64,000 nucleotides of DNA from Cyanobium sp. Aljojuca 7A6 (lineage in GTDB: Bacteria; Cyanobacteriota; Cyanobacteriia; PCC-6307; Cyanobiaceae), in NCBI RefSeq assembly GCF_024346455.1, contig NZ_JAGQCY010000004.1:1-64000 (forward strand). The letters are read 5' to 3'. How positions within the stretch are numbered: position 1 is the stretch's first letter; each line of letters begins with the position of its first letter. Below, piece by piece: positions 1 through 64,000 of the stretch. The notes below the pieces were generated by a model that was given only the letters and a program-made list of their open reading frames with translations, did no database searches and had not been told where the DNA came from. Both the position numbers and the translations under genes were made by a program.

Positions 1-1
1 G

Positions 2-106
2 AACGCACTGTTGCCGGCCTACCTGCGGATCTATAACGGCTGCAGGTGCCACATGGCCCTCGGTGGCCTCACCCCCCAGCAGCGGCTCGCTGAGCTGCAG
101 GCATGA
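2..106 (+). CDS. IS481-family transposase, C-terminal end only
   Basis: The first 34 codons read as the tail of an integrase-core transposase and end in TGA. The pattern YNGCRCHMALGGLTPQQRL matches the C-terminal signature (YN..R.H.ALGG.TP..) of IS481/IS3-type DDE transposases, which cut and join DNA during insertion-sequence movement. The rest of the gene lies outside the window, so intactness cannot be judged. The stretch right after the stop is probably the IS end, since the downstream PIN gene fragment starts abruptly within 40 bases. Family is clear from the motif; the exact IS name is not. Confidence 0.75.
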   Translation, partial: NALLPAYLRIYNGCRCHMALGGLTPQQRLAELQA

Positions 107-437
107 ACAACCTGGTGGGAAAGCACAACTAGGGCAGGCGCCGCTGGTGCTGGCTCCCGAGCTGATGCTCACGGAAGTGGCGAATGCGCTCTGGAAGCTG
201 CAGCGCGGCGCTGGGCTGGTGGGCATGGATCCCCAGCCGCTGCTGGCGGACGCCGCCGATCTGGTGGATCAGATTGAGCCCGACCGCCATCTGCAGGTGG
301 AAGCCCTGGCCCTGGCCTGCCATCTGAACCATCCCGTCTACGACTGTCTTTACCTGGCCCTGGCCCGGCGGGAAGCGGCTCTGCTTCTCACCGCCGATCA
401 ACGTCTGCGACGGCTTGCCGATCAGGTACTGCCATGA
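63..437 (+). pseudogene. VapC-type PIN toxin, N-terminus lost at IS junction
   Basis: From about base 141 the frame encodes the middle and end of a PIN-domain ribonuclease toxin: LAPELMLTEVANALWKLQ carries the conserved acidic E, and the end holds the HPVYDCLYLALA and LLTADQRL segments with the later catalytic Asp residues. The beginning of the family, with the first catalytic Asp (usually in a short VDxS motif), is missing. It is replaced by residues read out of the transposase tail and IS end in another frame, behind a GTG codon at 63. No antitoxin gene precedes it. The likely history is an insertion that removed the 5' third. A product without the first Asp should not cleave RNA. Confidence 0.7.
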
Positions 438-546
438 ATTGATGGAGACTGGGGCTGCCTGTTCCTGTCCGCAGGCGACGTTCAGACCTCCCAGCTTCAG
501 CCAGCTCCAGGTTGGGGAGCAGCAGCAGGGTGTATGAGGCTCTGAC

Positions 547-587
547 CCATTGTCCAACCTGTACACAATGTACAGGTTGGACAATGG
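547..587. repeat. Perfect 19-bp inverted repeat with 3-nt spacer
   Basis: The arms at 547-565 and 569-587 are exact reverse complements (left arm CCATTGTCCAACCTGTACA) around the spacer CAA. The symmetry stops at the next base on each side. It lies in the 438-973 stretch, which has no intact gene, only gene relics on the minus strand. There is no T-run beside it, so a classical terminator is unlikely. An operator, the end of a lost mobile element, or a palindromic repeat family are possible; sequence alone does not decide. Confidence 0.85.
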
Positions 588-624
588 CTTCTGGCATGGG
601 TGAGTCGACGATCGAGATCCACGA

Positions 625-735
625 CCAAGCCTCGCTGTGTTCACGCATCACCCACTTGAATAGCTCCAGGATGCTGATGGAAGGAACCACCAGGCTCGCC
701 TCGGCATCAAGTCCATCGAGAAACCGCTCACAGGC
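625..735 (-). pseudogene. PIN-domain (VapC-type) fragment
   Basis: The minus-strand frame reads ERFLDGLDAEASLVVPSISI then LELFKWVMREHSE, which resembles the N-terminal third of VapC PIN toxins (variable loop, then a VVPSIS..E helix with the second conserved acid). The expected opening segment with the first Asp is not found upstream, and the frame loses resemblance before the 547-587 palindrome. It is therefore a remnant. The match is by pattern only and short, so the family call is moderately sure. Confidence 0.45.
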
Positions 736-737
736 GT

Positions 738-803
738 TCAGGCCTCCCAGATCTCCGCCAACTCCAGCCTCAGCCCGGGGAATCGCTCGCCAGCCTCCAG
801 CGC
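738..803 (-). pseudogene. Uma2-like (DUF820) C-terminal tail
   Basis: About 20 codons read LEAGERFPGLRLELAEIWEA followed by a stop. This is the way many cyanobacterial Uma2-family (putative restriction-like nuclease) proteins end. Nothing upstream extends it into a full gene. A second, similar segment lies on the same strand at about 481-520 (CTGGAGCTGGCTGAAGC followed by TGGGAGGTCTGAAC), so two Uma2-type ends seem to be buried in this 500-base gap between 438 and 973. Low information content keeps the confidence modest. Confidence 0.35.
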
Positions 804-973
804 GGTGGCGCCGTGGGGGGGTGGCGAGTTCAACCAGCAGATCGGGGCAGAGGGGCGGGAAACTGCGGCCCAGAGACGCTGCCCTGCCTCGCGCGTGGGC
901 CTGGCCGGAGCATGGGCGACTTTAGTAGACTTAACTGAATACCCCAGTCCAATGGCTCCCGGAGGTACATTCA

Positions 974-1165
974 GTGCAAAAGATCAAGTACGTTCATTGG
1001 CAGGAGGATGATTCCTGGCTTGGGTACCTTCAGGAATATCCTGATTACTGGACACAAGGCGACACCCTGACTGATTTAGTTGAGCATCTGAAAGATCTTT
1101 ACCTTGATCTCTCGGGTGGACATATTCCGGGTGCTCGCAAGGTCGGTGAACTAGTCATGCCATGA
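974..1165 (+). CDS. hicB: HicB-type antitoxin
   Basis: This small protein of 63 residues has the compact HicB antitoxin fold signature: YVHWQEDDSWLGYLQEYPDY, then a helix LTDLVEHLKDLYLDL. HicB proteins neutralise the HicA mRNA interferase and usually repress their own operon. The start is a GTG at 974, chosen because GGAGGT lies at 961-966 at good spacing and the protein then begins MQKIKYV like its relatives. The stop overlaps the ATG of the adjacent hicA remnant, the usual translational coupling. The antitoxin looks intact although its partner is frameshifted. Confidence 0.8.
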   Translation: MQKIKYVHWQEDDSWLGYLQEYPDYWTQGDTLTDLVEHLKDLYLDLSGGHIPGARKVGELVMP

Positions 1166-1367
1166 AGCGACTGATCTGATCAGGTCGATCGAACGGGGTA
1201 GATGCGTCCTGGTGCGCCACGGAGGCAAACACGATTGGTATCGAAATCCAGTTACAGGTGTCTCGCAGCCTGTGCCATGGCATCGAGAGATCAAGGAACC
1301 GCTTGCACGCCGCATTATCCGCCTCCTGTTGGATAGCTCAATAGAACCTACCAGCGGCGATGACTGA
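1162..1367 (+). pseudogene. hicA: HicA mRNA interferase, frameshifted near its start
   Basis: The ATG at 1162 gives only MKRLI before TGA. One frame over, from about 1164, the sequence reads TDLIRSIERGRCVLVRHGGK followed by HDWYRNPVTG and PVPWHREIK, which is the whole HicA family pattern, including the GGxHxxxxxP region with its catalytic His. It runs to a TGA at 1365-1367. The shifted frame has no start codon of its own after the TAG at 1152. A one-base deletion after codon 3 would explain it, so the toxin should not be made unless there is frameshifting or a sequencing error. Confidence 0.75.
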
Positions 1368-1588
1368 CTGTCCGCAGAACAATGCCGTACACCAGACCCG
1401 CCACCAAGACGATCTGGTAGCACTTTTACCACTCTGCGGGCTGGTGCTCGGGGTTGCATCGCGCTCCAAGTCGTTCGGATTGACCATCGCCGTGATGTCT
1501 ACTGCTGAGCAGGCAGATCAGACAGATCGTTCGCGGCCAGGCTGGATGCTCCTTACGGCGCTTTGGTTCGCTGCCCCTGGCGCGCGAC

Positions 1589-2188
1589 GTGCTGGATGAG
1601 GTGATGCGTGGCTACCGGCGCCCCAACGACAAGGTGAGCGAATGGATTCGGGAAGGGGCGCTGCAGCCGCTGCGGCGCGGCCTTTACCTGGCTGGACCAG
1701 GCCTGCGGACCAGCCCCGCCTGCCTGCCCCTGCTGGCCAACCATCTCTATGGCCCTTCCTATGTTTCCCTCGACTTTGCCCTGGCGTTCCATAGTCTGAT
1801 CCCGGAGGGGGTCGCGGAGGTCACCTCCGTGACGCTGAAACCAGCCCGCAGGATCAGCAACGGCCTGGGGCGGTTCTCGTATCACCATCTGCCGTTGCGC
1901 TACTACGGGATTGGGCAGCAGCTGGGCGTGGACGCTGCGGGTCTGAGTTTTCTGATCGCCACTCCCACCAAGGCCCTGTGCGATCGGCTGGTGCTCAGCC
2001 GGCAGCTTCCGGTGTTGTCGCGGACGGCGATGCGACAGTGGTTGCTGGAGGATCTGAGGATCGATCTTGAAGGCCTCGTCCAGCTCAACCTGGATGTCAT
2101 CGGCCAGTGCCAGGCGAGCGGCTACAAGCGACGCCAGCTGGGAACACTGCTGAAGGTGATCGCCTCCCTGCAACAGGCGCTGGGCTGA
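1589..2188 (+). CDS. AbiEi-type antitoxin (type IV TA / abortive infection)
   Basis: AbiEi proteins are DNA-binding antitoxins that repress the abiE operon and oppose the nucleotidyltransferase AbiEii. Here the N-terminal winged-helix part reads YRRPNDKVSEWIREGALQPL and RRGLYL, followed by the usual YGPSYVSLDFALAFHSLIPE core. The first usable start is GTG at 1589. Family resemblance (RFGSLPLARD) continues upstream of it without an in-frame ATG, so the true N-terminus may be damaged or start at a rare codon. The stop overlaps the next gene's ATG (TGATG). I see no other gene in 1368-1588. Confidence 0.7.
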   Translation: MLDEVMRGYRRPNDKVSEWIREGALQPLRRGLYLAGPGLRTSPACLPLLANHLYGPSYVSLDFALAFHSLIPEGVAEVTSVTLKPARRISNGLGRFSYHHLPLRYYGIGQQLGVDAAGLSFLIATPTKALCDRLVLSRQLPVLSRTAMRQWLLEDLRIDLEGLVQLNLDVIGQCQASGYKRRQLGTLLKVIASLQQALG

Positions 2189-2790
2189 TGCAGGAGAAAT
2201 CAGTGAACAGCGTGGTGGAACAGATGTTGCGGCGCGTACCGCAGGAGAGCGAGAAGCAGACAACCAGCCCCAGCCCGATTCTTTCCGCTTTCATCAAGGC
2301 CAGCACGACGATTGTTCAGCTGGCCATCACTGGGTCGACGACCCTCAGGATCAAGTTCGAGGTGGATACCGATCCTCCGCTTGGATTCAGCACCGAGGAG
2401 CAGCTGCTGCTTCAGCCCTATTCGTGTTACGTGAAGTGTTTCAGCCTGCCCGATCTGTTCGCCGGCAAGATGCATGCGGTTCTCTTCCGTCAATGGCAGC
2501 AGCGCGTCAAGGGCCGCGATTGGTTCGATCTGGAGTGGTACGTGCGTGGTGGTATCCCCCTGCATCTCGATCATCAGGCCGAGCGTGCGCGCCAAAGCGG
2601 CCATTGGCCTCTGGATCAGCCGTTCTCAGCCAGGTCACTGCAAGCCCTGCTGGCTGAACGGATCGGCCGCCTGGATGTCGCCAACGCCCGCCTCGATATC
2701 GAACGTTTCATCGCCCAGCCCGAATCCTTGGCGATCTGGTCGCAGGATTACTTCCAGCAGCTGGCACAGCGTGTGGTGCTGGCCACGTAG
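2188..2790 (+). pseudogene. AbiEii nucleotidyltransferase toxin lacking its catalytic core
   Basis: The frame keeps the C-terminal two thirds of an AbiEii/AbiGii toxin: FEVDTDPPLGFSTEEQLLL, then FSLPDLFAGKMHAVLFRQW and VKGRDWFDLEWYV, then a helical end. Just after the start (MQEKSVNSVVEQMLRR) the sequence jumps to this region. The GG.AL....SDDLDF-type nucleotidyltransferase motif that holds the metal-binding Asp residues is absent. An in-frame internal deletion of roughly a hundred codons would explain both the intact frame and the lost active site. It is overlapped by the antitoxin stop. Catalysis is not expected. Confidence 0.65.
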
Positions 2791-2798
2791 CATTACCT

Positions 2799-3209
2799 GT
2801 GGGGTTGCAGAGAGAGCTGATGGAGAGCGCCGCCCTGGTCGGGGCCCGGCACCATCGCAGTGCCGCCGAGCAGATTGAATACTGGGCAGCCCTGGGTCGC
2901 CAGGTGGCTCGGGTGCTTGACCCAGACAGCCTGTTCGATGTGGCCGCGGGACTGACACGCCTTCGGCTTGAGCCCGTTGTTGCACCGATCGTTGGCCCAG
3001 GGCAGGTGTTTGCGGCGCTGAATGCCGATCGCGTGTCCGGCACTCTGGTCGAAGCCGTGAGTACGGCGGCCTTCCGCTATCAGGCCTCCATCAGCCAACC
3101 TGGCCACCTGGACCAGATCGGCCCCGACGGCAAGCGGCTCGTGGGGACGTTTCGCCATGGGTCGTTTGAGCTGATCGAAAACGAACGCTCTAGCGGCTCG
3201 GCGTGTTGA
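2799..3209 (+). CDS. ParD-like antitoxin of a zeta-toxin pair
   Basis: The N-terminal segment ELMESAALVGARHHRSAAEQ followed by IEYWAALGRQV is the hallmark of the ParD-like antitoxin family that often sits upstream of zeta-type kinases in cyanobacteria. The rest of the protein (136 residues in all) is typical for the longer members of the family. The start is doubtful. GTG at 2799 gives VGLQREL, but the upstream codons (VALPVGLQ) look like family sequence whose ATG has mutated. Its stop overlaps the toxin frame by 7 bases, suggesting coupling. Confidence 0.6.
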   Translation: MGLQRELMESAALVGARHHRSAAEQIEYWAALGRQVARVLDPDSLFDVAAGLTRLRLEPVVAPIVGPGQVFAALNADRVSGTLVEAVSTAAFRYQASISQPGHLDQIGPDGKRLVGTFRHGSFELIENERSSGSAC

Positions 3210-3622
3210 CCCAGCCCAGGCAGCTTTGGATGCTGGTGGGGGGCAATGGAGCTGGAAAATCAACGTTCTATCGCCTCTATCTCCAGCCTCTTGGCGTGCC
3301 GTTTGTGAATGCCGAGGTGATCGCCCGAGTTGCCTATCCCAACGCTCCTGAGGCGCACAGTTATGACGCGGCCAAGCTGGCTGAAGAGCAGCGGCAGAAC
3401 CTGCTGCTCAGATCCAAGGTGGACTTCGTCGGTCGCGCCAAGTCCCTCGGCTACCAGGTGATCATGGTGATGATTCACCTCGAAAGTCCAGCCTTGAACC
3501 TGGCGCGCATCAGCGAAGGCGATTTTGATGTCCCGGCTGGCAAGGTGGTGAGCCGTCTCCTCAGGCTGCTGAGGCACGTGAGAGCGACGTTGCCTTGGCG
3601 TTTGGGTTGTGGGCAGCCGTGA
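3203..3622 (+). pseudogene. Zeta-toxin-like kinase, internally deleted and truncated
   Basis: Zeta toxins phosphorylate UDP-N-acetylglucosamine precursors. The P-loop LVGGNGAGKSTFYRLYL and the following PFVNAEVIAR are well kept. The usual stretch with the FETVFSHPSK-type motif between the two helices seems shortened: the frame passes from EEQRQNLLLRS directly into KVDFVGRAKSLGYQV. The tail, starting HVRATLP, breaks off into residues that do not resemble the family. The end overlaps the fragment of a vapC gene on the other strand, which marks the recombination point. The GTG start at 3203 is the only choice. I consider it non-functional. Confidence 0.55.
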
Positions 3623-3656
3623 ACAGGACATTGGCATCCAGCAACAGTCGCGTCAC
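3561..3656 (-). pseudogene. vapC: VapC toxin cut to its first ~20 codons
   Basis: On the minus strand a GTG overlapping the vapB stop opens the frame VTRLLLDANVLFTAAHNPNA, the standard beginning of a PIN-domain VapC with the first catalytic Asp. After roughly KA the frame runs into the zeta-toxin sequence of the opposite strand and stops at 3561. Everything carrying the other acidic residues is gone. The deletion joined this stub to the zeta fragment end to end. Confidence 0.65.
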
Positions 3657-3913
3657 CGACCGCTGAGCCGCTGGAGGATCGCATCGCGCTCAGCGGATGG
3701 GAGCGCATCGGCGCTGTCCCACTCCTGGATCTGGGCGTCGCTGTGGTGGTGGAGTTCCACTATGGCGGCCGGCTTCAGACGCAGCTCACCGTCCAACTCC
3801 TCAACGATCAGGGCACTGCCTGGGGTGATGCCGAGATGCTTGCGCATCCCAGCCGGCAAGGTGATCTGGCCGCGGCTGGACATCGTGAGCACATCGCGTT
3901 TGAGGCCACCCAT
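3653..3913 (-). CDS. vapB: AbrB/VapB-type antitoxin
   Basis: Residues 7-50 form a swapped-hairpin AbrB DNA-binding domain: VLTMSSRGQITLPAGMRKHL followed by GITPGSALIVEE. Such VapB proteins bind their own promoter and block a PIN-domain toxin. The C-terminal part (HHHSDAQIQEWDSAD) would be the toxin-binding tail. The gene is complete (86 residues), but the toxin downstream, with overlapping start, is reduced to a stub. It is therefore an orphan antitoxin, unless it acts on another VapC. Confidence 0.7.
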   Translation of the reverse strand: MGGLKRDVLTMSSRGQITLPAGMRKHLGITPGSALIVEELDGELRLKPAAIVELHHHSDAQIQEWDSADALPSAERDAILQRLSGR

Positions 3914-3999
3914 GCAGCCCTCCAGTGGCAGAAATTCAGAATTTCACCCTACGGCCGGCGCCGTGCACAAATGAAGCCACTTCCTCCTGCCGCTGTCCG

Positions 4000-4191
4000 C
4001 CGCCCTCGCTCAGGCCTCTGTTCGACGACAATCTTGTTGAGGGGTTCGGCCATATGGATGACATCAACGCACGCCTCGACATCAAACTCTTCATCGCCAA
4101 CCCTGAACCGATGGCGTTCTGGTTGCAGCATCAAGTCCAGCAACCATGTGCAGCGCAAGGGGAAGGTCAGTCGGTTTGGTGTCAACGATAG
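4000..4191 (+). pseudogene. C-terminal remnant of a second AbiEii-type toxin
   Basis: The segment GHMDDINARLDIKLFIANPE aligns by eye with GRLDVANARLDIERFIAQPE near the end of the AbiEii gene at 2188-2790, and the following AFWLQHQVQQ matches AIWSQDYFQQ. Nothing upstream (back to vapB at 3913) restores the remainder of the toxin. It is thus a divergent remnant of another abiE-type locus rather than a recent copy. I see no gene in 4192-4437. Confidence 0.5.
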
Positions 4192-4437
4192 AGGTGGTTG
4201 CCTATCGAATCTTTCATGCAGGCACGAAAGGAGTATCAGAAATAGTATCAAGAAATGGTGTCGATGCTGATCTGAGTTGCGTCGGCATTGACTTGCCGAG
4301 CTCCGGCTGCCGCTTTCCTGACAGGTAGCACGTCAAGTGCCAAGGGACTGATGTCAGACCGTGAGCACGGCTACCCGAGCCTTGCCTGAAAGAGCATCCC
4401 TGGCTAAAGTCCGGCATAAATAACAAAGTGAAAGGCC

Positions 4438-5175
4438 ATGTCGATTGAATCCTTGCGTGAGGTAATGATAGCTGCAGGGACTGCCGCGCAAACAGATAAA
4501 ATATCCCATCATCATTACGAAAGGCCATATTCCAAATGTCTACAGAGTTTCAGGGAACAAGAAGAGTTTGCGATGCTTGAGATCGGATATGGAACCGGTG
4601 CCGGAGTCAACTTCTGGCGAACCGTCTTTCCAGGTGCGTTTGTCTATTGCTTTGATCGTGACTACGAAGGAGGAGACGAAAGACTACAAGTGATGAAAGT
4701 TGACCAATCTGACTTGGATAGCCTGCGACAAGGTGTTGGGCAGATTGCGCATCCTATTGATTTGATTATCGACGATGGTTCCCATCATCCATCGCATCAG
4801 TTGCTGACATTTTCTTATCTTTTCCAAGAGCTATTGAGAGGCGAAGGCATTTATGCTATTGAGGACATCGAAACGTCTTATTGGCGGAATGGATCACTCT
4901 ATGGGTATGCAACAAACTATGGGCTCAACGATCCCTGGTCGACCATGGAGGCTTTCAAGACAGCCGCAGATTATGTCAATAAGAAATTCTTGTGCGATGA
5001 AGACAAAAATCTTCTCCAGTATAGAATGATGAGCATTGGCTTTGATCCGCAAGCCGTTGGAATGATTGATAGTATTCGCTTCTCACAGAATTGTATCTTA
5101 ATTGATAAGAGTAATTTGTCTGATCTGCAGATCACTCCATATGGCAACGAGATGGGCTCAAGAAGATTCTTTTGA
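4438..5175 (+). CDS. Class I SAM-dependent methyltransferase-like protein
   Basis: The Rossmann core starts with MLEIGYGTGAGVNFWRTVFP (SAM-binding glycine loop), followed by VYCFDRD with the acidic residue that holds the SAM ribose, and LIIDDGSHHPSHQLLTF, a metal-site-like motif seen in sugar and antibiotic O-methyltransferases of the MycE/cephalosporin-hydroxylase type. No signal peptide or membrane segment is visible. The gene is clearly AT-richer than the housekeeping genes and faces the SPINDLY-type gene at 5257, so it belongs to the same acquired island. A glycan or peptide substrate is plausible but unproven. Confidence 0.55.
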   Translation: MSIESLREVMIAAGTAAQTDKISHHHYERPYSKCLQSFREQEEFAMLEIGYGTGAGVNFWRTVFPGAFVYCFDRDYEGGDERLQVMKVDQSDLDSLRQGVGQIAHPIDLIIDDGSHHPSHQLLTFSYLFQELLRGEGIYAIEDIETSYWRNGSLYGYATNYGLNDPWSTMEAFKTAADYVNKKFLCDEDKNLLQYRMMSIGFDPQAVGMIDSIRFSQNCILIDKSNLSDLQITPYGNEMGSRRFF

Positions 5176-5256
5176 TCTCAATCAAAACTTATCCTGAGCC
5201 TTGGTTGGGCTGCATTGGACGAAAGTCTATAATGCCTGCGCATAAATAATGAGCGG

Positions 5257-7407
5257 TCATTTGTTTGCCTCTAGGCATTCTGACTGCTTAAGCCCAGTGA
5301 CAGTGAGGCAAAACTCTTCAAAATGGCGAACATAATCAGCCCTATTGACAACGCGATGCCGTTGACAAAGAATCTGCTTTCTTAAGCTATTTCTCTTGTC
5401 ATCATTCTCTAGTAAATCATGAACGATCTCAACATACTCGGAGTTCGATCTTGCAATGGGAGGATCGAAAATTCCCATTTCACGGTAACCTGAGGAAACT
5501 ACTCTGGAACGAAGATATCGCCCTTCCAAGGTGACTATTGGTGTGCCTGCGAGAACTGCTTCAAAAAATGTAATGCCACTTCCATAATAAATAGGATCTA
5601 ACAAAATGTCCATACATTTACAGAGTGCCTGATACTCCCCGCGTTGCATTTTTGTGAGAACAAGCGTCTGCTCTTTCGCAGTTGGAGCGAACGAGCCAAG
5701 TCGATGAAGGAAAAGCTCGGTGGAGCAGCTATATGTATCTTCAACAAAAACAAAGATTGCATCAGGGTTCCGAATGGCAACTGCTTCTAGAAGAAGATCA
5801 AAGTCTGGATGGAGTTTATGTAGGGATTGCAGGCAGCCAATCAGCTTACAGTGATATGGAAGAAAGAAATACTCTCTTCCAACTTCTGGTGTGTCTAGAG
5901 AATCCGAGTAAAAACAGCAGGGCAACCCTCCTGGCAGTCGAATAAGCTTTTCCGTGTAAAGTTCCTCGGCTCCGTCAGGCTCAACCCCTTCTGCAGATAT
6001 ATAGTAGTCTACATAGCTACTGCCAGATGTATGTGGAATTCCCCAGCCCGTAATCTGAATAGGTGATGCTCTGAAGAAGGGATAGAGAAAGTCAAAGTGT
6101 GACATGCCAAGATCAGTAAAGAATAGGATGTCTAGCTGAAGATCATGCAACTGAGCGTAGATGCTGTATAGATCGTTAGTGAGAGTAACAATCTCATCAG
6201 CAAAGGAGTTAATCTCGTCTTTCACTGCGTCATCTATGCTGCCGATTCCATGGATCAAAATGACTTGAAACTGGCCTCGATCCAAGAATCGGATTAAGCC
6301 CTGAAAAGCCATTGTATTGCTGTGTCCATAGAAATAACTTGAGAGAAATCCAATTCTAATCTTTGCTTCCTGATCTTTGCTGACTAGTGGTGACGAGCTA
6401 GTAGCTTTTGCTCTTTTCTTGATAAACTCAGAAAGTAGTGGGTCGGCAAGTCTTCTCATGAGAGTCGAATATCTTTCGAGTAGGCCGCGATCGTTCTGGT
6501 TGTGGTAAGCAAGGGTAAATGTATGAAGGGAAACTGGATGCTGCGTAATTAATTGCAAACTTGGCATAGATTCTGCTTTGCATAGGCCTTCTTCAAACTG
6601 AACTCGGCATTCTGCAATCTGCTCAGCGGAAGTTGGAATGACCGGGAAAAGAAGATACTGGTTAAGCAGTAATATGGCAGACTCTGGAAAAAACATAGAA
6701 GCAGCGTGCATGGCCTCCGAGCACTTTGTGATGTCAGATAGAAGAAAGTAGATACTCGCCATCTTGCATCTGTAGATCAGGTTATAAGGCTGAAGAGTTA
6801 TTGCAGTTCTGATCATTGCAAGTCCGTCTTCAAGTCTGTTGCTGGCAAGTAATATCTCACACATTAATGCATAGACTTCAGCTTCGGAATCCTCTGCTTT
6901 TGCCGCACACTGAAGGGTGCGAAGGGCTTCCATGTCTTTGCCTTCGTGCCGTAGAAGTCGCGCGCTCGCGAGATAGTATGTTTGCGTTAATTGCAATGAT
7001 CTTTGCCAATCTCGCAAGATGGAGTGGCATTTGTCAATGTCTGTCTTTGCAAAAGAGCATTCAAACCGGCCGTTCCAGGCGGCATCGTTGTCTGCGTCTT
7101 GTTCTAAGACTGTGAAATACTCTTGATCAGAAGCTGAATACTCTGCTAGTGCGAAAAGGGTATTGGCGAGATTCTGGCGCGCTGGAAGATAAGTTGAATC
7201 GGCATCAATAGCTCTTAGAAGATACTTCTTAGCTGCTCGTAAATGTCCCAATTGATGCAGGCATGAGCCAAGGTTGCTGAGCGCTTTGGTGTGGTATTCT
7301 TTGTCATTCAGAAGGCGCACTAAACATTGAATCGCCTTGCTGTAATCGCAATTCTCGAAGTGAGACTTGGCAGTTGCGAACAAGTCGTCGCGGTCATTGA
7401 GTTGCAC
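5257..7407 (-). CDS. TPR protein with SPINDLY/OGT-type glycosyltransferase domain
   Basis: The first ~300 residues are tetratricopeptide repeats (for example HTKALSNLGSCLHQLGHLRA and YLPARQNLANTLFALAEYSA). From about residue 345 an OGT-like glycosyltransferase (GT41) begins with IRIGFLSSYFYGHSNTMAF and ends with a nucleotide-sugar site of the usual form, YYGSGITFFEAVLAGTPIVT. Such enzymes move a sugar from a UDP-sugar to Ser/Thr of proteins in the cytoplasm. The start is a GTG at 7407 with GAGG about 10 bases upstream. It lies 315 bases downstream of the pilin gene on the same strand, beyond the pilin terminator. Its low GC matches the neighbouring methyltransferase. Target protein unknown; the pilin is the obvious candidate. 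Confidence 0.8.
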   Translation of the reverse strand: MQLNDRDDLFATAKSHFENCDYSKAIQCLVRLLNDKEYHTKALSNLGSCLHQLGHLRAAKKYLLRAIDADSTYLPARQNLANTLFALAEYSASDQEYFTVLEQDADNDAAWNGRFECSFAKTDIDKCHSILRDWQRSLQLTQTYYLASARLLRHEGKDMEALRTLQCAAKAEDSEAEVYALMCEILLASNRLEDGLAMIRTAITLQPYNLIYRCKMASIYFLLSDITKCSEAMHAASMFFPESAILLLNQYLLFPVIPTSAEQIAECRVQFEEGLCKAESMPSLQLITQHPVSLHTFTLAYHNQNDRGLLERYSTLMRRLADPLLSEFIKKRAKATSSSPLVSKDQEAKIRIGFLSSYFYGHSNTMAFQGLIRFLDRGQFQVILIHGIGSIDDAVKDEINSFADEIVTLTNDLYSIYAQLHDLQLDILFFTDLGMSHFDFLYPFFRASPIQITGWGIPHTSGSSYVDYYISAEGVEPDGAEELYTEKLIRLPGGLPCCFYSDSLDTPEVGREYFFLPYHCKLIGCLQSLHKLHPDFDLLLEAVAIRNPDAIFVFVEDTYSCSTELFLHRLGSFAPTAKEQTLVLTKMQRGEYQALCKCMDILLDPIYYGSGITFFEAVLAGTPIVTLEGRYLRSRVVSSGYREMGIFDPPIARSNSEYVEIVHDLLENDDKRNSLRKQILCQRHRVVNRADYVRHFEEFCLTVTGLKQSECLEANK

Positions 7408-7673
7408 AGTGCTTTTCCTCTTTACTGACTAATAGCGAAAATAGCAACAAAGAGCGATTGGGCTAGGCACTTTGCTCGTTGCCTTGGCTTGAGTTGAACT
7501 ATTAGGTACGCGCCAACAATTTCAGATCTAACGTTCGCATTGATGGCTGACTCTAAGTGATGAAGTAGTCTAGTCTCTCCTGCCTCTCTTTGTGGATTGA
7601 ATGTAATGCTTTCTACTGGTTGGCGGCAAGGGTAAGGTGCTGGGTGGTGAAGCGGTAATACGTGACCATAAAA

Positions 7674-7693
7674 AAGGGGCATAAATGCCCCTT
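7674..7693 (-). terminator. Rho-independent terminator of the pilin gene
   Basis: Read on the minus strand, AAGGGGCAT TT ATGCCCCTT forms a 9-bp stem with a 2-base loop as written, followed directly by a run of T. It starts 30 bases past the pilin stop. This should give strong pilin mRNA its own end and separate it from the glycosyltransferase gene. The remainder of the 7408-7722 gap contains only a short open frame with no recognisable features and presumably the glycosyltransferase promoter. Confidence 0.85.
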
Positions 7694-7722
7694 GCAGAAG
7701 TCAAAGATTGAATATTCTAGTA

Positions 7723-8205
7723 TCAAGTCGTAAAGGTACAAGTCATGGCTCCAGTAGAGCCAGCAATTACTACTTTGACGCCCTTATTGGTTGAAACAGA
7801 AGTGGCATCGAGACAGCGAACTCCACCGGCACCTGCATCGAAGGCTTTAGTTACCGTACCGCCTCCAGTGCCACAGGTGATGGCAGGGCCACCAACAGTA
7901 GTTACAGCGGTTTGACCCACCCCACTTGAAGCAATAAATGTTGCACAATCTTTCGAAAGGCCAATAACTTCGCCCACTGCGGCACCGGCAGAAGCGGCAG
8001 CCCGTGCTCCCAAGAAGTTGGGCAACGCAACGGCGGACAGGATGCCCACGATCGCCACCACAATCATCAGCTCAATCAAGGTGAAGCCCTTTTGCAGAGG
8101 GTTCTTCTTATCGCGCAGGCTGCGCATCAGCGCCAACTTGGTCTTGGGGGAAATGTTCATGGGAAGGGCTGGGAGGTTCTTGACTTCCATCACATTAGGC
8201 AACAC
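7723..8205 (-). CDS. Type IV pilin (PilA-like)
   Basis: The prepilin signature KGFTLIELMIVVAIVGILSA is unmistakable: a charged leader, cleavage after Gly by the prepilin peptidase, Phe at +1, Glu at +5, and a hydrophobic helix. The mature part is small (about 120 residues), rich in Gly, Ala, Thr and Val, with four Cys that could make the usual pilin disulfides. Such subunits polymerise into surface pili used for motility, attachment, DNA uptake or floating. The start is uncertain: ATG at 8205, 8190 or 8160 (giving MNISPKTK) all fit, and the shortest gives the most typical leader length. It is followed by a strong terminator. Confidence 0.88.
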   Translation of the reverse strand: MLPNVMEVKNLPALPMNISPKTKLALMRSLRDKKNPLQKGFTLIELMIVVAIVGILSAVALPNFLGARAAASAGAAVGEVIGLSKDCATFIASSGVGQTAVTTVGGPAITCGTGGGTVTKAFDAGAGGVRCLDATSVSTNKGVKVVIAGSTGAMTCTFTT

Positions 8206-8397
8206 AACGGCTTGCGTCCACCTTGTTTCGGCCTTCGCTGTGATGGGCGCCGTTGTAGCGACTAAGCTCCAGACCGACTGCCCTGCCTGCGATCTTCAGG
8301 ATAGTGGCCCCATCGGAGTCAGCCGTGATGTCGGACTTTTCATTGTTCAGTAGGATCGATTTGGTGCTGGATCTCGCTGAGGCCTAATGATCCTCTA

Positions 8398-9852
8398 ATG
8401 AAACTGACGGGATTTTCTCTGGTGCTCGGGAGCTTCCGTTGGCCTTCCCAGGCCTTTTCCATACGCCGGCGGCTGCTTGGGCTCAGCTTGCTGGCCGTCC
8501 TGGGGGGCTACGCCCTGCTGATCGTGGCCACGGCCCTGCTGGCCAGCCAGGAACGGCGTAGCCAGCACCGTGCCACGGCGGCCAGCGTGCGTCGCGTCCT
8601 GTTTGAGCGCCAGCCTGTTCCAAAGAGCCTTGAGGCCATCAGCGCCACCATGGCCCAGCTGATCAGCCCCAACTTCCTGGGCTGGGTCGAGACCGACCAG
8701 GGCATTCCGTACGGTGCCGCCGGCCAGATCCGGATGTTCACCATCCCCACGGGAGTTTCCTTGGCCCGCCTGCCAGGCCTCAAGAGGGGCTCTGATCAGG
8801 TAGCGGTAGTACGGGGGGGAGGCCTCACTTACCTCACCAGTTCGCAGCAGATTCAGCTGGGTGATCGCTCCGTGCGCCTTCGCTTCCTGGAGGACATCAC
8901 CCAAAAACTGGCCCAGCAGCGTCTGCTGCTGATTCTTCTGTCGGCGGCGGCCGGCATCGCCACCCTGTTCACAGGCCTGCTGCTGCGGCCCGTTCTGGTG
9001 CGGGGCCTCTCCCCCCTTGATGACCTTGGCCAGCGCATGCAGGCGATCAGCACCGACACCCTCGACAGCCAGCGGGTGCTGGTGGCCGTTCAGCCTCTGG
9101 AGCTGGCGCCGATCGCCCTGGCCTTCAATGACTTGCTCGATCGTCTCTCGGCCTCCTGGGAGCGCCAGCGCAGCTTTGCCAATGGGGTGAGCCATGAATT
9201 GCGCACCCCCATCAGCCTGATCCGTAATTACGCCAGCAGCCTGCGCCGCCGCTCCCTGGATCTCTCCGATCAGCAGGCCGAGCAGTTGGCTTTGATCGAA
9301 GACGAAGCCAGCCGCATGGGCCGTCTGGTGGCGGATCTGCTCGCCCTCACCCGCATCGATGCCCACCGCACCTTGATGCCCTTTGAGCCCTTTGATGTGG
9401 CCCAGGCGATCGAGCGGGTGGCGGAGCGGTTGCGATCGTGCTGTTATGGCCGCCTGCGCATCTGCCCCGGCGCCACCCAGGCCGCACGCACCTTCGCCCT
9501 GGGGAATGCCGATCGCTTCGAGCAGTGCCTGGCCAATCTGATCGAAAATGCCCAGAAATATGATCCGGGCGCCGGGCCGATTCAGCTGCGGCTGGATTCC
9601 AGCCTCGATCGGGTGGTGGTGCATGTGATCGATTCCGGCCCCGGCGTGCCCGACAACGAGAAGCAGCTGATCTTTGAACGCTTTGGCCGCGGGCGCCACA
9701 CCAGCGCCATCCCCGGCAGCGGCGTGGGCCTGGCGGTGGTCAGGGCGTTGATGGAGGCGATGGGGGGGAGCGTTTCTGTGGCGGATGGGCCCCAGGGGGG
9801 GGCTGATTTCCAGTTGCGTCTGAAGGGCGCAGCTCCCCTTCTCGGAGCATGA
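8398..9852 (+). CDS. Sensor histidine kinase
   Basis: This is a membrane sensor: a helix at about 25-48, an extracytoplasmic loop of ~125 residues, a second helix at about 174-200, then a HAMP-like linker. The phospho-acceptor box SHELRTPISLIRNYASSL places the His at residue 266. The ATPase domain has NLIENAQKYDPG (N box), DSGPGVP (G1), IFERFGRG (F) and GSGVGLAVV (G2). It should phosphorylate a response regulator, most likely one of the two OmpR-type genes that converge on it. The gene's last 113 bases overlap the end of the first regulator on the other strand. The signal is unknown. Confidence 0.88.
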   Translation: MKLTGFSLVLGSFRWPSQAFSIRRRLLGLSLLAVLGGYALLIVATALLASQERRSQHRATAASVRRVLFERQPVPKSLEAISATMAQLISPNFLGWVETDQGIPYGAAGQIRMFTIPTGVSLARLPGLKRGSDQVAVVRGGGLTYLTSSQQIQLGDRSVRLRFLEDITQKLAQQRLLLILLSAAAGIATLFTGLLLRPVLVRGLSPLDDLGQRMQAISTDTLDSQRVLVAVQPLELAPIALAFNDLLDRLSASWERQRSFANGVSHELRTPISLIRNYASSLRRRSLDLSDQQAEQLALIEDEASRMGRLVADLLALTRIDAHRTLMPFEPFDVAQAIERVAERLRSCCYGRLRICPGATQAARTFALGNADRFEQCLANLIENAQKYDPGAGPIQLRLDSSLDRVVVHVIDSGPGVPDNEKQLIFERFGRGRHTSAIPGSGVGLAVVRALMEAMGGSVSVADGPQGGADFQLRLKGAAPLLGA

Positions 9853-10522
9853 AGCCCACGCCGCGCACCGTCTGGATCAGGGTGGGCAGGCCTTCGGGCT
9901 CCAGCTTGCGGCGAAGATAACGGATGTAGACACCCAGCAGATTTTCATCGCCGAAGTGGTTTTCGCCCCACACCTCCCGCAGGATCTCCTCCCTCTCCAC
10001 CACCCGCCCCGCCCCGCGCAGCAGGCACAGCAGCAGATCGTATTCGCGCACGGACAGGGAGATCGCCTCGCCGGCCCGTGTCACCTCCCGGGTGGCCGTG
10101 TTGACCGTGACATCGGCGCAGCTGACCAGATCGGAATTGGCCACACCGCGCCAATAGGCGGTGCGCCGCAGCTGGGCACGGATCCGGGCCAGCAGCTCCT
10201 CGATCGAGAAGGGTTTGAGGATGTAATCATCAGCGCCGGAATCAAGCGCTTCGACACGGTCGCGGATGTCGTCGTGGCAGGTGAGCATCAGCACTGGCGT
10301 GATGTCGCCACTGGAGCGCAGCCGCCGGCAGATTTCCACACCGCTGAAATCAGGCAGGGTCCAGTCGAGCAGCACCAGATCCGTTGTGGCATCGCGAAGG
10401 TGCAGCAGCGCCCCCTGGCCGTCTTCGGCTTCGCTGACGCTGTAGCCCTCGCAATTCAATTCGCCGGCCAGGAAGGCGCGCATGCGCGCGTCGTCTTCGA
10501 CGATCAGCAGCCGCGACGCCAT
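9740..10522 (-). CDS. OmpR-family response regulator (downstream copy)
   Basis: The receiver domain (residues 1-120) has the acidic pocket EDD, the phospho-acceptor in LVLLDWTLPDFSG and the KPFS lysine; a winged-helix DNA-binding domain follows, ending RYLRRKLEPEGLPTLIQT and GVGFML. The start ATG at 10522 is chosen because the receiver begins there and it lies two bases after the stop of the upstream regulator. After GFML the frame continues with about 30 unusual Pro-rich residues that are antisense to the kinase gene. The two proteins are clear tandem paralogues (both share ALDSGADDY and KPFSIEELLAR). Confidence 0.85.
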   Translation of the reverse strand: MASRLLIVEDDARMRAFLAGELNCEGYSVSEAEDGQGALLHLRDATTDLVLLDWTLPDFSGVEICRRLRSSGDITPVLMLTCHDDIRDRVEALDSGADDYILKPFSIEELLARIRAQLRRTAYWRGVANSDLVSCADVTVNTATREVTRAGEAISLSVREYDLLLCLLRGAGRVVEREEILREVWGENHFGDENLLGVYIRYLRRKLEPEGLPTLIQTVRGVGFMLREGELRPSDATGNQPPPGAHPPQKRSPPSPPSTP

Positions 10523-10524
10523 GG

Positions 10525-11220
10525 TCAGCGGGGCGGGCCTTCCTTCAGCATGAAGCCGACGCCGCGCACCGTTTGGATCAAGGTGGGCTGGCCGGCCGGC
10601 TCGAGCTTGCGGCGCAGGTAGCGCACATACACATCCAGCAGGTTGTCGTCGCCCAGCCAGTTTTCGCCCCACAGGGCATCAAGAATGGCGCGGCGCTCCT
10701 GCACCTGGTTGGGGTGACGCAACAGATGCATCAGCAGATCAAACTCCTTGGCCGTGAGATGGATCGATTCACCGCCCCTGGCCACTTCCCGGCTGGCCGG
10801 ATTCACCTCCAGATCGGCCATCCGCAGCACACCGCCTTCCTGTTCATCGATGCCGCTGCGACGCAGGCGGGCCCGCACCCGGGCGAGCAGCTCTTCGATC
10901 GAGAACGGCTTGATCAGGTAGTCGTCGGCGCCGGAATCGAGCGCCTCCACCCGTTGCTGCACCTCATCGCGGGCCGTGAGCATCAGCACGGGCGTGGAAA
11001 TCCCCCCCTTTCGCATGCGACGACACACCTCCACACCGCTGAAATCGGGCAGGTTCCAATCGAGCAGCACCAGATCCCAGGTTTGGCTGCGGATCCTGCC
11101 CAGGGCCTGCTGCCCGCAGGCCGCTTCTTCACACTCATACCCTTCAACGGCCAGCTCGGAAGAGAGGAAGCCGCGCATCTCAGGATCGTCATCGACGATC
11201 AGCAGGCGAGCACCGGTCAT
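10525..11220 (-). CDS. OmpR-family response regulator (upstream copy)
   Basis: Receiver domain with DDD pocket, phospho-acceptor Asp in LVLLDWNLPDFSG, conserved Thr in LMLTARDEV and Lys in LIKPFSIEELLAR, then an OmpR-type winged helix with RYLRRKLEPAGQPTLIQTVR. Of normal length for the class (231 residues), unlike its downstream neighbour with the extra tail. It is first in the two-gene operon; its promoter must lie in 11221-11636. The pair shares an unusual LLDW.LPDFSGVE.CRR motif, indicating duplication. Confidence 0.87.
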   Translation of the reverse strand: MTGARLLIVDDDPEMRGFLSSELAVEGYECEEAACGQQALGRIRSQTWDLVLLDWNLPDFSGVEVCRRMRKGGISTPVLMLTARDEVQQRVEALDSGADDYLIKPFSIEELLARVRARLRRSGIDEQEGGVLRMADLEVNPASREVARGGESIHLTAKEFDLLMHLLRHPNQVQERRAILDALWGENWLGDDNLLDVYVRYLRRKLEPAGQPTLIQTVRGVGFMLKEGPPR

Positions 11221-11636
11221 CGGATCGGTAGGGTTGAACGTCGCTTGGCCAAAGGAAAATAAAGCTCTCTGGAGTTGAGAGGCGCAATCGCTTCACATTA
11301 TACCAGTGTGAGAATTGTCTTGCAACCTTGTAGGAATCCTTCCCGCTTTGTTGCCTCTACGCGTTCAAACAGGTGAAGGCAGGCCCAAGCCGGCTGGGAT
11401 GGGCTGGCTTGGCAGGGGTCAGCCCGCGACCACACTTGGGGTAAAAATTAGTTTCCTCGCCAATCTTTGCCCCTGAGGGGGCGGGTGACCCCATCGACGA
11501 CGCGGCGACGGTACTGTGGCGCCAATCCACCTCACCGCACATGAGCAGAAGCTCATTCCCCGCGAGCCTGGTAACTATCACGAAGGCGTTGGTCTCCTGA
11601 TGGGTTCGAGTACAGGACCTCACTGACGCACGCACC
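11221..11636 (+). other. Divergent intergenic region, no gene seen
   Basis: This 416-base gap separates the minus-strand regulator pair from the plus-strand permease and must hold both promoters. The part nearest the regulators is AT-rich (around 11260-11350, including TATACC and TTGCAACC). I see no convincing RNA gene, repeat or coding frame in it. Confidence 0.4.
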
Positions 11637-12494
11637 ATGGATGCCAGTCGGGTCGGAACCCGCCCACTCTCGGCGCGAATGGCCCGCTGGGGCATCGCCA
11701 TCGTGGCCCTCTATGGCCTGATGGCCCTGCTCACGCCCCTGCTGGTGCAGGGCGGCCTGCTGCCCGATCCCAATGCGGGCCTGGAGAATCCCATCTATGC
11801 CCCGCCCTCGTTCGGCCACTGGTGCGGCACCGACCGTCTCGGCCGCGATGTCTGTGTGCGCACCCTCGCCGGCAGCAGCGTGGCCCTGCAGGTGGTGCTC
11901 AGCGCCCTGGTGCTGGCTCTGGTGATCGGTGTTCCCCTCGGCATGGTGAGCGGCTACCTCGGCGGGGGGGTCGACCGCGTGCTCGTGCTGGTGATGGACA
12001 CCCTGTACACCCTGCCTGTGCTGCTGCTCTCGGTGGTGCTCGCCTTTCTGCTCGGCCGGGGCCTGCCCAATGCCGCCGCCGCCCTCTGTGTGGTGTATGT
12101 GCCGCAGTACTTCCGGGTGGTGCGCAACCAGTCGGCCCAGGTGAAGGCGGAACTGTTCATCGAGGCGGCCCGCTCCCTGGGGGCCGGCCCCGCCTGGATC
12201 CTGCGCCGCTACCTGTTTCGCAACGTGATCACCTCGGTGCCGGTGCTGCTCACCCTCAATGCGGCCGATGCGGTGCTGGTGCTGGGGGGGCTGGGCTTTC
12301 TTGGCCTCGGCCTGCCGGAAACGATCCCTGAATGGGGCAGTGATCTGCAGCAGGCCCTGACGGCCCTGCCCACCGGCATCTGGTGGACCGCCCTGTTCCC
12401 GGGATTGGCGATGTTTGTTCTGGTGCTGGGGCTGTCGTTTCTGGGCGAGGGCCTGGAGAACTGGCTCAGTGGCTCTCTTGCCGACCTGAAGTAG
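11637..12494 (+). CDS. ABC transporter permease, DppC/OppC type
   Basis: A six-helix inner-membrane permease of 285 residues. The FGHWCGTDRLGRDVCVRTLA segment near residue 65 is the DppC/OppC family hallmark (HxxGTDxxGRDxxSR in most), and EAARSLGAGPAWILRRYLF is the EAA loop that docks on the ATPase. Family members import di- and oligopeptides or nickel. No binding protein, second permease or ATPase gene adjoins it, so the remaining subunits must be encoded elsewhere, as is common in picocyanobacteria. The substrate is unknown. Confidence 0.85.
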   Translation: MDASRVGTRPLSARMARWGIAIVALYGLMALLTPLLVQGGLLPDPNAGLENPIYAPPSFGHWCGTDRLGRDVCVRTLAGSSVALQVVLSALVLALVIGVPLGMVSGYLGGGVDRVLVLVMDTLYTLPVLLLSVVLAFLLGRGLPNAAAALCVVYVPQYFRVVRNQSAQVKAELFIEAARSLGAGPAWILRRYLFRNVITSVPVLLTLNAADAVLVLGGLGFLGLGLPETIPEWGSDLQQALTALPTGIWWTALFPGLAMFVLVLGLSFLGEGLENWLSGSLADLK

Positions 12495-12514
12495 CGTTTT
12501 GTTGCACGGTGGTA

Positions 12515-12799
12515 ATGGCAATGCCCTGGTGGTTGGATCTGGTTCTGCTTGGCTCAGCCGTGCTGCTTTGGGTCAAGGGCGGCAACACGCCCGATGACGT
12601 CTGGAGTGTCTTCCAGAAGTTCCTGTCCGTGGTGGCCGTACTGGTGGTGCTGCTGGGCGGTCGCCAGATCCTGTTGGAGGTCCTGGTGCTGGGTTTCGCC
12701 GTCTTTCTGCCGAATGCCGCCCGCTTTGATGGCGGCCCGATCAGCACCGCAGACGACCCCCCCGCGGCAGCTCCTCGAGGATGGCGCCTTCGGGGCTGA
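12515..12799 (+). CDS. Small membrane protein, unknown function
   Basis: 94 residues with two hydrophobic helices (about 5-20 and 35-65) around the loop KGGNTPDDVWSVFQKFLSV. The frame stays open upstream into the permease gene, but ATG at 12515, twenty bases after the permease stop, is the sensible start. The last ~22 residues (from GGPISTADD) are encoded by the 73-bp sequence that is duplicated from the trmH end. The original protein probably ended near NAARFD or differently. I do not recognise a family. Confidence 0.55.
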   Translation: MAMPWWLDLVLLGSAVLLWVKGGNTPDDVWSVFQKFLSVVAVLVVLLGGRQILLEVLVLGFAVFLPNAARFDGGPISTADDPPAAAPRGWRLRG

Positions 12800-12800
12800 G
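12728..12800 (+). repeat. 73-bp direct repeat, copy 1 (trmH 3' end duplicate)
   Basis: Bases 12728-12800 and 13551-13623 are identical except for one C/A change (CAGACGACCC versus CAGACGAACC). Copy 2 contains the last ~20 codons of trmH, while copy 1 lies inside the end of the small membrane gene. Both copies are in the same orientation and bracket the vapBC pair. The 13 bases GGCTGAGCAGCCG occur just after copy 1 and just before copy 2, so the homology wraps around the insert. Confidence 0.9.
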
Positions 12801-12873
12801 CAGCCGCTGCGTCGTCTTGCCTGCTGCGGCAGTTGGCTGTAAGACTCTTACTCTCGCGCCACACCGGATCGCC

Positions 12874-13110
12874 ATGCGGATCACCAGCAAGGGTCAGGTC
12901 ACGATTCCTCAGGCCATCCGCGAGCAGGCAGGCCTGCATCCCAACTGTGAGGTGCAGTTTCGGCTGGTGGGTGATCAGGTGGTGCTGGAAAAGACGGATG
13001 GCCAGGCCGAGCAGCGGGGCGAGGAGGCCTTGATGAGGCTGCGGGCCCACCGGCCCCGGCAGGGTCTGAGCACCGAGGCCATCCTGGCCCTCTGTCGCGG
13101 TGAGACCTGA
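12874..13110 (+). CDS. vapB: AbrB-type VapB antitoxin
   Basis: The first 45 residues are a typical AbrB fold (MRITSKGQVTIPQAIREQAG) that binds the operator; the remainder (RAHRPRQGLSTEAILAL) is the toxin-binding tail. ATG at 12874 was chosen over upstream codons because the family begins MRITSKGQ. Its stop overlaps the ATG of vapC (TGATG), so the two are translationally coupled. A complete, probably working pair, unlike the decayed pairs in the first 4 kb. The pair lies between the two 73-bp repeats. Confidence 0.85.
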   Translation: MRITSKGQVTIPQAIREQAGLHPNCEVQFRLVGDQVVLEKTDGQAEQRGEEALMRLRAHRPRQGLSTEAILALCRGET

Positions 13111-13532
13111 TGGCCATGGCCGGTGCCGCCGCAGTCATGGTCGATTCCTGTGTGCTGCTCGATGTGATCACCGCAGACCTGCAGTGGGAATCCTGGAGTG
13201 CCGAGCAGCTGCGTCGCTGCCTGATCGCCGGCCCTGTGGCGATCAATCCGCTGATCTATGGCGAGGTGGCTTTCGCCTATGAGCGAATTGAGCCGGTGGA
13301 GGAGGTGCTGCCCCGCCACCTCTACGCCTACTGGCCGATCCCCAGGGAAGCCGCCTTTCTCGCGGCCCGTGCCCATGCCAGTTACCGCGCCAGAGGCGGC
13401 AGTCGCCAGATGATCCTGCCGGACTTTTTGATTGGCGCCCATGCGCTGATCGAACGCTGCCGGCTGCTGACGCGCGACGCCCGGCGCTACCGGCAGGCGT
13501 TTCCCGGGCTGCAGCTGATCACACCTGAGTGA
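13110..13532 (+). CDS. vapC: VapC PIN-domain ribonuclease toxin
   Basis: The PIN-domain acids are all present: Asp in VMVDSCVLLDVI near the start, Glu in NPLIYGEVAFAY, Asp in LPDFLIGAHA and Asp in LLTRDARRYRQAFP. Such enzymes cleave tRNA or rRNA when their antitoxin is degraded. At 140 residues it has full length for the class. The start overlaps the vapB stop; an ATG twelve codons later (VMVDSC) is also possible. The sequence after it leads directly into repeat copy 2. Confidence 0.85.
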   Translation: MAMAGAAAVMVDSCVLLDVITADLQWESWSAEQLRRCLIAGPVAINPLIYGEVAFAYERIEPVEEVLPRHLYAYWPIPREAAFLAARAHASYRARGGSRQMILPDFLIGAHALIERCRLLTRDARRYRQAFPGLQLITPE

Positions 13533-13550
13533 TCACACGGCTGAGCAGCC

Positions 13551-13623
13551 GATGGCGGCCCGATCAGCACCGCAGACGAACCCCCCGCGGCAGCTCCTCG
13601 AGGATGGCGCCTTCGGGGCTGAG
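13551..13623 (+). repeat. 73-bp direct repeat, copy 2 (native trmH 3' end)
   Basis: This is the second copy of the repeat at 12728-12800, with a single mismatch. Since it encodes the natural C-terminus of TrmH on the minus strand, it is probably the original and copy 1 the duplicate. The spacing between copies is 823 bases from start to start, containing exactly the vapBC pair. Confidence 0.9.
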
Positions 13624-14253
13624 GGCTGGGTAGGGGCGCCCTTCGCGGCGGCACCAGGCCGCCACCTGCGGGTAGGCCCACTCAAACAGCAGCGGCCCAT
13701 AGCGTTCCGGGTCCACACCTTCGCCGTGGCTGGGCAGGCAACCCTTTTCCTGCCGTTGCCGCAGGGTCTCGAACAGCAGGATCGCGTTCGCCACTGACAC
13801 GTTCAGCGACTGCACCATCCCTGCCATCGGGATCACGATCGCCTGGTCGATCGCGGCGGCGGTGGCCTCGCTCAGTCCCCACTTCTCCGCCCCCAGCACA
13901 AAGGCCGTGGGTCCGGTGAAATCACAACTCCGATAGTCCACCGCGTCGGCCCCCAGGTGGGTGCCATAGAGGCGGAAGCCATCGGCCTTAAGCCGCGCGA
14001 TGGCGTCGCAGCTGCGCTCATGCCGGTGCAGCGCCACCCATTTCTGGCTGCCGAGCGACGTGCCGTTGAAGGTGGGCACCCGCCCTTTCAGGCTCACGGC
14101 ATGGGCTTCGAGCACCCCCACCGCATCGCAGCTGCGCAGGATTGCCGAGAGGTTGTGGGGCTTGTCCACATGCTCCAGCAGCACCGTCAGGTCGCCCATG
14201 CGGCGATCGAGCACCGTGCGCAGGCGCTCGAAGCGGCGGGGCAGCAGCGGCAT
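13564..14253 (-). CDS. trmH: SpoU-family RNA 2'-O-methyltransferase, TrmH-like
   Basis: The SPOUT knot motifs are present: ENVDKPHN-like VLLEHVDKPHNLSAILRSCD (motif 1 with the Asn/Arg pair), VLGAEKWGLS (motif 2) and IPMAGMVQSLNVSVANAILL (motif 3). This order and length (229 residues) fit tRNA Gm18 methyltransferase, which modifies the D loop, rather than the longer rRNA enzymes. It converges on the vapBC genes; its last codons form the duplicated 73-bp sequence. Divergent from the alkyltransferase-like gene 50 bases away. Confidence 0.85.
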   Translation of the reverse strand: MPLLPRRFERLRTVLDRRMGDLTVLLEHVDKPHNLSAILRSCDAVGVLEAHAVSLKGRVPTFNGTSLGSQKWVALHRHERSCDAIARLKADGFRLYGTHLGADAVDYRSCDFTGPTAFVLGAEKWGLSEATAAAIDQAIVIPMAGMVQSLNVSVANAILLFETLRQRQEKGCLPSHGEGVDPERYGPLLFEWAYPQVAAWCRREGRPYPALSPEGAILEELPRGVRLRC

Positions 14254-14303
14254 GGGCCTGGTAAAACGCCATCATCGACCTTGCCCGCTGCGCCTCTCAC
14301 CCC

Positions 14304-14663
14304 ATGGCTGTCACGGAGCGCCCCTTCGACAGCCGCGTCTACGCGATGGTGCGGCGCATCCCCCACGGCCAGCTGGCCACCTACGGCCAGGTGGCCGAGT
14401 TGATCGGCGCCTATGGCTGCGCCCGCCAGGTGGGTTGGGCCCTGCGGCGCCTGCCCCTGCCCTCGGCGGTGCCCTGGCAGCGGGTGGTGAATGCCCAGGG
14501 GCGCATCGCCATGAGCCCCGGCCGGGAGGGCAGCGACTGGATGCAGCGGCAGCTGCTGCTGGCCGAAGGCATCGCCGTGGCCGCCGACGGCCGCCTGCCC
14601 CTGGCCCGGCACCGCTGGCGGCCACCGCTGGAGCTGGCCGAGCCCTCCTGTACAAAGGAGTGA
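14304..14663 (+). CDS. Alkyltransferase-like (ATL) DNA-repair protein
   Basis: Shares the helix-turn-helix of O6-alkylguanine transferases (IPHGQLATYGQVAELIGAYG and ARQVGWALRRLP) but has PWQRVV at the active-site position instead of PCHRV, so residue 58 is Trp, not the acceptor Cys. ATL proteins bind O6-alkylguanine without repairing it and hand the site to nucleotide excision repair. Short at 119 residues, typical for the group. The following rsmB gene starts 53 bases after its stop. Confidence 0.85.
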   Translation: MAVTERPFDSRVYAMVRRIPHGQLATYGQVAELIGAYGCARQVGWALRRLPLPSAVPWQRVVNAQGRIAMSPGREGSDWMQRQLLLAEGIAVAADGRLPLARHRWRPPLELAEPSCTKE

Positions 14664-14716
14664 ACCGTCTAAGGAGCCCGCCGATTCACGCCAGCGACAC
14701 CGTCCCCGGCGACACC

Positions 14717-16087
14717 ATGCCCGGCCTGGCCTCGCGGCAGCTGGCCTGGCAGGTGCTCCAGGCCGTCGCGGCCGGCGCCTATGCCGATGCGGCCCTGGAG
14801 CGGGAGCTGGCCTCCCTGGCCCGCGCGGTCGGCTGCCTGTCGGCAGCCGACCGCGGTCTGGCCACCGAGATCGCCTATGGCGCCATCCGCCAGCGGCTGC
14901 TGCTGGATGGCTGGATTGACGCCCTTGGCAATGTGTCGGCCCTGCGCCAGCCGCCGGCCCTGCGCTGGTTGCTGCATGTGGGGCTCTACCAGCTGCTGTT
15001 CAGCGATCGGGTGCCGGCGGCGGCGGCGGTGAGCACCACCGTGGCCCTGGCCAAGCGCGTTGGGCTGGGCCGCCTGGCGCCGGTGGTGAACGGGATGCTG
15101 CGCTCCCTGCTGCGGCGGCGCGAGCAGCAGGGCGGCACCGAACCCCACCACGAGCCCTGGGACGGGTTGCCGTTGCCGGCCGATCCCGCCGCCGCCCTGG
15201 CCCTGCGCCGCTCCCTTCCCCCTTGGCTCAGCGCCGAGCTGCTGGGCTGGCTGCCGCCAGTGCGGGCCGAGGCCTTTGCCCTGGCCTGCAACGCCGTGCC
15301 GGCCCTCGACCTGCGCGCCAACCCGCTGCGCACCAGCCGCGACGACCTTCTGGCGCGCTTCGCGGCCGCCGGTGTGGCCGCCCGCGCCCTGCCCGGCGCG
15401 CCCCACGGCCTCACCCTGCTGGAGCGGGTCGGTGATCCCCGCGATCTGCCCGGCTACGCCGGCGGGCTCTGGTGTGTGCAGGATCGCAGTGCCCAGGCCA
15501 TCGCCCCCCTCCTCGATCCCCAGCCCGGCCAGCGGATCCTCGATGCCTGCGCCGCCCCGGGCGGCAAGAGCACCCACCTGGCGGAGCTGGTCGGCGACGT
15601 CGCTGAGCTCTGGGCGCTGGATCGCTCCGAAGCCCGGCTGCGGCGCCTGGATCGCAATGCCGAGCGCCTCGGACTCACCGCGATCCGCTCCCTGGCGCTC
15701 GATGCCACCGCCCTCGCCGAAGCCAAGCCCCACTGGTGCGGCTCCTTCGATCGCGTTCTGCTCGATGCCCCCTGCTCCGGCCTCGGCACCCTGGCCCGCC
15801 ACCCGGATGCCCGCTGGCGCATCACCCCCGACGCCATCGAGGGCCTGGTGACGCTGCAGCGCCAGCTGCTGGAGGCGCTGTTGCCCCTGCTGGCCCCCGG
15901 CGGCCGCCTGGTTTATGCCACCTGCACGGTGGAACCGCGAGAAAACGGAGGCCTGATCAACGCCCTGCTGACGGCCCACCCCGGTTTGTCGCTGCTGCAG
16001 GAACGCCAGTGGTGGCCGGAACCCCCCGAAGCCGAACGGGGCGGCGGCGATGGCTTCTATGCCGCCGTGTTGCAAGCGCCGGCCTAG
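14717..16087 (+). CDS. rsmB: 16S rRNA m5C967 methyltransferase RsmB
   Basis: An N-terminal NusB-like helical domain (about 1-135, with ALERELASLARAVGCLSAAD) is joined to a Rossmann methyltransferase. SAM binding is seen in ILDACAAPGGKSTHLAEL, and the two catalytic cysteines lie in LLDAPCSGLGTLARHPD (PC) and VYATCTVEPRENG (TC). The frame is open far upstream; ATG at 14717 is chosen because it begins the NusB domain directly after the ATL gene. Length 456 residues is usual. It ends 4 bases into the convergent PBP gene. Confidence 0.9.
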   Translation: MPGLASRQLAWQVLQAVAAGAYADAALERELASLARAVGCLSAADRGLATEIAYGAIRQRLLLDGWIDALGNVSALRQPPALRWLLHVGLYQLLFSDRVPAAAAVSTTVALAKRVGLGRLAPVVNGMLRSLLRRREQQGGTEPHHEPWDGLPLPADPAAALALRRSLPPWLSAELLGWLPPVRAEAFALACNAVPALDLRANPLRTSRDDLLARFAAAGVAARALPGAPHGLTLLERVGDPRDLPGYAGGLWCVQDRSAQAIAPLLDPQPGQRILDACAAPGGKSTHLAELVGDVAELWALDRSEARLRRLDRNAERLGLTAIRSLALDATALAEAKPHWCGSFDRVLLDAPCSGLGTLARHPDARWRITPDAIEGLVTLQRQLLEALLPLLAPGGRLVYATCTVEPRENGGLINALLTAHPGLSLLQERQWWPEPPEAERGGGDGFYAAVLQAPA

Positions 16088-18249
16088 GGAGGCGGCGGCG
16101 CGGCGACGGGGGGCGGTGGCGGCAGCGGGGCTGGCACGTCGGCCGGTGGGGCCGGTGGCGGAGCCGCCACGGGATTGCTCGGCGGCGCCTGGGGGGTCGG
16201 GGCGGTTTCAGCCGGGGGGCGCTCGCTGGGGGGCTCCCAGGTGGGTGGAGCTGTGCGGCTGGGCTCCTGGGCCGGCGGCTCCCAGCGCGGGCTTTCGCGC
16301 CTCCAGCTGTCCTCCGGCCGGTCGTCGCGTGGGGCCTGCTTCGCCGGGGCCACCGGCTTGAAGCTGCCGGTGAGCACCGGCTTGGGCGGGAACTTCTGCA
16401 CCGGCAGGCCCTTGGTCACCGGTTCCATGAACGTCCGCCAGGCGTAGGTGGCCAGAACGCTGGTGGTGCCCGTGCCGCGGTTGTTGTCGTACCCCAGCCA
16501 CACGCCGGTGGTGAGCTGGGGAATCGAGCCGATGAACCAGAGGTCCCGCGCCCCCTCGGAGGTGCCCGTCTTGCCGGCCACTGGCCGGTCGGGCAGGGCA
16601 GCGCCGCCACCGGTGCCGCCTTGCACCACCTGCTGCAGCATCCACACCATCGCGTCGGCGATGTCACTGCTCACCGCCCGGGTGCCGCGGGGGCCGTTGG
16701 CCCGGCGTGACCAGAGCAAGTCCCCCTCCGGCCCGAAGATCTCCTCGAAGGGCAGCGGCTGGATGTACACCCCCCGGTTCACCAGCGCCGCGTAGGCCGC
16801 CGTCATGTCGAGCACCGTCTGGTCGTTGGAGCCGATCGCCATCGACAGATAACGTCCGATCTCCCGGTGGATGCCCAGGCTCTTGACGGTGGCGATCACC
16901 GGGTCGTACCCGAGCTTCTGCAGCAGGGCCACCGCCACGATGTTGAGGGAGTTCTGCATCGCCGTGGCCAGGCTCACCCGGCCCATGTAGCGGTTGCCGA
17001 AGTTCCTGGGGCAGTACTTGCCGAAACAGCGGGCCGAATCCAGCACCGTGTCCTCCGGCTTCATGCCCTGCTTCAGGGCCGTGAGATACACGAACAGCTT
17101 GAACGTGGAGCCCGGCGAACGCAGGGCCTGGGAGGCCCGGTTGAACTGGGTCTTCTCCCAGTCCTTGCCGCCCACCATCGCCCGCACCAGCCCGGTGCCC
17201 GGCTCCATCGCCACCAGCGCCCCTTCCATGCTGCCGGTGGCGTAGCTGTCGATCGTTTTCTGGGCCTGGGCCTGCCAGGCCGCATTCACGCCGCTGCGGA
17301 TCGTCAGCCCGCCCACCTCCAGCTGCTCCTTGCTGAGCACCTTGGGCAGTTCCTGCTCCAGCCAGCTGGTGTACCAGGGGGCCGGGTTATAGAAATACTT
17401 CGGTTCGGCTGGCTTCAGGCCCAGGGGAGCAGCCTCGGCCCGCTGCAGCTGGGCGTCGTCGATGGAGCCCGCCTCCCGCATCCGCACCAGCACGAGCGAG
17501 CGCCGCCGCAGGGCCACCTCCGGATTCACCAGCGGCGAATACACCGAGGGGGCCGGCGGCAGGCCGGCGATCATGGCGGCTTCCGGCAGGGTGAGCTGGT
17601 CGGGCCGTTTGGAGAAGTAGATCCAGGCGGCATCGGACACGCCGTAGGCGCTGGAGCCGAGATAGACGTAATTGAGGTATTGCTCGAGAATCTGCGCCTT
17701 GCTCAGCTGGCGCTCGATCTTCCCGGCCAGCGCCGCCTCCTTCAGCTTGCGAATGATCGTGCGGTCCTGGCTGAGGAACACCGTGCGGGCCAGCTGCTGG
17801 GTGATCGTGCTGGCCCCCTCCTCCACCGCGCCCTGCTGCAGGTTGCGCATCAAGGCCCGGCTGATGCCGAACAGATCGATGCCGTCGTGCTGATAGAAGC
17901 GGCGGTCTTCGGCGGCCACAAAGGCGCGCTGGATCAGCAGCGGCATCTTGCCGGCGGGCAGTTTCTCCCGGGTGGCCGGCCCCTTCTTGAGCAACACCTT
18001 GCCATCGGAGGAGAGGATCGTGATCGTCCCCGGCCGGTTGAAGCTGGTGATGCGGCCAGCGTCGGGAAGCATCCCGTCAAGGGCCCTGACCAGGGTCGTC
18101 TGGCCCAGGGCCACCAGCCCACCGGCGGCGGCCGCTGCCAGGGCCGGCACGAGCAGGCGCCAGTTCGAGCGCCGCGCCGGTCGGCTGGGCGGTGGGTCGC
18201 CAGGGTCCCGAGGGCCGGTGGCGGCCGTGGACGGCCCCACCCTAGTCAT
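16084..18249 (-). CDS. Class A penicillin-binding protein (PBP1A type)
   Basis: A bifunctional peptidoglycan synthase anchored by one helix (residues ~31-50). The glycosyltransferase domain has EDRRFYQHDGID (114-125) and EGASTITQQLART; the transpeptidase has the catalytic SPGSTFK (Ser381-Lys384), SLN (434-436) and KTGT (560-563). After about residue 630 comes a low-complexity tail rich in Pro, Ala and Glu ending in a run of prolines. Its start overlaps the stop of chlG by 4 bases, so it is co-transcribed with chlorophyll synthase. It converges with rsmB. Confidence 0.92.
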   Translation of the reverse strand: MTRVGPSTAATGPRDPGDPPPSRPARRSNWRLLVPALAAAAAGGLVALGQTTLVRALDGMLPDAGRITSFNRPGTITILSSDGKVLLKKGPATREKLPAGKMPLLIQRAFVAAEDRRFYQHDGIDLFGISRALMRNLQQGAVEEGASTITQQLARTVFLSQDRTIIRKLKEAALAGKIERQLSKAQILEQYLNYVYLGSSAYGVSDAAWIYFSKRPDQLTLPEAAMIAGLPPAPSVYSPLVNPEVALRRRSLVLVRMREAGSIDDAQLQRAEAAPLGLKPAEPKYFYNPAPWYTSWLEQELPKVLSKEQLEVGGLTIRSGVNAAWQAQAQKTIDSYATGSMEGALVAMEPGTGLVRAMVGGKDWEKTQFNRASQALRSPGSTFKLFVYLTALKQGMKPEDTVLDSARCFGKYCPRNFGNRYMGRVSLATAMQNSLNIVAVALLQKLGYDPVIATVKSLGIHREIGRYLSMAIGSNDQTVLDMTAAYAALVNRGVYIQPLPFEEIFGPEGDLLWSRRANGPRGTRAVSSDIADAMVWMLQQVVQGGTGGGAALPDRPVAGKTGTSEGARDLWFIGSIPQLTTGVWLGYDNNRGTGTTSVLATYAWRTFMEPVTKGLPVQKFPPKPVLTGSFKPVAPAKQAPRDDRPEDSWRRESPRWEPPAQEPSRTAPPTWEPPSERPPAETAPTPQAPPSNPVAAPPPAPPADVPAPLPPPPPVAAPPPP

Positions 18250-19238
18250 GGCAGGGTCAGGTCGCTGTGGCCGATCGCCAGGGCGGTCACGAGCATGCCG
18301 AGCACCAGGAAGGGCTGGGCGCTGGCCTGATACTTCACATCAAAGGCGACGGGATCACGCAGCAGCCAGATGTCCTGGAAGGTGATCTGGGGGACGATCA
18401 GCAACACCAGCAGCACGGCGGCGAAGTGCTGGCCGATGGCGATCAGCACCGCCACCATCGCCAGCTGGAAGAGGTCAATCATGCCGGCGCTGATCCAGCT
18501 GGCCCGTTCGATGCCGAACACGACCGGCAGCGATTGCAGCCCCAGGGCCCGGTCGCCTTCGACGCTCTTGAAGTCATTGACAACGGCGATGCCCAGCCCC
18601 GCCAGGCTGTAGGCCAGGGTCAGCAGGGCTGTGGCCCAGGTGAGCTGGCCGAACAGGGCCTGGCCGGCCCACCAGGGCAGGGCGATGTAGCTGGCCCCCA
18701 GCGCGTAGTTGCCCAGCCAGCCGTTCTGCTTCAGCTTCAGCGGTGGCGCCGAATAGATGTAGCTGACAAACGAGCCGCCCAGGGCCAGCAGCAGCAGCAC
18801 CGGCGTGCTGTGGCCGGCCCAGACATCCAGACCCCAGGCCACGGCCAGACCGGCCAGCAGCAGCACCACGATCTGCAGCCGCACCTGGCCCAGGGGAATC
18901 GCCCCGGAGGGAATCGGCCGGTAGGGCTCGTTGATCGCGTCGATCTCGCGGTCGTAGTAGTCGTTGATCGTCTGGGTGTAGCCCGCCAGCAGCGGACCGC
19001 TCATCAGCATGCAGGCCACCGAGGCTCCCACCTCCGGCAGGGTCCAGTGGAAATTTCCCGACGCCGCCGCGCCGCAGATCACGCCCCAGATCAGGGGGAT
19101 CCAGGTGACGGGCTTCATCAGCTGCAGCCGGATCTTCCAGATGTTGGAGCTGCCGGTGGCGCCCTTCATCCCGAGCAGCTGCCTGGCGCCGCCGGAGACG
19201 CCTGGCGAGCCGGCGCTGCTTTCGGGCCTCTGGCTCAT
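18246..19238 (-). CDS. chlG: Chlorophyll a synthase
   Basis: A UbiA-family membrane prenyltransferase that adds the phytyl (or geranylgeranyl) tail to chlorophyllide. The first Asp-rich motif is [20 protein letters not shown], the second is [20 protein letters not shown]; both bind Mg-prenyl-diphosphate. Eight to nine helices follow. Length of 330 residues is normal. It lies 12 bases after the small DUF2862-type gene and overlaps PBP1A, forming a three-gene operon. Marks the host as an oxygenic phototroph. Confidence 0.95.
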
Positions 19239-19250
19239 GGGTGGGCCGTC

Positions 19251-19463
19251 TCAGGCAGGGGTGATCTCATCATCGAAGAACCAGGTGGTGGTCCCTCCGC
19301 TCAGCTCCACCACCACGCCGATCCCCGTGCCGTCGGTGACCCGGAAGTCCTTCACGGTGCCGGTGGCATCGGCCTTGAGGGCCGCCACCAGAGTGGCCGG
19401 AATCCGATCGCGCACGCGGGTGACCCGCACCTTCGAACCGATGGTGATGCCAGCCTGGGCCAT
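19251..19463 (-). CDS. Small conserved cyanobacterial protein (DUF2862 type)
   Basis: 70 residues starting [20 protein letters not shown] and ending [15 protein letters not shown], a beta-rich SH3-like small protein known from cyanobacteria as DUF2862. Function unknown. ATG at 19463 is taken although the frame stays open upstream, since that part is antisense to hisF. It is the first gene of the chlG operon and is divergent from hisF with only 43 bases between start codons. Confidence 0.8.
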
Positions 19464-19506
19464 GTCCGGCGCGATTAGAAAGTGGAGAAACCCTAACAGC
19501 GAACCC

Positions 19507-20304
19507 TTGGTAGCCAAACGGATCATCCCCTGTCTCGACGTGGCCGGGGGCAGGGTTGTGAAGGGCATCAACTTCATTGGTCTGCGCGATGCCGGCGACC
19601 CGGTGGAACTGGCCTGTCGCTACAGCCTCTCCGGTGCCGATGAACTCGTCTTCCTGGACATCGCCGCCAGCCACCAGGGCCGCGCCACCCTGGTGGAGAT
19701 GGTGCAGCGCACCGCCGAGGCGGTGACGATCCCCTTCACCGTTGGCGGCGGCATCGTCAGCGTCGAGGGCATCACGGAGCTGCTGCGGGCCGGTGCCGAC
19801 AAGGTGAGCCTCAATTCCTCGGCGGTCCGCACCCCGGAGCTGGTGACGGCCGGTGCCGATCGCTTCGGCTGCCAGTGCATCGTCGTGGCCATCGATGCCC
19901 GCCGTCGCCCCGGCGCGGGCGACGCCGCCCCGGCCTGGGATGTCTTCGTCAAGGGCGGGCGGGAGAACACCGGCCTTGATGCGGTGGCCTGGGCCCGGCG
20001 CGTGGTGGCGCTCGGTGCCGGCGAGATCCTGCTCACCTCCATGGACGGCGATGGCACCCAGGCGGGATACGATCTGGCCCTGACCCGGGCGGTGGTCGAG
20101 GCCGTGGAGGTGCCTGTGATCGCCTCCGGAGGTGCCGGCTGCATCGACCACATCGCCGCCGCTCTTGAGGTGGCCGGGGCCTCAGCCGCCCTGCTGGCCT
20201 CCCTTCTCCATGACGGGGTGCTCACGGTGGAGGAGATCAAGACGGACCTGCTGCGGCGGGGCCTGCCCGTCCGCCCCCTTTTGGCGCCCCAGACCACAGC
20301 CTGA
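19507..20304 (+). CDS. hisF: Imidazole glycerol phosphate synthase cyclase subunit
   Basis: HisF uses ammonia from HisH to close the imidazole ring of histidine. The (beta/alpha)8 barrel is complete, with the first catalytic Asp in [18 protein letters not shown] (Asp11), the second in VVAIDARR, and phosphate-binding GGG (VGGGI) and ASGGAG loops. The start is a TTG at 19507 giving [11 protein letters not shown]; no ATG or GTG is near, and the frame upstream is antisense to the DUF2862 gene. 265 residues is normal. Confidence 0.92.
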
Positions 20305-20366
20305 GGTGTCGGAGGCCGCTTCGATCGCAGCGGTCGCTTCACTTCCCGTAACATTGAGGTCTGTCC

Positions 20367-20711
20367 GTGGATCGTGGTGCATCGGTGAACGCCTTTCTGC
20401 TCCTACCAACGCCGGTCGTCACGGCCATCGCGCTGGTGGTGGTGCTGGTGGTGATCGCCCTGGTGGCCTGGGCGTTGCAGCTGATGCAGGCCGCCACCGA
20501 CCGCCGCGAATTTTCCCTGATGCTGGCCGGCTGCATGGTCTGCTCGGCGGCCGTTGGCCTGGCCACCGTGATGGTGCTCACCTTCACCAGCCCGGTTCGC
20601 CTCGAAGCCCGTGGCCTGACGGCTCCCGACCTTGAAGCGGCGGGCGTCAGCCTGGACGCCATCGTGCTGCCATGGGATGACTCCCTGATTGCCGGCCTTG
20701 GCGACAGTTGA
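20367..20711 (+). CDS. Small membrane protein, unknown function
   Basis: About 114 residues with two hydrophobic helices ([20 protein letters not shown] and [20 protein letters not shown]). The C-terminal part ([20 protein letters not shown]) is polar. The start is GTG at 20367 or GTG at 20385. It lies between hisF and menG and overlaps the start of menG by 23 bases, so it is probably translated in series with it. I do not recognise a family. Confidence 0.6.
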
Positions 20712-21399
20712 CCCCGGGCAGATCAGCGATCTGTTCGACGCCATCGCCCCCCGCTACGACCAGCTGAACGATCTGCTCAGCCTGGGGTTGCACCGCCTCT
20801 GGAAACGGCAGGCGCTGCTCTGGTTGCGTCCCCAGCCCGGCCAGCGCCTGCTGGATCTCTGCTGCGGCACCGGTGACCTGGCCCTGGTGCTCGCGTCTCG
20901 CGTCCGCCCCGGAGGCCTGGTGCTGGGGCTCGATGCGGCCGCCGCGCCCCTGGCGATCGCCCGCCACCGCGCCGCCCGTCAGCCCTGGCTGCCCCTGCAA
21001 TGGCAGCAGGGCGATGCCCTGGCCACCGGCCTGGCCGACGGCTGGGCCGATGGGGCGGTGATGGCCTATGGCCTGCGCAACCTGGCCGATCCCGCCGCCG
21101 GCCTGGTGGAGCTGCGGCGCCTGCTGCGGCCTGGCGCGCGGGCGGCGGTGCTGGATTTCAACCGGCCCGCTCCGGCCTCAGCCCCGGCCGCCTTCCAGCG
21201 CTTCTACCTGCGGCGTCTGGTGGTGCCGGCCGCCCGTGCCGTGGGCCTGCCGGAGCAGTACGCCTACCTGGAGCAAAGCCTGGCCCGCTTCCCCACCGCC
21301 CCCGTCCAGGAGCAGCTGGCCCGGTCCGCCGGATTTTCCATGGCCCGGCACCGACCCCTGGCCGGCGGCCTGATGGGGCAGCTGGAGCTGCTGGCCTGA
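20689..21399 (+). CDS. menG: Demethylphylloquinone / demethylmenaquinone methyltransferase
   Basis: UbiE/COQ5-type methyltransferase that adds the ring methyl in phylloquinone synthesis in cyanobacteria. The N-terminal IAPRYDQLNDLLSLGLHRLW is the family signature; SAM binding is in LLDLCCGTGDLALVL, and motif YGLRNLADP follows. The start codon is a TTG at 20689 (LPALATVD) overlapping the previous gene; other starts further in would remove the family N-terminus. At 236 residues it has normal length. Confidence 0.88.
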   Translation: MPALATVDPGQISDLFDAIAPRYDQLNDLLSLGLHRLWKRQALLWLRPQPGQRLLDLCCGTGDLALVLASRVRPGGLVLGLDAAAAPLAIARHRAARQPWLPLQWQQGDALATGLADGWADGAVMAYGLRNLADPAAGLVELRRLLRPGARAAVLDFNRPAPASAPAAFQRFYLRRLVVPAARAVGLPEQYAYLEQSLARFPTAPVQEQLARSAGFSMARHRPLAGGLMGQLELLA

Positions 21400-21498
21400 G
21401 CCCCTGGCTTGGGACTCCGGCCGCAGCTTCGGGGAGCACCGATCTGGCAGCATCGAGCCACCCTTCTTCCGTCCTGGCCACAACCCGACCGGCGCACC

Positions 21499-22377
21499 AT
21501 GCTTTTCCAGGACATCATCGCCAGCCTCAACCGGTTCTGGGCCGACCAGGGCTGCCTGATCCTGCAGCCCTACGACACCGAAAAAGGCGCCGGCACCATG
21601 AGCCCCCACACCGTACTGCGGGCCATCGGCCCGGAGCCCTGGGCGGTGGCCTATCCCGAGCCCTGCCGGCGCCCCACCGACGGCCGCTACGGCGACAACC
21701 CCAACCGGGCCCAGCACTATTTCCAGTACCAGGTGCTGATCAAGCCCTCTCCGGATGCCATCCAGGAGACCTATCTGGCCTCCCTTGAGGCCCTGGGCAT
21801 CCGCGCCAGAGACCACGACATCCGCTTCGTGGAGGACAACTGGGAATCCCCCACCCTGGGGGCCTGGGGTGTGGGCTGGGAGGTCTGGCTCGATGGCATG
21901 GAGGTGACCCAGTTCACCTATTTCCAGCAGTGCGGCGGCCTCGATTGCCGGCCGGTGTCGATCGAGATCACCTACGGCCTGGAGCGGCTGGCGATGTACC
22001 TCCAGGACGTGGAGAGCATCTGGGACCTGCGCTGGAACGGGGAACGCAGCTACGGCGACATCTGGCTGCCCTTCGAGAAAGGGCAGTGCACCTACAACTT
22101 CGAGGCCGCCAACCCCGAACGGCTGCTGCAGCTGTTCGCCCTGCATGAAGCCGAGGCCGCCGATCTGGTGGCGGCCGGGCTGCCGGCCCCGGCCCTCGAC
22201 CACGTGCTCAAGTGCAGCCACACCTTCAACCTGCTGGAGGCCCGCGGCGTGATCTCGGTCACCGAGCGCACCGCCACCATCGGTCGCATCCGCCATCTGG
22301 CGCGGCAGGTGGCGGAGGCCTGGCTGGAGGAACGCCGGGCCCTGGGCTTCCCCCTGCTGACCCCACCACCGGCGTGA
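21499..22377 (+). CDS. glyQ: Glycyl-tRNA synthetase alpha subunit
   Basis: Class II synthetase alpha chain: [20 protein letters not shown] at the start, motif 2-like [20 protein letters not shown], then [10 protein letters not shown] and [17 protein letters not shown] at 21499 is chosen because the family starts MxFQDII. The alpha2beta2 enzyme charges tRNA-Gly; glyS is not adjacent. The stop overlaps the GTG start of a small gene. 292 residues is typical. Confidence 0.93.
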
Positions 22378-22556
22378 AGCGCACCCTGCTGGTGGCGGTG
22401 CTGGTGGTCGGCGCCTTCCAGGCCGGCCGCCTCACCGAGCGGGCCATCTGGCCCTGCCGCTTGCGGCCCCTGGCCGCCCTGGTGGCCCCCCTGCTGGGTC
22501 AGGAGCTGCCCAGCCCCCAGCTCTGCGAGCTGATGCTCAAGCTGCCGAGTTTCTGA
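22374..22556 (+). CDS. Small hypothetical protein after glyQ
   Basis: A 60-residue frame starting at GTG 22374, which overlaps the glyQ stop by 4 bases. It begins with a hydrophobic, signal-anchor-like helix ([14 protein letters not shown]), followed by basic and Pro-rich residues and ends [16 protein letters not shown]. No family recognised. The overlap and codon use suggest a real gene, but it is small. Confidence 0.45.
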
Positions 22557-22574
22557 GGCGGCCGGGTCCCCGGC

Positions 22575-23576
22575 TCAGGGCGCGGTGGCCACCGCCTTGA
22601 CCTTGGGAGCGCCGCCGAAGAAGAACTTCACGCCCACTTCGATGCCGTTCAGGTAGGAGGCGAAGCCGTTGGACTGGGCATCGCCGTTGTTCCATTGCAG
22701 GCCCATGTACCGCCAGGACAGGTTCAGATCGGTGTTGTCGCCAATGGCATAGCCCAGGCCCACCTGGGCATTGCCACTGAGGTCCTGCTGGCCTGCCAGG
22801 CCGAAGCCCCCCACGTCGGCGCGGGCGAAGGCCCGCAGGCGCGGCGAGAGGAACACGGTGGCCTGGGTGCCCACCAGGGGTTGCACCCAGGTGCGCTGAA
22901 GGTTGCGGGTGGGCTCCAGCAGGGTGCGTCCGAAGGGGCCATCGAGGGTGGCGGCCAGATTCAGGCGGCCATCGATCAGCCGTATCCCGGCATAGGGGAT
23001 CACCGAATAGGTCCCGGGCTTGCCCAGGGCCGATTCCCGCGCGCCGAAGCGATAGCGGAGGGCCAGGTCGTAGATCCCCAGCTGCTGGCCCACGTCGGCC
23101 GTGGTCGTGAACAGGTTGCGCTGACCCACCAGCCGGCTGGCCTGGTCCCCCAGGTTGATGGTCCAGAGATCGCCCTGCAGGCCCAGCCGTCCCTTCTCGA
23201 CGCTGCCGCGGGCGGAGGCGGCGAAGCGCAGCACGCTGAGGATCTCCCCCAGGTCCTGGTCCACCTCGGCCTCCTGGCCACGGATGGTGACCGAGCCGGT
23301 GGAGCGCAGCGGCGCAAAGCCATAGAGCTCGACCGTGCCGCTCCAGGGATTGACGGCTGGGGCCGTCTCCCCTGGTGCCGGCTCCGCCTGAGCCGTCTCC
23401 GGCGCGGCCGCCACCGCCGAAGACGCTGGCGGCAGGCGCAGCTCCTGGCCGATCCAGCTGGCCTCCGCCGAGCGGCCCCGGGCCGGGTCGGCCAGGGCGG
23501 CTGCCCCCAGGAGGGCAGGTGAGGCCAGGGCCAGGCCCGCCAGGACTCGGACCAGGCTGCTCGGACGGTTCTTCAT
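22575..23576 (-). CDS. Putative outer-membrane beta-barrel protein
   Basis: A signal peptide (VRVLAGLALASPALLGAAALA, cut near LADP) precedes a short Ala/Pro/Glu-rich linker and then a beta-rich domain with alternating hydrophobic strands, aromatic girdles and a C-terminal strand ending with GIEVGVKFFFGG followed by a short tail. The overall look is an OmpW/Omp_b-brl-like barrel. The central segment GYAIGDNTDLNLSWRYMGLQ is characteristic of such porin-like proteins. Substrate or role is not visible. It is convergent with the small gene after glyQ. Confidence 0.65.
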   Translation of the reverse strand: MKNRPSSLVRVLAGLALASPALLGAAALADPARGRSAEASWIGQELRLPPASSAVAAAPETAQAEPAPGETAPAVNPWSGTVELYGFAPLRSTGSVTIRGQEAEVDQDLGEILSVLRFAASARGSVEKGRLGLQGDLWTINLGDQASRLVGQRNLFTTTADVGQQLGIYDLALRYRFGARESALGKPGTYSVIPYAGIRLIDGRLNLAATLDGPFGRTLLEPTRNLQRTWVQPLVGTQATVFLSPRLRAFARADVGGFGLAGQQDLSGNAQVGLGYAIGDNTDLNLSWRYMGLQWNNGDAQSNGFASYLNGIEVGVKFFFGGAPKVKAVATAP

Positions 23577-23629
23577 GGGCGGGATCTTAAGCAGACTAGC
23601 CGGGACTGGCGGGGCCAGGGCGGGATGCC

Positions 23630-24682
23630 TCAGCGGTTGGCACCCGTCACCCTGAGGCTCGTGCCGGGAGGCTCGCCGAAGAGGGCGCGGTAGTCGCGGG
23701 CGAAATGGCCCGCGTTCAGGAATCCCCAGCGGGCGGCCAGTTCAGCGACCCGCTCCGTCTCCGGATCGGCGCTCAGCAGGGCCTGCCGCACCCCGTGCAG
23801 GCGACGGATCTTGAGGTAGGCCATCGGGCCCATGCCCAGGTGTTCCTGGAATCCCTGCAGCAGGCTGCGCCGACCGGCCGCGACCTGGCGGCACAGCCCA
23901 TCGAGGCTGATCGGCTCGTGGGGATGCTCCGCCATCCAGGCCTGGGCGGCCTTCACCAGCTCAATCCGAGCCGGCGGCCGGGCCAGCCGCGCGCCGTGGC
24001 CGGTGCGGTGCACCAGGGCCTCCACCAGCAGGGGCACCAGGTCCCCTCCCAGCTGCCGGCGGATCGCCGGATCCTCCATCAGGGCTGGAGACCGCTCGGC
24101 CAGGCGGAAGATCCGGCGCAGGCAGGCCTTCACCGTTTCGAAGCGCCGCGGATCGATCGCCTGCCAGTTGACACCCTCCAGCGGCTCCTCCAGGCCCGGT
24201 CCGCCCAGCTCGCGGGCCCACTGCAGGAACCTCTCCCGATCCAGGCTCAGCAACGCCAGGCTGCAGCGTTCGGGGGTGGTGAGGTGGATCTCGCCGCCGG
24301 CGGCCAGGCCGAAGAACGCCGTGACCGGCAGCTCCAAGCCGTGGGAGCGCATCACGGGCTGGCCGGGGTTCTCCTCCAGGTCAAGGGCGATCAGCTGGCG
24401 GCCTGTGGGTTTGGGCCCACCCCCGTGGAGGGGCCGATCGAAACGCAGCCGCATGACCTGGAGCGCACCGAGGTCGAGGGCCAGCAGCTCGCTGCCCAGG
24501 CGGCCGCCGGCCAGCTGGGTGAGTTGCACCGGCAGCAGGGGGCTCAGCACCCCTTCCAGGCGCGCGACGTCGTGGATGGGGCGGCACGGGGAAGAAGCGG
24601 ATCCGCACTTTTTGAGTGTTCGGATCGTTCCACTCAGTGCATCCTTTAGGGGCGTGTCCCCCGAAGGCGTGGCGTCCGTCAC
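23630..24682 (-). CDS. AraC-family transcriptional regulator
   Basis: The C-terminal ~100 residues hold two helix-turn-helix motifs: ISLDGLCRQVAAGRRSLLQG followed by FQEHLGMGPMAYLKIRRLHG and then ELAARWGFLNAGHFARDYRA with LFGEPPG. The N-terminal half would sense a ligand. GTG at 24682 is taken as the start, but it is not certain; the first 40 residues are weakly family-like. It is divergent from sulfatase 1 with 64 bases between starts, so it is the natural regulator of the sulfatase genes. The short gap contains imperfect GGGGCGTGTCCCC-type symmetry near 24650. Confidence 0.82.
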   Translation of the reverse strand: MTDATPSGDTPLKDALSGTIRTLKKCGSASSPCRPIHDVARLEGVLSPLLPVQLTQLAGGRLGSELLALDLGALQVMRLRFDRPLHGGGPKPTGRQLIALDLEENPGQPVMRSHGLELPVTAFFGLAAGGEIHLTTPERCSLALLSLDRERFLQWARELGGPGLEEPLEGVNWQAIDPRRFETVKACLRRIFRLAERSPALMEDPAIRRQLGGDLVPLLVEALVHRTGHGARLARPPARIELVKAAQAWMAEHPHEPISLDGLCRQVAAGRRSLLQGFQEHLGMGPMAYLKIRRLHGVRQALLSADPETERVAELAARWGFLNAGHFARDYRALFGEPPGTSLRVTGANR

Positions 24683-24746
24683 GTGACAACGGGGGACCTG
24701 ATCCCTCTTCCTACCCCACTTCCTCACCCGCCGGGTGTTCCCCGCC

Positions 24747-26255
24747 ATGCCAAACGGCCAGCCCAACATCCTCATCCTCTGGGGCGACGACATCGGCCAG
24801 AGCAACCTCAGCTGCTACAGCGACGGCCTGATGGGGTACCAGACCCCCAACATCGATCGCGTCGCCAAGGAGGGCGGGCGCTTCATCCACTATTACGCCG
24901 AGCAGAGCTGCACCGCCGGGCGGGCCGCCTTCATCTCCGGCCAGAGCGTGTTCCGCACCGGCCTGAGCAAGGTGGGGCTGCCGGGTGCCGAGCTGGGCTA
25001 CCGCGCCGAGGATCCCACCATCGCCGAGCTGCTCCAGCCGCTGGGCTACCGCACCGGCCAGTTCGGCAAGAACCATTTCGGCGACCGCGACGAGCATCTG
25101 CCGACGATGCACGGTTTTGATGAGTTCTTCGGCAACCTCTACCACCTCAACGCCGAGGAGGAGCCGGAGCTTCGGGATTATCCCAAGGCGGATGATCCGG
25201 AGTTCCCCAACTTCCGCAAGCGCTTCGCCCCCCGCGGCGTGCTGCACTGCTGGGCCAACGGCGACGGCACCCAGCGGATCGAGAACACGGGCCCGCTCAC
25301 CAAGAAGCGGATGGAAACCGCCGACGACGAATTCATCGTCGAGGCCAAACGCTTCATCCGCGATGCCGTGGCCTCGGGCGAGCCCTTCTTCGTGTGGTTC
25401 AACACCACCCACATGCACTTCCGCACCCATGCGCGGCCCCAGGATGTGGGCCAGTCGGGCCGTTGGCAGTCGGAATACCACGACGTGATGATCTATCACG
25501 ACAACTGCATCGGCCAGATGCTGGATCTGGTGGATGAGCTGGGCATCGCCGATGACACGATCGTGATGTACAGCACCGACAACGGCCCCCACATGAACAG
25601 CTGGCCCGATGCCGGCATGACCCCCTTCCGCAACGAGAAGAACTCCAACTGGGAGGGGGCCTACCGGGTGCCCGCCCTGGTGCGTTGGCCCGGCAAGATC
25701 GCGCCCGGCACCCTGTTCACCGACATCGTCAGCCACCTCGACTGGCTGCCCACGCTGCTGGCCGCCGCCGGCGAACCCGAGATCAAGCAGAAGCTCCTCG
25801 ACGGCCATCAGGTGGGAAGCAAGACCTTCCACATCCACCTCGATGGCTACAACATGCTCGACTACTGGACGGGCAAGGCCGACAAGAGCCCGCGGGTGGA
25901 GTTCTTCTACTTCTCCGACGACGGCGATCTCACCGGCCTGCGCTACGACAACTGGAAGTTCGTGTTCATGGAGCAGCGCGCCACCGGCACGCTGATGGTG
26001 TGGGCCGAGCCCTTCACCGAGCTGCGGGTGCCGAAGATCTTCAACCTGCTCACCGATCCCTACGAGCGGGCCGACATCACCTCCAACACCTACTGGGACT
26101 GGATGCTCGACCACGCCTTCATGCTGGTCCCGGCCCAGTCCTTCGTGGCCGACTTCCTGGCGTCGTTCAAGGCGTATCCACCCCGCCAGAAGGCCGCCAG
26201 CTTCACCGTCGGCGATGTGCTCGAGAAGATGATCTCCGCCGGAGGTGCGAGCTGA
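24747..26255 (+). CDS. Type I sulfatase (arylsulfatase-like), copy 1
   Basis: Alkaline-phosphatase-superfamily sulfatase. The formylglycine motif is SCTAGRAAFISG (Cys55), metal ligands are seen in ILWGDDIGQS (Asp14-Asp15) and MYSTDNGPHMNSW, and the substrate pocket has FGKNHFGDRDEHLPTMHGFD. No signal peptide: the protein starts directly with the core strand QPNILILWGDD, so it should act in the cytoplasm. It would hydrolyse a sulfate ester once Cys55 is converted by an FGE, for which a gene exists at 30148. GC-rich like the host. ATG at 24747 is used; a GTG twelve bases upstream is also possible. Followed by a strong hairpin. Confidence 0.9.
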   Translation: MPNGQPNILILWGDDIGQSNLSCYSDGLMGYQTPNIDRVAKEGGRFIHYYAEQSCTAGRAAFISGQSVFRTGLSKVGLPGAELGYRAEDPTIAELLQPLGYRTGQFGKNHFGDRDEHLPTMHGFDEFFGNLYHLNAEEEPELRDYPKADDPEFPNFRKRFAPRGVLHCWANGDGTQRIENTGPLTKKRMETADDEFIVEAKRFIRDAVASGEPFFVWFNTTHMHFRTHARPQDVGQSGRWQSEYHDVMIYHDNCIGQMLDLVDELGIADDTIVMYSTDNGPHMNSWPDAGMTPFRNEKNSNWEGAYRVPALVRWPGKIAPGTLFTDIVSHLDWLPTLLAAAGEPEIKQKLLDGHQVGSKTFHIHLDGYNMLDYWTGKADKSPRVEFFYFSDDGDLTGLRYDNWKFVFMEQRATGTLMVWAEPFTELRVPKIFNLLTDPYERADITSNTYWDWMLDHAFMLVPAQSFVADFLASFKAYPPRQKAASFTVGDVLEKMISAGGAS

Positions 26256-26268
26256 GCTTCCGATGAGC

Positions 26269-26300
26269 GCTGCTCCCAGCATCAGCTGGGAGCAGCTTTG
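26269..26300 (+). terminator. Hairpin terminator between the two sulfatase genes
   Basis: GCTGCTCCCAGC (26269-26280), loop ATCA, then GCTGGGAGCAGC (26285-26296) form a perfect 12-bp stem followed by TTTGTATT. The T-tract is imperfect, but the stem is strong. It should separate transcription of the first sulfatase from the second, or reduce it. Confidence 0.75.
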
Positions 26301-26344
26301 TATTGGCTGGCTTGCAACTTCACCCATCAACGAAGGGGTTCAAG

Positions 26345-27811
26345 ATGAGTCAAACGAGCAAGCCCAACATCCTGATCATCTGGGGTGACGATGTCGGCAT
26401 GTGGAACATCAGCGCCTACCACCGCGGCATGATGGGTGGCAGCACGCCGAACATCGACCGCATCGGCAAGGAAGGCCTGATCTTCATGGATCACTACGGC
26501 GAGGCCTCCTGCACGGCGGGACGCGCGGCCTTCATCACGGGGCAGTATCCGATCCGGGTGGGTCTGGCCACCGTCGGCCTGCCTGGTGCGGAACAAGGCC
26601 TGAACAAGGCTGATCCAACGCTGGCCAGCCTGCTCAAGCCGCTTGGATACGCCACGGGGCAGTTTGGCAAGAATCATCTGGGCGATCGCGATGAGCACCT
26701 GCCCACCGCCCACGGCTTCGATGAGTTCTTCGGCATCCTGTATCACCTCAATGCCGGGGAATACACGGAGCAGTACGACTTTCCGAAAGCCCCCGAAGTC
26801 GCCAAGCAGTTCGAGCAGCGCGGCGTCATTCACTCCTGGGCAAATCCGGATGGATCGCAGAAGATCGAAGACAAAGGCCCGTTTGGTCGGGAGCGACAAC
26901 GCACGCTGGATGCTGAAATTCTCGTCGAATCCAAGCGCTTCATCAACGACGCGGTCGAGGCAGACACACCGTTCTTCGTCTGGCACAACACCACGCGGAT
27001 GCACTACCGCACCAACTTGTCGCCCAAGTACGAAGGCAAGAGTGGCTATGGCCTCTATGCCGACGGCATGATGGAACTCGACGACACAGTCGGCGAACTC
27101 CTTCAGCAGCTCGACGACCTGGGCGTCGCGGACAACACGATCGTGATGTTCTCCACCGACAACGGTCCAGCCATGAACAGTTGGCCCGATGGCGGCAACA
27201 CCCCGTTCGGCGGTGAGAAAGGTGTCGGTGGCAAGGAAGGTGGCTTCCGCGTGCCGATGCTCGTGAAGTGGCCCGGCACGATCCCCGCGGGCCAGACGAC
27301 CGGTGAGTTCATGACCATGCAGGACTGGATTCCCACCCTCATGGCCGCTGTCGGCGAGCCGAACGTGAAGGAGAAACTCCTCACCCGTTACCAGGCCGGC
27401 GACCAGACCTACGCCCACATCCACCTGGACGGGTACGACCAGACCGAGCTCATCACCGGCAAGGGCAAGTCCAAGCGCAAGGAGTTCTACTACTTCACAG
27501 AAACCAAGCTCCACGGCATCCGCTACGGCGACTGGAAGTTCCTGTTCGTCAAGCAAGACAAATGGTTCAACGGCGTCCAGCAGAACATGCTGACGCCGCT
27601 GGTCACCAACCTGAAGCTTGATCCGTTCGAGCGCATGCACGAGGCACGCGGGTTCGACGAATGGCAGGAGAACCACGCCTGGACTTATGCGCCCGCCTTC
27701 GCTCAGGTTGGCGTGCTGATGCAGTCGCTCAAGGACTATCCACCGCGCATGGCGAGCCTCGACTTCGACATCGACGAAGCCATGAAGTCACTCACGCCCA
27801 AAGGGGATTGA
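26345..27811 (+). CDS. Type I sulfatase (arylsulfatase-like), copy 2
   Basis: Paralogue of the preceding gene with the same layout: NILIIWGDDVGMW metal site, formylglycine motif ASCTAGRAAFITG (Cys56), FGKNHLGDRDEHLPTAHGFD and FSTDNGPAMNSWPDGGNTPF. It also lacks a signal peptide. The start ATG at 26345 is preceded by GAAGGGG. Base composition is lower in GC and codon choice is more mixed than in copy 1, so it is not a recent tandem copy but probably arrived separately. It would need formylglycine activation as well. Confidence 0.9.
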   Translation: MSQTSKPNILIIWGDDVGMWNISAYHRGMMGGSTPNIDRIGKEGLIFMDHYGEASCTAGRAAFITGQYPIRVGLATVGLPGAEQGLNKADPTLASLLKPLGYATGQFGKNHLGDRDEHLPTAHGFDEFFGILYHLNAGEYTEQYDFPKAPEVAKQFEQRGVIHSWANPDGSQKIEDKGPFGRERQRTLDAEILVESKRFINDAVEADTPFFVWHNTTRMHYRTNLSPKYEGKSGYGLYADGMMELDDTVGELLQQLDDLGVADNTIVMFSTDNGPAMNSWPDGGNTPFGGEKGVGGKEGGFRVPMLVKWPGTIPAGQTTGEFMTMQDWIPTLMAAVGEPNVKEKLLTRYQAGDQTYAHIHLDGYDQTELITGKGKSKRKEFYYFTETKLHGIRYGDWKFLFVKQDKWFNGVQQNMLTPLVTNLKLDPFERMHEARGFDEWQENHAWTYAPAFAQVGVLMQSLKDYPPRMASLDFDIDEAMKSLTPKGD

Positions 27812-27889
27812 GATCCAGCAACCGCCGCTGATCTTGGGCGTTAGCTTGCTCAACAAAACAGAGTCCTTAAGCACAAAGGAGTAATCGAG

Positions 27890-29869
27890 ATGGAAAGAAT
27901 GAAACCAGGCCTCCCGGATGCAGACATCAAGGTGACGCTGGAAACCTACATCCGCGCAGAAACTGATCGGCAGTTCGGCGAGATCGTAAAAATGGCGGGG
28001 GGTATCAATCGCTTCTACCACTTCCGCAGCCCCACACCGCTCGACAAGCAAAACGTCGTGCGGATGAACCGCGACACCCTTTACTCCATGGGCGTTGTCG
28101 ATGCATCCAAGGGCGCTACGATCACCGTCCCGCAACTGCCAAAAGATCGTTATGCTTCGGTGTATCTTGTGGACAACGACCACTACTGTCCAGCGGTGAT
28201 CTACACATCCGGCACACACGAATTGCCGAAGGACACAAAATACCTGGCCCTCGGAATCCGCATCCAGGTATTCAATCCGAAGGACTCGGGCGAAATTGCC
28301 CTGGTCAACCAGTTGCAGGATCAGTTCGTCATTAAGGCCAACAGCGTCGATCCACTGCCTGATTTCAAGTGGAACCCTGAGTCGCTCAAGACCTTGACGG
28401 TGAAATACGAAGAGGAATTCAAGACATTCACGAAGTACCCCTCCGACTGGCAGGGGCCGCGCGGCAAGGTCAACGAGCAAACCCGTCACCTGGCGGCGGC
28501 AGGCGCTTGGGGCCTCTTTCCTGAATGGGATGCCACCTACCTGAACTACAGCGGGGGCCATGATCCAAAGGTTGGCCAAAAGGCCACCTATCAGGTGCCT
28601 GAAAACAAGGCTTTCTGGTCCATCACCATCTATGGCAACGACGGCTTCATGAAGAGCGAGAACTGCATCGTCAATTCCTCGAATGTGAAGCTGAATGCCG
28701 ACGGCACGTTCACCGTCTATTTCGGATCGCAGGAACTTTGTGGCGACGTTCCGAACCGGCTGGATATGACCGAGGGTTGGAATTTCCTGATGCGGGTCTA
28801 CCGGCCCGGCGAGTCGGTGCTGGACGGCAGCTACAAACTGCCCAATGCCGAGCCCATCGGAAGTGGGGGCGACAAACCCCTTCAGTTCGCTTCACCGGCG
28901 GACTTTGGAGTTACCGATTACGCTTACAAAGTCTCGGAGACCGATTTTAATATCAAGCGGAGCCTTGCCAAGGCCGGTATCAACCAGTGGGCCTATCAGA
29001 ACGATGTCAGCAACGTCAAGACACAGCAAGTCATTCGGGAGAATCAGGATGTCATTTATTCCAGCGCCGTCGTCGATGTTCGGGACGGTGCAACTCTCTC
29101 CATACCGGTAAGCAAAACCTATCACATCATCGAGGTCATCGATCAGCAGAACTACATTGTCGATGTCGTCTATCCCGGCAAGAGCCTCACGATTACGCCC
29201 GACAGCCTGACGTACGGCAACTACGTCTACCTCAACATGCGGATCCGAGGACTTCCAGATTCTGAAGGTGGAATCGAAGCCACGCGTAAACTTCAGCGGA
29301 TGGCAACCATTGAGGCAAAGTCAGCCGTGGCTTATACGACTCCCGACATCGTGATCGATCAGACCATAATGGAGGCGATCCGGATGGCGCTGATCAAGGA
29401 CGTTCAGGCGGGCAAACTACCCGACACCAGTAGATCGATAGGTGGACCGTATCAGACTGACCTGCAGGCCCATCTCTATGCCACCGCCTACGGATGGGGA
29501 GGCCTCTCTGTCGAACATGCAGCGTACGTTCCGATCACGAACTGCACGGAGATCAGGGAAGGCAAGGCGTTGCCATCAAGCATCACCTTCATGCCTCCCG
29601 AAATCGATTATGGCCGAGGTGGTTTCTGGTCGATCACCACCTACAACAGTGAAGGTTGGCTGGCCATGGACAAAGCCGCCATTTCGAATTCTGAGGCAAC
29701 TCCTAACCCAGATGGAGCTTATACGATTCGATTCAATTCTCCGGGATTGCCGAACAACGTCGAAACACCTTCGCCATTCACTGCGTTGCTTCGCGTCTAT
29801 GTTCCCAAGTCGAAGGAGAGCGCCATGCAATATCTGAAGAATGAGAGCAAGAACTTGGTTATCAAATAG
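27890..29869 (+). CDS. Tandem double DUF1254/DUF1214 protein
   Basis: Two repeats of the same layout. The first half has a DUF1254 part (VVRMNRDTLYSMGVVDASKG) followed by DUF1214 (AFWSITIYGNDGFM); the second half has IRENQDVIYSSAVVDVRDGA and GGFWSITTYNSEGWLAMDKA. Function of these families is unknown; members are often in the periplasm, but no signal peptide is seen here. AAGGAG lies 9 bases before the ATG. The gene is 78 bases after sulfatase 2 and shares its lower GC, so the two probably came together and form one unit. Confidence 0.8.
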   Translation: MERMKPGLPDADIKVTLETYIRAETDRQFGEIVKMAGGINRFYHFRSPTPLDKQNVVRMNRDTLYSMGVVDASKGATITVPQLPKDRYASVYLVDNDHYCPAVIYTSGTHELPKDTKYLALGIRIQVFNPKDSGEIALVNQLQDQFVIKANSVDPLPDFKWNPESLKTLTVKYEEEFKTFTKYPSDWQGPRGKVNEQTRHLAAAGAWGLFPEWDATYLNYSGGHDPKVGQKATYQVPENKAFWSITIYGNDGFMKSENCIVNSSNVKLNADGTFTVYFGSQELCGDVPNRLDMTEGWNFLMRVYRPGESVLDGSYKLPNAEPIGSGGDKPLQFASPADFGVTDYAYKVSETDFNIKRSLAKAGINQWAYQNDVSNVKTQQVIRENQDVIYSSAVVDVRDGATLSIPVSKTYHIIEVIDQQNYIVDVVYPGKSLTITPDSLTYGNYVYLNMRIRGLPDSEGGIEATRKLQRMATIEAKSAVAYTTPDIVIDQTIMEAIRMALIKDVQAGKLPDTSRSIGGPYQTDLQAHLYATAYGWGGLSVEHAAYVPITNCTEIREGKALPSSITFMPPEIDYGRGGFWSITTYNSEGWLAMDKAAISNSEATPNPDGAYTIRFNSPGLPNNVETPSPFTALLRVYVPKSKESAMQYLKNESKNLVIK

Positions 29870-30057
29870 TGATGCTCTCACGAATGGTTGGGTTTTCAGC
29901 GGGTCCGACGCGCTCAAACGTACGTTCTGGATGGAAGCCACCATCTGCCCTGACATGTTGCTGTTTCGAGAGCCGGCGAGGAGGCGGGATCATGTTGATC
30001 CAGACCCCATCCTGTCGACTGGTAACGATTCATAGTCGGAGCCTAAATATACTTGCG

Positions 30058-30082
30058 TCGAAATGATAAAGTCTCATTTCGA
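30058..30082 (+). other. 9-bp inverted repeat before the FGE gene
   Basis: TCGAAATGA and TCATTTCGA are exact complements separated by 7 bases. It sits in the 278-base gap 29870-30147, where I see no gene. No T-run follows, so it may be a weak terminator of the DUF1254/1214 gene or an operator for the FGE gene. Confidence 0.4.
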
Positions 30083-30147
30083 GGTCAAAGACTCAAGCGG
30101 GATCGCCCGATGATGTTGTTTTTGATGTTGGGGCCAGAATCCATGGC

Positions 30148-31119
30148 ATGCCCCCTTCTATGTACGGGTCACCAGCTATGAGGGCCGCCTTGAAGTATGG
30201 CGCCTCCCGTGAGCATGGCCGCCCCCCGGCGCGGGACATGGTGTGGATCCCTGGAGGCACTTTTCTGATGGGCTCCAACCTCCACTACCCGGAGGAGGCG
30301 CCCGCCCACACGGTGAGCGTGGACGGCTTCTGGATGGATCGCTACCTGGTCACCAATGCCCAGTTCCGCAAATTCGTGAAGGCCACCGGCCACGTCACCC
30401 TGGCGGAGCAGCCCGCTGATCCGGCCCAGTATCCCGACGCACTGACGGAGTTGCTGGTGCCGTCCTCGATCGTGTTCGTGCCACCGCCCGGACCGATCTC
30501 CAAGGGCGATCCCTACCGCTGGTGGCAGTACATCGCCGGCGCCAACTGGCGGCATCCCGAAGGGCCGGGCAGCTCCATCAAGCAGCGCGACCACCATCCC
30601 GTGGTGCATGTGGCCCATGCCGATGCTGCAGCCTATGCCGCCTGGAGCGGCAAACAGCTGCCCGGCGAAGCGGAATGGGAGCGGGCCGCCTGGGGTGGCA
30701 GTGAAGGGGCTGAGTTCGCCTGGGGGGAGGAACTGCACCCAGGCGGGCGCCCGGTGGCCAACACCTTCCAGGGAGATTTTCCCCACCACAACAGCCTGCT
30801 GGATGGCTATGCGGGCACCTCGCCGGTGGGTGTCTTCCCGGCGAACGACTATGGCTTGTTTGACACCATTGGCAATGTGTGGGAGTGGACCGACAGCTGG
30901 TACGCCAGCCATGCCAGCAACGCCGGATCAACGGACGCCCGTGCAGCCAGCATCGATCCCACCAGCCAGCACGGAGCGATGCCGCGCAAGGTGGTGAAGG
31001 GCGGCTCCTATCTCTGTGCCCCCAGCTACTGCCGCCGCTACAGGCCAGCGGCACGCATGGCCCAGGGAATCGACACCTCCACCAGCCACATGGGCTTTCG
31101 CTGCATCGTGCGTCTCTGA
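30148..31119 (+). CDS. Formylglycine-generating enzyme (sulfatase-activating)
   Basis: FGE/SUMF1-type protein that oxidises the Cys of a CxAGR (or CxPSR) motif to formylglycine using copper and oxygen. The N-terminal family start VWIPGGTFLMGSNLHYPEE, the middle GKQLPGEAEWERAAWGG and WEWTDSWY, and the active site GGSYLCAPSYCRRYRPAAR with Cys290 and Cys295 are all present. The start might be any of the Met at 30148, 30178 or close by; the core begins at Met31. It lies downstream of two sulfatases carrying its target motif, so it is very likely their activator. A partial second copy follows at 33014. Confidence 0.9.
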   Translation: MPPSMYGSPAMRAALKYGASREHGRPPARDMVWIPGGTFLMGSNLHYPEEAPAHTVSVDGFWMDRYLVTNAQFRKFVKATGHVTLAEQPADPAQYPDALTELLVPSSIVFVPPPGPISKGDPYRWWQYIAGANWRHPEGPGSSIKQRDHHPVVHVAHADAAAYAAWSGKQLPGEAEWERAAWGGSEGAEFAWGEELHPGGRPVANTFQGDFPHHNSLLDGYAGTSPVGVFPANDYGLFDTIGNVWEWTDSWYASHASNAGSTDARAASIDPTSQHGAMPRKVVKGGSYLCAPSYCRRYRPAARMAQGIDTSTSHMGFRCIVRL

Positions 31120-31141
31120 AGCCGTGATTCCTTCCGATGGC

Positions 31142-31762
31142 ATGGTGATCCAGAAGCTGCCCCATCCCCCGGCTGCTGACCCCACGGCGCCCCGTGCCCA
31201 GAGGAGCCGGATCGCTGGGGCCTTCGTCGGCATGGCCGCCGCCTATGCGATCACCCGCCAGCTGCCCTTTCTGCCGGCCACGCTGCTGAGTTCCCTGGTC
31301 CTGGCCGCCATCTCCACGTTCATCGGCAGGGTCCACTCCCCGCTGCGGTGGTGGGCCCTGCTCGGCACCGCCTGCGGCTCGGTGCTGGGCAGTGCTGTGG
31401 TGCTGGCGGCGAAACTTCAGCAGAGCGAACCGCAGTCAGATCTCTCCAGCAGGGCCGTACTGCTCGGTTGTCTCGCCCTTGCCGGTTGCATCGCCGGGCA
31501 CAACCTCAGCCGCGATGCCGTTGGTGATTCCGCCCGCCACCCCAGGGACCTGCTGCGTTCGGCCAGTGCACTCACCACCGGCATCTTCGCGGTGCTGGTC
31601 ACCTTCAGCTTTCTGCATTCCGGACTGGATACGGCGCGCACCTTCTCCAGTCGGCTCAGCACCTCCCTGACCATCCTGGTGGCGACGCTCTCCGTACCTG
31701 GATGGCTGACCCATCTGCTGACCCGCTCCAAATCTCAAGCCGTTTCCTCCCCCCGACCCTGA
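31142..31762 (+). CDS. Multipass membrane protein, unknown function
   Basis: 206 residues with about five hydrophobic segments (IAGAFVGMAAAYAITRQLPF; SLVLAAISTFIG; LLGTACGSVLGSAVVLAA; LLGCLALAGCIAG; TTGIFAVLVTFSFLHSG). ATG at 31142 or GTG at 31124 can start it. It stands between the FGE gene and the first BASS gene with 4-base spacing to the latter. No equivalent exists in the second copy of the module. I do not recognise a family. Confidence 0.6.
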   Translation: MVIQKLPHPPAADPTAPRAQRSRIAGAFVGMAAAYAITRQLPFLPATLLSSLVLAAISTFIGRVHSPLRWWALLGTACGSVLGSAVVLAAKLQQSEPQSDLSSRAVLLGCLALAGCIAGHNLSRDAVGDSARHPRDLLRSASALTTGIFAVLVTFSFLHSGLDTARTFSSRLSTSLTILVATLSVPGWLTHLLTRSKSQAVSSPRP

Positions 31763-31766
31763 CGCC

Positions 31767-32645
31767 ATGGCCCAGGCAACCCTGCTGCTCGTCAGCCTCA
31801 CCCTGTTCACGATCATGTTCGGCCTGGGTGTTGGCCTGAAGGGAGAGGCCATCCTCCAGCTGCGCCGCAGGCCTGCCCTGGTGATCCGGCTGCTGATCGG
31901 CTCCTGTGTGCTGGTCCCGCTGGTGGCCCTTGTGCTCATGAAGCTGACTCCGGACCTGGCCCTCTCCAGGTCCGCCCGTTTCGGCATAGCCCTGATGGCC
32001 ATCTCACCGAGTGCTCCCCTCACCCTGCGCAAGGCCGGCAAAAAGGGGGGCGACCGCGAGCTGGCGGCGGTGCTTCAGGCCTGCGCGGCGGTGGCCGCGA
32101 TCGTTTCGATCCCCCTGATCGCGGATCTGTTCCGCTCCTCCTTCGGGATTTCAGGGTGGGACATCGGCCCGAAGGAGGTGGCCCTGCAGGTGGGCCAGGT
32201 CCAGGTGCTGCCGCTACTGGCGGGCCTGGGGCTCAGGCGTTGGCGGCCGCTCTGGGCGAATCGGCTGTCGGGTCCGCTCGAGACGCTGGGGAATGGCCTG
32301 CTACTGGTGCTGATCGTGCTGGTGCTGGTCAAGTCGCTGCCGCTGCTGCTGCCCTTTGCGGCCGCCAACGTGGTGGCCCTGGGTTTCATGGCTGTGATGG
32401 TGCTGGCGGCCCTGGCCATCGGCTATGGGATCGCTGGCCCTGACCACCGGGAGCGCACCACGCTCGCCCTCGTCACCTCGATGCGCAACCCAGGGCTGGC
32501 CCTGCTGTTCGCCACGACCTACGGCGCCGGCTTCCCTGGCCTGAAACTCGCCGTTCTCGCCTACTTGCTGATCACTGTGTTGCTGTCGACTCCCTTCCTG
32601 CGCTGGCAGCGCCAGAAGCAGCAGGTGCCCTTCGTGACCCCTTAG
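31767..32645 (+). CDS. BASS-family (bile acid:sodium symporter-like) transporter, copy 1
   Basis: Nine or so helices; the pattern FTIMFGLGVGLKGEAILQL at the start, SPSAPLTLRKAGKKGGD after helix 3, and TSMRNPGLALLFATTYGAGF near the end fit the BASS/SBF group, which carries organic anions with sodium. Cyanobacterial relatives include transporters for bicarbonate-unrelated acids and for sulfonated or carboxylated compounds. It follows FGE, so an organic sulfate or its desulfated product could be carried; this is inference only. Confidence 0.75.
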   Translation: MAQATLLLVSLTLFTIMFGLGVGLKGEAILQLRRRPALVIRLLIGSCVLVPLVALVLMKLTPDLALSRSARFGIALMAISPSAPLTLRKAGKKGGDRELAAVLQACAAVAAIVSIPLIADLFRSSFGISGWDIGPKEVALQVGQVQVLPLLAGLGLRRWRPLWANRLSGPLETLGNGLLLVLIVLVLVKSLPLLLPFAAANVVALGFMAVMVLAALAIGYGIAGPDHRERTTLALVTSMRNPGLALLFATTYGAGFPGLKLAVLAYLLITVLLSTPFLRWQRQKQQVPFVTP

Positions 32646-32978
32646 ATGCCCTGGCTCGAATCCCCCGAGGCCCTGCTCCAGGGGCTTGCCGGTGTCGTTC
32701 GCTTCACCCTGGAATTTTTTTCAGTGCTCTGTGTGGCGGCGGGGGTGATCACCACCCTTCGACTGGCCTTGCCGTTCCTGCCTGTCCTGGGCCATCGCGG
32801 CCGACGTCCCCCCAGCACGATCCGGATCAACTTCGGCAGCTGGCTGTCGATGGCACTGGAATTCCAGCTTGGGGCCGACATCGTGGCCACCACCGCGGCT
32901 CCCTCGGAGAGCAACCTGATCCAACTGGCGGCGGAACGGCGGCTGGAGCAGGATCGTCCTCTGAGTCCGAAACCCTGA
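32646..32978 (+). CDS. DUF1622 membrane protein, shortened copy
   Basis: The start directly follows the BASS stop. The family core is seen in FGSWLSMALEFQLGADIVAT. In the complete paralogue at 33380 the next part is NLIQLGVIAVIRTFLNIFLG, the second helix; here the sequence departs after NLIQL into charged residues (AAERRLEQD) and stops. So the copy has lost its C-terminal helix and may be non-functional. DUF1622 proteins are small two-to-three-helix membrane proteins of unknown role. Confidence 0.65.
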   Translation: MPWLESPEALLQGLAGVVRFTLEFFSVLCVAAGVITTLRLALPFLPVLGHRGRRPPSTIRINFGSWLSMALEFQLGADIVATTAAPSESNLIQLAAERRLEQDRPLSPKP

Positions 32979-33013
32979 ACAGCCCCTTGCTTTCGGCACC
33001 GATCGGCACCTCC

Positions 33014-33376
33014 ATGAACCTCACCAACGAACTGGCCAAGGAGCGCAACAGGGCGGCCGCCGAGCACACCTCGCCGGTGGGAACCTACCCGCCGAACGGG
33101 TATGGACTGCGCGACATGATCGGCAACGTCTGGGAATGGACCGACGACTGGTACGTCACCCATGCCAGCGGCATCGACAACCCCGGTGGTTGTTGCCGGG
33201 AAGCCAGCATCGATCCCACCTCCAAGCACGGCAGCCTGCCCCGCAAGGTGGTCAAAGGCGGTTCGTTTCCCTGCGCTCCGAGCTACTGCCGCCGCTACCG
33301 GCCCGCCGCGCGCCTGGCCCAGGGGATCGACACCTCCACCTGTCACATGGGCTTTCGTTGCCTGGTGAGGAGCTGA
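33014..33376 (+). CDS. Chimera: DUF202 N-terminus fused to FGE catalytic end
   Basis: The first 17 residues (MNLTNELAKERNRAAAE) match the start of the DUF202 protein at 33814 (NNELAKERNRAAAERT). They then pass in frame into the last third of a formylglycine-generating enzyme: PPNGYGLRDMIGNVWEWTDD and GGSFPCAPSYCRRYRPAARL with both active-site Cys (87 and 92). The first two thirds of FGE are missing, so the fold is incomplete, and activity is doubtful. The fusion marks the junction of a segmental duplication. Could be called a pseudogene, but the frame is open, GC-normal and tightly packed. Confidence 0.75.
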   Translation: MNLTNELAKERNRAAAEHTSPVGTYPPNGYGLRDMIGNVWEWTDDWYVTHASGIDNPGGCCREASIDPTSKHGSLPRKVVKGGSFPCAPSYCRRYRPAARLAQGIDTSTCHMGFRCLVRS

Positions 33377-33379
33377 ACC

Positions 33380-33814
33380 ATGCCAGACATCCCGCTGCTG
33401 GAGTGGCTCGATCGGTTCGCCTTTGGCCTGCGTGTCGTGCTGGAGGCCGTGTCGCTGGTGTGCGTGGCCCTGGGCTTCGCCGCCACGCTGCGCCTGAGCC
33501 TTCGTCAGACCCTGCGCCAGTCGCTGCTCCATGGCCACGGTCGCCAATCCCAGGGGCGGCGGTTCAACAGCCTCCGCCTCACCTTCGGCAGCTGGCTGTC
33601 GATGGCGCTGGAGTTTCAGCTGGCCGCCGATATCGTGGCCACCACCACCGCACCCTCGAATCAGAACCTGATTCAGCTGGGGGTCATCGCTGTGATTCGA
33701 ACCTTCCTCAACATCTTCCTGGGCCGGGAAGTGGAACTGGAGCTGAAGTTTGAGGAAACCCAGAACCAGCAGAGCCAGCCGACTTCTCCCACCGACACCA
33801 CCGCTTCTTTCTGA
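33380..33814 (+). CDS. DUF1622 membrane protein, complete copy
   Basis: 144 residues with three hydrophobic helices: VVLEAVSLVCVALGFAATLR, SWLSMALEFQLAADIVATTT and LIQLGVIAVIRTFLNIFLGR, then a Glu/Gln-rich cytoplasmic tail. Starts 3 bases after the chimeric gene and overlaps the following DUF202 gene (TGATG). Function unknown. Confidence 0.75.
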   Translation: MPDIPLLEWLDRFAFGLRVVLEAVSLVCVALGFAATLRLSLRQTLRQSLLHGHGRQSQGRRFNSLRLTFGSWLSMALEFQLAADIVATTTAPSNQNLIQLGVIAVIRTFLNIFLGREVELELKFEETQNQQSQPTSPTDTTASF

Positions 33815-34200
33815 TGGCGAATCTCAACAACGAACTGGCCAAGGAGCGCAACCGGGCGGCGGCCGAGCGCACCATGATGGCCTGGATCCGCACCTGCCTG
33901 TCGCTGATCAGTTTCGGCTTCGGACTCGACAAGATCATCGGTGCCATCAACAGCAGCCGCTTCGATCGCAGTGCCCATGCCGGCCTGAGTGTGCGGCTGA
34001 TCTCCATGGGGTTTGTTCTGGTCGGGATTTTGGCGATGGCGGCGGCGACCCGTCAGCACCTGCGCACGCTCAAGCTGATCCGGCGCGACGACTTTCTTTA
34101 CGCTGATCAGCGCTCGATTTCCATCTTCACGGCTGTTGCCCTCACTGTCATCGGCATCTTTGCCTTCGTGCTGCTGATCATGGGTTCCCCTTTCACCTGA
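33814..34200 (+). CDS. DUF202 (YidH-like) membrane protein
   Basis: DUF202 signature NNELAKERNRAAAERTMMAW with three helices (IRTCLSLISFGFG; LISMGFVLVGILAMAAAT; FTAVALTVIGIFAFVLLI), 128 residues. The family is widespread and of unknown role. It is translationally coupled to DUF1622 upstream and followed 5 bases later by BASS copy 2, so the three form one unit. Confidence 0.8.
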   Translation: MANLNNELAKERNRAAAERTMMAWIRTCLSLISFGFGLDKIIGAINSSRFDRSAHAGLSVRLISMGFVLVGILAMAAATRQHLRTLKLIRRDDFLYADQRSISIFTAVALTVIGIFAFVLLIMGSPFT

Positions 34201-34205
34201 CTGCC

Positions 34206-35090
34206 ATGCCCCAAGCCGCCGCCTTTCTGGTCACCGCCACCATCGTCACGCTGATGTTCAGCCTCGGCCTGGGGCTGAAGCAGTACCCGTTCCGGCTGCT
34301 CAAGGATCGCCCCGCCTTTCTCTGGCGCGTGCTGCTCGGCACCTGCCTGCTGGTGCCCCTGGCTGGGCTGGTGCTGGTGCTGCTGCCCCTGCACGGCCTG
34401 CTGAGCCGGCCCGCCTGGGTGGCCATGGGCCTGATGCTGGCGTGTCCCAGCGCCCCTTTGATCCTGTTCCGGGTGCGCAGCAGTGGCGGCACGGCCGAGC
34501 TTGCGGCGCGGCTGCAGATCGCCGCGGCGCTGCTGGCCATCGTCACGATTCCGCTGCTGGAGATCGTGTTCCGAACCGGCGCCGGCCTGCGCGGCTGGGA
34601 GATGGTGGATTGGGGAATCACCCCTGCCCAGGTGGCGGGCCAGGTGCTGAAGGTGCAGGTGCTGCCGGTGATCGCCGGTGTGCTGCTGGGGCAATGGCAG
34701 CCGCAGCTGGCCCAGCGCTGCAGCCAGGCCCTCGGCAAGCTGGCCACCTTGATGCTGCTGCTGATGATGGTGGCGCTGGTGCTGCTCAGCGGCAAGCTTC
34801 TGCTGCCCTTCCTGCAGCAGAACCTGGTGGCCCTGGCCGGTATGGCCCTCCTCTGCGTGCTCAGCCTGGCGATCGGCTACGGCCTCGCAGGGGCGGACCC
34901 ATTGGAGCGCCGCACCGTGGCCCTGGTGACGGGCATGCGCAACACGGGCCTGGCGGCCCAGCTGGCTCTCACCTACGGCAAGGCGCTGCCCGGTCTGGTT
35001 CCCGGCATCCTGTCCTACGTGCTGATCACGGTGATCGTCACCACCCTGTTCCTGAAATGGCAGCAGCGGGAACTGGCGCCCACCGGCTGA
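34206..35090 (+). CDS. BASS-family transporter, copy 2
   Basis: Paralogue of 31767-32645, with the same marks: VTLMFSLGLGLKQYPFRLLK, CPSAPLILFRVRSSGGTAEL and TGMRNTGLAAQLALTYGKAL. Overall about 294 residues and nine helices. The two copies differ over most of their length, so the duplication is not recent. Its stop abuts the stop of the MscS-type gene on the other strand (no spacing). Confidence 0.75.
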   Translation: MPQAAAFLVTATIVTLMFSLGLGLKQYPFRLLKDRPAFLWRVLLGTCLLVPLAGLVLVLLPLHGLLSRPAWVAMGLMLACPSAPLILFRVRSSGGTAELAARLQIAAALLAIVTIPLLEIVFRTGAGLRGWEMVDWGITPAQVAGQVLKVQVLPVIAGVLLGQWQPQLAQRCSQALGKLATLMLLLMMVALVLLSGKLLLPFLQQNLVALAGMALLCVLSLAIGYGLAGADPLERRTVALVTGMRNTGLAAQLALTYGKALPGLVPGILSYVLITVIVTTLFLKWQQRELAPTG

Positions 35091-36755
35091 TCAGCCGTTT
35101 GGCTCGACGGTCTTGGGCACCGTGCTGCGGTTGCCGTTGCGGATGGCGTGGTAGCCCGGCGAGAGGATCTCCACATCGGCGGCGGCGAACTGATCCTGGA
35201 GCGCTGCCAGCACCTCTGAGAGGGTCTGGCGGTAGGTGTCCGGATGGCGCACGAAGGCGTTGAGTTCGTAGCTGATGTGGAAGTCGTTGAGGGAGGTCTG
35301 GAGCACGAACGGCGCCACCTCGTCGGTGATGCCCTCCACGCTCTGGGCGGCCGCCAGCATCAGCGTGTGCACCCGGCGCCAGGGCACGTCGTAGCCGATG
35401 GTGATGGTGGTGGCGATCGCCACGGGCTGCTGGATCTCGCGCCGCGAGAAGCTGTAGTTCACCACCGAGGCGCCGATCACACTGGCGTTGGGAATGCTCA
35501 CCAGTTCGTTGCGGGGCGTCTGCAGGCGCGTCACCAGCAGGGCCCGGTCCTGCACCACCCCCACCACCCCGTTGACCTCCACCCGGTCGCCTTCGCGGAA
35601 GGCCCGGGTGTAGATGAGCATCAGGCCGCTGATGATGTTGGTGGTGACGGCACTGGAGCCGATGGCCGCCAGAGCGCCGAGGAACAGGCCGGCGCCCTGG
35701 AACACCTTGCTGCCGGAGCCGGGGATGTAGGGAAAGGCCGCCGCCAGCCCGAACAGACTGAACAGAATCGTCACCAGCCGGGAGGTGGGCAGGGCCCATT
35801 CCTGGTAGAAGCCTGGGAGGCGGATTCGCCCGTGGTGGATGGCCCTGAACCAGGCCTGGCTGGCCCGGATCACGAGCACCGTGATCACCAGAACCACCAC
35901 CATCGAGGCCAGGTTCGGAATCGCCTGCACCCCCGAGCGCAGGACACCCAGCAGCGTGGTTCTGATCTGTCCCCGTAACCCTTCGGCGATGCCTGCGGTG
36001 GGAGGAAAGAATCCCAGCAACAGGGGAATCAACAGGTAGCTGACCACCAGCACCAGCGTCCAGTGCACCACTTGGCGCAGCCATTGCATCAGCTGGCGCA
36101 CCTGATCCGCCTCGACGAACCCGGCCACGCCCAGGCGGCCCAGCCCCTGCATCACGAAGTGGGGGCGCTCGGCGAAATGGCGCCGAAGCCGCCGGTTGAG
36201 CCATCCCTGCAGCCGCAGCCAGAGGATGTAGACCGCCAGAACAAGCGCCGCCAGCGCCGTCCCCTTCAGCCAGGCGCTGGGGGTATGGGTACCCCGGTAG
36301 GTGCTGATCGCCCGCCGCAAGTCGTCCCGGTAGCGGAGCGCCAGCTGCTGCCGGCTCAGACCGAAGCAGGCACCGGCGGGATCGTCCACGCCCAACTCAG
36401 GCGTGAAGCGGCCATCGCTTTTCAGGATCCCGACCAGGGAGAAGGGTGGCTGCTCCTGCACCACGATCTGGTCCGGTTCGAAGCTGCGGTCCTCGGCCAG
36501 TTGCCGCAGGCGGAGGTTGCTGCGACGCACGTAGTCGTCGATTTTCTGGGCGCCGGGAGCACGGCGGATCTCCAGATCGCGGCGGCCATCAAGGCCGATG
36601 AAGCTGGGCGTGGGCGCACAGCCTGCCATGGCCTCCGCCATGGCCCAGGTGGGCCTGGGTGGCAGGCTCAGCCCAAGGCCGAACACCAGCACCAGCAGGG
36701 TGGCCAGCGCGCCGAGGCGCCACCGCGTGCGATTCCCACTGTGTCGCTCGACCAC
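35091..36755 (-). CDS. MscS-family mechanosensitive channel with long N-terminus
   Basis: A signal peptide-like start (LGALATLLVLVFGLGLSLPP), a periplasmic region of ~120 residues, then helices and an MscS core: FQGAGLFLGALAAIGSSAVT (pore helix), FREGDRVEVNGVVGVVQDRA (beta domain) and a C-terminal alpha-beta part. Channels of this type open on membrane tension in hypo-osmotic shock; the long versions may be regulated by other ligands. It converges on BASS copy 2 without a gap. Confidence 0.82.
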   Translation of the reverse strand: MVERHSGNRTRWRLGALATLLVLVFGLGLSLPPRPTWAMAEAMAGCAPTPSFIGLDGRRDLEIRRAPGAQKIDDYVRRSNLRLRQLAEDRSFEPDQIVVQEQPPFSLVGILKSDGRFTPELGVDDPAGACFGLSRQQLALRYRDDLRRAISTYRGTHTPSAWLKGTALAALVLAVYILWLRLQGWLNRRLRRHFAERPHFVMQGLGRLGVAGFVEADQVRQLMQWLRQVVHWTLVLVVSYLLIPLLLGFFPPTAGIAEGLRGQIRTTLLGVLRSGVQAIPNLASMVVVLVITVLVIRASQAWFRAIHHGRIRLPGFYQEWALPTSRLVTILFSLFGLAAAFPYIPGSGSKVFQGAGLFLGALAAIGSSAVTTNIISGLMLIYTRAFREGDRVEVNGVVGVVQDRALLVTRLQTPRNELVSIPNASVIGASVVNYSFSRREIQQPVAIATTITIGYDVPWRRVHTLMLAAAQSVEGITDEVAPFVLQTSLNDFHISYELNAFVRHPDTYRQTLSEVLAALQDQFAAADVEILSPGYHAIRNGNRSTVPKTVEPNG

Positions 36756-36863
36756 CGTTCCCCTGGATCAGCCGATCGGATTGTCCCGTGGTGACCCAGT
36801 GGCGTCGATGGCTGTGGTGGTCGTGGCTTTGGAGATCATCGCGGCCTCCGGGAACCCTGGAGC

Positions 36864-38843
36864 ATGCTCCGTTCTCCCCTGCTGCCCCTGTTGCTGCTGC
36901 TCGCGGTGCTGGTGCAGGCCCAGTTGCGGCCGCTCCAGCCCGGCGCTGGGGATCCGCTGCGGCTGCTCGACGGTGGGGATGGCCCCCAGCTGGCGATCCT
37001 GACGGGACAGCTCTTGAGCGATCCGGTGGCCAGCGCGGCTTCCGAGGCTGCCCCCGCCGGCCAGGCCGGCCCCTGCCGGGTACTCCTGCAGACGGCTGGA
37101 GGCCGCAGCGAGCTGAGCTTCGGCACCTGTCCGGCGTTGCGCGAAGGCTGGGACGTGCGGGTGAGCGGACAGCTGCGGCGCCCCCGGCCGGCCCCCCATC
37201 CGCTGCTGGCCGGCCCGGCCGAGCGCCTGGCCCGCCACGGCAGCTGGACCCGCCTGACGGTGGAGCGGCTGGAGGTGCTGCGCCGGCCCGCCACCCCGAT
37301 TGCCGACCTGCGCCGCAGCATCGCCGCCCGTTTTGTGGCCGCGGCGGGCCCGGAGCGGGGCGGCCTGCTGGCGGCCCTGGTGCTGGGCAGTGCCGTGGTG
37401 CCCCTGCCGGCGGAGCTGCGCGCCGACTTCCGTGTCGCCGGCCTCTCCCATGCCCTGGCGGCCTCTGGATTCCATCTCAGCGTCCTGCTGGGGGCGGTGC
37501 TGGCCTTGGGCCGGGGCCTCGGCCGCTCGGCGCGGCTGGCCCTGGGCGGTGGTGCCATGGCGCTGTTTCTGCTGCTGGCCGGAGCCCAGCCCTCGGTGGT
37601 GCGGGCGGTGCTGATGGGGGCCATTGCCCTGGTGCTGCTTGAGAGCGGCCGGCGGGGGCGCCCCCTGGGGATCCTTGGCCTGAGCCTGGCGGGCATGTTG
37701 CTGCTGCGGCCGGCCTGGCTCCACGACGTCGGCTTCCAACTCAGCGCCGCCGCCACCGCCGGCCTGGTGCTGACGGCCAGGCCCCTGGAACAGGCCCTGG
37801 CCCAGCGGCTGCCTGGCGCGGGCTGGCTGGCGCCCGCCCTGGCGGTGCCGCTGGCGGCCAGTCTCTGGACCCTGCCGCTGCAACTGCTCCACTTCGGCGT
37901 CGTGCCCCTCTACGCCGTGCCGGCCAACCTGTTGGCGGCCCCCCTGCTGACGCCACTCACCCTCGGGGCGATGGCCCTGGCGCTGGTGGCCGTGCTGGTG
38001 CCGCCCCTGCTGGCGCCGCTGCTGGTGCCCCTCGGCTGGCTGGCCGCCTTGCTGCTCCAGCTCGCCCACGTCGTCGCCGGCCTTCCCCTGGCCCAGTGGC
38101 AGAGCGGCCGGCCCCTGCCCCTGCTGGTGCTGCTGTTCACGCTGGCGTTGCTGGGCCTGGTGCTGCCGGGCCTGGGCCGGCGCCGGCGACTGCTGGCGGC
38201 AGGCCTGGGCCTCGGGGTGCTGGTGCTGCACCTGGTGCTGCTGGGTGGCGACCAGCTGCTGCTGGTGCACCAGGGGGAGGGTGGTCCCGGCCGCGATCTG
38301 TTACTGGCCCGCCACCGCGGCCGCGCCGCCCTGGTCAGCACCCGCGCCGATGGTTTCAGTTGCCGCCAGGCCGGCCAGCTGGCCCAGGGTCTGGGGGTGG
38401 CCCGCTTCGATTGGGCCCTGTTGCTCGATCCGGTGGCGGGCGCCGATCCGGCCTGCTGGAGCCGCCAGGCTGCTCGAGTGGTGGCCTACGGCGATGGCGC
38501 GGTCCCCCTGGCGGCAGGGCAGCGGTTGGCGAGCCGGGGGCTGGCGGTGCAGGCCCTGGCCATGGACAGCCACGCCCTGCGGCTGCAGCTGGGCCACCAG
38601 CGCTGGCTGCTGCTGCCCGATCGACAGTCGCTGGCCAGCTGGCGATCGGGCCAACCGGCCAACGCCTCAGGGTCGGCGGCGGAGTCCGTGTGGCTGGGGT
38701 TCCGCCCCCGGCCCTCCGACCATCGCGTCCTGTTGGCCCACGGGCCGCGGCAGGTGTGGCTCAGTGGACCGGGCCCAGGAGGGTCTCCCTTGCCGCCCGG
38801 TTGGCGGGCCAGTGGGGCGAGCGGGGCGCTGGCCGCTCCGTAA
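36864..38843 (+). CDS. comEC: ComEC/Rec2-type DNA uptake channel
   Basis: An N-terminal OB-like part (RVLLQTAGGRSELSFGTCPA), then the competence domain with GLSHALAASGFHLSVLLGAV and GAQPSVVRAVLMGAIALVLL and many helices, then a C-terminal beta-lactamase-like part. ComEC moves single-stranded DNA through the inner membrane in natural transformation. In the C-terminal part the HxHxDH metal site of nuclease-type ComEC is not seen (STRADGFSCRQAGQLAQ is at that place). The very GC-rich gene ends 23 bases before tRNA-Ser. Pilin and ComEC in one window support natural competence, but other com genes are not here. Confidence 0.88.
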   Translation: MLRSPLLPLLLLLAVLVQAQLRPLQPGAGDPLRLLDGGDGPQLAILTGQLLSDPVASAASEAAPAGQAGPCRVLLQTAGGRSELSFGTCPALREGWDVRVSGQLRRPRPAPHPLLAGPAERLARHGSWTRLTVERLEVLRRPATPIADLRRSIAARFVAAAGPERGGLLAALVLGSAVVPLPAELRADFRVAGLSHALAASGFHLSVLLGAVLALGRGLGRSARLALGGGAMALFLLLAGAQPSVVRAVLMGAIALVLLESGRRGRPLGILGLSLAGMLLLRPAWLHDVGFQLSAAATAGLVLTARPLEQALAQRLPGAGWLAPALAVPLAASLWTLPLQLLHFGVVPLYAVPANLLAAPLLTPLTLGAMALALVAVLVPPLLAPLLVPLGWLAALLLQLAHVVAGLPLAQWQSGRPLPLLVLLFTLALLGLVLPGLGRRRRLLAAGLGLGVLVLHLVLLGGDQLLLVHQGEGGPGRDLLLARHRGRAALVSTRADGFSCRQAGQLAQGLGVARFDWALLLDPVAGADPACWSRQAARVVAYGDGAVPLAAGQRLASRGLAVQALAMDSHALRLQLGHQRWLLLPDRQSLASWRSGQPANASGSAAESVWLGFRPRPSDHRVLLAHGPRQVWLSGPGPGGSPLPPGWRASGASGALAAP

Positions 38844-38866
38844 GATGCCACCTGGCCGAAGGGCTT

Positions 38867-38951
38867 GGAGAGGTGGCTGAGTGGTCGAAAGCGAACGACT
38901 CGAAATCGTTTGAAGGGAAACCTTCCGTGGGTTCGAATCCCACCCTCTCCG
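38867..38951 (+). tRNA. tRNA-Ser (anticodon CGA)
   Basis: The acceptor arms GGAGAGG and CCTCTCC pair fully, with G as discriminator. The D arm GTGGCTGAGTGG, the anticodon loop CTCGAAA with CGA at 38901-38903, a long variable arm (class II) and the T arm GGGTTCGAATCCC are all present. It reads UCG codons. No CCA is encoded. A TAAGAT box overlapping the comEC stop could be its -10. Confidence 0.95.
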
Positions 38952-39011
38952 TTTTCTGAGATCTGAGGGCCTTCCCGGAGGTCCCTTGCCGTCTTCTGGG
39001 GCCGGATCTGG

Positions 39012-39755
39012 CTATTCGCCCGCCTGGAGCAGCAGCAGCGTCTTGCCGCAGGCGTCCTGAAGCAACAGGCTGCGCTTGTCGATGCTCCAGCGGCGAACCT
39101 GATCCAGGGTTTCGCTGAAGCGCCCTTCCAAGGCCATCCGCTCAGGGCTGCAGGCCATTCGGGTGCTGGCCAGTTGGGAGAACCGGATCGTTTCGCCCTC
39201 AAGGCTGAACGCGCCCATCAAGCGGTTGCAGCCGCCGCTCCCAGCCAGGCGCAGGGTCTCGGCAGCCAGCTGCAGCTCGATCGCCCGGCCGGGGGGCTGC
39301 TGGGGCTCGACGGTCTCCCCACCAAGGGCCAGCAGCCGCCAGTTGGTACCCCGCAACGGGGCCACCAGGGGCGGTGGGCACTCCTTGCCGGGCCTGAACG
39401 TCCCGAACGTCTCCACCACCAGCGTGCGGCGAGCCGGCTGCCCTGCCTCCATCGACGGCCTTTGGGTGATCAGCCCCTGCAGCTCCACCAGCAATGGCTG
39501 GCCCGGTTGGTTTGCCGGACGGGCCTGGAGATAGGCGCGCTGCAGGGCCAGAAAGTCGCCCTCCATGGCCACCGGCAGCTGCTCGCCGGTGGCGCACAGC
39601 CGGATGCTGGCCGCGTCGGCCAGGTAGGTGAACATCCCCGTCACCGCCGTGCCCGCCACCGCCGTGCCCGCCATCGCCGGGGACGCCAGCAGCACCAAGG
39701 TGCTCGCCAGGGCGACCCTCCAGCTCCAGAGACGAACCGGATGCGAGTGCAGCAC
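39012..39755 (-). CDS. META-domain lipoprotein-like secreted protein
   Basis: A signal peptide (VALASTLVLLASPAMAG) is followed by a small domain with two Cys, and then the META domain that gives the protein its family: LRGTNWRLLALGG, then AGSGGCNRLMGAFSLEGETI and STRMACSPERMALEGRF, as in HslJ and bacterial META proteins. There is a short tandem repeat (AGTAVAGTAV) at the signal peptidase site. Role unknown, probably envelope stress or inhibitor-like. Confidence 0.75.
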   Translation of the reverse strand: MLHSHPVRLWSWRVALASTLVLLASPAMAGTAVAGTAVTGMFTYLADAASIRLCATGEQLPVAMEGDFLALQRAYLQARPANQPGQPLLVELQGLITQRPSMEAGQPARRTLVVETFGTFRPGKECPPPLVAPLRGTNWRLLALGGETVEPQQPPGRAIELQLAAETLRLAGSGGCNRLMGAFSLEGETIRFSQLASTRMACSPERMALEGRFSETLDQVRRWSIDKRSLLLQDACGKTLLLLQAGE

Positions 39756-39906
39756 GAACGGGTGGGGATTCGGGTGATGAGTAAAACGTACAGGCCGGCT
39801 GAGTGCCGCTTCAAGGGGCGATGGCTTGGAGTCTTGCCTGGAGCCTCGTGGCTGAGAACTCCCCTAAGTTGCAAGCCGAGGTTTCATAGGGGCAATTGAG
39901 TTTGAT

Positions 39907-40182
39907 TCAATTGCAATAATAGTCAACCCAGGAGATTGCCTCAGTTTTACTCAGGCCTTTGTAATCAATGCCGTATTGGCGATTGTCGCACCAGCCATTG
40001 ACAAACGAGCCATCGTCCCAGAAGACTCCAATTGACTCGTTGTCACGAAAAATCTCAACGCGATTACCGCTGTCATCCTTGCCTTTGCGACAGTCGCTGC
40101 CTTTCCAGTCCGCTGCGCTGGATGGAACTACGAAGGTGAATGGCAGTACCAGTCGGACGGCTAAGTAGCGAACGAATGGCAT
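39907..40182 (-). CDS. Small secreted protein, unknown function
   Basis: 91 residues: an N-terminal helix with signal-peptide character (YLAVRLVLPFTFVVPSSAAD) and a mature part of about 68 residues with four Cys (WKGSDCRKG, NGWCDNR, DYYC). It ends with Cys-Asn. AT-richer than its neighbours. No family recognised, but the composition looks like a real exported protein. Confidence 0.5.
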   Translation of the reverse strand: MPFVRYLAVRLVLPFTFVVPSSAADWKGSDCRKGKDDSGNRVEIFRDNESIGVFWDDGSFVNGWCDNRQYGIDYKGLSKTEAISWVDYYCN

Positions 40183-40371
40183 CTTTAATGCCGTGTCGAT
40201 GTCATTTTATGGACGCGACTAGGAAGTATATCTAACTGTGTCGTAAAACTTTTTATGCCGCAAACCTGGCCTCCATGTTGGTCGCCTCCAGGTCTCGGCA
40301 CGATCAGACAGTGGCATCGACACTGTTGTTGGACATAGCAGGGAAGATCGCGATGGTGCTGGAGGCAGGAT

Positions 40372-40704
40372 CTACGGGAGGTCGTTGAGCGGCTGGAACG
40401 CCTTCAGCAGTGCCCGATTGAGGCGGTCTTCACATCCCACCACCAACTGGAGGTAGATGGTGCCGTCCTTGTAGGGGGCATAGGCGTGGGGACAGACCTC
40501 CCTTGTAGCCTCCTGCCACTGCTCGAAGCGTCGCTTGGGCAGCTTGCGCTTCAACTGGTCGGTGGATTGCTCCCAGGACAGAGCAGCGCAGTAGCGCATC
40601 TCCACCGTGTTATCGCCAGGACACTGGATCTTGGCTTCCTGGGCGTGGATGGCCGTGGGGAGCAACAGCAGCAGCAGTGCCCATCGAGACCGAAAACAAG
40701 TCAT
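40372..40704 (-). CDS. Small exported protein, LprI/DUF1311-like
   Basis: 110 residues from the ATG at 40704, with a signal peptide (SRWALLLLLLPTAIHAQEA). The mature part QCPGDNTVEMRYCAALSWEQ and CPHAYAPYKDGTIYLQLVVG resembles lysozyme-inhibitor LprI-N (DUF1311) proteins in the spacing of its four Cys. The frame is open 22 codons further upstream but this ATG places the signal peptide at the start. Family match is by pattern. Confidence 0.6.
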   Translation of the reverse strand: MTCFRSRWALLLLLLPTAIHAQEAKIQCPGDNTVEMRYCAALSWEQSTDQLKRKLPKRRFEQWQEATREVCPHAYAPYKDGTIYLQLVVGCEDRLNRALLKAFQPLNDLP

Positions 40705-40795
40705 CCAGATTCCTGGCTGTGGACGTTCTTGCGTAGCACCGGGCGTTGCGACAGGCGTTGCGGTTGGCATCGGCGCGTCAACGCCAAGGGTCCGC

Positions 40796-41038
40796 TCAGG
40801 AATGGAACAGCAGCACCAGGCCCGATTTCACCTGGTGAAACTCCCGTTCCTCCCGGCTCAGATCCAGGCCCACCAACAGCCCTTCCCGGAGCGCCACATC
40901 AAACGGTGGGGCCGGCGGCGGTTTGCCGTCGCACCAGAGCGCCGCAATGCCCACCGAGGTGGCATGCCACCGGAAGCAGGCGGTCTCGCCGATGGAAGGC
41001 TCCTGCAAGGCGTCTTCGAGGAGCTCGCGGATCGCCAT
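40796..41038 (-). CDS. Small cytoplasmic hypothetical protein
   Basis: 80 residues (MAIRELLEDALQEPSIGETA, then FRWHATSVGIAALWCDGKPP). No membrane segment. It stands between the LprI-like gene and the divergent glycosyltransferase. Composition fits coding, but I do not recognise it. Confidence 0.45.
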   Translation of the reverse strand: MAIRELLEDALQEPSIGETACFRWHATSVGIAALWCDGKPPPAPPFDVALREGLLVGLDLSREEREFHQVKSGLVLLFHS

Positions 41039-41137
41039 CGTGCTGCGGCTCTCGCCATCCCAGTCGTCGCCTTAGCTTCGGCAGGGAGTCCCGCAAGGGC
41101 AATCGGCTGAGAGTTTTCGTGATACTGGCGCCTTACG

Positions 41138-42340
41138 GTGCCTGGCATGGAGGCCTTCCCCACCCCTGTCGCCCTGGTGCACGAGTGGTTCACACCCCGG
41201 TCCGTGGGTGGGTCCGAGCATGTGGTGGCGGAACTCGACCGGCTTCTGGCGCAGCGGGGAACCCCGCCCGAGCTCTACGCCCTGGTGGATGGGGAGAGCG
41301 GCCGGCCCGGCAGCTGGCTGTCGGGGCGCAGGATCCACACCAGCTTCATTCAGCGCCTGCCCTGGGGCGTGAGCCACGTTCAGCAGTACCTGCCGCTGCT
41401 GCCCCTGGCGATCGAGCAACTCGACCTGTCCGGCCATCCCCTGGTGATCAGCAGCAGCCATCTGGTGGCGAAAGGGGTGATCACCGGCCCGGACCAGTTG
41501 CATGTCAGTTACGTGCACACCCCGGCCCGCTACGCCTGGGACCAGATGCATCCCTACCTGGCCCGTTCCGCCCTGGCCCGCGGGCCCCTGGGTCCCCTGG
41601 TGCGGTTGCAGCTGCACCAGCTGCGTCAATGGGACGTGGTCAGCAGCGCCCGGGTGGGTGCCCTGGTGGCCAATTCCCGCTTCACCGCCCGCCGGATCCG
41701 CTGTTTCTGGCGCCGCCGTGCCCACGTGCTGCATCCCCCCGTGGCCGTGGAGCGGTTCCGTTGGGATCGGCCCCGGGATGACGTTTACGTGAGCCTCTGC
41801 CGGCTGGTGCCCAACAAACGGGTGGATGTGGTGGTGGAAGCCTTCAACCGCACCGGGCTGCCCCTGGTGGTAATCGGCGACGGTCCTGAACGGCGCCGCC
41901 TGGAGGCGATGGCGGGGCCCCAGGTCCGCTTCCTCGGTCGCCTGTCGGATCAGGAGAGCGCCGCCTGGTTGGCGCGGGCGCGGGCCTACGTGTACGCGGG
42001 CCTGGAGGATTTCGGCATCGCGCCGGTGGAGGCGATGGCCGCCGGTGCCCCGGTGATCGCCTTCGGGCAAGGCGGGGTGCTCGACAGCGTGCGCTGCCTC
42101 AGGGAAGGGGAGCGGGGCGCCACTGGTCTGCTGTTCCCGGAGCAGAGCGCCGCCAGCCTGGCGGCGGCGCTGGAGCACTTCGAGGCGAGCCGGCTGTGGC
42201 GATCCCTGCCGGCGGAGGAGCAGCGGCGCTGGGCGGAGGGCTTCGCCCCGGCGGTCTTCCGGCGACGCATGGAAACGCTGCTGGACAAGCTGTGGCGGCA
42301 GCATCGCCGCCGCCTCCGCGGTCCTGTGCCTCTGGTCTGA
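41138..42340 (+). CDS. GT4-family glycosyltransferase
   Basis: GT-B-fold enzyme: N-terminal domain with VHEWFTPRSVGGSEHVVAEL (donor/acceptor Gly loop) and SYVHTPARYAWDQM; C-terminal donor domain with VSLCRLVPNKRVDVVVEAFN, VVIGDGPER and GLEDFGIAPVEAMAAGAPVI, the E-x7-E type motif. Likely a mannosyl- or similar transferase of exopolysaccharide synthesis (WbaZ-like). GTG at 41138 or ATG at 41147 starts it. Followed 65 bases later by the initiating sugar-phosphate transferase, with which it probably works. Confidence 0.85.
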   Translation: MPGMEAFPTPVALVHEWFTPRSVGGSEHVVAELDRLLAQRGTPPELYALVDGESGRPGSWLSGRRIHTSFIQRLPWGVSHVQQYLPLLPLAIEQLDLSGHPLVISSSHLVAKGVITGPDQLHVSYVHTPARYAWDQMHPYLARSALARGPLGPLVRLQLHQLRQWDVVSSARVGALVANSRFTARRIRCFWRRRAHVLHPPVAVERFRWDRPRDDVYVSLCRLVPNKRVDVVVEAFNRTGLPLVVIGDGPERRRLEAMAGPQVRFLGRLSDQESAAWLARARAYVYAGLEDFGIAPVEAMAAGAPVIAFGQGGVLDSVRCLREGERGATGLLFPEQSAASLAAALEHFEASRLWRSLPAEEQRRWAEGFAPAVFRRRMETLLDKLWRQHRRRLRGPVPLV

Positions 42341-42405
42341 GTGGCCCCCCGCCATGGAGTTCGGGTCCTGCTGATCCTTAACTTCATCTATCGAAGCAGG
42401 CTCCC

Positions 42406-43122
42406 ATGCTCTCTTCCATCGGGACCCCCTACGCCTCTGGTCAGCTCGTGACGGCTCCGGCGCAGGTGTTCACCGCTGAAGAGTTGATCGCCATCCAGTC
42501 CAAGCGGGATCGCGTCGTCAAGCGAAGTGGAGACATCCTTTTTTCGTTGACGGTGCTTACGGTCGGAGCCCCGGTGCTGCTCACCCTGGCCCTGCTGGTG
42601 AAGATCACCTCCAGGGGGCCCGTGTTCTACGTGCAGCAACGGGTCGGTCGCGATTACCGCAGTTTTGGTTGCATCAAGTTCCGCACCATGCGTCGGGACG
42701 CCGATCGACTGCTCTCCAAGCTGCTGGCGGAATCGCCCGATCTCGACGAAGAGTTCCGCAACGATTTCAAGCTCAAGAACGATCCCCGCATCACCCGTCT
42801 GGGCAAGTTTTTGCGCCGTTCCAGCCTTGATGAACTGCCCCAGTTCCTCAATGTGCTTCGCGGCGAGATGAGTGTGGTCGGCCCCCGTCCCATCGTCACC
42901 AGTGAGCTGGTCCGCTACGGCGACCGCATGGACGAGGTGCTCGCCGTCCGCCCCGGACTCACGGGCCTCTGGCAGGTGTCCGGCCGCAACAACCTCAGCT
43001 ACCCGGAACGGGTTCGGCTGGATGTGCGTTACGCCCGCCGCCGCAACCTGCTGATGGATCTGCGCATCATCCTGCGCACGATCAGCGTGATGCTGGATCC
43101 CCGCGACCGCGGCGCCTACTGA
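42406..43122 (+). CDS. Undecaprenyl-phosphate sugar phosphotransferase (WcaJ-like)
   Basis: One N-terminal helix (LFSLTVLTVGAPVLLTLALL) and the catalytic bacterial sugar transferase domain: KFRTMRRDADRL, LDELPQFLNVLRGEMSVVGP and RPGLTGLWQVSGRNNLSYPE. It puts the first sugar phosphate on undecaprenyl phosphate for exopolysaccharide or O-antigen assembly. The short form (238 residues) without the extra N-terminal helices, as in RfbP/EpsL. Its 3' end overlaps cobD by 7 bases, tail to tail. Confidence 0.9.
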   Translation: MLSSIGTPYASGQLVTAPAQVFTAEELIAIQSKRDRVVKRSGDILFSLTVLTVGAPVLLTLALLVKITSRGPVFYVQQRVGRDYRSFGCIKFRTMRRDADRLLSKLLAESPDLDEEFRNDFKLKNDPRITRLGKFLRRSSLDELPQFLNVLRGEMSVVGPRPIVTSELVRYGDRMDEVLAVRPGLTGLWQVSGRNNLSYPERVRLDVRYARRRNLLMDLRIILRTISVMLDPRDRGAY

Positions 43123-44129
43123 AACGCCGCCGTTGCGCTAAGCGCCCAGAGGGCCGGCAGCGCCACCAGCAGCCAGAGCCCTTGCAGCCGATCCCCCAGG
43201 GCCAGGATCCGCTCCACAGCGTCCGCATCGGGTGCGCGCCCTGCGGCCGCCAGGATTGGCTTGATCCGAACGCCATCGGCGTAGGTGTTGGCGCCTCCCA
43301 GGCGCACGCCGGCGGCGTGGGCGAAGGCCGCTTCCGACACCCCGGCGTTGGGGGAAGGGTCGGGGGCGCCGTCCCGCAGGGCCGCCCGAAACCAGCGAAG
43401 GGTCTGACCGGGGTGCCCTGCGGCCAGGGGCAGGGTCAGGGCCACCAGGCGGGTGGGCAGCCAGGTGAGCAGATCGTCGAGGCGGGCGCCGGCGGTGCCC
43501 AGCCAACGCAGGCGACCGTGGCGGTAGCCGAGCATCGAATCGAGGGTGCTGGCCGCCTTGAAGCTCCAGGCCAGGGCGAGGGGCCCCGGCAGTGGTAGCG
43601 AAGGCGCTGGCGGCCCCAGCGCCAGCAGCGCCCCCCCCACCAGCATCCAGAACAGCGGCGCGAACAGTCCGTCGACGGCGTTTTCAGCGGCGGTCTCGGC
43701 GGCGGCCCGCAGGATCTCCGCCTCCGGCAGCTGGTTCACCTGGCGGCCCACGATCCGGGCCAGGCGCTCCCTGGCCATGGGGACATCCGGCAGTGCCTCC
43801 AGCACCGCGCGCACCGCCCGGGCCAGGCTGCCGCCCGCCAGGGCACTGGCCAGGCCCAGCAGCAGCAGGGGGGTTCCCACCAGGGGCGCGCGCCTGGCCA
43901 GGACCTCGATCCCCCAGCCCGCCAGGCCACTGCCGGCCACCAGCAGCAGGGTGAGCAGCGCCCCGCCCAGGCGCAGGCGCCGGGGGACATCACCGGCCAA
44001 GGCTTCCACGGCCCGGCGCAGCACGCCGATGGCCCAGCCCATGGCCTGCACCGGGTGCGGCCACCAGAGGGGGTCCCCCAGCAGCCGATCCAGCCCGCAG
44101 GCGAGCAGCACCAGCAGGGCGGGGGTCAA
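43116..44129 (-). CDS. cobD: Adenosylcobinamide-phosphate synthase CobD/CbiB
   Basis: Membrane enzyme that joins aminopropanol to adenosylcobyric acid. Family marks: LDRLLGDPLWWPHPVQAMGW at the start, AAAETAAENAVDGLFAPLFW, TLDSMLGYRHGRLRWLGTAG and SPNAGVSEAAFAHAAGVRLG. The start is a TTG at 44129 that overlaps the stop of the preceding MFS gene by 4 bases. It is the last gene of a run on the minus strand. Picocyanobacteria make pseudocobalamin, so a cob gene fits. Confidence 0.9.
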   Translation of the reverse strand: MTPALLVLLACGLDRLLGDPLWWPHPVQAMGWAIGVLRRAVEALAGDVPRRLRLGGALLTLLLVAGSGLAGWGIEVLARRAPLVGTPLLLLGLASALAGGSLARAVRAVLEALPDVPMARERLARIVGRQVNQLPEAEILRAAAETAAENAVDGLFAPLFWMLVGGALLALGPPAPSLPLPGPLALAWSFKAASTLDSMLGYRHGRLRWLGTAGARLDDLLTWLPTRLVALTLPLAAGHPGQTLRWFRAALRDGAPDPSPNAGVSEAAFAHAAGVRLGGANTYADGVRIKPILAAAGRAPDADAVERILALGDRLQGLWLLVALPALWALSATAAFQ

Positions 44130-45172
44130 CGCCGGCGACGTTGCAGCAGGGGCAGCAGGGCTCCGGCCCCCAGGAACGCCAGCAACTGGATCGGCAGGCT
44201 GCCGGCCAGGCCGATCACCTGGGCGATCAGGCCCATCCCCAGGCTTCCCACCAGGCCCCCCAGGGCTGAGGAGCGCTCCAGGCGGTTCCAGCTGCGCTGC
44301 AGGTCGCCGGCCGGATCCACGCCGATGGCCAGGCTGGCGTCCGCCACGGCCGCCAGCAGGCCGAAGGGCACGAACAGCAGCACGGCGCCCCAGCCGCCGA
44401 TGAGTTGGGTCGCCACCAGCACGGCGGCCATCAGCAGGTAAGGCAGCCGCGGCGGCAGCCGCAGGCCCCAGGCTTCGGCGCCGGTGCGGCCCAGGCCGTA
44501 GGCCGTCAGCACCAGGCCGAAATCAAAGCAGTTGCCTGCCGCCTCCTGGCGCACCCACAGGGGCAGCAGGGCGAACAGGCCCCCGAACAACAGCCCCTGC
44601 AGCACACCGCTGGGCTCCAGCCGCAGAGCCTGAGCGCCCTGATCAGCGCTGGGGTCTGGCTGGGGGCGGTCGCCGGCCTGGAGCGCGCCGATCACCGGCA
44701 CCAGGGGCAGCAGCAGCAGCAGGGCGGTGCCGAGCTGGAGCAGGGCCTTGCCCAGGGGAAACAGCAGTGCCGTGAGCAGGTTGCCCACCAGCCGGCCCGC
44801 CTCTGCTCCGGCCCGCAGCTCACCGACCGGCACCGCCCCGAAGCCGTGCAGCTGGCGCTCCAGCGGCTCCTGGGTCAGGCGCAGTCCTACCGCCAGCAGG
44901 GCGATGCCCAGCAGGGGCCCCAGCACGGAGCGGCCCAGCAGTTCGGCGGCCACGGCCAGCAGCAGCAGCAGGCTGAGCAGCTGGATCAGGTAGCCGAGGC
45001 GGATGCGCTGGGGCAGGGGCACCAGCAGTGGCAGGGTGGCCAGGGCCGGCAGCACCCCGTTCAGCAGTGGTGAGGGGGTGAGGCCGCTGAGCAGCCAGGC
45101 GGTGGCGCCAATGGCGAGGGTGCCGCCGCCCTGGCTGCTGCTCCAGGCCAGGGTCAGCAGGCGCCTGTGCAT
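44126..45172 (-). CDS. MFS-like membrane protein, unknown substrate
   Basis: About ten hydrophobic helices, with a loop rich in Gln/Asp after the sixth. The protein ends with GALLPLLQRRRR. ATG at 45172 is taken because the part of the frame upstream is antisense to ilvC. It sits 10 bases behind ilvC and overlaps cobD, so it is co-transcribed. It looks like a cyanobacterial group of MFS-type transporters, without a clear substrate motif. Confidence 0.65.
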   Translation of the reverse strand: MHRRLLTLAWSSSQGGGTLAIGATAWLLSGLTPSPLLNGVLPALATLPLLVPLPQRIRLGYLIQLLSLLLLLAVAAELLGRSVLGPLLGIALLAVGLRLTQEPLERQLHGFGAVPVGELRAGAEAGRLVGNLLTALLFPLGKALLQLGTALLLLLPLVPVIGALQAGDRPQPDPSADQGAQALRLEPSGVLQGLLFGGLFALLPLWVRQEAAGNCFDFGLVLTAYGLGRTGAEAWGLRLPPRLPYLLMAAVLVATQLIGGWGAVLLFVPFGLLAAVADASLAIGVDPAGDLQRSWNRLERSSALGGLVGSLGMGLIAQVIGLAGSLPIQLLAFLGAGALLPLLQRRRR

Positions 45173-45182
45173 CGGCTGGGGA

Positions 45183-46208
<1,026 letters not shown>

Positions 46209-46231
46209 TTAGGTGTGCGTCCGCACCGTCT

Positions 46232-46843
46232 TCAGCCGCCTGCTGCTTCCGAGGGATGGGCGATCACCCGGTCGATCAGGCCGTACTCCTTGGCTTCGGC
46301 GGCGCTGAGGAAGTAGTCGCGGTCCGTGTCCTTGGTGACTTTCTCCAGGGGCTGATCGCACATTCCGGCCAGGGACTGGTTGAGCATGTCCTTGATGCGC
46401 AGGATTTCCCGCGCCTCGATCTCGATGTCGCTGGCCTGGCGCTGGCTGGTGCCGCCGAGGGGCTGGTGGATCATGATCCGGCTGTGGGGCAGGGCCAGAC
46501 GCTTGCCCTTGGTGCCGGCCGCCAGCAGGAAGGCGCCCATGGAGGCCGCCAGGCCGACGCAGATCGTCACCACGTCCGATTTGACGTATTGCATCGTGTC
46601 GAAGATCGCCAGCCCCGCCGTCACCGAGCCGCCCGGGGAGTTGATGTACAGGTAGATCGGTTTGGAGCTGTCGTCGGAGTCGAGATACAGCATCTGGGCC
46701 ACCAGGCTGTTGGCGATGCCGTCGGTCACTTCCTGACCGAGGAACAGGATCCGCTCCACGCCGAGCCGGGTGTAGATGTCGACCCAGCGCTCGTACTGGC
46801 TGCCGGGAAGGCGGTAGGGAACGCTGGGGGTGCCGATGGGCAT
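46232..46843 (-). CDS. clpP: ATP-dependent Clp protease proteolytic subunit
   Basis: Catalytic triad complete: Ser101 in [14 protein letters not shown], His126 in IMIHQPLGG and Asp176 in DTDRDYF. The oxyanion-side loop [10 protein letters not shown] is canonical. 203 residues. Follows clpR by 94 bases on the same strand. In cyanobacteria ClpP3 partners with the inactive ClpR in one mixed ring; this gene is likely that subunit. Confidence 0.95.
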
Positions 46844-46937
46844 GTCGGGAAGGCTCTCGTTCGGAGCCGGGGAGAAAAGGTGGTGGAAGGGGTCGGCCGA
46901 GGGCCGGGTGTTGGCGAGGCTCAGCCCACCTGGTGCG

Positions 46938-47609
46938 TCACGCCATTGGGGCGGCCGTCGGCAGGTCCTTGCGGCTGGTGAGCACCCGGTCGATCAGGCC
47001 GTAGGCCTTGGCCTCATCAGCCGTCAGGTAGGTCATCCGGTCGGAGTCGCGGGAGAGGTCCTCGACGCTCTTGCCGGTGTTCTCGGAGAGGATTTCCAGC
47101 ATGCTGTGCTTGTTGTGCAGCACTTCCTTGGCCCGGATCTGGATGTCGCTGGCCTGGCCGCGGGCGCCGGAGCGGGGCTGGTGCAGCACGATCGAGGCGT
47201 GGGGCAGGGCGGCCCGCTGGCCCTTGGTGCCGGCCGAAAGAATCATCGCGGCGGTGCCCATGGCCTGGCCGATGCAGATGGTGTGCACCGGCGGTTTCAC
47301 ATAGCGCAGGGTGTCGCAGATGGCGAAGGCTTCGGTCTCGAACCCGATGGCGTCGCCGGAGTACCAGCTGGTGCCGGTGGAGTTGATGTAGAAGAAGATC
47401 GGCTTCTCAGGATTGTCGAACTCGAGGTAAAGCAGCTGGGCAATGATCAGCTCGGTGACATCGATGCCCATCTGACGCTTGGCTTCATCGTCGGAGAACA
47501 GGGGCAGGCCCAGATAGACGATCCGCTCCTTGAGCAGCAGGGACGGCAGATCCGGCGGCGGCGTGCGCATCGCTGCGGAATCGCCGTAGTAGGGGGCCGA
47601 CACCGTCAT
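46938..47609 (-). CDS. clpR: ClpR, catalytically inactive Clp protease subunit
   Basis: ClpP fold but the serine position is Gly ([14 protein letters not shown], Gly118), and the SPGGS loop is changed to [10 protein letters not shown]. His143 is kept in [12 protein letters not shown]. This is the ClpR of cyanobacteria and plastids, which forms a mixed heptamer with ClpP3. It lies upstream of clpP on the same strand, the conserved arrangement. Confidence 0.93.
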
Positions 47610-47640
47610 CCGCGCTCACCAGCACTCTTGAGGCAGGAGC

Positions 47641-48804
47641 CTAGCCGGGGCCAGGAGGCTGGTGCTCCCGCAGGGCGACGGGTTTCCCTCCCTGCTTGTC
47701 GAGGCCGCGGCCATTGCCCTGCTCGCCGGGGCGGTCCTGGTTGCGGTCGCAGCGGGCGAACACCATGCGGCCGGTGGGTGTCTGCAGGGCACCGGTGACG
47801 GTGACTGGCAGACGTTCGCCAATGCGGCGACGGGCATCTTCCACCACCACCATCGTGCCGTCCTCCAGGTAACCAACGCCCTGATCGGCCTCCTTGCCCT
47901 CGCGCACGATCTTGAGCTGGAGAGCATCACCGGGCTGCACCTCGGGCCGCAGGGCAATGACCAGTTCGCTCAGGTTGAGAACCCGCAGCTCCTGCACCTG
48001 GGCCACCTGGGCCAGGTTGAAGTCGGCGGTGAGAAGGGTTCCGCCGGTGTCCGCAGTGAGCTTGAGCAGTTTGTCGTCGGCGCCGTTGCCGGTGTAGCGC
48101 GTGCTGTTCAGCACCAGCCGGCGACCGTAGTTCTCGCGCAGTTCGGTGAGCAGCTTCAGGCCCCGGCGTCCCTTGGCGCGCTTCTCGCTGTTGGAGGAAT
48201 CGGCCAAGGCCTGAAGTTCGTCGATCACGGCCTGGGCCACGATCACCTGGCCTTCCAGCAGGCCGGAGGCCAGCAGGGCACGGATGCGGCCGTCGATGAT
48301 CACACTGGTGTCGAGGATCTTGGCGGTGGCGGGCAGCAGAACCCCATCGGCCACCAGCAGGGCCTCGGTGCTGGCCGGATTGAACAGCCGCAGCAGGGTG
48401 CGGCCATGCACCTCCGCCAGGTTGTACCCCAGCACCCCGAAGAAGACGTTGCTGAGCACAGCCGCCAGCGGCTTCACCAGCACCACCTCCCAGGGCAGGG
48501 GCAGCAGCAGGATCGGCGCCAGCAGCAGGTTGGCCACCAGCAGGCCGAGGATCAGTCCCACCGCCCGGCTGATCAGCAGGTCGGTGGGCATGCTGCGCAC
48601 CTGGGCCATCAGCCGCCGGCGCAGTTGCTGGAAGAAGATGCCGGCGATCAGCCCGAAGAAGGCGCCGAAGCCCCCCATCACCGTCCGCAGCCCTTCCTGG
48701 TTGGTGACCTCCAGCAGCAGCTGCTCCGGCAGCAGGTCAACCCCGAGCCAGCCGGTGGCTCCGCCTGAGATCAGGAACAGGAGCAAGATGAGGGTGTCCA
48801 CCAT
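47641..48804 (-). CDS. PIN-TRAM membrane protein (YacL type)
   Basis: Four N-terminal helices (residues ~1-145), then a PIN nuclease domain ILDTSVIIDGRIRALLASGL with DELQALADSSNSEKRAKGRR and ADDKLLKLTADTGGTLLTAD, then a TRAM RNA-binding domain (LRPEVQPGDALQLKIVREGK to TPTGRMVFARCD). Such proteins are conserved in cyanobacteria and Gram-positives; the RNA target is not known. ATG at 48804 begins the first helix. Divergent from hemW by 93 bases. Confidence 0.87.
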   Translation of the reverse strand: MVDTLILLLFLISGGATGWLGVDLLPEQLLLEVTNQEGLRTVMGGFGAFFGLIAGIFFQQLRRRLMAQVRSMPTDLLISRAVGLILGLLVANLLLAPILLLPLPWEVVLVKPLAAVLSNVFFGVLGYNLAEVHGRTLLRLFNPASTEALLVADGVLLPATAKILDTSVIIDGRIRALLASGLLEGQVIVAQAVIDELQALADSSNSEKRAKGRRGLKLLTELRENYGRRLVLNSTRYTGNGADDKLLKLTADTGGTLLTADFNLAQVAQVQELRVLNLSELVIALRPEVQPGDALQLKIVREGKEADQGVGYLEDGTMVVVEDARRRIGERLPVTVTGALQTPTGRMVFARCDRNQDRPGEQGNGRGLDKQGGKPVALREHQPPGPG

Positions 48805-48897
48805 GCTTCGAAGTCCCGACGCCTTGGCCGCCCAGCAGGTCTTCAAAGCAGCTTGGCCGATCTTCCGCCGTTTGGGTCCCTGGGATTACCGCCCGTG

Positions 48898-50133
48898 ATG
48901 GATCCCCGATCCGCCTACGTCCACATCCCTTTCTGCCACCGGCGCTGTTTCTACTGCGATTTCCCGGTGGTGCCCCTCGGCGACAGGGCCGATGGGGCCG
49001 CGTCCGGCTCGATCGCCGCCTACCTGGCCCTGTTGCATCAGGAGATCGCCACTTCCCCCGGCGGCCCACCGCTGGCAACGGTGTATCTGGGCGGTGGCAC
49101 TCCTTCGATGCTGAGCAGCGCCCAGGTGGCGGCGATCCTGGAGGCCCTGGCCAGCCGCTTCGGCCTGGCGCCGGGGGCGGAGCTGAGCCTGGAGCTGGAT
49201 CCGGCCAGCTTCGACGAGGCTCGCCTGGCGGGCTACCTGGCCGCAGGCATCAACCGCGTCAGCCTGGGGGGCCAGAGCTTTGACGACGCCGTGCTGCTCG
49301 ACCTGGGCCGCCGCCACCGGGGGGCCGACCTGCGGGAGGCGGCCGGTTGGTTGCGCCGGGCCCGCCGGCGGGGGGAGCTGGCCAGCTGGAGCCTGGATCT
49401 GATCCAGGGGCTGCCGCGGCAGGACGCCGCCCACTGGGACGACCAGCTCAGCGCGGCCATCGCCCTGGAGCCCCCCCATCTGTCGGTGTACGACCTGAGC
49501 ATCGAGCCGGGCACGGTCTTTGAGCGGCGCCTGGCGCGGGGGGAGCTGGATCTGCCGCCGGAGGATCTGGCCGCCGACCTGATGGACCTGACCTGGGCCC
49601 GGCTCACGGCTGCCGGCTACGGCCACTACGAGGTGTCGAACTACGCCTTGCCCGGCCACGCCTCGCGCCACAACCGCGTCTACTGGAGCGGGGCCGGCTG
49701 GTGGGGGTTCGGCATGGGCGCCACCGGTGCCCCCCGCGGTCGCCGGCGGGCCCATCCCCGCACCCGTGCCGGCTATGCGGAGTCCCTGGCGGCAGGCGTG
49801 TCCCTGGGGGCCCAGGTGGAGGAGCCGGATGAAGCTGAGCAGGGCATGCCTTTCGATGAACGGCTGATGGTGGGCCTGCGCCGCCGGGAGGGGGTGAACA
49901 TGGAACAGCTGGCCCGCCAGAAGCGACTGGAGGCGCCCCAGCTGAAGGGCCTGCGGGAGCGGCTCGTGGCCTATGAGCAGCGCGGTCTGCTCTGCGTCGA
50001 GGGACCCCGTTGGCGCCTGGCGGATCCGGCGGGGCTGGCCCTCAGCAATGGGGTGCTGCGGGAGATGCTGGCCTGGTGGCAGGACCTGGAGCTGGAGCAG
50101 GCCCTGGAACCGCTGCCGGCCCCTGCTCCTTGA
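48898..50133 (+). CDS. hemW: Radical SAM HemW-like heme chaperone
   Basis: Iron-sulfur motif [10 protein letters not shown] (CxxxCxxC) in [20 protein letters not shown], then [22 protein letters not shown] and [21 protein letters not shown]. These fit HemW/HemN-like proteins; the extra Cys of true HemN oxidase next to the cluster is not present (CDF instead of CxC), so a heme-chaperone role is more likely. ATG at 48898 is used. Its last 92 bases overlap panB, tail to tail. Confidence 0.87.
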
Positions 50134-50893
50134 CCCAGCGGCCGAGGACCTCCACCGCCAGGGCCCGGCCCTCGATCAGGGGGGGGCTGAAAGGGGGTTG
50201 GCGACTGGTGAGCCCCAGCAGATCGGCGGTCACCCGCACCTGGCCGTCGCAGCCCTCTCCGGCGCCGATGCCGATCACCGGAATCACCAGGGCGGCGCTC
50301 AGCTCACTGGCCAGCTCCGCCGGAACATGTTCGAGCACCAGGGCGAAACAACCGGCCTCCTGCAGGGCCAGGGCCCGCCTCCGCAGCCGGTCCTGGCTGA
50401 CCGGATCGCCGGCCTGGCGCCGGTAGCCCAGCCGATGCACCGACTGGGGGGTCAGCCCCAGGTGGCCCATCACCGGAATCCCGCTGCGCACCATCCGGTC
50501 GATCACGGTGAGCGTCTCGGGCTCGGCCCCCTCCAGTTTGACCGCCACCGCGGGTGTTTCCTTCAGCACCCTCCCGGCGGCGGCCACCGCCGCATCGGCG
50601 CCGCACTGGTAGCTCAGAAAGGGGAGATCGCAGATCAGCAGCGGCGGATTGGGCACCGCTGCCGCCGCCAGCCCCCGGCCAACGGCGCGGCAGTGGTGCA
50701 GCATCTCCTCGAGGGTGACCGGCAGGGTGGTGGCGTGGCCGAGCACCACCATCGCCAGGGAGTCGCCCACCAGCACCGCATCCACCCCGGCGCCGGCCAC
50801 CACGGCGGCGGAGAGCGCGTCCCAGGCGGTCAGCACGGTGATCGGCAGACCCCCCCGCTTGCGCCGTGTCAGATCAGCGGGTCGCAGGGGCAC
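50042..50893 (-). CDS. panB: 3-methyl-2-oxobutanoate hydroxymethyltransferase
   Basis: PanB makes ketopantoate for Co[21 protein letters not shown] and [20 protein letters not shown] give the metal-binding Asp; [20 protein letters not shown] and [16 protein letters not shown] follow. GTG at 50893 ([11 protein letters not shown]) is preferred; the frame can be opened 17 codons earlier by GTG at 50944, but that reaches into the SRP RNA gene. The last ~30 residues are Pro/Ala-rich and antisense to the end of hemW. Confidence 0.9.
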
Positions 50894-50936
50894 GGCACGG
50901 AGGGCGGAGGGGGCATTGCTAGCATCGACCCGACTC

Positions 50937-51033
50937 GGACCCACGCGGCTCTGACGCCCAAATCTGGTCAGGACCGGAAGGGAGCAGCCACACGGGATGC
51001 TCAGGGCAGGCGTGGATTCCGGGTCACCCTCTT
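50937..51033 (+). ncRNA. ffs: Signal recognition particle RNA (4.5S type)
   Basis: The universal SRP RNA core is present: GGTCAGGACCGGAAGGGAGC followed by AGCC, giving the GGAA tetraloop and the asymmetric loop that bind Ffh. Flanking stems can pair: GACGCC with GGCGT and GACCC with GGGTC. A TAGCAT box at 50920-50925 fits a -10 for a start near 50933-50937. The ends are estimated from pairing and may be off by several bases. It lies between panB (divergent) and the end of ftsZ (convergent). Confidence 0.85.
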
Positions 51034-51046
51034 GTAACCAGGACGA

Positions 51047-52264
51047 TCAGTCGATCCGGTTCTGGCGATTGATCAGGAACGGCGGGATCATGGCTCCGCG
51101 CTCCTCAGGGGTGTGGGTGAGGTTGTCGGCGAAGCTCGCGGCACTGGTGCGCTCCGGTCGGTAGTGGCCGCCGCTCTGGAAGCCGGTGGCGATCACGGTG
51201 ACGTGAATCTCGCCCTCGAGGGATTCGTCCACCACGGCCCCCACGATGATGTTGGCGTCCGGGTCGACCACGTCGTAGATGACTTCGGAGGCGGTGGTCA
51301 TGTCCTCCAGGGTCATGTCCTTGCCGCCGCTGATGTTGATGACGCAGCCATTGGCGCCGTCGATGCGGGCCGACTCCAGCAGCGGGCTGCTCATGGCGGC
51401 CTGGGCCGCCTCGATGGCCCGTGAACGCCCGGAGCCCACGCCGATGCCCAGCAGGGCGGTGCCGGCATCGGCCATCACCGAACGGATGTCGGCGAAGTCA
51501 ACGTTCACCAGACCCGGCCTGGTGATGATGTCGGTGATGCCCTTCACGCCCATGCGCAGCACGTCGTCGGCGGCCCGGAAGGCCTCCTGGAGCGGCGCCC
51601 CGGCAATGGCGTCCCGCAGGCGATCGTTGGGAATGATGATCAGGGTGTCGACGTGCTCGGCCAGGCGGGCGATGCCCTCCTCGGCCTGACGCAGCCGTTT
51701 GCGGCCCTCGAAGCCGAACGGTTTGGTGACGATGCCCACGGTGAGGGCGCCACATTCCTTGGCCACCTCGGCCACGATCGGCGCCGCACCGGTGCCGGTG
51801 CCACCGCCCATGCCGGCGGCGATGAAGACGAGATCGGCGCCCTCAAGCGATTGCTGCAGATCGGCCCTGGATTCCTCCGCCGCCTTCTGGCCGATCACCG
51901 GGTTGCCGCCGGCCCCCAGGCCCCGGGTGAGCTTCTGGCCGAGCTGGATGCGCTGGCCCGCCGCCGACTGCAGCAGGGCCTGGGCGTCGGTGTTGAGCAC
52001 CCGATAACCCACCCCTTTGAGGTCGGTGGCGATCATCCGGTTGACCGCGTTGCTGCCGCCTCCCCCCACGCCGATCACCTCAATCCGGGCCGATTGGCTC
52101 GGGACGATCCCATTGCTGCTGGGCGAGGTCTGGCTCATCGCGTGGGGCTCCTGCGGGGACGAAAGATCGACGTGGTGAAGGCGGTCCTGATCGCGCGACA
52201 TCGCGGGAGGGGAGGCGTGGCCGTTGGTCTGCGGCTGCATTATGTCGGTGGCCAGCTCAGCCAA
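51047..52264 (-). CDS. ftsZ: Cell division GTPase FtsZ
   Basis: Tubulin-like GTPase of the Z ring. GTP binding: [30 protein letters not shown] (tubulin signature), NPVIG. The C-terminal domain ends with [12 protein letters not shown]; the short GGVDVP-like tail for ZipN binding is this conserved end. Start choices are 52264 (GTG/ATG-like frame start), 52240 and 52138; the last, [10 protein letters not shown], would give the usual 370-residue picocyanobacterial FtsZ. Follows ftsQ by 101 bases. Confidence 0.95.
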
Positions 52265-52365
52265 AGTTGCCGATAGATCACATTGGACTGAAACGCATCA
52301 GGGCGCAACGGCCTGTGAGGATTGTCTGGCTGGGTGGCTGATGGCCTGGCGGTGGCTGAGATCCC

Positions 52366-53250
52366 TCACTGGGCGCCGGCTGGAGTAGGGCGGGGCTTCA
52401 AAGGCCGGGGCGGTGCGGCGGTTCCGCCTTTGCGCCCCAAGCTGAGCTCGGGTTGTTCGGGATCGCTCAAATCGATCAGCAGCGGTGGGCCTCCTTTCAT
52501 GCTGGCCGGCAGGGTGCGACTGAGGTGGGCAACCACCTCCAGCCGGCGGGGCAGGCGGGCGTCGGGGGGGCCCAGCCGCACCCGGCCCAGCTGGATGGTC
52601 GTGAGCCAGAGGCTGCCGTCCGGTTCGAAGCGGATTTCCCGCAGACCGGGACCCAGCACCTCCCGCTCCTTCAGCACCTGGGCCAGCACGGCCCGGTGGC
52701 GGGCGTTCCAGCCGACGACCAGCAGGGACAGGTCGCCCTGGCGGCGCACTCCCATGTGCTGGCGGATGCTGATCCAATTTCCCAGCCGATCCACGAAGCC
52801 CATTTCCGGTCCGCGGTCGGTGCGGCGCTCAGCTCGGGCCACCGCCTCCCTGTCCTTGAGCTCCACCCGAAGTCGGGGCGGCAGCATCAGCCGGCTCACC
52901 TTCACCTGCTCCACGGGCAGGGCCCCCATCAGGTTGCTGGCCACCTGGCGGGGCTGCAGGGCCATCAGGGGCTGGGGAAAGCGCAGTCCGGCCGCCGTGA
53001 TCACCTGGTCGCGGCTGACCACGGCACTGCCGATGACCTCCACCTGGGCCGGATCCCGAAGGGTCCAGCCCTGCCGCAGCAGCAGGTAACCCAGGCCGGC
53101 GGAGACGGCACTGAAGACCAGGATGCGCCAGAGCAGGCGCAGCCGCTCGCTGCGGCGCTGACGGCGCAGTTCCTTGCGGCGCAGCACTCCCGGCGGCAGG
53201 GGCGCTCCCGGCGACGGTGGCGCTCCCGGCGAAGAGGGGGCCTGCTTCAC
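52366..53250 (-). CDS. ftsQ: Cell division protein FtsQ (POTRA domain)
   Basis: One helix near residues 40-57 (LWRILVFSAVSAGLGYLLLR), then the POTRA domain (VEVIGSAVVSRDQVITAAGL) and the FtsQ/DivIB part (NWISIRQHMGV, RPLEI-like EIRFEPDGSLWLTT). FtsQ links early and late divisome proteins in the periplasm. Start overlaps the preceding small gene by 4 bases. The C-terminal end is Pro-rich. Confidence 0.88.
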   Translation of the reverse strand: MKQAPSSPGAPPSPGAPLPPGVLRRKELRRQRRSERLRLLWRILVFSAVSAGLGYLLLRQGWTLRDPAQVEVIGSAVVSRDQVITAAGLRFPQPLMALQPRQVASNLMGALPVEQVKVSRLMLPPRLRVELKDREAVARAERRTDRGPEMGFVDRLGNWISIRQHMGVRRQGDLSLLVVGWNARHRAVLAQVLKEREVLGPGLREIRFEPDGSLWLTTIQLGRVRLGPPDARLPRRLEVVAHLSRTLPASMKGGPPLLIDLSDPEQPELSLGRKGGTAAPPRPLKPRPTPAGAQ

Positions 53251-53657
53251 AACTCGCAGCGGGAGCGGGCCATGAGTTCATCCATCCAGGTGCGGGCGCG
53301 ACGGGCGTCGGTGAAGGGCAGCTCCTCCTGCTGGCCACTTCCCACCAGCCGCAGCCGGCAGGCCCCTTCGCTCTCCTCGGTCAGGGGAGCTTCCCCGGAG
53401 CTGAGCGAGAGCAGCTCGACCATTTCGAGGCGCTTGATGCTGAAACAGCCCACCGGCTGGAAGCTGCCGGCCACGAACCGGCTCCAGCTCAGTTCCCCAT
53501 TGATGAGCCGGGCGGCCCCACAGCCATCCAGCTTGGCCAGTTCGGCGCCACTGGCCCAGTCGCGGAACAGCTGTTGCCGCCGCCGCTCAATCCAGCCGAG
53601 GGACACCAGGAGCACGAAGGCCGCCAACAGGGGCAGCCACAGCAGGCCATGGATCAT
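53247..53657 (-). CDS. Conserved cyanobacterial protein between ddl and ftsQ
   Basis: 136 residues: a single N-terminal helix ([20 protein letters not shown]) and a cytoplasmic or periplasmic part without known motifs, ending [23 protein letters not shown] at 53657 overlaps the ddl stop by 4 bases and the gene's own stop overlaps ftsQ by 4. Position inside the ddl-ftsQ-ftsZ operon suggests a role in division or envelope synthesis, but this is inference. Confidence 0.7.
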
Positions 53658-54793
53658 GCGGCTGGTCCTTCCACGTTCATCCAGTGCTCCGATCTTCTCG
53701 CGCCCAGCACCAATTGATGCACCAGGTCGGGGAGTGGTAATCCACTGGCCTCCCACAGCATGGGGTACATGCTCTGGCTCGTGAAGCCCGGCAGGGTGTT
53801 GATCTCGTTCAGCCAGAGGCCGCCAGAGGCTTCGTCGTAGAAGAAATCGACCCGGGCCAGCCCCCCGGCCGCCACCGCCCGGCAGGCGTCGAGGGCCATC
53901 GTCCGGGCCCGTTCGCTCACCGCCTCGCTCACCATGGCGGGGATCACGGTGTGGCTGAGCCCCTCGCTGTACTTGGTCTGGTAGTCGTACCAGTCGGCAT
54001 CAAAGCGGATTTCGCCCAGCACCGAGGCGCTCAGACCATCTCCCTGGCCATCGCTGCGTTGCAGCACGGCGCATTCCAGTTCCCTGGCCTTCACGCCTTG
54101 CTCCACCACCAGGCGCCGGTCGAGGCCCGCGGCCAGCTCCAGGCCCATGAGCAGGGCGGCACGGTCGCCAGCCTTGCTGATTCCCACCGAGGAGCCCATG
54201 TTGGCCGGCTTGACGAAGCAGGGATAACCGAGCTGGCTCTCAAGCCGCTCCAGCAGGGCCTCCCGGGCACCGGGGCTGGAGGCGGCCAGCTCAGCCGCCT
54301 CGACACAGGCGTAGGGCACCTGGGGCAGGCCGGCGGCGGCGAAGGCGGCCTTCATGGCCTGCTTGTCCATCCCGAGGGCCGACCCCAGCACGCCGGAGCC
54401 GACGAAGGGCACCCCCATCAAGGTGAACAGCCCCTGGACCGTGCCGTCCTCCCCGTTGGGGCCATGGAGCACCGGAAACCACACCTCCATCTCCAGGGCA
54501 CCCTCCGGAAAGCCCCGGAAGCCGCCCGCCTCCGGCTGGCCCGGCAGATCGTCCGGTTCGGCGGGCAGGCCCCGCTCCAGGACTGCCGTCGCCACGGCCT
54601 CCGGCCACCAGCCGCCGCAGCGATCGATGTAGAAGCAAGTCACCCGGTAGCGCTCGCCATTGGCGCCGCTGCGAAGTCCCCGCAACACGGTCTGGGCCGA
54701 GCGGATCGAGACGGCGTGTTCGCCGGAGGCTCCCCCGAACACCAGGCCGACGCGGGTGGGGTGAGGGGGCATCGGCACAGGAAAGAGGGCCAA
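53654..54793 (-). CDS. ddl: D-alanine--D-alanine ligase
   Basis: ATP-grasp enzyme of peptidoglycan precursor synthesis. N-terminal [40 protein letters not shown]-grasp region [20 protein letters not shown], and the end with metal-binding [20 protein letters not shown]. 379 residues. Starts 5 bases after the miaB stop. Confidence 0.95.
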
Positions 54794-54798
54794 ACGTA

Positions 54799-56208
54799 TC
54801 AGTGAACCGGTTGCCGGCCCAGGGGCCGGCCGCTGAGACTGAACGGCCGCACCGTCTCGATCAGCACGTCGACCAGATCCCCCGGCGCATAGGGGCGGCC
54901 ATCGCCGGGGTCGGCGGCGAAGAAGGTGAGGCGGTTGGTGCGGGTGCGGCCCATCAGCTGATCAGGATCCCGGGGGTTGACCCCTTCGGCCAGCACCTGC
55001 TCGCGGCGGCCCAGGTAGCGGGCACTGCGCTCCGCGGCGACACGCTCCACCAGGGCGTTCAGCTCCTGCAGCCGTTCCACCTTGACCGCTTCCGGCAGCT
55101 GGTCAGGCCAGTCGGCCGCTGGCGTGCCCGGCCGCGGCGAGTAGGCGGCCGTGTTGACCTGGTCGAAGCCGATCGCCTCGATCAGGTCGAGGGTGTGGCG
55201 GTACTGGGCGTCGGTTTCGCCGGGGAAGGCCACGATCACATCGGCGCTGATGGCCGCATCGGGGAGACGCTGGCGGATGCGGTCGATGATGCGCCGGTAG
55301 CGCTCCACGGTGTAGCCCCGCGCCATGGCCCGCAGCACGGCGTCGTCGCCGCTCTGGAAGGGGATGTGGAAGTGCTCGCATACCTTCGGCAGGTCGGCGC
55401 AGGCGTCGATCAGCCGGTCGGTGAAGTAGCGCGGGTGGCTGGTGGCGAAGCGGATCCTCGCCAGGCCCCGCACGTCATGGACCTCCCGAAGCAGATCGGT
55501 GAGGGTGTGGGCCCGCCGGCCCTCGGCAGTGATGCCGGGCAGGTCGCGTCCGTAGGCGTCGATGTTCTGGCCCAGCAGGGTCACCTCCCGGAAGCCCCGG
55601 GCCGCCAGCCCCTCCATTTCCAGACGGATGGCTTCGGGCAGGCGGGATTGCTCCCGGCCCCTTACCGCCGGCACCACGCAGTAGGTGCAGTGCTCGTTGC
55701 AGCCGTAGATGACATTCACCCAGGCGCAGACGGCGCTGTCACGCCGGGCGGCAGTGATGTCCTCGAGGATGTGGTGCTCGTCGGTGGCCACCACCTGCTG
55801 GCCGGTCTCCACCCGGGTGAGCAGGGTCTCGAGCCGGTTGGCGTGCTGGGGACCCATCACCAGATCCAGTTCCGGAACACGGCGCAAAAGGGATTCCCCC
55901 TCCTGCTGGGCCACGCAGCCGGCCACCACCAGGGTGAGGCCGGGGTTGGCCCGTTTGCGCTGGGCCTGCCGCCCCAGGTAGCTGTAGACCTTCTGCTCGG
56001 CGTTGTCCCGGATCGTGCAGGTGTTGTACAGCACCAGATCGGCCGTGTGTTCGTCGACGCCCGGGGTGTACCCCATGGCTTCGAGGATTCCGGCCATGCG
56101 CTCGGAATCGGCCTTGTTCATCTGGCAGCCGAACGTGGTGATCCAGTAGCTGCCGCGCCGTGCCGAGGGCGCCTGGTCGGCCTGCGGGCCGGAAACGGTG
56201 GCTGTCAT
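54799..56208 (-). CDS. miaB: tRNA-2-methylthio-N6-dimethylallyladenosine synthase
   Basis: Radical-SAM methylthiotransferase acting on A37. N-terminal cluster domain with [15 protein letters not shown] and CTIRDNAEQ; radical SAM motif [14 protein letters not shown]-terminal TRAM domain ([20 protein letters not shown]). 469 residues. First gene in the miaB-ddl-...-ftsZ run on the minus strand; divergent from the dipeptide-epimerase-like gene at 56288. Confidence 0.95.
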
Positions 56209-56287
56209 GGGATCCAGTTTCCGCTATCGCCCCGTCGCCGCCAACCGGGCGGCTGTGGCAGCGTGAACTCCCTGGCTGTTTTCTGGA

Positions 56288-57367
56288 ATGCGCTGCCGCC
56301 TGAGCCGCTTTCCCCTCACCAAGGCGGTGCCTCTGGCCATCAGCCGCGGCACCACCGGCGCCGTGCAGCATCTGTTGCTGGAGCTGGAGCATGACGGCTG
56401 CACCGGCCTCGGCGAAACCGGTGGCTTCGACACCGGCCCCAGGGCCTACAGCACCGAAGCCCTGGAGGCCGAACTGGAGGCCTTTTTGCCGGCTCTCGAA
56501 GCCCGTGAGCCGGAACCGCTCCAGGCCCTCGAGCCCCTGCTGCAGACCTTGTCGCCCCCGGCCCGCTGCGCTGTGGATCTGGCCCTGCGCGATTGGTGGG
56601 GGCGGCGGTTGGGACAGCCGCTGTGGAAGCTCTGGGGCCTCGACGACGGCGCCATCAGCCCCACCAGCGTCACCCTCGGCCTCGGCAGCGAGGCGGCGGT
56701 GCTGGAGCGCCTGGAGCGCTGGTGGGGCCAGCTGCCCGCCAGCCGCATCAAGCTGAAGCTGGGCAGCCCGGAGGGCCTCGACCACGACCGGGCGCTGGTG
56801 CAGGCGGTGGCCCAGGCGCTGGAGCGGCGCCAGCAGAGCCATGGGGTGGCCTGTGAGCTGCAGGTGGACATCAACGGTGGCTGGAGCCTTGAGCAGGCCC
56901 TGCCGATGCTGGGCTGGCTGGACGCCCAGGGCGTGGTTCTGGTGGAGCAGCCCCTGGCTCCCTTGGAGGATCCAGAGGCCGACTGCGCCGCCTTCGCCGC
57001 CCTGGAGTTCGACTGCCCCATCGCCCTGGTGGCCGATGAGAGCTGCTGGAACCTGGCCGACCTGGTGCGGCTCGCCCCCTATGTCGATGGGGTGAACATC
57101 AAGCTGCCCAAGAGCGGCGGGCTGGCGGAGGCCCTGTTGATGGCCAGGGCGGCGCAACGCCTTGGGCTGGGCTTGATGCTCGGCTGCTACTCCGACAGCG
57201 CCCTGCTCAACGGCGCCGCCGCCCAGCTGCTGCCCCTGGTGCGCTGGCCGGACCTCGACAGCCACCTGAATCTGGTCGACGACCCCTTCACAGGGCCTGG
57301 CCTCGACGGCGATCGGCTGGTGCCCGCTGCGTCCCCGGGACTGGGGGTGATCCGTGCTCGGGGCTGA
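56288..57367 (+). CDS. Enolase-superfamily racemase/epimerase (DgcA-like)
   Basis: Muconate-lactonizing-enzyme subgroup. The catalytic barrel has SRIKLKLG with the KxK Lys pair, metal ligands in VDINGGWS (Asp), VEQPLAPLE (Glu) and VADESCW (Asp), and the second catalytic Lys in VNIKLPKSGG. These fit dipeptide epimerases and N-acetyl-D-glutamate racemase. It overlaps the following DUF1611/DgcN gene by 14 bases, the pairing reported for D-glutamate use in bacteria, so the DgcA assignment is favoured over MenC. Confidence 0.72.
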   Translation: MRCRLSRFPLTKAVPLAISRGTTGAVQHLLLELEHDGCTGLGETGGFDTGPRAYSTEALEAELEAFLPALEAREPEPLQALEPLLQTLSPPARCAVDLALRDWWGRRLGQPLWKLWGLDDGAISPTSVTLGLGSEAAVLERLERWWGQLPASRIKLKLGSPEGLDHDRALVQAVAQALERRQQSHGVACELQVDINGGWSLEQALPMLGWLDAQGVVLVEQPLAPLEDPEADCAAFAALEFDCPIALVADESCWNLADLVRLAPYVDGVNIKLPKSGGLAEALLMARAAQRLGLGLMLGCYSDSALLNGAAAQLLPLVRWPDLDSHLNLVDDPFTGPGLDGDRLVPAASPGLGVIRARG

Positions 57368-58445
57368 TGTCCCGATCGTGCTGCTGCAGCACGGGGGCCT
57401 CGACAACCTCAGCGGCAAGACGGGCCTGTCGATGCTCCGCTACCGCCAGGGTCCGATCGTGGCGGTGGTGGATCCGACCCACCCCGGCGCCGATCTGCGG
57501 CAGATCACGGGAATCGAGCGGGCCGTGCCGGTGGTGGGCTCCCTGGCGGAGGCCCTCCCCTACGGCCCGAAGGTGGCGGTGGTGGGGCTCGCTCCCTCCG
57601 GCGGCCGGCTACCGGAGGGGATGGGCGCCGATGTGGCGGCCGCCCTGGCAGCGGGGCTGTCGCTGGCCAGTGGTCTGCACAGCCGCCTGGGCGACGATCC
57701 GGCCCTGGCGGCCCTGGTGCAGCCGGGACGGTGGATCTGGGATCTGCGCCAGGAGCCCCCCGACCTCACGGTGGCCTCCGGCCGGGCCGCCGGGCTGCCG
57801 GGCCGCCGCTTGCTGGTGGTGGGGACGGACATGTCGGTGGGCAAGATGAGTGCCTGTCTGGAACTGCAGGCGGCCGCCCGCCGTCGCGGCTGCGATGCCC
57901 GCTTCGTTGGCACCGGCCAGGCCGGCATCCTGATCAGTGGCGGCGGGGTGGCCCTTGACGCCGTCCGCATCGACTACGCGGCCGGCGCCGTGGAAGCGGC
58001 GGTGATGGCCGCCGCCGTCACCGCCGACCCTGACACCCTGGTGCTGATCGAGGGGCAGGGCTCCCTCTGCCACCCAGGCTCCAGTGCCACCTTGCCGCTG
58101 ATCCGCGGCAGCCAGCCCACCGATCTTCTGCTGGTGCACCGGGCCGGGCAAGGCACGATTCACCGGCTGGAGGCGTTCCCTCTCCCCCCCCTGGCCCAGC
58201 TGATCACCGCCGTCGAGACCCTGGCGGCCCTGGCCCGGCCGGCGGGCTCCGGTCCGTCTCCCCGGGTGGTCGCCATCGCCCTCAACACCGCCCTCCTGGA
58301 CGGGCCGGCGGCGGCGGCGGCGCTGAGCGCCACGGCAGCGGAGACGGGGCTGCCCTGCGTTGATCCGGTGCGGCAGGGCGGCGAGGCCCTGCTGGACCTG
58401 CTGCTGGGCCAAGAAAGAAGCCCGACGCCGAAGCGCCGGGCCTGA
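57354..58445 (+). CDS. DUF1611/DgcN-family protein (putative D-glutamate N-acetyltransferase)
   Basis: DUF1611 has an N-terminal Rossmann-like part (PIVLLQHGGLDNLSGKTGLS) and a P-loop domain (LLVVGTDMSVGKMSACLELQ and EGQGSLCHPG). DgcN members acetylate D-glutamate with DgcA as the racemase partner. Start GTG at 57354 overlaps the preceding gene. Of normal length (363 residues), full domain set. tRNA-His follows on the other strand 3 bases after its stop. Function is inferred from family and context. Confidence 0.7.
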   Translation: MLGADVPIVLLQHGGLDNLSGKTGLSMLRYRQGPIVAVVDPTHPGADLRQITGIERAVPVVGSLAEALPYGPKVAVVGLAPSGGRLPEGMGADVAAALAAGLSLASGLHSRLGDDPALAALVQPGRWIWDLRQEPPDLTVASGRAAGLPGRRLLVVGTDMSVGKMSACLELQAAARRRGCDARFVGTGQAGILISGGGVALDAVRIDYAAGAVEAAVMAAAVTADPDTLVLIEGQGSLCHPGSSATLPLIRGSQPTDLLLVHRAGQGTIHRLEAFPLPPLAQLITAVETLAALARPAGSGPSPRVVAIALNTALLDGPAAAAALSATAAETGLPCVDPVRQGGEALLDLLLGQERSPTPKRRA

Positions 58446-58447
58446 AG

Positions 58448-58521
58448 GGCGAGCGAGGGGACTCGAACCCCCGAATGGTGGCGCCACAAGCCACTGCCTT
58501 AACCACTTGGCGACGCCCGCC
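58448..58521 (-). tRNA. tRNA-His (anticodon GTG)
   Basis: Read on the minus strand it starts GGCGGGCG with the extra G(-1) that marks tRNA-His, pairing with C73. The D arm GCCAAGTGGTTAAGGC, anticodon loop TTGTGGC and T arm GGGGGTTCGAGTCCCCT are present. CCA is not encoded. Boundaries are exact within a base. Confidence 0.95.
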
Positions 58522-58562
58522 GCGGTCTTTGCCAATGTATCAAGCGAGCCTGCCGGCCCCCC

Positions 58563-58997
58563 TTGCCACCGCCGACCACCGCCAGCCGCACCGTTTCCCG
58601 CCTCCTGGGCCTGACCGCCGTCTCGGCGGGCCTGATCGGCCTGGCCATCACCAACCCCGGCCCCGCCGCCTTCGAGGAGTTCGCCGCCGAGAAGCTCACC
58701 GAGATGGCCAGCAAGGAGCTTTGCCAGAACGAGGGCCTGCCGCTGCTGGCCCGGTTGCTGATCCAGAACTGTCCGGAACTGGTGCGCTCCCAGCGCAAGG
58801 TGCTGGGTCGTCTGGCCCGGGACAACTCGCGTCGCTACAACTTCGGCCTGCTGAGCCTCTACGGCACCCGGCTGGGCGGGGAGAAGGTGCTGCCCAACTG
58901 GAGCATCCCCCGCTATGACGCCGTCACCCTGGCGGTCGCGGGCCATTTCGTGCTGCTCACCGCAAGCGAAAGCGCGCCGGGGAGCCCGGTGCCGTGA
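58563..58997 (+). CDS. DUF4359-like membrane-anchored protein
   Basis: One N-terminal helix (LLGLTAVSAGLIGLAITNPG) followed by a region with the pattern FEEFAAEKLTEMASKELCQN and DNSRRYNFGLLSLYGTRLGG, seen in cyanobacterial DUF4359 proteins. Function unknown. The start is a TTG at 58563, with no ATG or GTG ahead of the helix. It overlaps the start of the amidohydrolase gene by 4 bases. Confidence 0.7.
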   Translation: MPPPTTASRTVSRLLGLTAVSAGLIGLAITNPGPAAFEEFAAEKLTEMASKELCQNEGLPLLARLLIQNCPELVRSQRKVLGRLARDNSRRYNFGLLSLYGTRLGGEKVLPNWSIPRYDAVTLAVAGHFVLLTASESAPGSPVP

Positions 58998-60310
58998 GCG
59001 CCGCGCCGCTGCCGGCTGGCCCGCTGCCGCCGATGCGCCTGCCCAGGGCCCTGCTGGATCCCCAGCTGCGGATGCCGGCCGCCGACAACCAGGGGCTGGT
59101 GGCGGTGCAGCTGGAGCAGGGCGACGGCCGGATTCGCGCCATTCATGGCCTGGCCACTGGCCTCGCGGGTGATGGGACGGGAGGTGGCACCCCCCTGCCC
59201 CTGGCGCTGACGCCGCTGGTGGAGCCCCATGCCCACCTCGACAAGGCTTTCAGCGGCGAGGACTTCCCCAATCCCGACGGCACCATGGCCGGGGCCATGG
59301 CGGCGAACGGGCGGGAAGCGGCCGAGCGCCAGGCCGAGGCGGTGCGACGGCGGAGCGAGCGGGCCCTGGAGCGGGCCTGGCGCTATGGATTGCGGGCGAT
59401 CCGCAGCCACATCGACAGCCTGGGTCCCTGGGCCCTCCCCAGCTGGGAGGTGCTGCTGGAGCTCCGCCGCCACTGGCAGGGCCGGGTGGAGCTGCAGCTG
59501 GTGGCCCTGGTGCCGGTGGGCCACTGGCGCACCGCCGAGGGGCAGGCCTTCGCCGCCTGGGTCGCCGCCCGCGGCGGCCTGCTGGGGGGGGTGCTCGGTG
59601 CCCCCTTCCGCTCCACACCGGCCGACCGAGCCGGCCTGCTTGCCCTGCTGCGGCTGGCGGAGCGCCTCGGCTGCGGGGTGGATCTGCACGTCGACGAGAG
59701 CGCCGACGACCACGGCCGGGGCGTGGCCCTGGTGAGCGAGCTGCTGCTGCGGCACCGCATCGTGGTGCCGCTCACCTGCAGCCACGCCAGCAGCATGGGG
59801 CTGCTGGCCGACCGGCCCTGCCGCCGCCTGGCGGAGGCGATGGCGGACGCGGCGGTGGGGGTGGTGGCCCTGCCCACCACCAACCTGTGGCTGCTCGGCA
59901 AACACCAGCGCCGCACCCCGTCCCTGCGACCCCAGGCGCCGATCCGCCAGCTCCAGGACGCTGGCGTGACCGTGGCCGTGGGGGGCGACAACGTGCAGGA
60001 TGCCTGGTTTCCGGGGGGAGATTTCGATCCGATCGCCCTGCTGCGCTTCAGCCTGGCGGCCAGCCACCTGGTGCCCTGGCGCCGGCTGGGCCTGAGCCCC
60101 TTCAGCACCGCGGCGGCCCGGCTGCTGGGACTCGACTGGGACGGGGTGCTGCGGGAGGGGTCCCCGGCCGATCTGCTGGTGCTGGGGGCCTCCTCGTGGG
60201 GCGAGCTGCTGGCCCGTCCCCCCCGGCGGCGGGTGCTGCGGGCCGGCCGCTGGCTGGAGCCGCCCCCCTGCGAAGAACCGTCCCCCCTGCTGACCCCCTG
60301 CCATGGATGA
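58994..60310 (+). CDS. Amidohydrolase, cytosine-deaminase-like
   Basis: Metal-dependent hydrolase barrel: LTPLVEPHAHLDKAFSGEDF (HxH, with the Asp-Lys of the cytosine deaminase group), IRSHIDS, DLHVDESADDHGR (His), TCSHASSMG (His) and AVGGDNVQDAWFPGGDFDPI (Asp). Cytosine deaminases and isoguanine-type relatives share this. Here the substrate is open. The start overlaps DUF4359 by 4 bases and the end overlaps the FAD oxidase by 8 bases. Confidence 0.8.
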   Translation: MSAAPLPAGPLPPMRLPRALLDPQLRMPAADNQGLVAVQLEQGDGRIRAIHGLATGLAGDGTGGGTPLPLALTPLVEPHAHLDKAFSGEDFPNPDGTMAGAMAANGREAAERQAEAVRRRSERALERAWRYGLRAIRSHIDSLGPWALPSWEVLLELRRHWQGRVELQLVALVPVGHWRTAEGQAFAAWVAARGGLLGGVLGAPFRSTPADRAGLLALLRLAERLGCGVDLHVDESADDHGRGVALVSELLLRHRIVVPLTCSHASSMGLLADRPCRRLAEAMADAAVGVVALPTTNLWLLGKHQRRTPSLRPQAPIRQLQDAGVTVAVGGDNVQDAWFPGGDFDPIALLRFSLAASHLVPWRRLGLSPFSTAAARLLGLDWDGVLREGSPADLLVLGASSWGELLARPPRRRVLRAGRWLEPPPCEEPSPLLTPCHG

Positions 60311-61682
60311 CTTCAGACCGGTTGATCCCGATCGGATCCGGGCCCTGGTCGACGAACTGGAGGCCAGCCCGCTGGCGTTGACGCCGATCCTTGCCCCCGC
60401 CGAGCTGGGCCGGCTCTCGGCCGACTTCCACGACTATTCGCCCGTGCTGGAGCCGCTGCTCAAGGGCCGGTGCGCCCAGCTGGCGATGAAGGTGGAGCGG
60501 CTGGAGCAGGTGATGGCGGTGGCCGGCGCCTGCGCCCGCCACCGGGTGCCGTTGACGCTGCGGGGTGCCGGCACCGGCAACTACGGCCAGTGCGTGCCCC
60601 TGGCCGGTGGGTTGGTCCTCGACCTAGTGGGGCTGAACCGGCTGCGGTCGGTCGACCCGGACAGCGGCGTGGTGGAGGCGGAGTCCGGCTGCATCCTGGC
60701 CCACCTGGACGGCCAGCTGGCGGCCCATGGCCGGGCCCTGCGGCTGGCCCCGAGCACCTACCGCAGCGCCACCCTGGGGGGCTTCATCGCTGGCGGGTCG
60801 GGCGGCCTGGGGTCCCTGCGCTGGGGCTTCCTGCGCGATCCAGGCCACCTGCTGGGACTGGAGGTGGTGACGCTGGAAGCCGAACCCCGGCTGCTGCGGC
60901 TCGACGCCGCCGCCAGCGCGCCCCTCAACCACGCCTATGGCACCAACGGCATCATCACCGCCCTGCGGCTGGCCACCACCGAGGCGGTGGCCTGGGAGCA
61001 GGTGGTGGTGGGCTTCAGCCACTGGGAGGAGGCCCTGGAGACCTCCCGCCAACTGCCGACCACCGCCCTGCTGCTCAACGCCCTCTGCCTGCTGGAGGCC
61101 CCGGTGGCGGCCCGGATGCCCTGGCCGACCGGCTGTCCTGCCGCTGCGCCTGGTGAGCAGCGCCTGCTGCTGCACGTCTCCCCCGACAGCCTGGAGCTGC
61201 TGCCCGGCTGGCTGGCGGCCCGGGGCGGCCAGCTCCGCTGGCAGGGCCCCCGCCCGGAGGCGGGTCGGGGTCGGGGCCTGCCCCTGGGGGAGCTCACGTG
61301 GAATCACACCACCCTGCACTGGCGGGCCCAGGCGCCCGACTGGACCTACCTGCAACTGCTGCTGCCCCGGCCGGAGGCGCCGCTGCTGGAGGCCGTGCGC
61401 CTGCGCTGGGGCACCGACGTGCTCTGGCACCTGGAGGGGGTGCGTTACCAGGGGGCGCCGCGGCTGACGGCCCTGCCCCTGGTGCGCTGGCAGGGGCCCC
61501 GGGCCCTGGCCGACCTCGTTGCCCAGTGCTGTGAACTGGGGGCGGTGCCCTTCAATCCCCACGTGATCACCGTCGAGGACGGCGGCCTCGGGGTGGTGGA
61601 TGCCGATCAGGTGGCGGCCAAGGCCGCCTACGACCCGGGCGGACTGATGAATCCGGGCAAGCTGCGGGGCTGGATGGGTTAG
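60303..61682 (+). CDS. FAD-linked oxidase (PCMH/VAO family)
   Basis: The FAD-binding part has VPLTLRGAGTGNYGQCVPLA (flavin-pyrophosphate loop) and STYRSATLGGFIAGGSGGLG, both marks of D-lactate/glycolate/other 2-hydroxyacid dehydrogenases. The C-terminal half has HVITVEDGGLGVVDADQVAA and PGGLMNPGKL as in glycolate oxidase GlcD. Substrate unknown. It overlaps the amidohydrolase frame and ends in an inverted repeat. Confidence 0.8.
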   Translation: MDDFRPVDPDRIRALVDELEASPLALTPILAPAELGRLSADFHDYSPVLEPLLKGRCAQLAMKVERLEQVMAVAGACARHRVPLTLRGAGTGNYGQCVPLAGGLVLDLVGLNRLRSVDPDSGVVEAESGCILAHLDGQLAAHGRALRLAPSTYRSATLGGFIAGGSGGLGSLRWGFLRDPGHLLGLEVVTLEAEPRLLRLDAAASAPLNHAYGTNGIITALRLATTEAVAWEQVVVGFSHWEEALETSRQLPTTALLLNALCLLEAPVAARMPWPTGCPAAAPGEQRLLLHVSPDSLELLPGWLAARGGQLRWQGPRPEAGRGRGLPLGELTWNHTTLHWRAQAPDWTYLQLLLPRPEAPLLEAVRLRWGTDVLWHLEGVRYQGAPRLTALPLVRWQGPRALADLVAQCCELGAVPFNPHVITVEDGGLGVVDADQVAAKAAYDPGGLMNPGKLRGWMG

Positions 61683-61696
61683 GGGCGCCCCTAACC
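61677..61696. terminator. Palindrome at the end of the FAD-oxidase gene, possible bidirectional terminator
   Basis: GGTTAGGGGC GCCCCTAACC is a perfect 20-bp palindrome overlapping the stop TAG of the oxidase gene (stop at 61680-61682) and lying between it and the convergent pentapeptide gene. It can form an 8-bp stem with a GCGC loop. No T-run follows on either strand, so termination is unproven. Confidence 0.55.
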
Positions 61697-61716
61697 AGCA
61701 GCGCCTTCGCCCCGCC

Positions 61717-62268
61717 TCAGCCGCAATCCAGGCTGAGCCGGGTGTCGGTGCCGGTCACCGGGTTGGTGCCGCGGGCGTCGCGGCAGAGGAGGCGCTGGTC
61801 CACCCGGTCGAGCAGGGCGTCGGTGAAGTCGGCATCGATGACCGTGGCGCCGGTGAAGTTGCTGCCGGAGGCGATCGCTCCCCGCAGCACGGCGCCGGTG
61901 AGGTCGGTGCCGCTCATGTCCACCTTGTCCATCAGGGCGTCGCTGAGATCGGCGCCGCGGAAGTCGGCCTCAGGAAAGGCCGCCTGGGTGAGGATCGCCC
62001 CGTGCAGATCGGCCCCCCTGAAGCTGGCCTGGCGGGCCGTGGCCCCAGCGAAGGAGCTGCCGGCCAGCTGCTGGCCACTGAAGTCCTTGCCGCTCTGGTT
62101 GGTGAGGGTGTAATCGACCCGATCCTGGTTGTCAGCCCGGGCGCTGGGGGGGGCCAGCAGCAGCAGGACCAGCAGGAGTGGCAGGAGTCCCCCCCGGAGC
62201 GCGTTGCCAAGCCGCCGCCTGGGGCTGCCCGCGGGCCGGGGGGCATCGGATCGGAAGGCCGTCGTCAT
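61717..62268 (-). CDS. Secreted pentapeptide-repeat protein
   Basis: A signal peptide (LRGGLLPLLLVLLLLAPPSA, cut near RAD) and about 20 pentapeptide repeats A(D/N)LXX, such as DLHGAILTQAAFPEADFRGA and DLSDALMDKVDMSGTDLTGA, folding into a right-handed quadrilateral beta helix. Several cyanobacterial pentapeptide proteins are lumenal or periplasmic. A C-terminal region with two Cys (LLCRDARGTNPV, LSLDCG) follows. Overlaps folC stop by 4 bases (ATGA). Confidence 0.82.
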   Translation of the reverse strand: MTTAFRSDAPRPAGSPRRRLGNALRGGLLPLLLVLLLLAPPSARADNQDRVDYTLTNQSGKDFSGQQLAGSSFAGATARQASFRGADLHGAILTQAAFPEADFRGADLSDALMDKVDMSGTDLTGAVLRGAIASGSNFTGATVIDADFTDALLDRVDQRLLCRDARGTNPVTGTDTRLSLDCG

Positions 62269-63566
62269 GGACCGTGGCTGCCGGGGACCTCCCCAGGCTG
62301 GCCCAGCGCCGGGGCTTCGTCAGCCTGGGGCTTGTTGAGCAGCGGAAGGACAGCGCCCAGCAGGAACAGGGAGCCCGCCACCACCGGCACCGGGCCGGGG
62401 GCCAGCAGGCTGTCCAGCCCGGCGGCCAGGCTGCCGGCCTCCTCGAGCTGGTCGGCGAGGCCGGGACAGGTGGCGGCCAGCTCCTGCCGCGTCCAGCTGG
62501 CATGCTCCGGCACCGCCACCAGCACCGCCTGATCACCAGGGCGCAACAGCAGCTCCAGCATTGCCGCCCCCTCCTTGTGACGTTGGATGCCCAGTAGCCA
62601 GCGGCGCGGCCCGCCATCGAGCCGGTCGAGTTCCCGGCGCAGGGCCGCCGCCGCCGGGGGGTTGTGGGCGCCATCGATCAGCAACTCGCGGCCCCGCCAG
62701 CGGTGCCTCTCCAGCCGTCCGGCCCAGCGGGCCGCCGCCAGGCCGGTGCGGATCATCCCGTCGTCGAGGGGCCTGCCGGCCAGCGGACCGTCCGGGGCCG
62801 TCAGGGCCCGGGCCATGGCCACCGCCACGGCCCCGTTGTGGCGCTGCAGCTCCCCGGCCAGACCCAGCGCCGGGCCGCCATCGGCCGGGGCGGGGAGGGG
62901 ATCCAGCCACTCCAGGCTGGCGCCGCAACGCAGCGCTTCGGCCTCCAGCACCCGGCGGGCCTCCGGCTCCTGGGCGGCGCTGAAGGCCCGGCAGCCCGGC
63001 CCCATCACGGCGGCTTTTTCGGCGGCGATCGCCGCCAGGGTGTCGCCCAGGTGCTCGCGATGGTCGAGGCCGATGGCCCCGAAGCCGATCACCGGTCGGT
63101 GCGGATGCAGGGTGGTGGCATCAAGGCGGCCCCCCAGCCCCACCTCCAGCACCGCCAGCTCCACCCGCTCACGGGCGAAGCGGTCGAAGGCCGCGGCCGT
63201 GATCAGTTCGAAGGGGGTGAGCCTGTGGCGGCGGCCGAGGGGCTGCCAGCGGGCCAGGTCGTTGCGCAGGGTGGCGGCAGGGATCCAGGCGTCATCGATC
63301 GCGATCCGTTCGCACCAGCTCACCAGATGGGGGGAGCGGTAGGTGCCCACATGCACCTGGGCGGCCCGCAGGATGGCGTGCAGAAAGGTGCAGATCGAGC
63401 CCTTGCCGTTGGTGCCGGCCACCTGGGCCGCGGCGTAGCGCTGTTCCGGGTGTCCCCCGGCAGCCAGGGCGCGGCCCAGCCGCTCCAGGCCCAGGTCGAC
63501 ACCGCGGCGGGCGAAGGGTTCGAGCAGGTCGCCCAGGTCGACCGGGGGGGGCAGCGGGGACGGCAC
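62265..63566 (-). CDS. folC: Folylpolyglutamate synthase/dihydrofolate synthase
   Basis: Mur-ligase fold: P-loop VAGTNGKGSICTFLHAIL, then ERVELAVLEVGLGGRLDATT and GLDHREHLGDTLAAIAAEKA. The C-terminal part has LLIDGAHNPPAAAALR. Glutamylates folates (and makes dihydrofolate in many bacteria). 433 residues. The ATGA overlap with the following pentapeptide gene and the 11-base gap behind argD suggest one operon. Confidence 0.92.
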   Translation of the reverse strand: MPSPLPPPVDLGDLLEPFARRGVDLGLERLGRALAAGGHPEQRYAAAQVAGTNGKGSICTFLHAILRAAQVHVGTYRSPHLVSWCERIAIDDAWIPAATLRNDLARWQPLGRRHRLTPFELITAAAFDRFARERVELAVLEVGLGGRLDATTLHPHRPVIGFGAIGLDHREHLGDTLAAIAAEKAAVMGPGCRAFSAAQEPEARRVLEAEALRCGASLEWLDPLPAPADGGPALGLAGELQRHNGAVAVAMARALTAPDGPLAGRPLDDGMIRTGLAAARWAGRLERHRWRGRELLIDGAHNPPAAAALRRELDRLDGGPRRWLLGIQRHKEGAAMLELLLRPGDQAVLVAVPEHASWTRQELAATCPGLADQLEEAGSLAAGLDSLLAPGPVPVVAGSLFLLGAVLPLLNKPQADEAPALGQPGEVPGSHGP

Positions 63567-63577
63567 GGACGGACGGA

Positions 63578-64000
63578 TCAGGCCAGGCGGTGGAGAGCCT
63601 TCTCCAGGCGCTTCACCGCCTTGCGCAGCTGGCGGGGCTTGATCACCAGCGGCGGCACGAACCGGACCACCCCGGGCCCTGCCGGCACCAGCAGCAGGCC
63701 TTCCGCCATGGCCGCCTTGACGATCTCCGGGGCCGTGACCCCGCCCTCGCGCAGCACCAGGCCCCGCAGCAGACCCCAGCCGCGCTCGCCGGCCAGGGTA
63801 TCGGGATGGCGAGCCACCAGCTCCTGGAGCAACGACTGCAGCAAGGCACCGTTGGCGCTCACCTTCTCCAGCAGGCCGCGGCGTTCGATTTCCTCGATCA
63901 CCGTGAGGCCGGCGCGGCAGGCGAAGGGGTTGCCGCCGAAGGTGCTGGCGTGGTCGCCGGGGCGGAAGTGGTCGACCGCGGCCTTCACCGCCAGGGCGCC
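63578..64000 (-). CDS. argD: Acetylornithine aminotransferase, C-terminal part
   Basis: The frame enters the window at its end. STFGGNPFACRAGLTVIEEI and the final domain with GLVLREGG and VRFVPPLVI fit class III aminotransferases (ArgD, which transaminates N-acetylornithine in arginine synthesis). The PLP Lys is outside the window. 140 codons are present, the remainder lies beyond 64000. The gene ends 11 bases before folC starts. GabT-like relatives cannot be fully excluded. Confidence 0.88.
   Translation of the reverse strand, partial: GALAVKAAVDHFRPGDHASTFGGNPFACRAGLTVIEEIERRGLLEKVSANGALLQSLLQELVARHPDTLAGERGWGLLRGLVLREGGVTAPEIVKAAMAEGLLLVPAGPGVVRFVPPLVIKPRQLRKAVKRLEKALHRLA

Follow-up and report, generated by a model that had tools for sequence, protein, structure and literature searches.

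The window analysed here, 64,000 nucleotides of DNA from Cyanobium sp. Aljojuca 7A6, carries a run of plus-strand genes whose relatives occur in two types of operon, designated A and B. Sulfatase 1 (24735–26255), found in both operon types, is followed by sulfatase 2 (26345–27811), which belongs to the type A tract and is 95% identical to its counterparts in loci L034, L042 and L043; both match Pfam PF00884 and contain the motif CTAGR, which we take to be of the kind modified by FGE. The 659-aa protein encoded next (27890–29869), also in the type A tract, consists of two DUF1254/DUF1214 units, and its counterpart in the same three loci is a pair of ORFs. Further type A genes are FGEa (30148–31119; PF03781, 269.6 bits), the complete FGE of the locus; X (31142–31762), a hydrophobic-looking protein of 206 aa that marks type A; SBFa (31767–32645; PF01758), an SBF-family transporter 93% identical to those of L034, L036 and L042; and DUF1622a (32646–32978; PF07784), which is 54 nt (18 codons) shorter than in L036, L022 and L031. 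A fusion ORF (33014–33376) comes next, and downstream of it lie DUF1622b (33380–33814; PF07784), a complete DUF202b (33814–34200; PF02656, 99% identical to that of L004) and SBFb (34206–35090; PF01758, 96% identical to that of L004), all of type B, with a convergent gene for an MscS-type channel 3′ of SBFb. The genes earlier named BASS from the letters alone are indeed those of the Pfam SBF family; the accompanying "membrane protein" corresponds to X, which is present and looks hydrophobic but has only sub-threshold Pfam matches. A promoter and terminator scan of positions 29800–35200 returned no terminator-like sites (3.0 expected from shuffles), and the two sites that resembled promoters lay on the minus strand, a pattern weakly consistent with one transcript.

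The fusion ORF, defined by its reading frame, by Pfam and by alignment to relatives, begins with ATG and encodes 120 aa on the plus strand, the start of DUF202a running in frame into the end of FGEb. Residues 1–16 correspond to the N terminus of DUF202 proteins and are encoded by a 16-codon DUF202a remnant (33014–33061) whose form MNLTNEL is that of type A by comparison with type A DUF202a genes, and residues 17–120 are an FGE C terminus (104 codons). A stretch of junction microhomology (33062–33070) precedes the type B FGEb 3′ remnant (33071–33376), which is 93% identical to the corresponding region of FGEb in L004. With Pfam PF03781 the FGE part scores 91.4 bits, against a curated family cut-off of 23.3. 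FGE is described in PMC4505483 as having a copper cofactor and two active-site cysteines; aligned with solved FGEs (1Y1E, 2Q17 and 6S07 among them), this pair falls on fusion residues 87 and 92 (33272–33274 and 33287–33289), and the Cys-Cys loop is retained as well. The fusion thus shares with SUMF1/FGE proteins the C terminus and both active-site cysteines, but it covers only profile positions 154–254 of 255, the N-terminal two thirds of the single catalytic domain being absent. Its first 16 residues, although they are a DUF202 start, gave no match to PF02656 at E up to 1. The parts shared by the fusion and FGEa are 74% identical. Of what the sequence-only reading had said of this region, the gene order and coordinates, an in-frame ORF of 120 residues, a DUF202 start running into an FGE end, and two FGE catalytic cysteines were borne out, and the segmental duplication was not. 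AlphaFold2 gave the fusion fragment a mean pLDDT of 38 and a pTM of 0.21; in the control, full-length L004 FGE with 30 rows as for the fragment (mean 59, pTM 0.66), residues 217–294, which make up most of the same C-terminal part, were also below 50.

From a search over genome contigs, 79 loci out of 106 relatives were retained and mapped with the window's proteins, and two operon types can be told apart from the sequences. Type B (L004–L012, L028 and others) has the order sulfatase 1, FGEb, DUF1622b, DUF202b, SBFb. Type A (L022, L031, L034, L036, L042 and relatives) contains FGEa, X, SBFa, DUF1622a and DUF202a, with some variation: DUF1622a is missing from L034 and L042, X was not detected as such in L022 when mapped with the window's proteins, and in L034, L036 and L042 a pentapeptide-repeat gene separates X from FGEa and DUF202a is followed by a SulP sulfate permease, the permease being broken in L042. 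In a tree of C-terminal FGE sequences, built on few columns and with 27 of 60 inner branches open, the FGE part of the fusion groups with L004 (support 97/98) and FGEa groups with L022, L034, L036 and L042 (support 100/87).

Ten type B loci (L004–L012 and L028) are collinear with the window until sulfatase 1 ends, and collinearity resumes at 33062, with local gaps; the genes between these two points are found in type A loci. Judged from this collinearity, the type B locus is the backbone, with a type A tract of ∼8 kb (∼25.0–33.06 kb) inside it. At the right end, positions 33062–33070 read GAGCACACC in the window, compared with GAGCGCACC in all five type A DUF202a genes examined, and the latter sequence is also present in 13 of 13 FGE genes examined from type B-like loci. 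When DUF202a of L036 was compared with FGEb of L004, the match at the junction was exactly 9 bp and read Glu-Arg-Thr (ERT) in both frames; the fusion is in frame because these 9 bp code for the same three residues in either gene. Five matches of at least 9 bp occur between these two genes, so matches of this length are not rare. The left end is less well defined. Upstream of and into the start of sulfatase 1 (24600–24749), five of seven type B loci are 92–96% identical to the window (L004, 80%; L028, 85%), and the three type A loci that reach this segment are 36–43% identical. Further on (26100–26249), the window is 89–91% identical to L042, L034, L043 and L022 and 80% to L036, as against 73–77% for six type B loci and 87% for L028. 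Sulfatase 1 changes from type B-like upstream to mostly closest to L034, L042 and L043 further on, and because the pattern in between is mixed, the left crossover is placed only roughly, at 24.75–25.2 kb in the 5′ part of the gene. GC content is 0.53–0.64 over 25–30 kb and 0.70–0.73 over 22–25 kb. Several genes or pieces present in other type A loci are missing from the window's tract, which indicates that more than one event occurred.

We conclude that the fusion ORF is probably the scar of a type A tract joined into a type B locus, and gene debris, whichever route produced it. Where the sequence-only reading had offered an accident of duplication, the accident is well supported, and what it joined were two diverged operons, not duplicates. 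The likeliest route, to which we give by itself a slightly better than even chance, would be a single step of homology-facilitated illegitimate recombination (HFIR) during DNA uptake. A type A sulfatase-maturation tract would have entered a type B locus with its left anchor in the shared sulfatase, where recombination could be homologous, and its right end would have closed at the 9-bp match between DUF202a and FGEb. Some 200 N-terminal codons of FGEb would have been lost in this way, and what was left of the gene would have stayed in the reading frame set by the 16 codons of DUF202a. As FGEa would supply the enzyme activity, this tail could then decay freely, presumably through redundancy.

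In HFIR, one end of the incoming DNA lies in homologous DNA and the other at a very short match. The window has one end of each kind: one in the shared sulfatase 1, along which the identity pattern shifts at a boundary that is not sharp, and one at the few-base match of 9 bp found in relatives of both parents, a combination that fits HFIR. On RecA-dependent HFIR, PMC6382021, which cites de Vries and Wackernagel (2002), mentions the integration of 3- to 10-bp segments as well as short microhomology. The likeness lies in the two types of end; the difference is that our case is read from a natural genome and not from a transformation experiment. Homologues of ComEC (36864–38843) and DprA are present, families that also match E. 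coli among the controls, and DNA uptake by natural transformation in Cyanobium sp. Aljojuca 7A6 is on this footing an inference; the main text of a paper on cyanobacterial competence (PMC7690421) does not mention Cyanobium. The locus offers a well-resolved case in which foreign DNA may land by way of two matches, a long one and a very short one. That chimeric ORFs and pseudogenes form at recombination junctions is a known general phenomenon, and the fusion, a real and well-explained scar, is a fresh example of it, with the start of one gene, the end of another, a complete paralogue and parallel loss in relatives. What sets it apart from junction pseudogenes is that its frame is still open, so that it is formally a gene, and that it is young (Ks ∼0.1 to the nearest relative).

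A second route to the same scar would be that intact A and B operons once stood in tandem and that the 9-bp repeats subsequently mediated a deletion, which took out the remainder of DUF202a, a SulP gene if there was one, and the beginning of FGEb. Deletion between short repeats yields the same junction, and tandem forms do occur, since in L042 an A unit is directly followed by a B-like unit, with an A|B junction unlike that of the window. However, this B-like unit belongs to a different lineage (SBFb 49%), and its FGE too is truncated: it begins inside SulP, is frameshifted and has a stop where the codon for the second catalytic Cys should be. Moreover, none of the mapped loci (79 loci out of 106 relatives) has both units complete in tandem, and the route needs more events than a one-step import. 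We regard it as possible but rather unlikely, and prefer the one-step import.

The fusion was compared with an FGE alignment of 78 rows (76 loci, FGEa and L003), its loci coming from the 79 retained out of 106 relatives and with L029, L051 and L069 left out because they gave no single match long enough. The fusion keeps 33 of the 34 positions conserved at 95% or more. The sole exception is L86P, which puts proline directly before the first catalytic cysteine, where all 78 aligned FGEs have leucine. In a comparison with L004, with six outgroups, assignment by eye places seven nonsynonymous and ∼5 synonymous changes on the window branch; the L004 branch receives no more than one nonsynonymous change. 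Four of the seven yield residues that other FGEs also have (T24, Y25, R33 and T69). The ratio of seven to ∼5 rejects neither neutrality (P 0.14) nor an omega of 0.15 (P 0.058), and the pattern of change would fit relaxed constraint. FGEa, for its part, has an omega of 0.13–0.15 against four relatives, indicative of purifying selection, and is plausibly the working enzyme for the sulfatases. It has no Cys-Cys loop, whereas the loop is present in all 42 related FGEs of L004–L046; nor is it present in the two solved FGE chains that align best to FGEa.

Fifteen of the 42 genus genomes have a close SBFb (81% or more). In 12 of them, which have no match to X, FGEb is full length (at least residues 7–301 of the 301-residue query), free of stops and possesses the CAPSYC motif in every case. 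The other three, the window's genome, G003 and G009, also have a close X (77% or more), and in all three FGEb is broken or gone: it is truncated by the fusion in the window's genome, in G003 it is reduced to 80 residues that remain in frame but lack both catalytic cysteines, and in G009 SBFb and a DUF202 tail are the sole remains of the type B unit. Because each break differs, the three look independent. The association of FGEb loss with X has a Fisher p of 0.0022, to be read with caution since the genomes are related to one another; L042 is a further case outside this count. Another 17 genomes have more distant relatives of X (47–60%), and all of them lack a close SBFb. As read from the genomes, then, FGEb has been lost in the three genus genomes with both operon types, and such loss alongside a second unit provides a small natural test of redundancy.

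The sequence-only reading had proposed looking for the fusion in relatives, and a pattern search allowing up to three mismatches, which detects a fusion at the window's point and would miss one elsewhere, found the junction in none of the 41 other genus genomes. The pattern itself matched in six of 42 genomes, the window's included. The window is matched twice, once at the junction and once in DUF202b; in the other five genomes the matched sequences (2–3 mismatches) continue as ordinary DUF202 and not as FGE. The sequences of L044–L046 that match residues 1–120 have the reverse order, a DUF202 gene after a complete FGE. In the literature, no title or abstract opening describing such a DUF202-FGE fusion was found, most subscription journals lying outside the coverage, and none of the matches listed for DUF1622 or DUF202 contained DUF1622.

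Most likely, the fusion does nothing as an enzyme and is debris of a gene, or no more than a spacer that is translated. In eight of the nine type B loci examined, 3 nt separate the end of FGEb from the ATG of DUF1622b (L028 has GTG there), and the stop of the fusion is likewise 3 nt from DUF1622b; with this spacing kept, a translating stub may keep the downstream genes expressed, and any remaining role of the fusion would probably be just to carry ribosomes up to DUF1622b. We consider unlikely a broader reading, in which picocyanobacteria with a second sulfatase-maturation unit would repeatedly have their older FGE reduced to short in-frame stubs, of 120 aa in the window and 80 aa in G003, that are kept open by coupled translation ahead of the DUF1622/DUF202/SBF membrane genes or by regulating them.

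Still less probable is a new small protein that retains copper or thiol chemistry or helps the loop-less FGEa. The open frame, the catalytic cysteine pair and Cys-Cys loop, the near-complete set of strongly conserved positions, and the lack in FGEa of a loop that its relatives have would all speak for such a protein. Against it, the fusion lacks some two thirds of what is a single-domain enzyme, L86P sits beside the first cysteine, and the solved chains without the loop mean that FGEa needs no helper on that ground. The suggestion of a new small thiol-pair protein is neither supported nor disproved; the absence of the junction from the other genus genomes, L86P and the G003 stub, which stays in frame without either cysteine, all weigh against it. 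A chimeric ORF resembling a new gene can arise by accident, and small Pfam-positive ORFs with catalytic residues may, as a warning, be debris.

Although the genome is a draft of 34 contigs, an assembly artefact is highly improbable, because copies this different would not be expected to collapse into one, the junction involves a match of only 9 bp, and the type B sequence on either side of the tract matches relatives. Least credible of all is a recent segmental duplication with loss, as had been proposed from the same gene families standing twice in a row: the two units differ in gene order, and each is closer to the operons of a different set of picocyanobacterial genomes than to its partner by mapping, collinearity and the tree. 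With FGE parts only 74% identical and units that group with different loci, the window bears no recent duplication, and this reading was rejected on identity, gene order and tree. Between the units, the longest DNA repeats (families D2, D7 and D8) are 79–81% identical, and identity reaches 91% across 55 nt at the beginnings of the two DUF202 genes (repeat family D11).

Besides the fusion of the DUF202a start to the FGEb end (DUF202a::FGEb), the type A tract may contain a second gene fusion, at the gene for a 659-aa double DUF1254/DUF1214 protein (window 27890-29869). We consider this possibility from the reading frames because the gene is a single ORF in the window, whereas in relatives' loci its counterpart is divided into two ORFs; the cause in L034 and L042 is a stop, and in L043 a stop combined with a frame change. 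Near the tract, whose import is a proposal, lies a gene identified by homology as a ComEC-like DNA uptake gene (window 36864-38843).

FGEa, the complete type A FGE of the locus, has one loop (window about 30898-30942) that is 14 residues shorter than in L034, L036 and L042, and the Cys-Cys pair of this loop is absent from it. Among the matches listed in the FGE alignment, the pair was found in all 42 aligned FGEs of loci L004-L046 and in 16 of 34 more distant FGEs. The same three loci, L034, L036 and L042, carry a 241-aa pentapeptide-repeat gene between FGEa and the type A marker X; the corresponding interval of the window (31119-31142) lacks it.

Another genome has a different joint: in L042 (12100-13000), the reading frame of the SulP sulfate permease gene continues into that of a B-like FGE, joined at another position than in the window's fusion, and after the joint it is disrupted by a frameshift and stops. 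At L029 (6146-8330), the FGE gene consists of two parts with about 1.2 kb between them, an arrangement that possibly reflects splitting by an insertion. The window's own genome has a third FGE-like gene (L120 1809-2672; G000 contig 29, about 121.3 kb), which is about 52% identical to FGEa and is followed by a distant sulfatase-like stretch.
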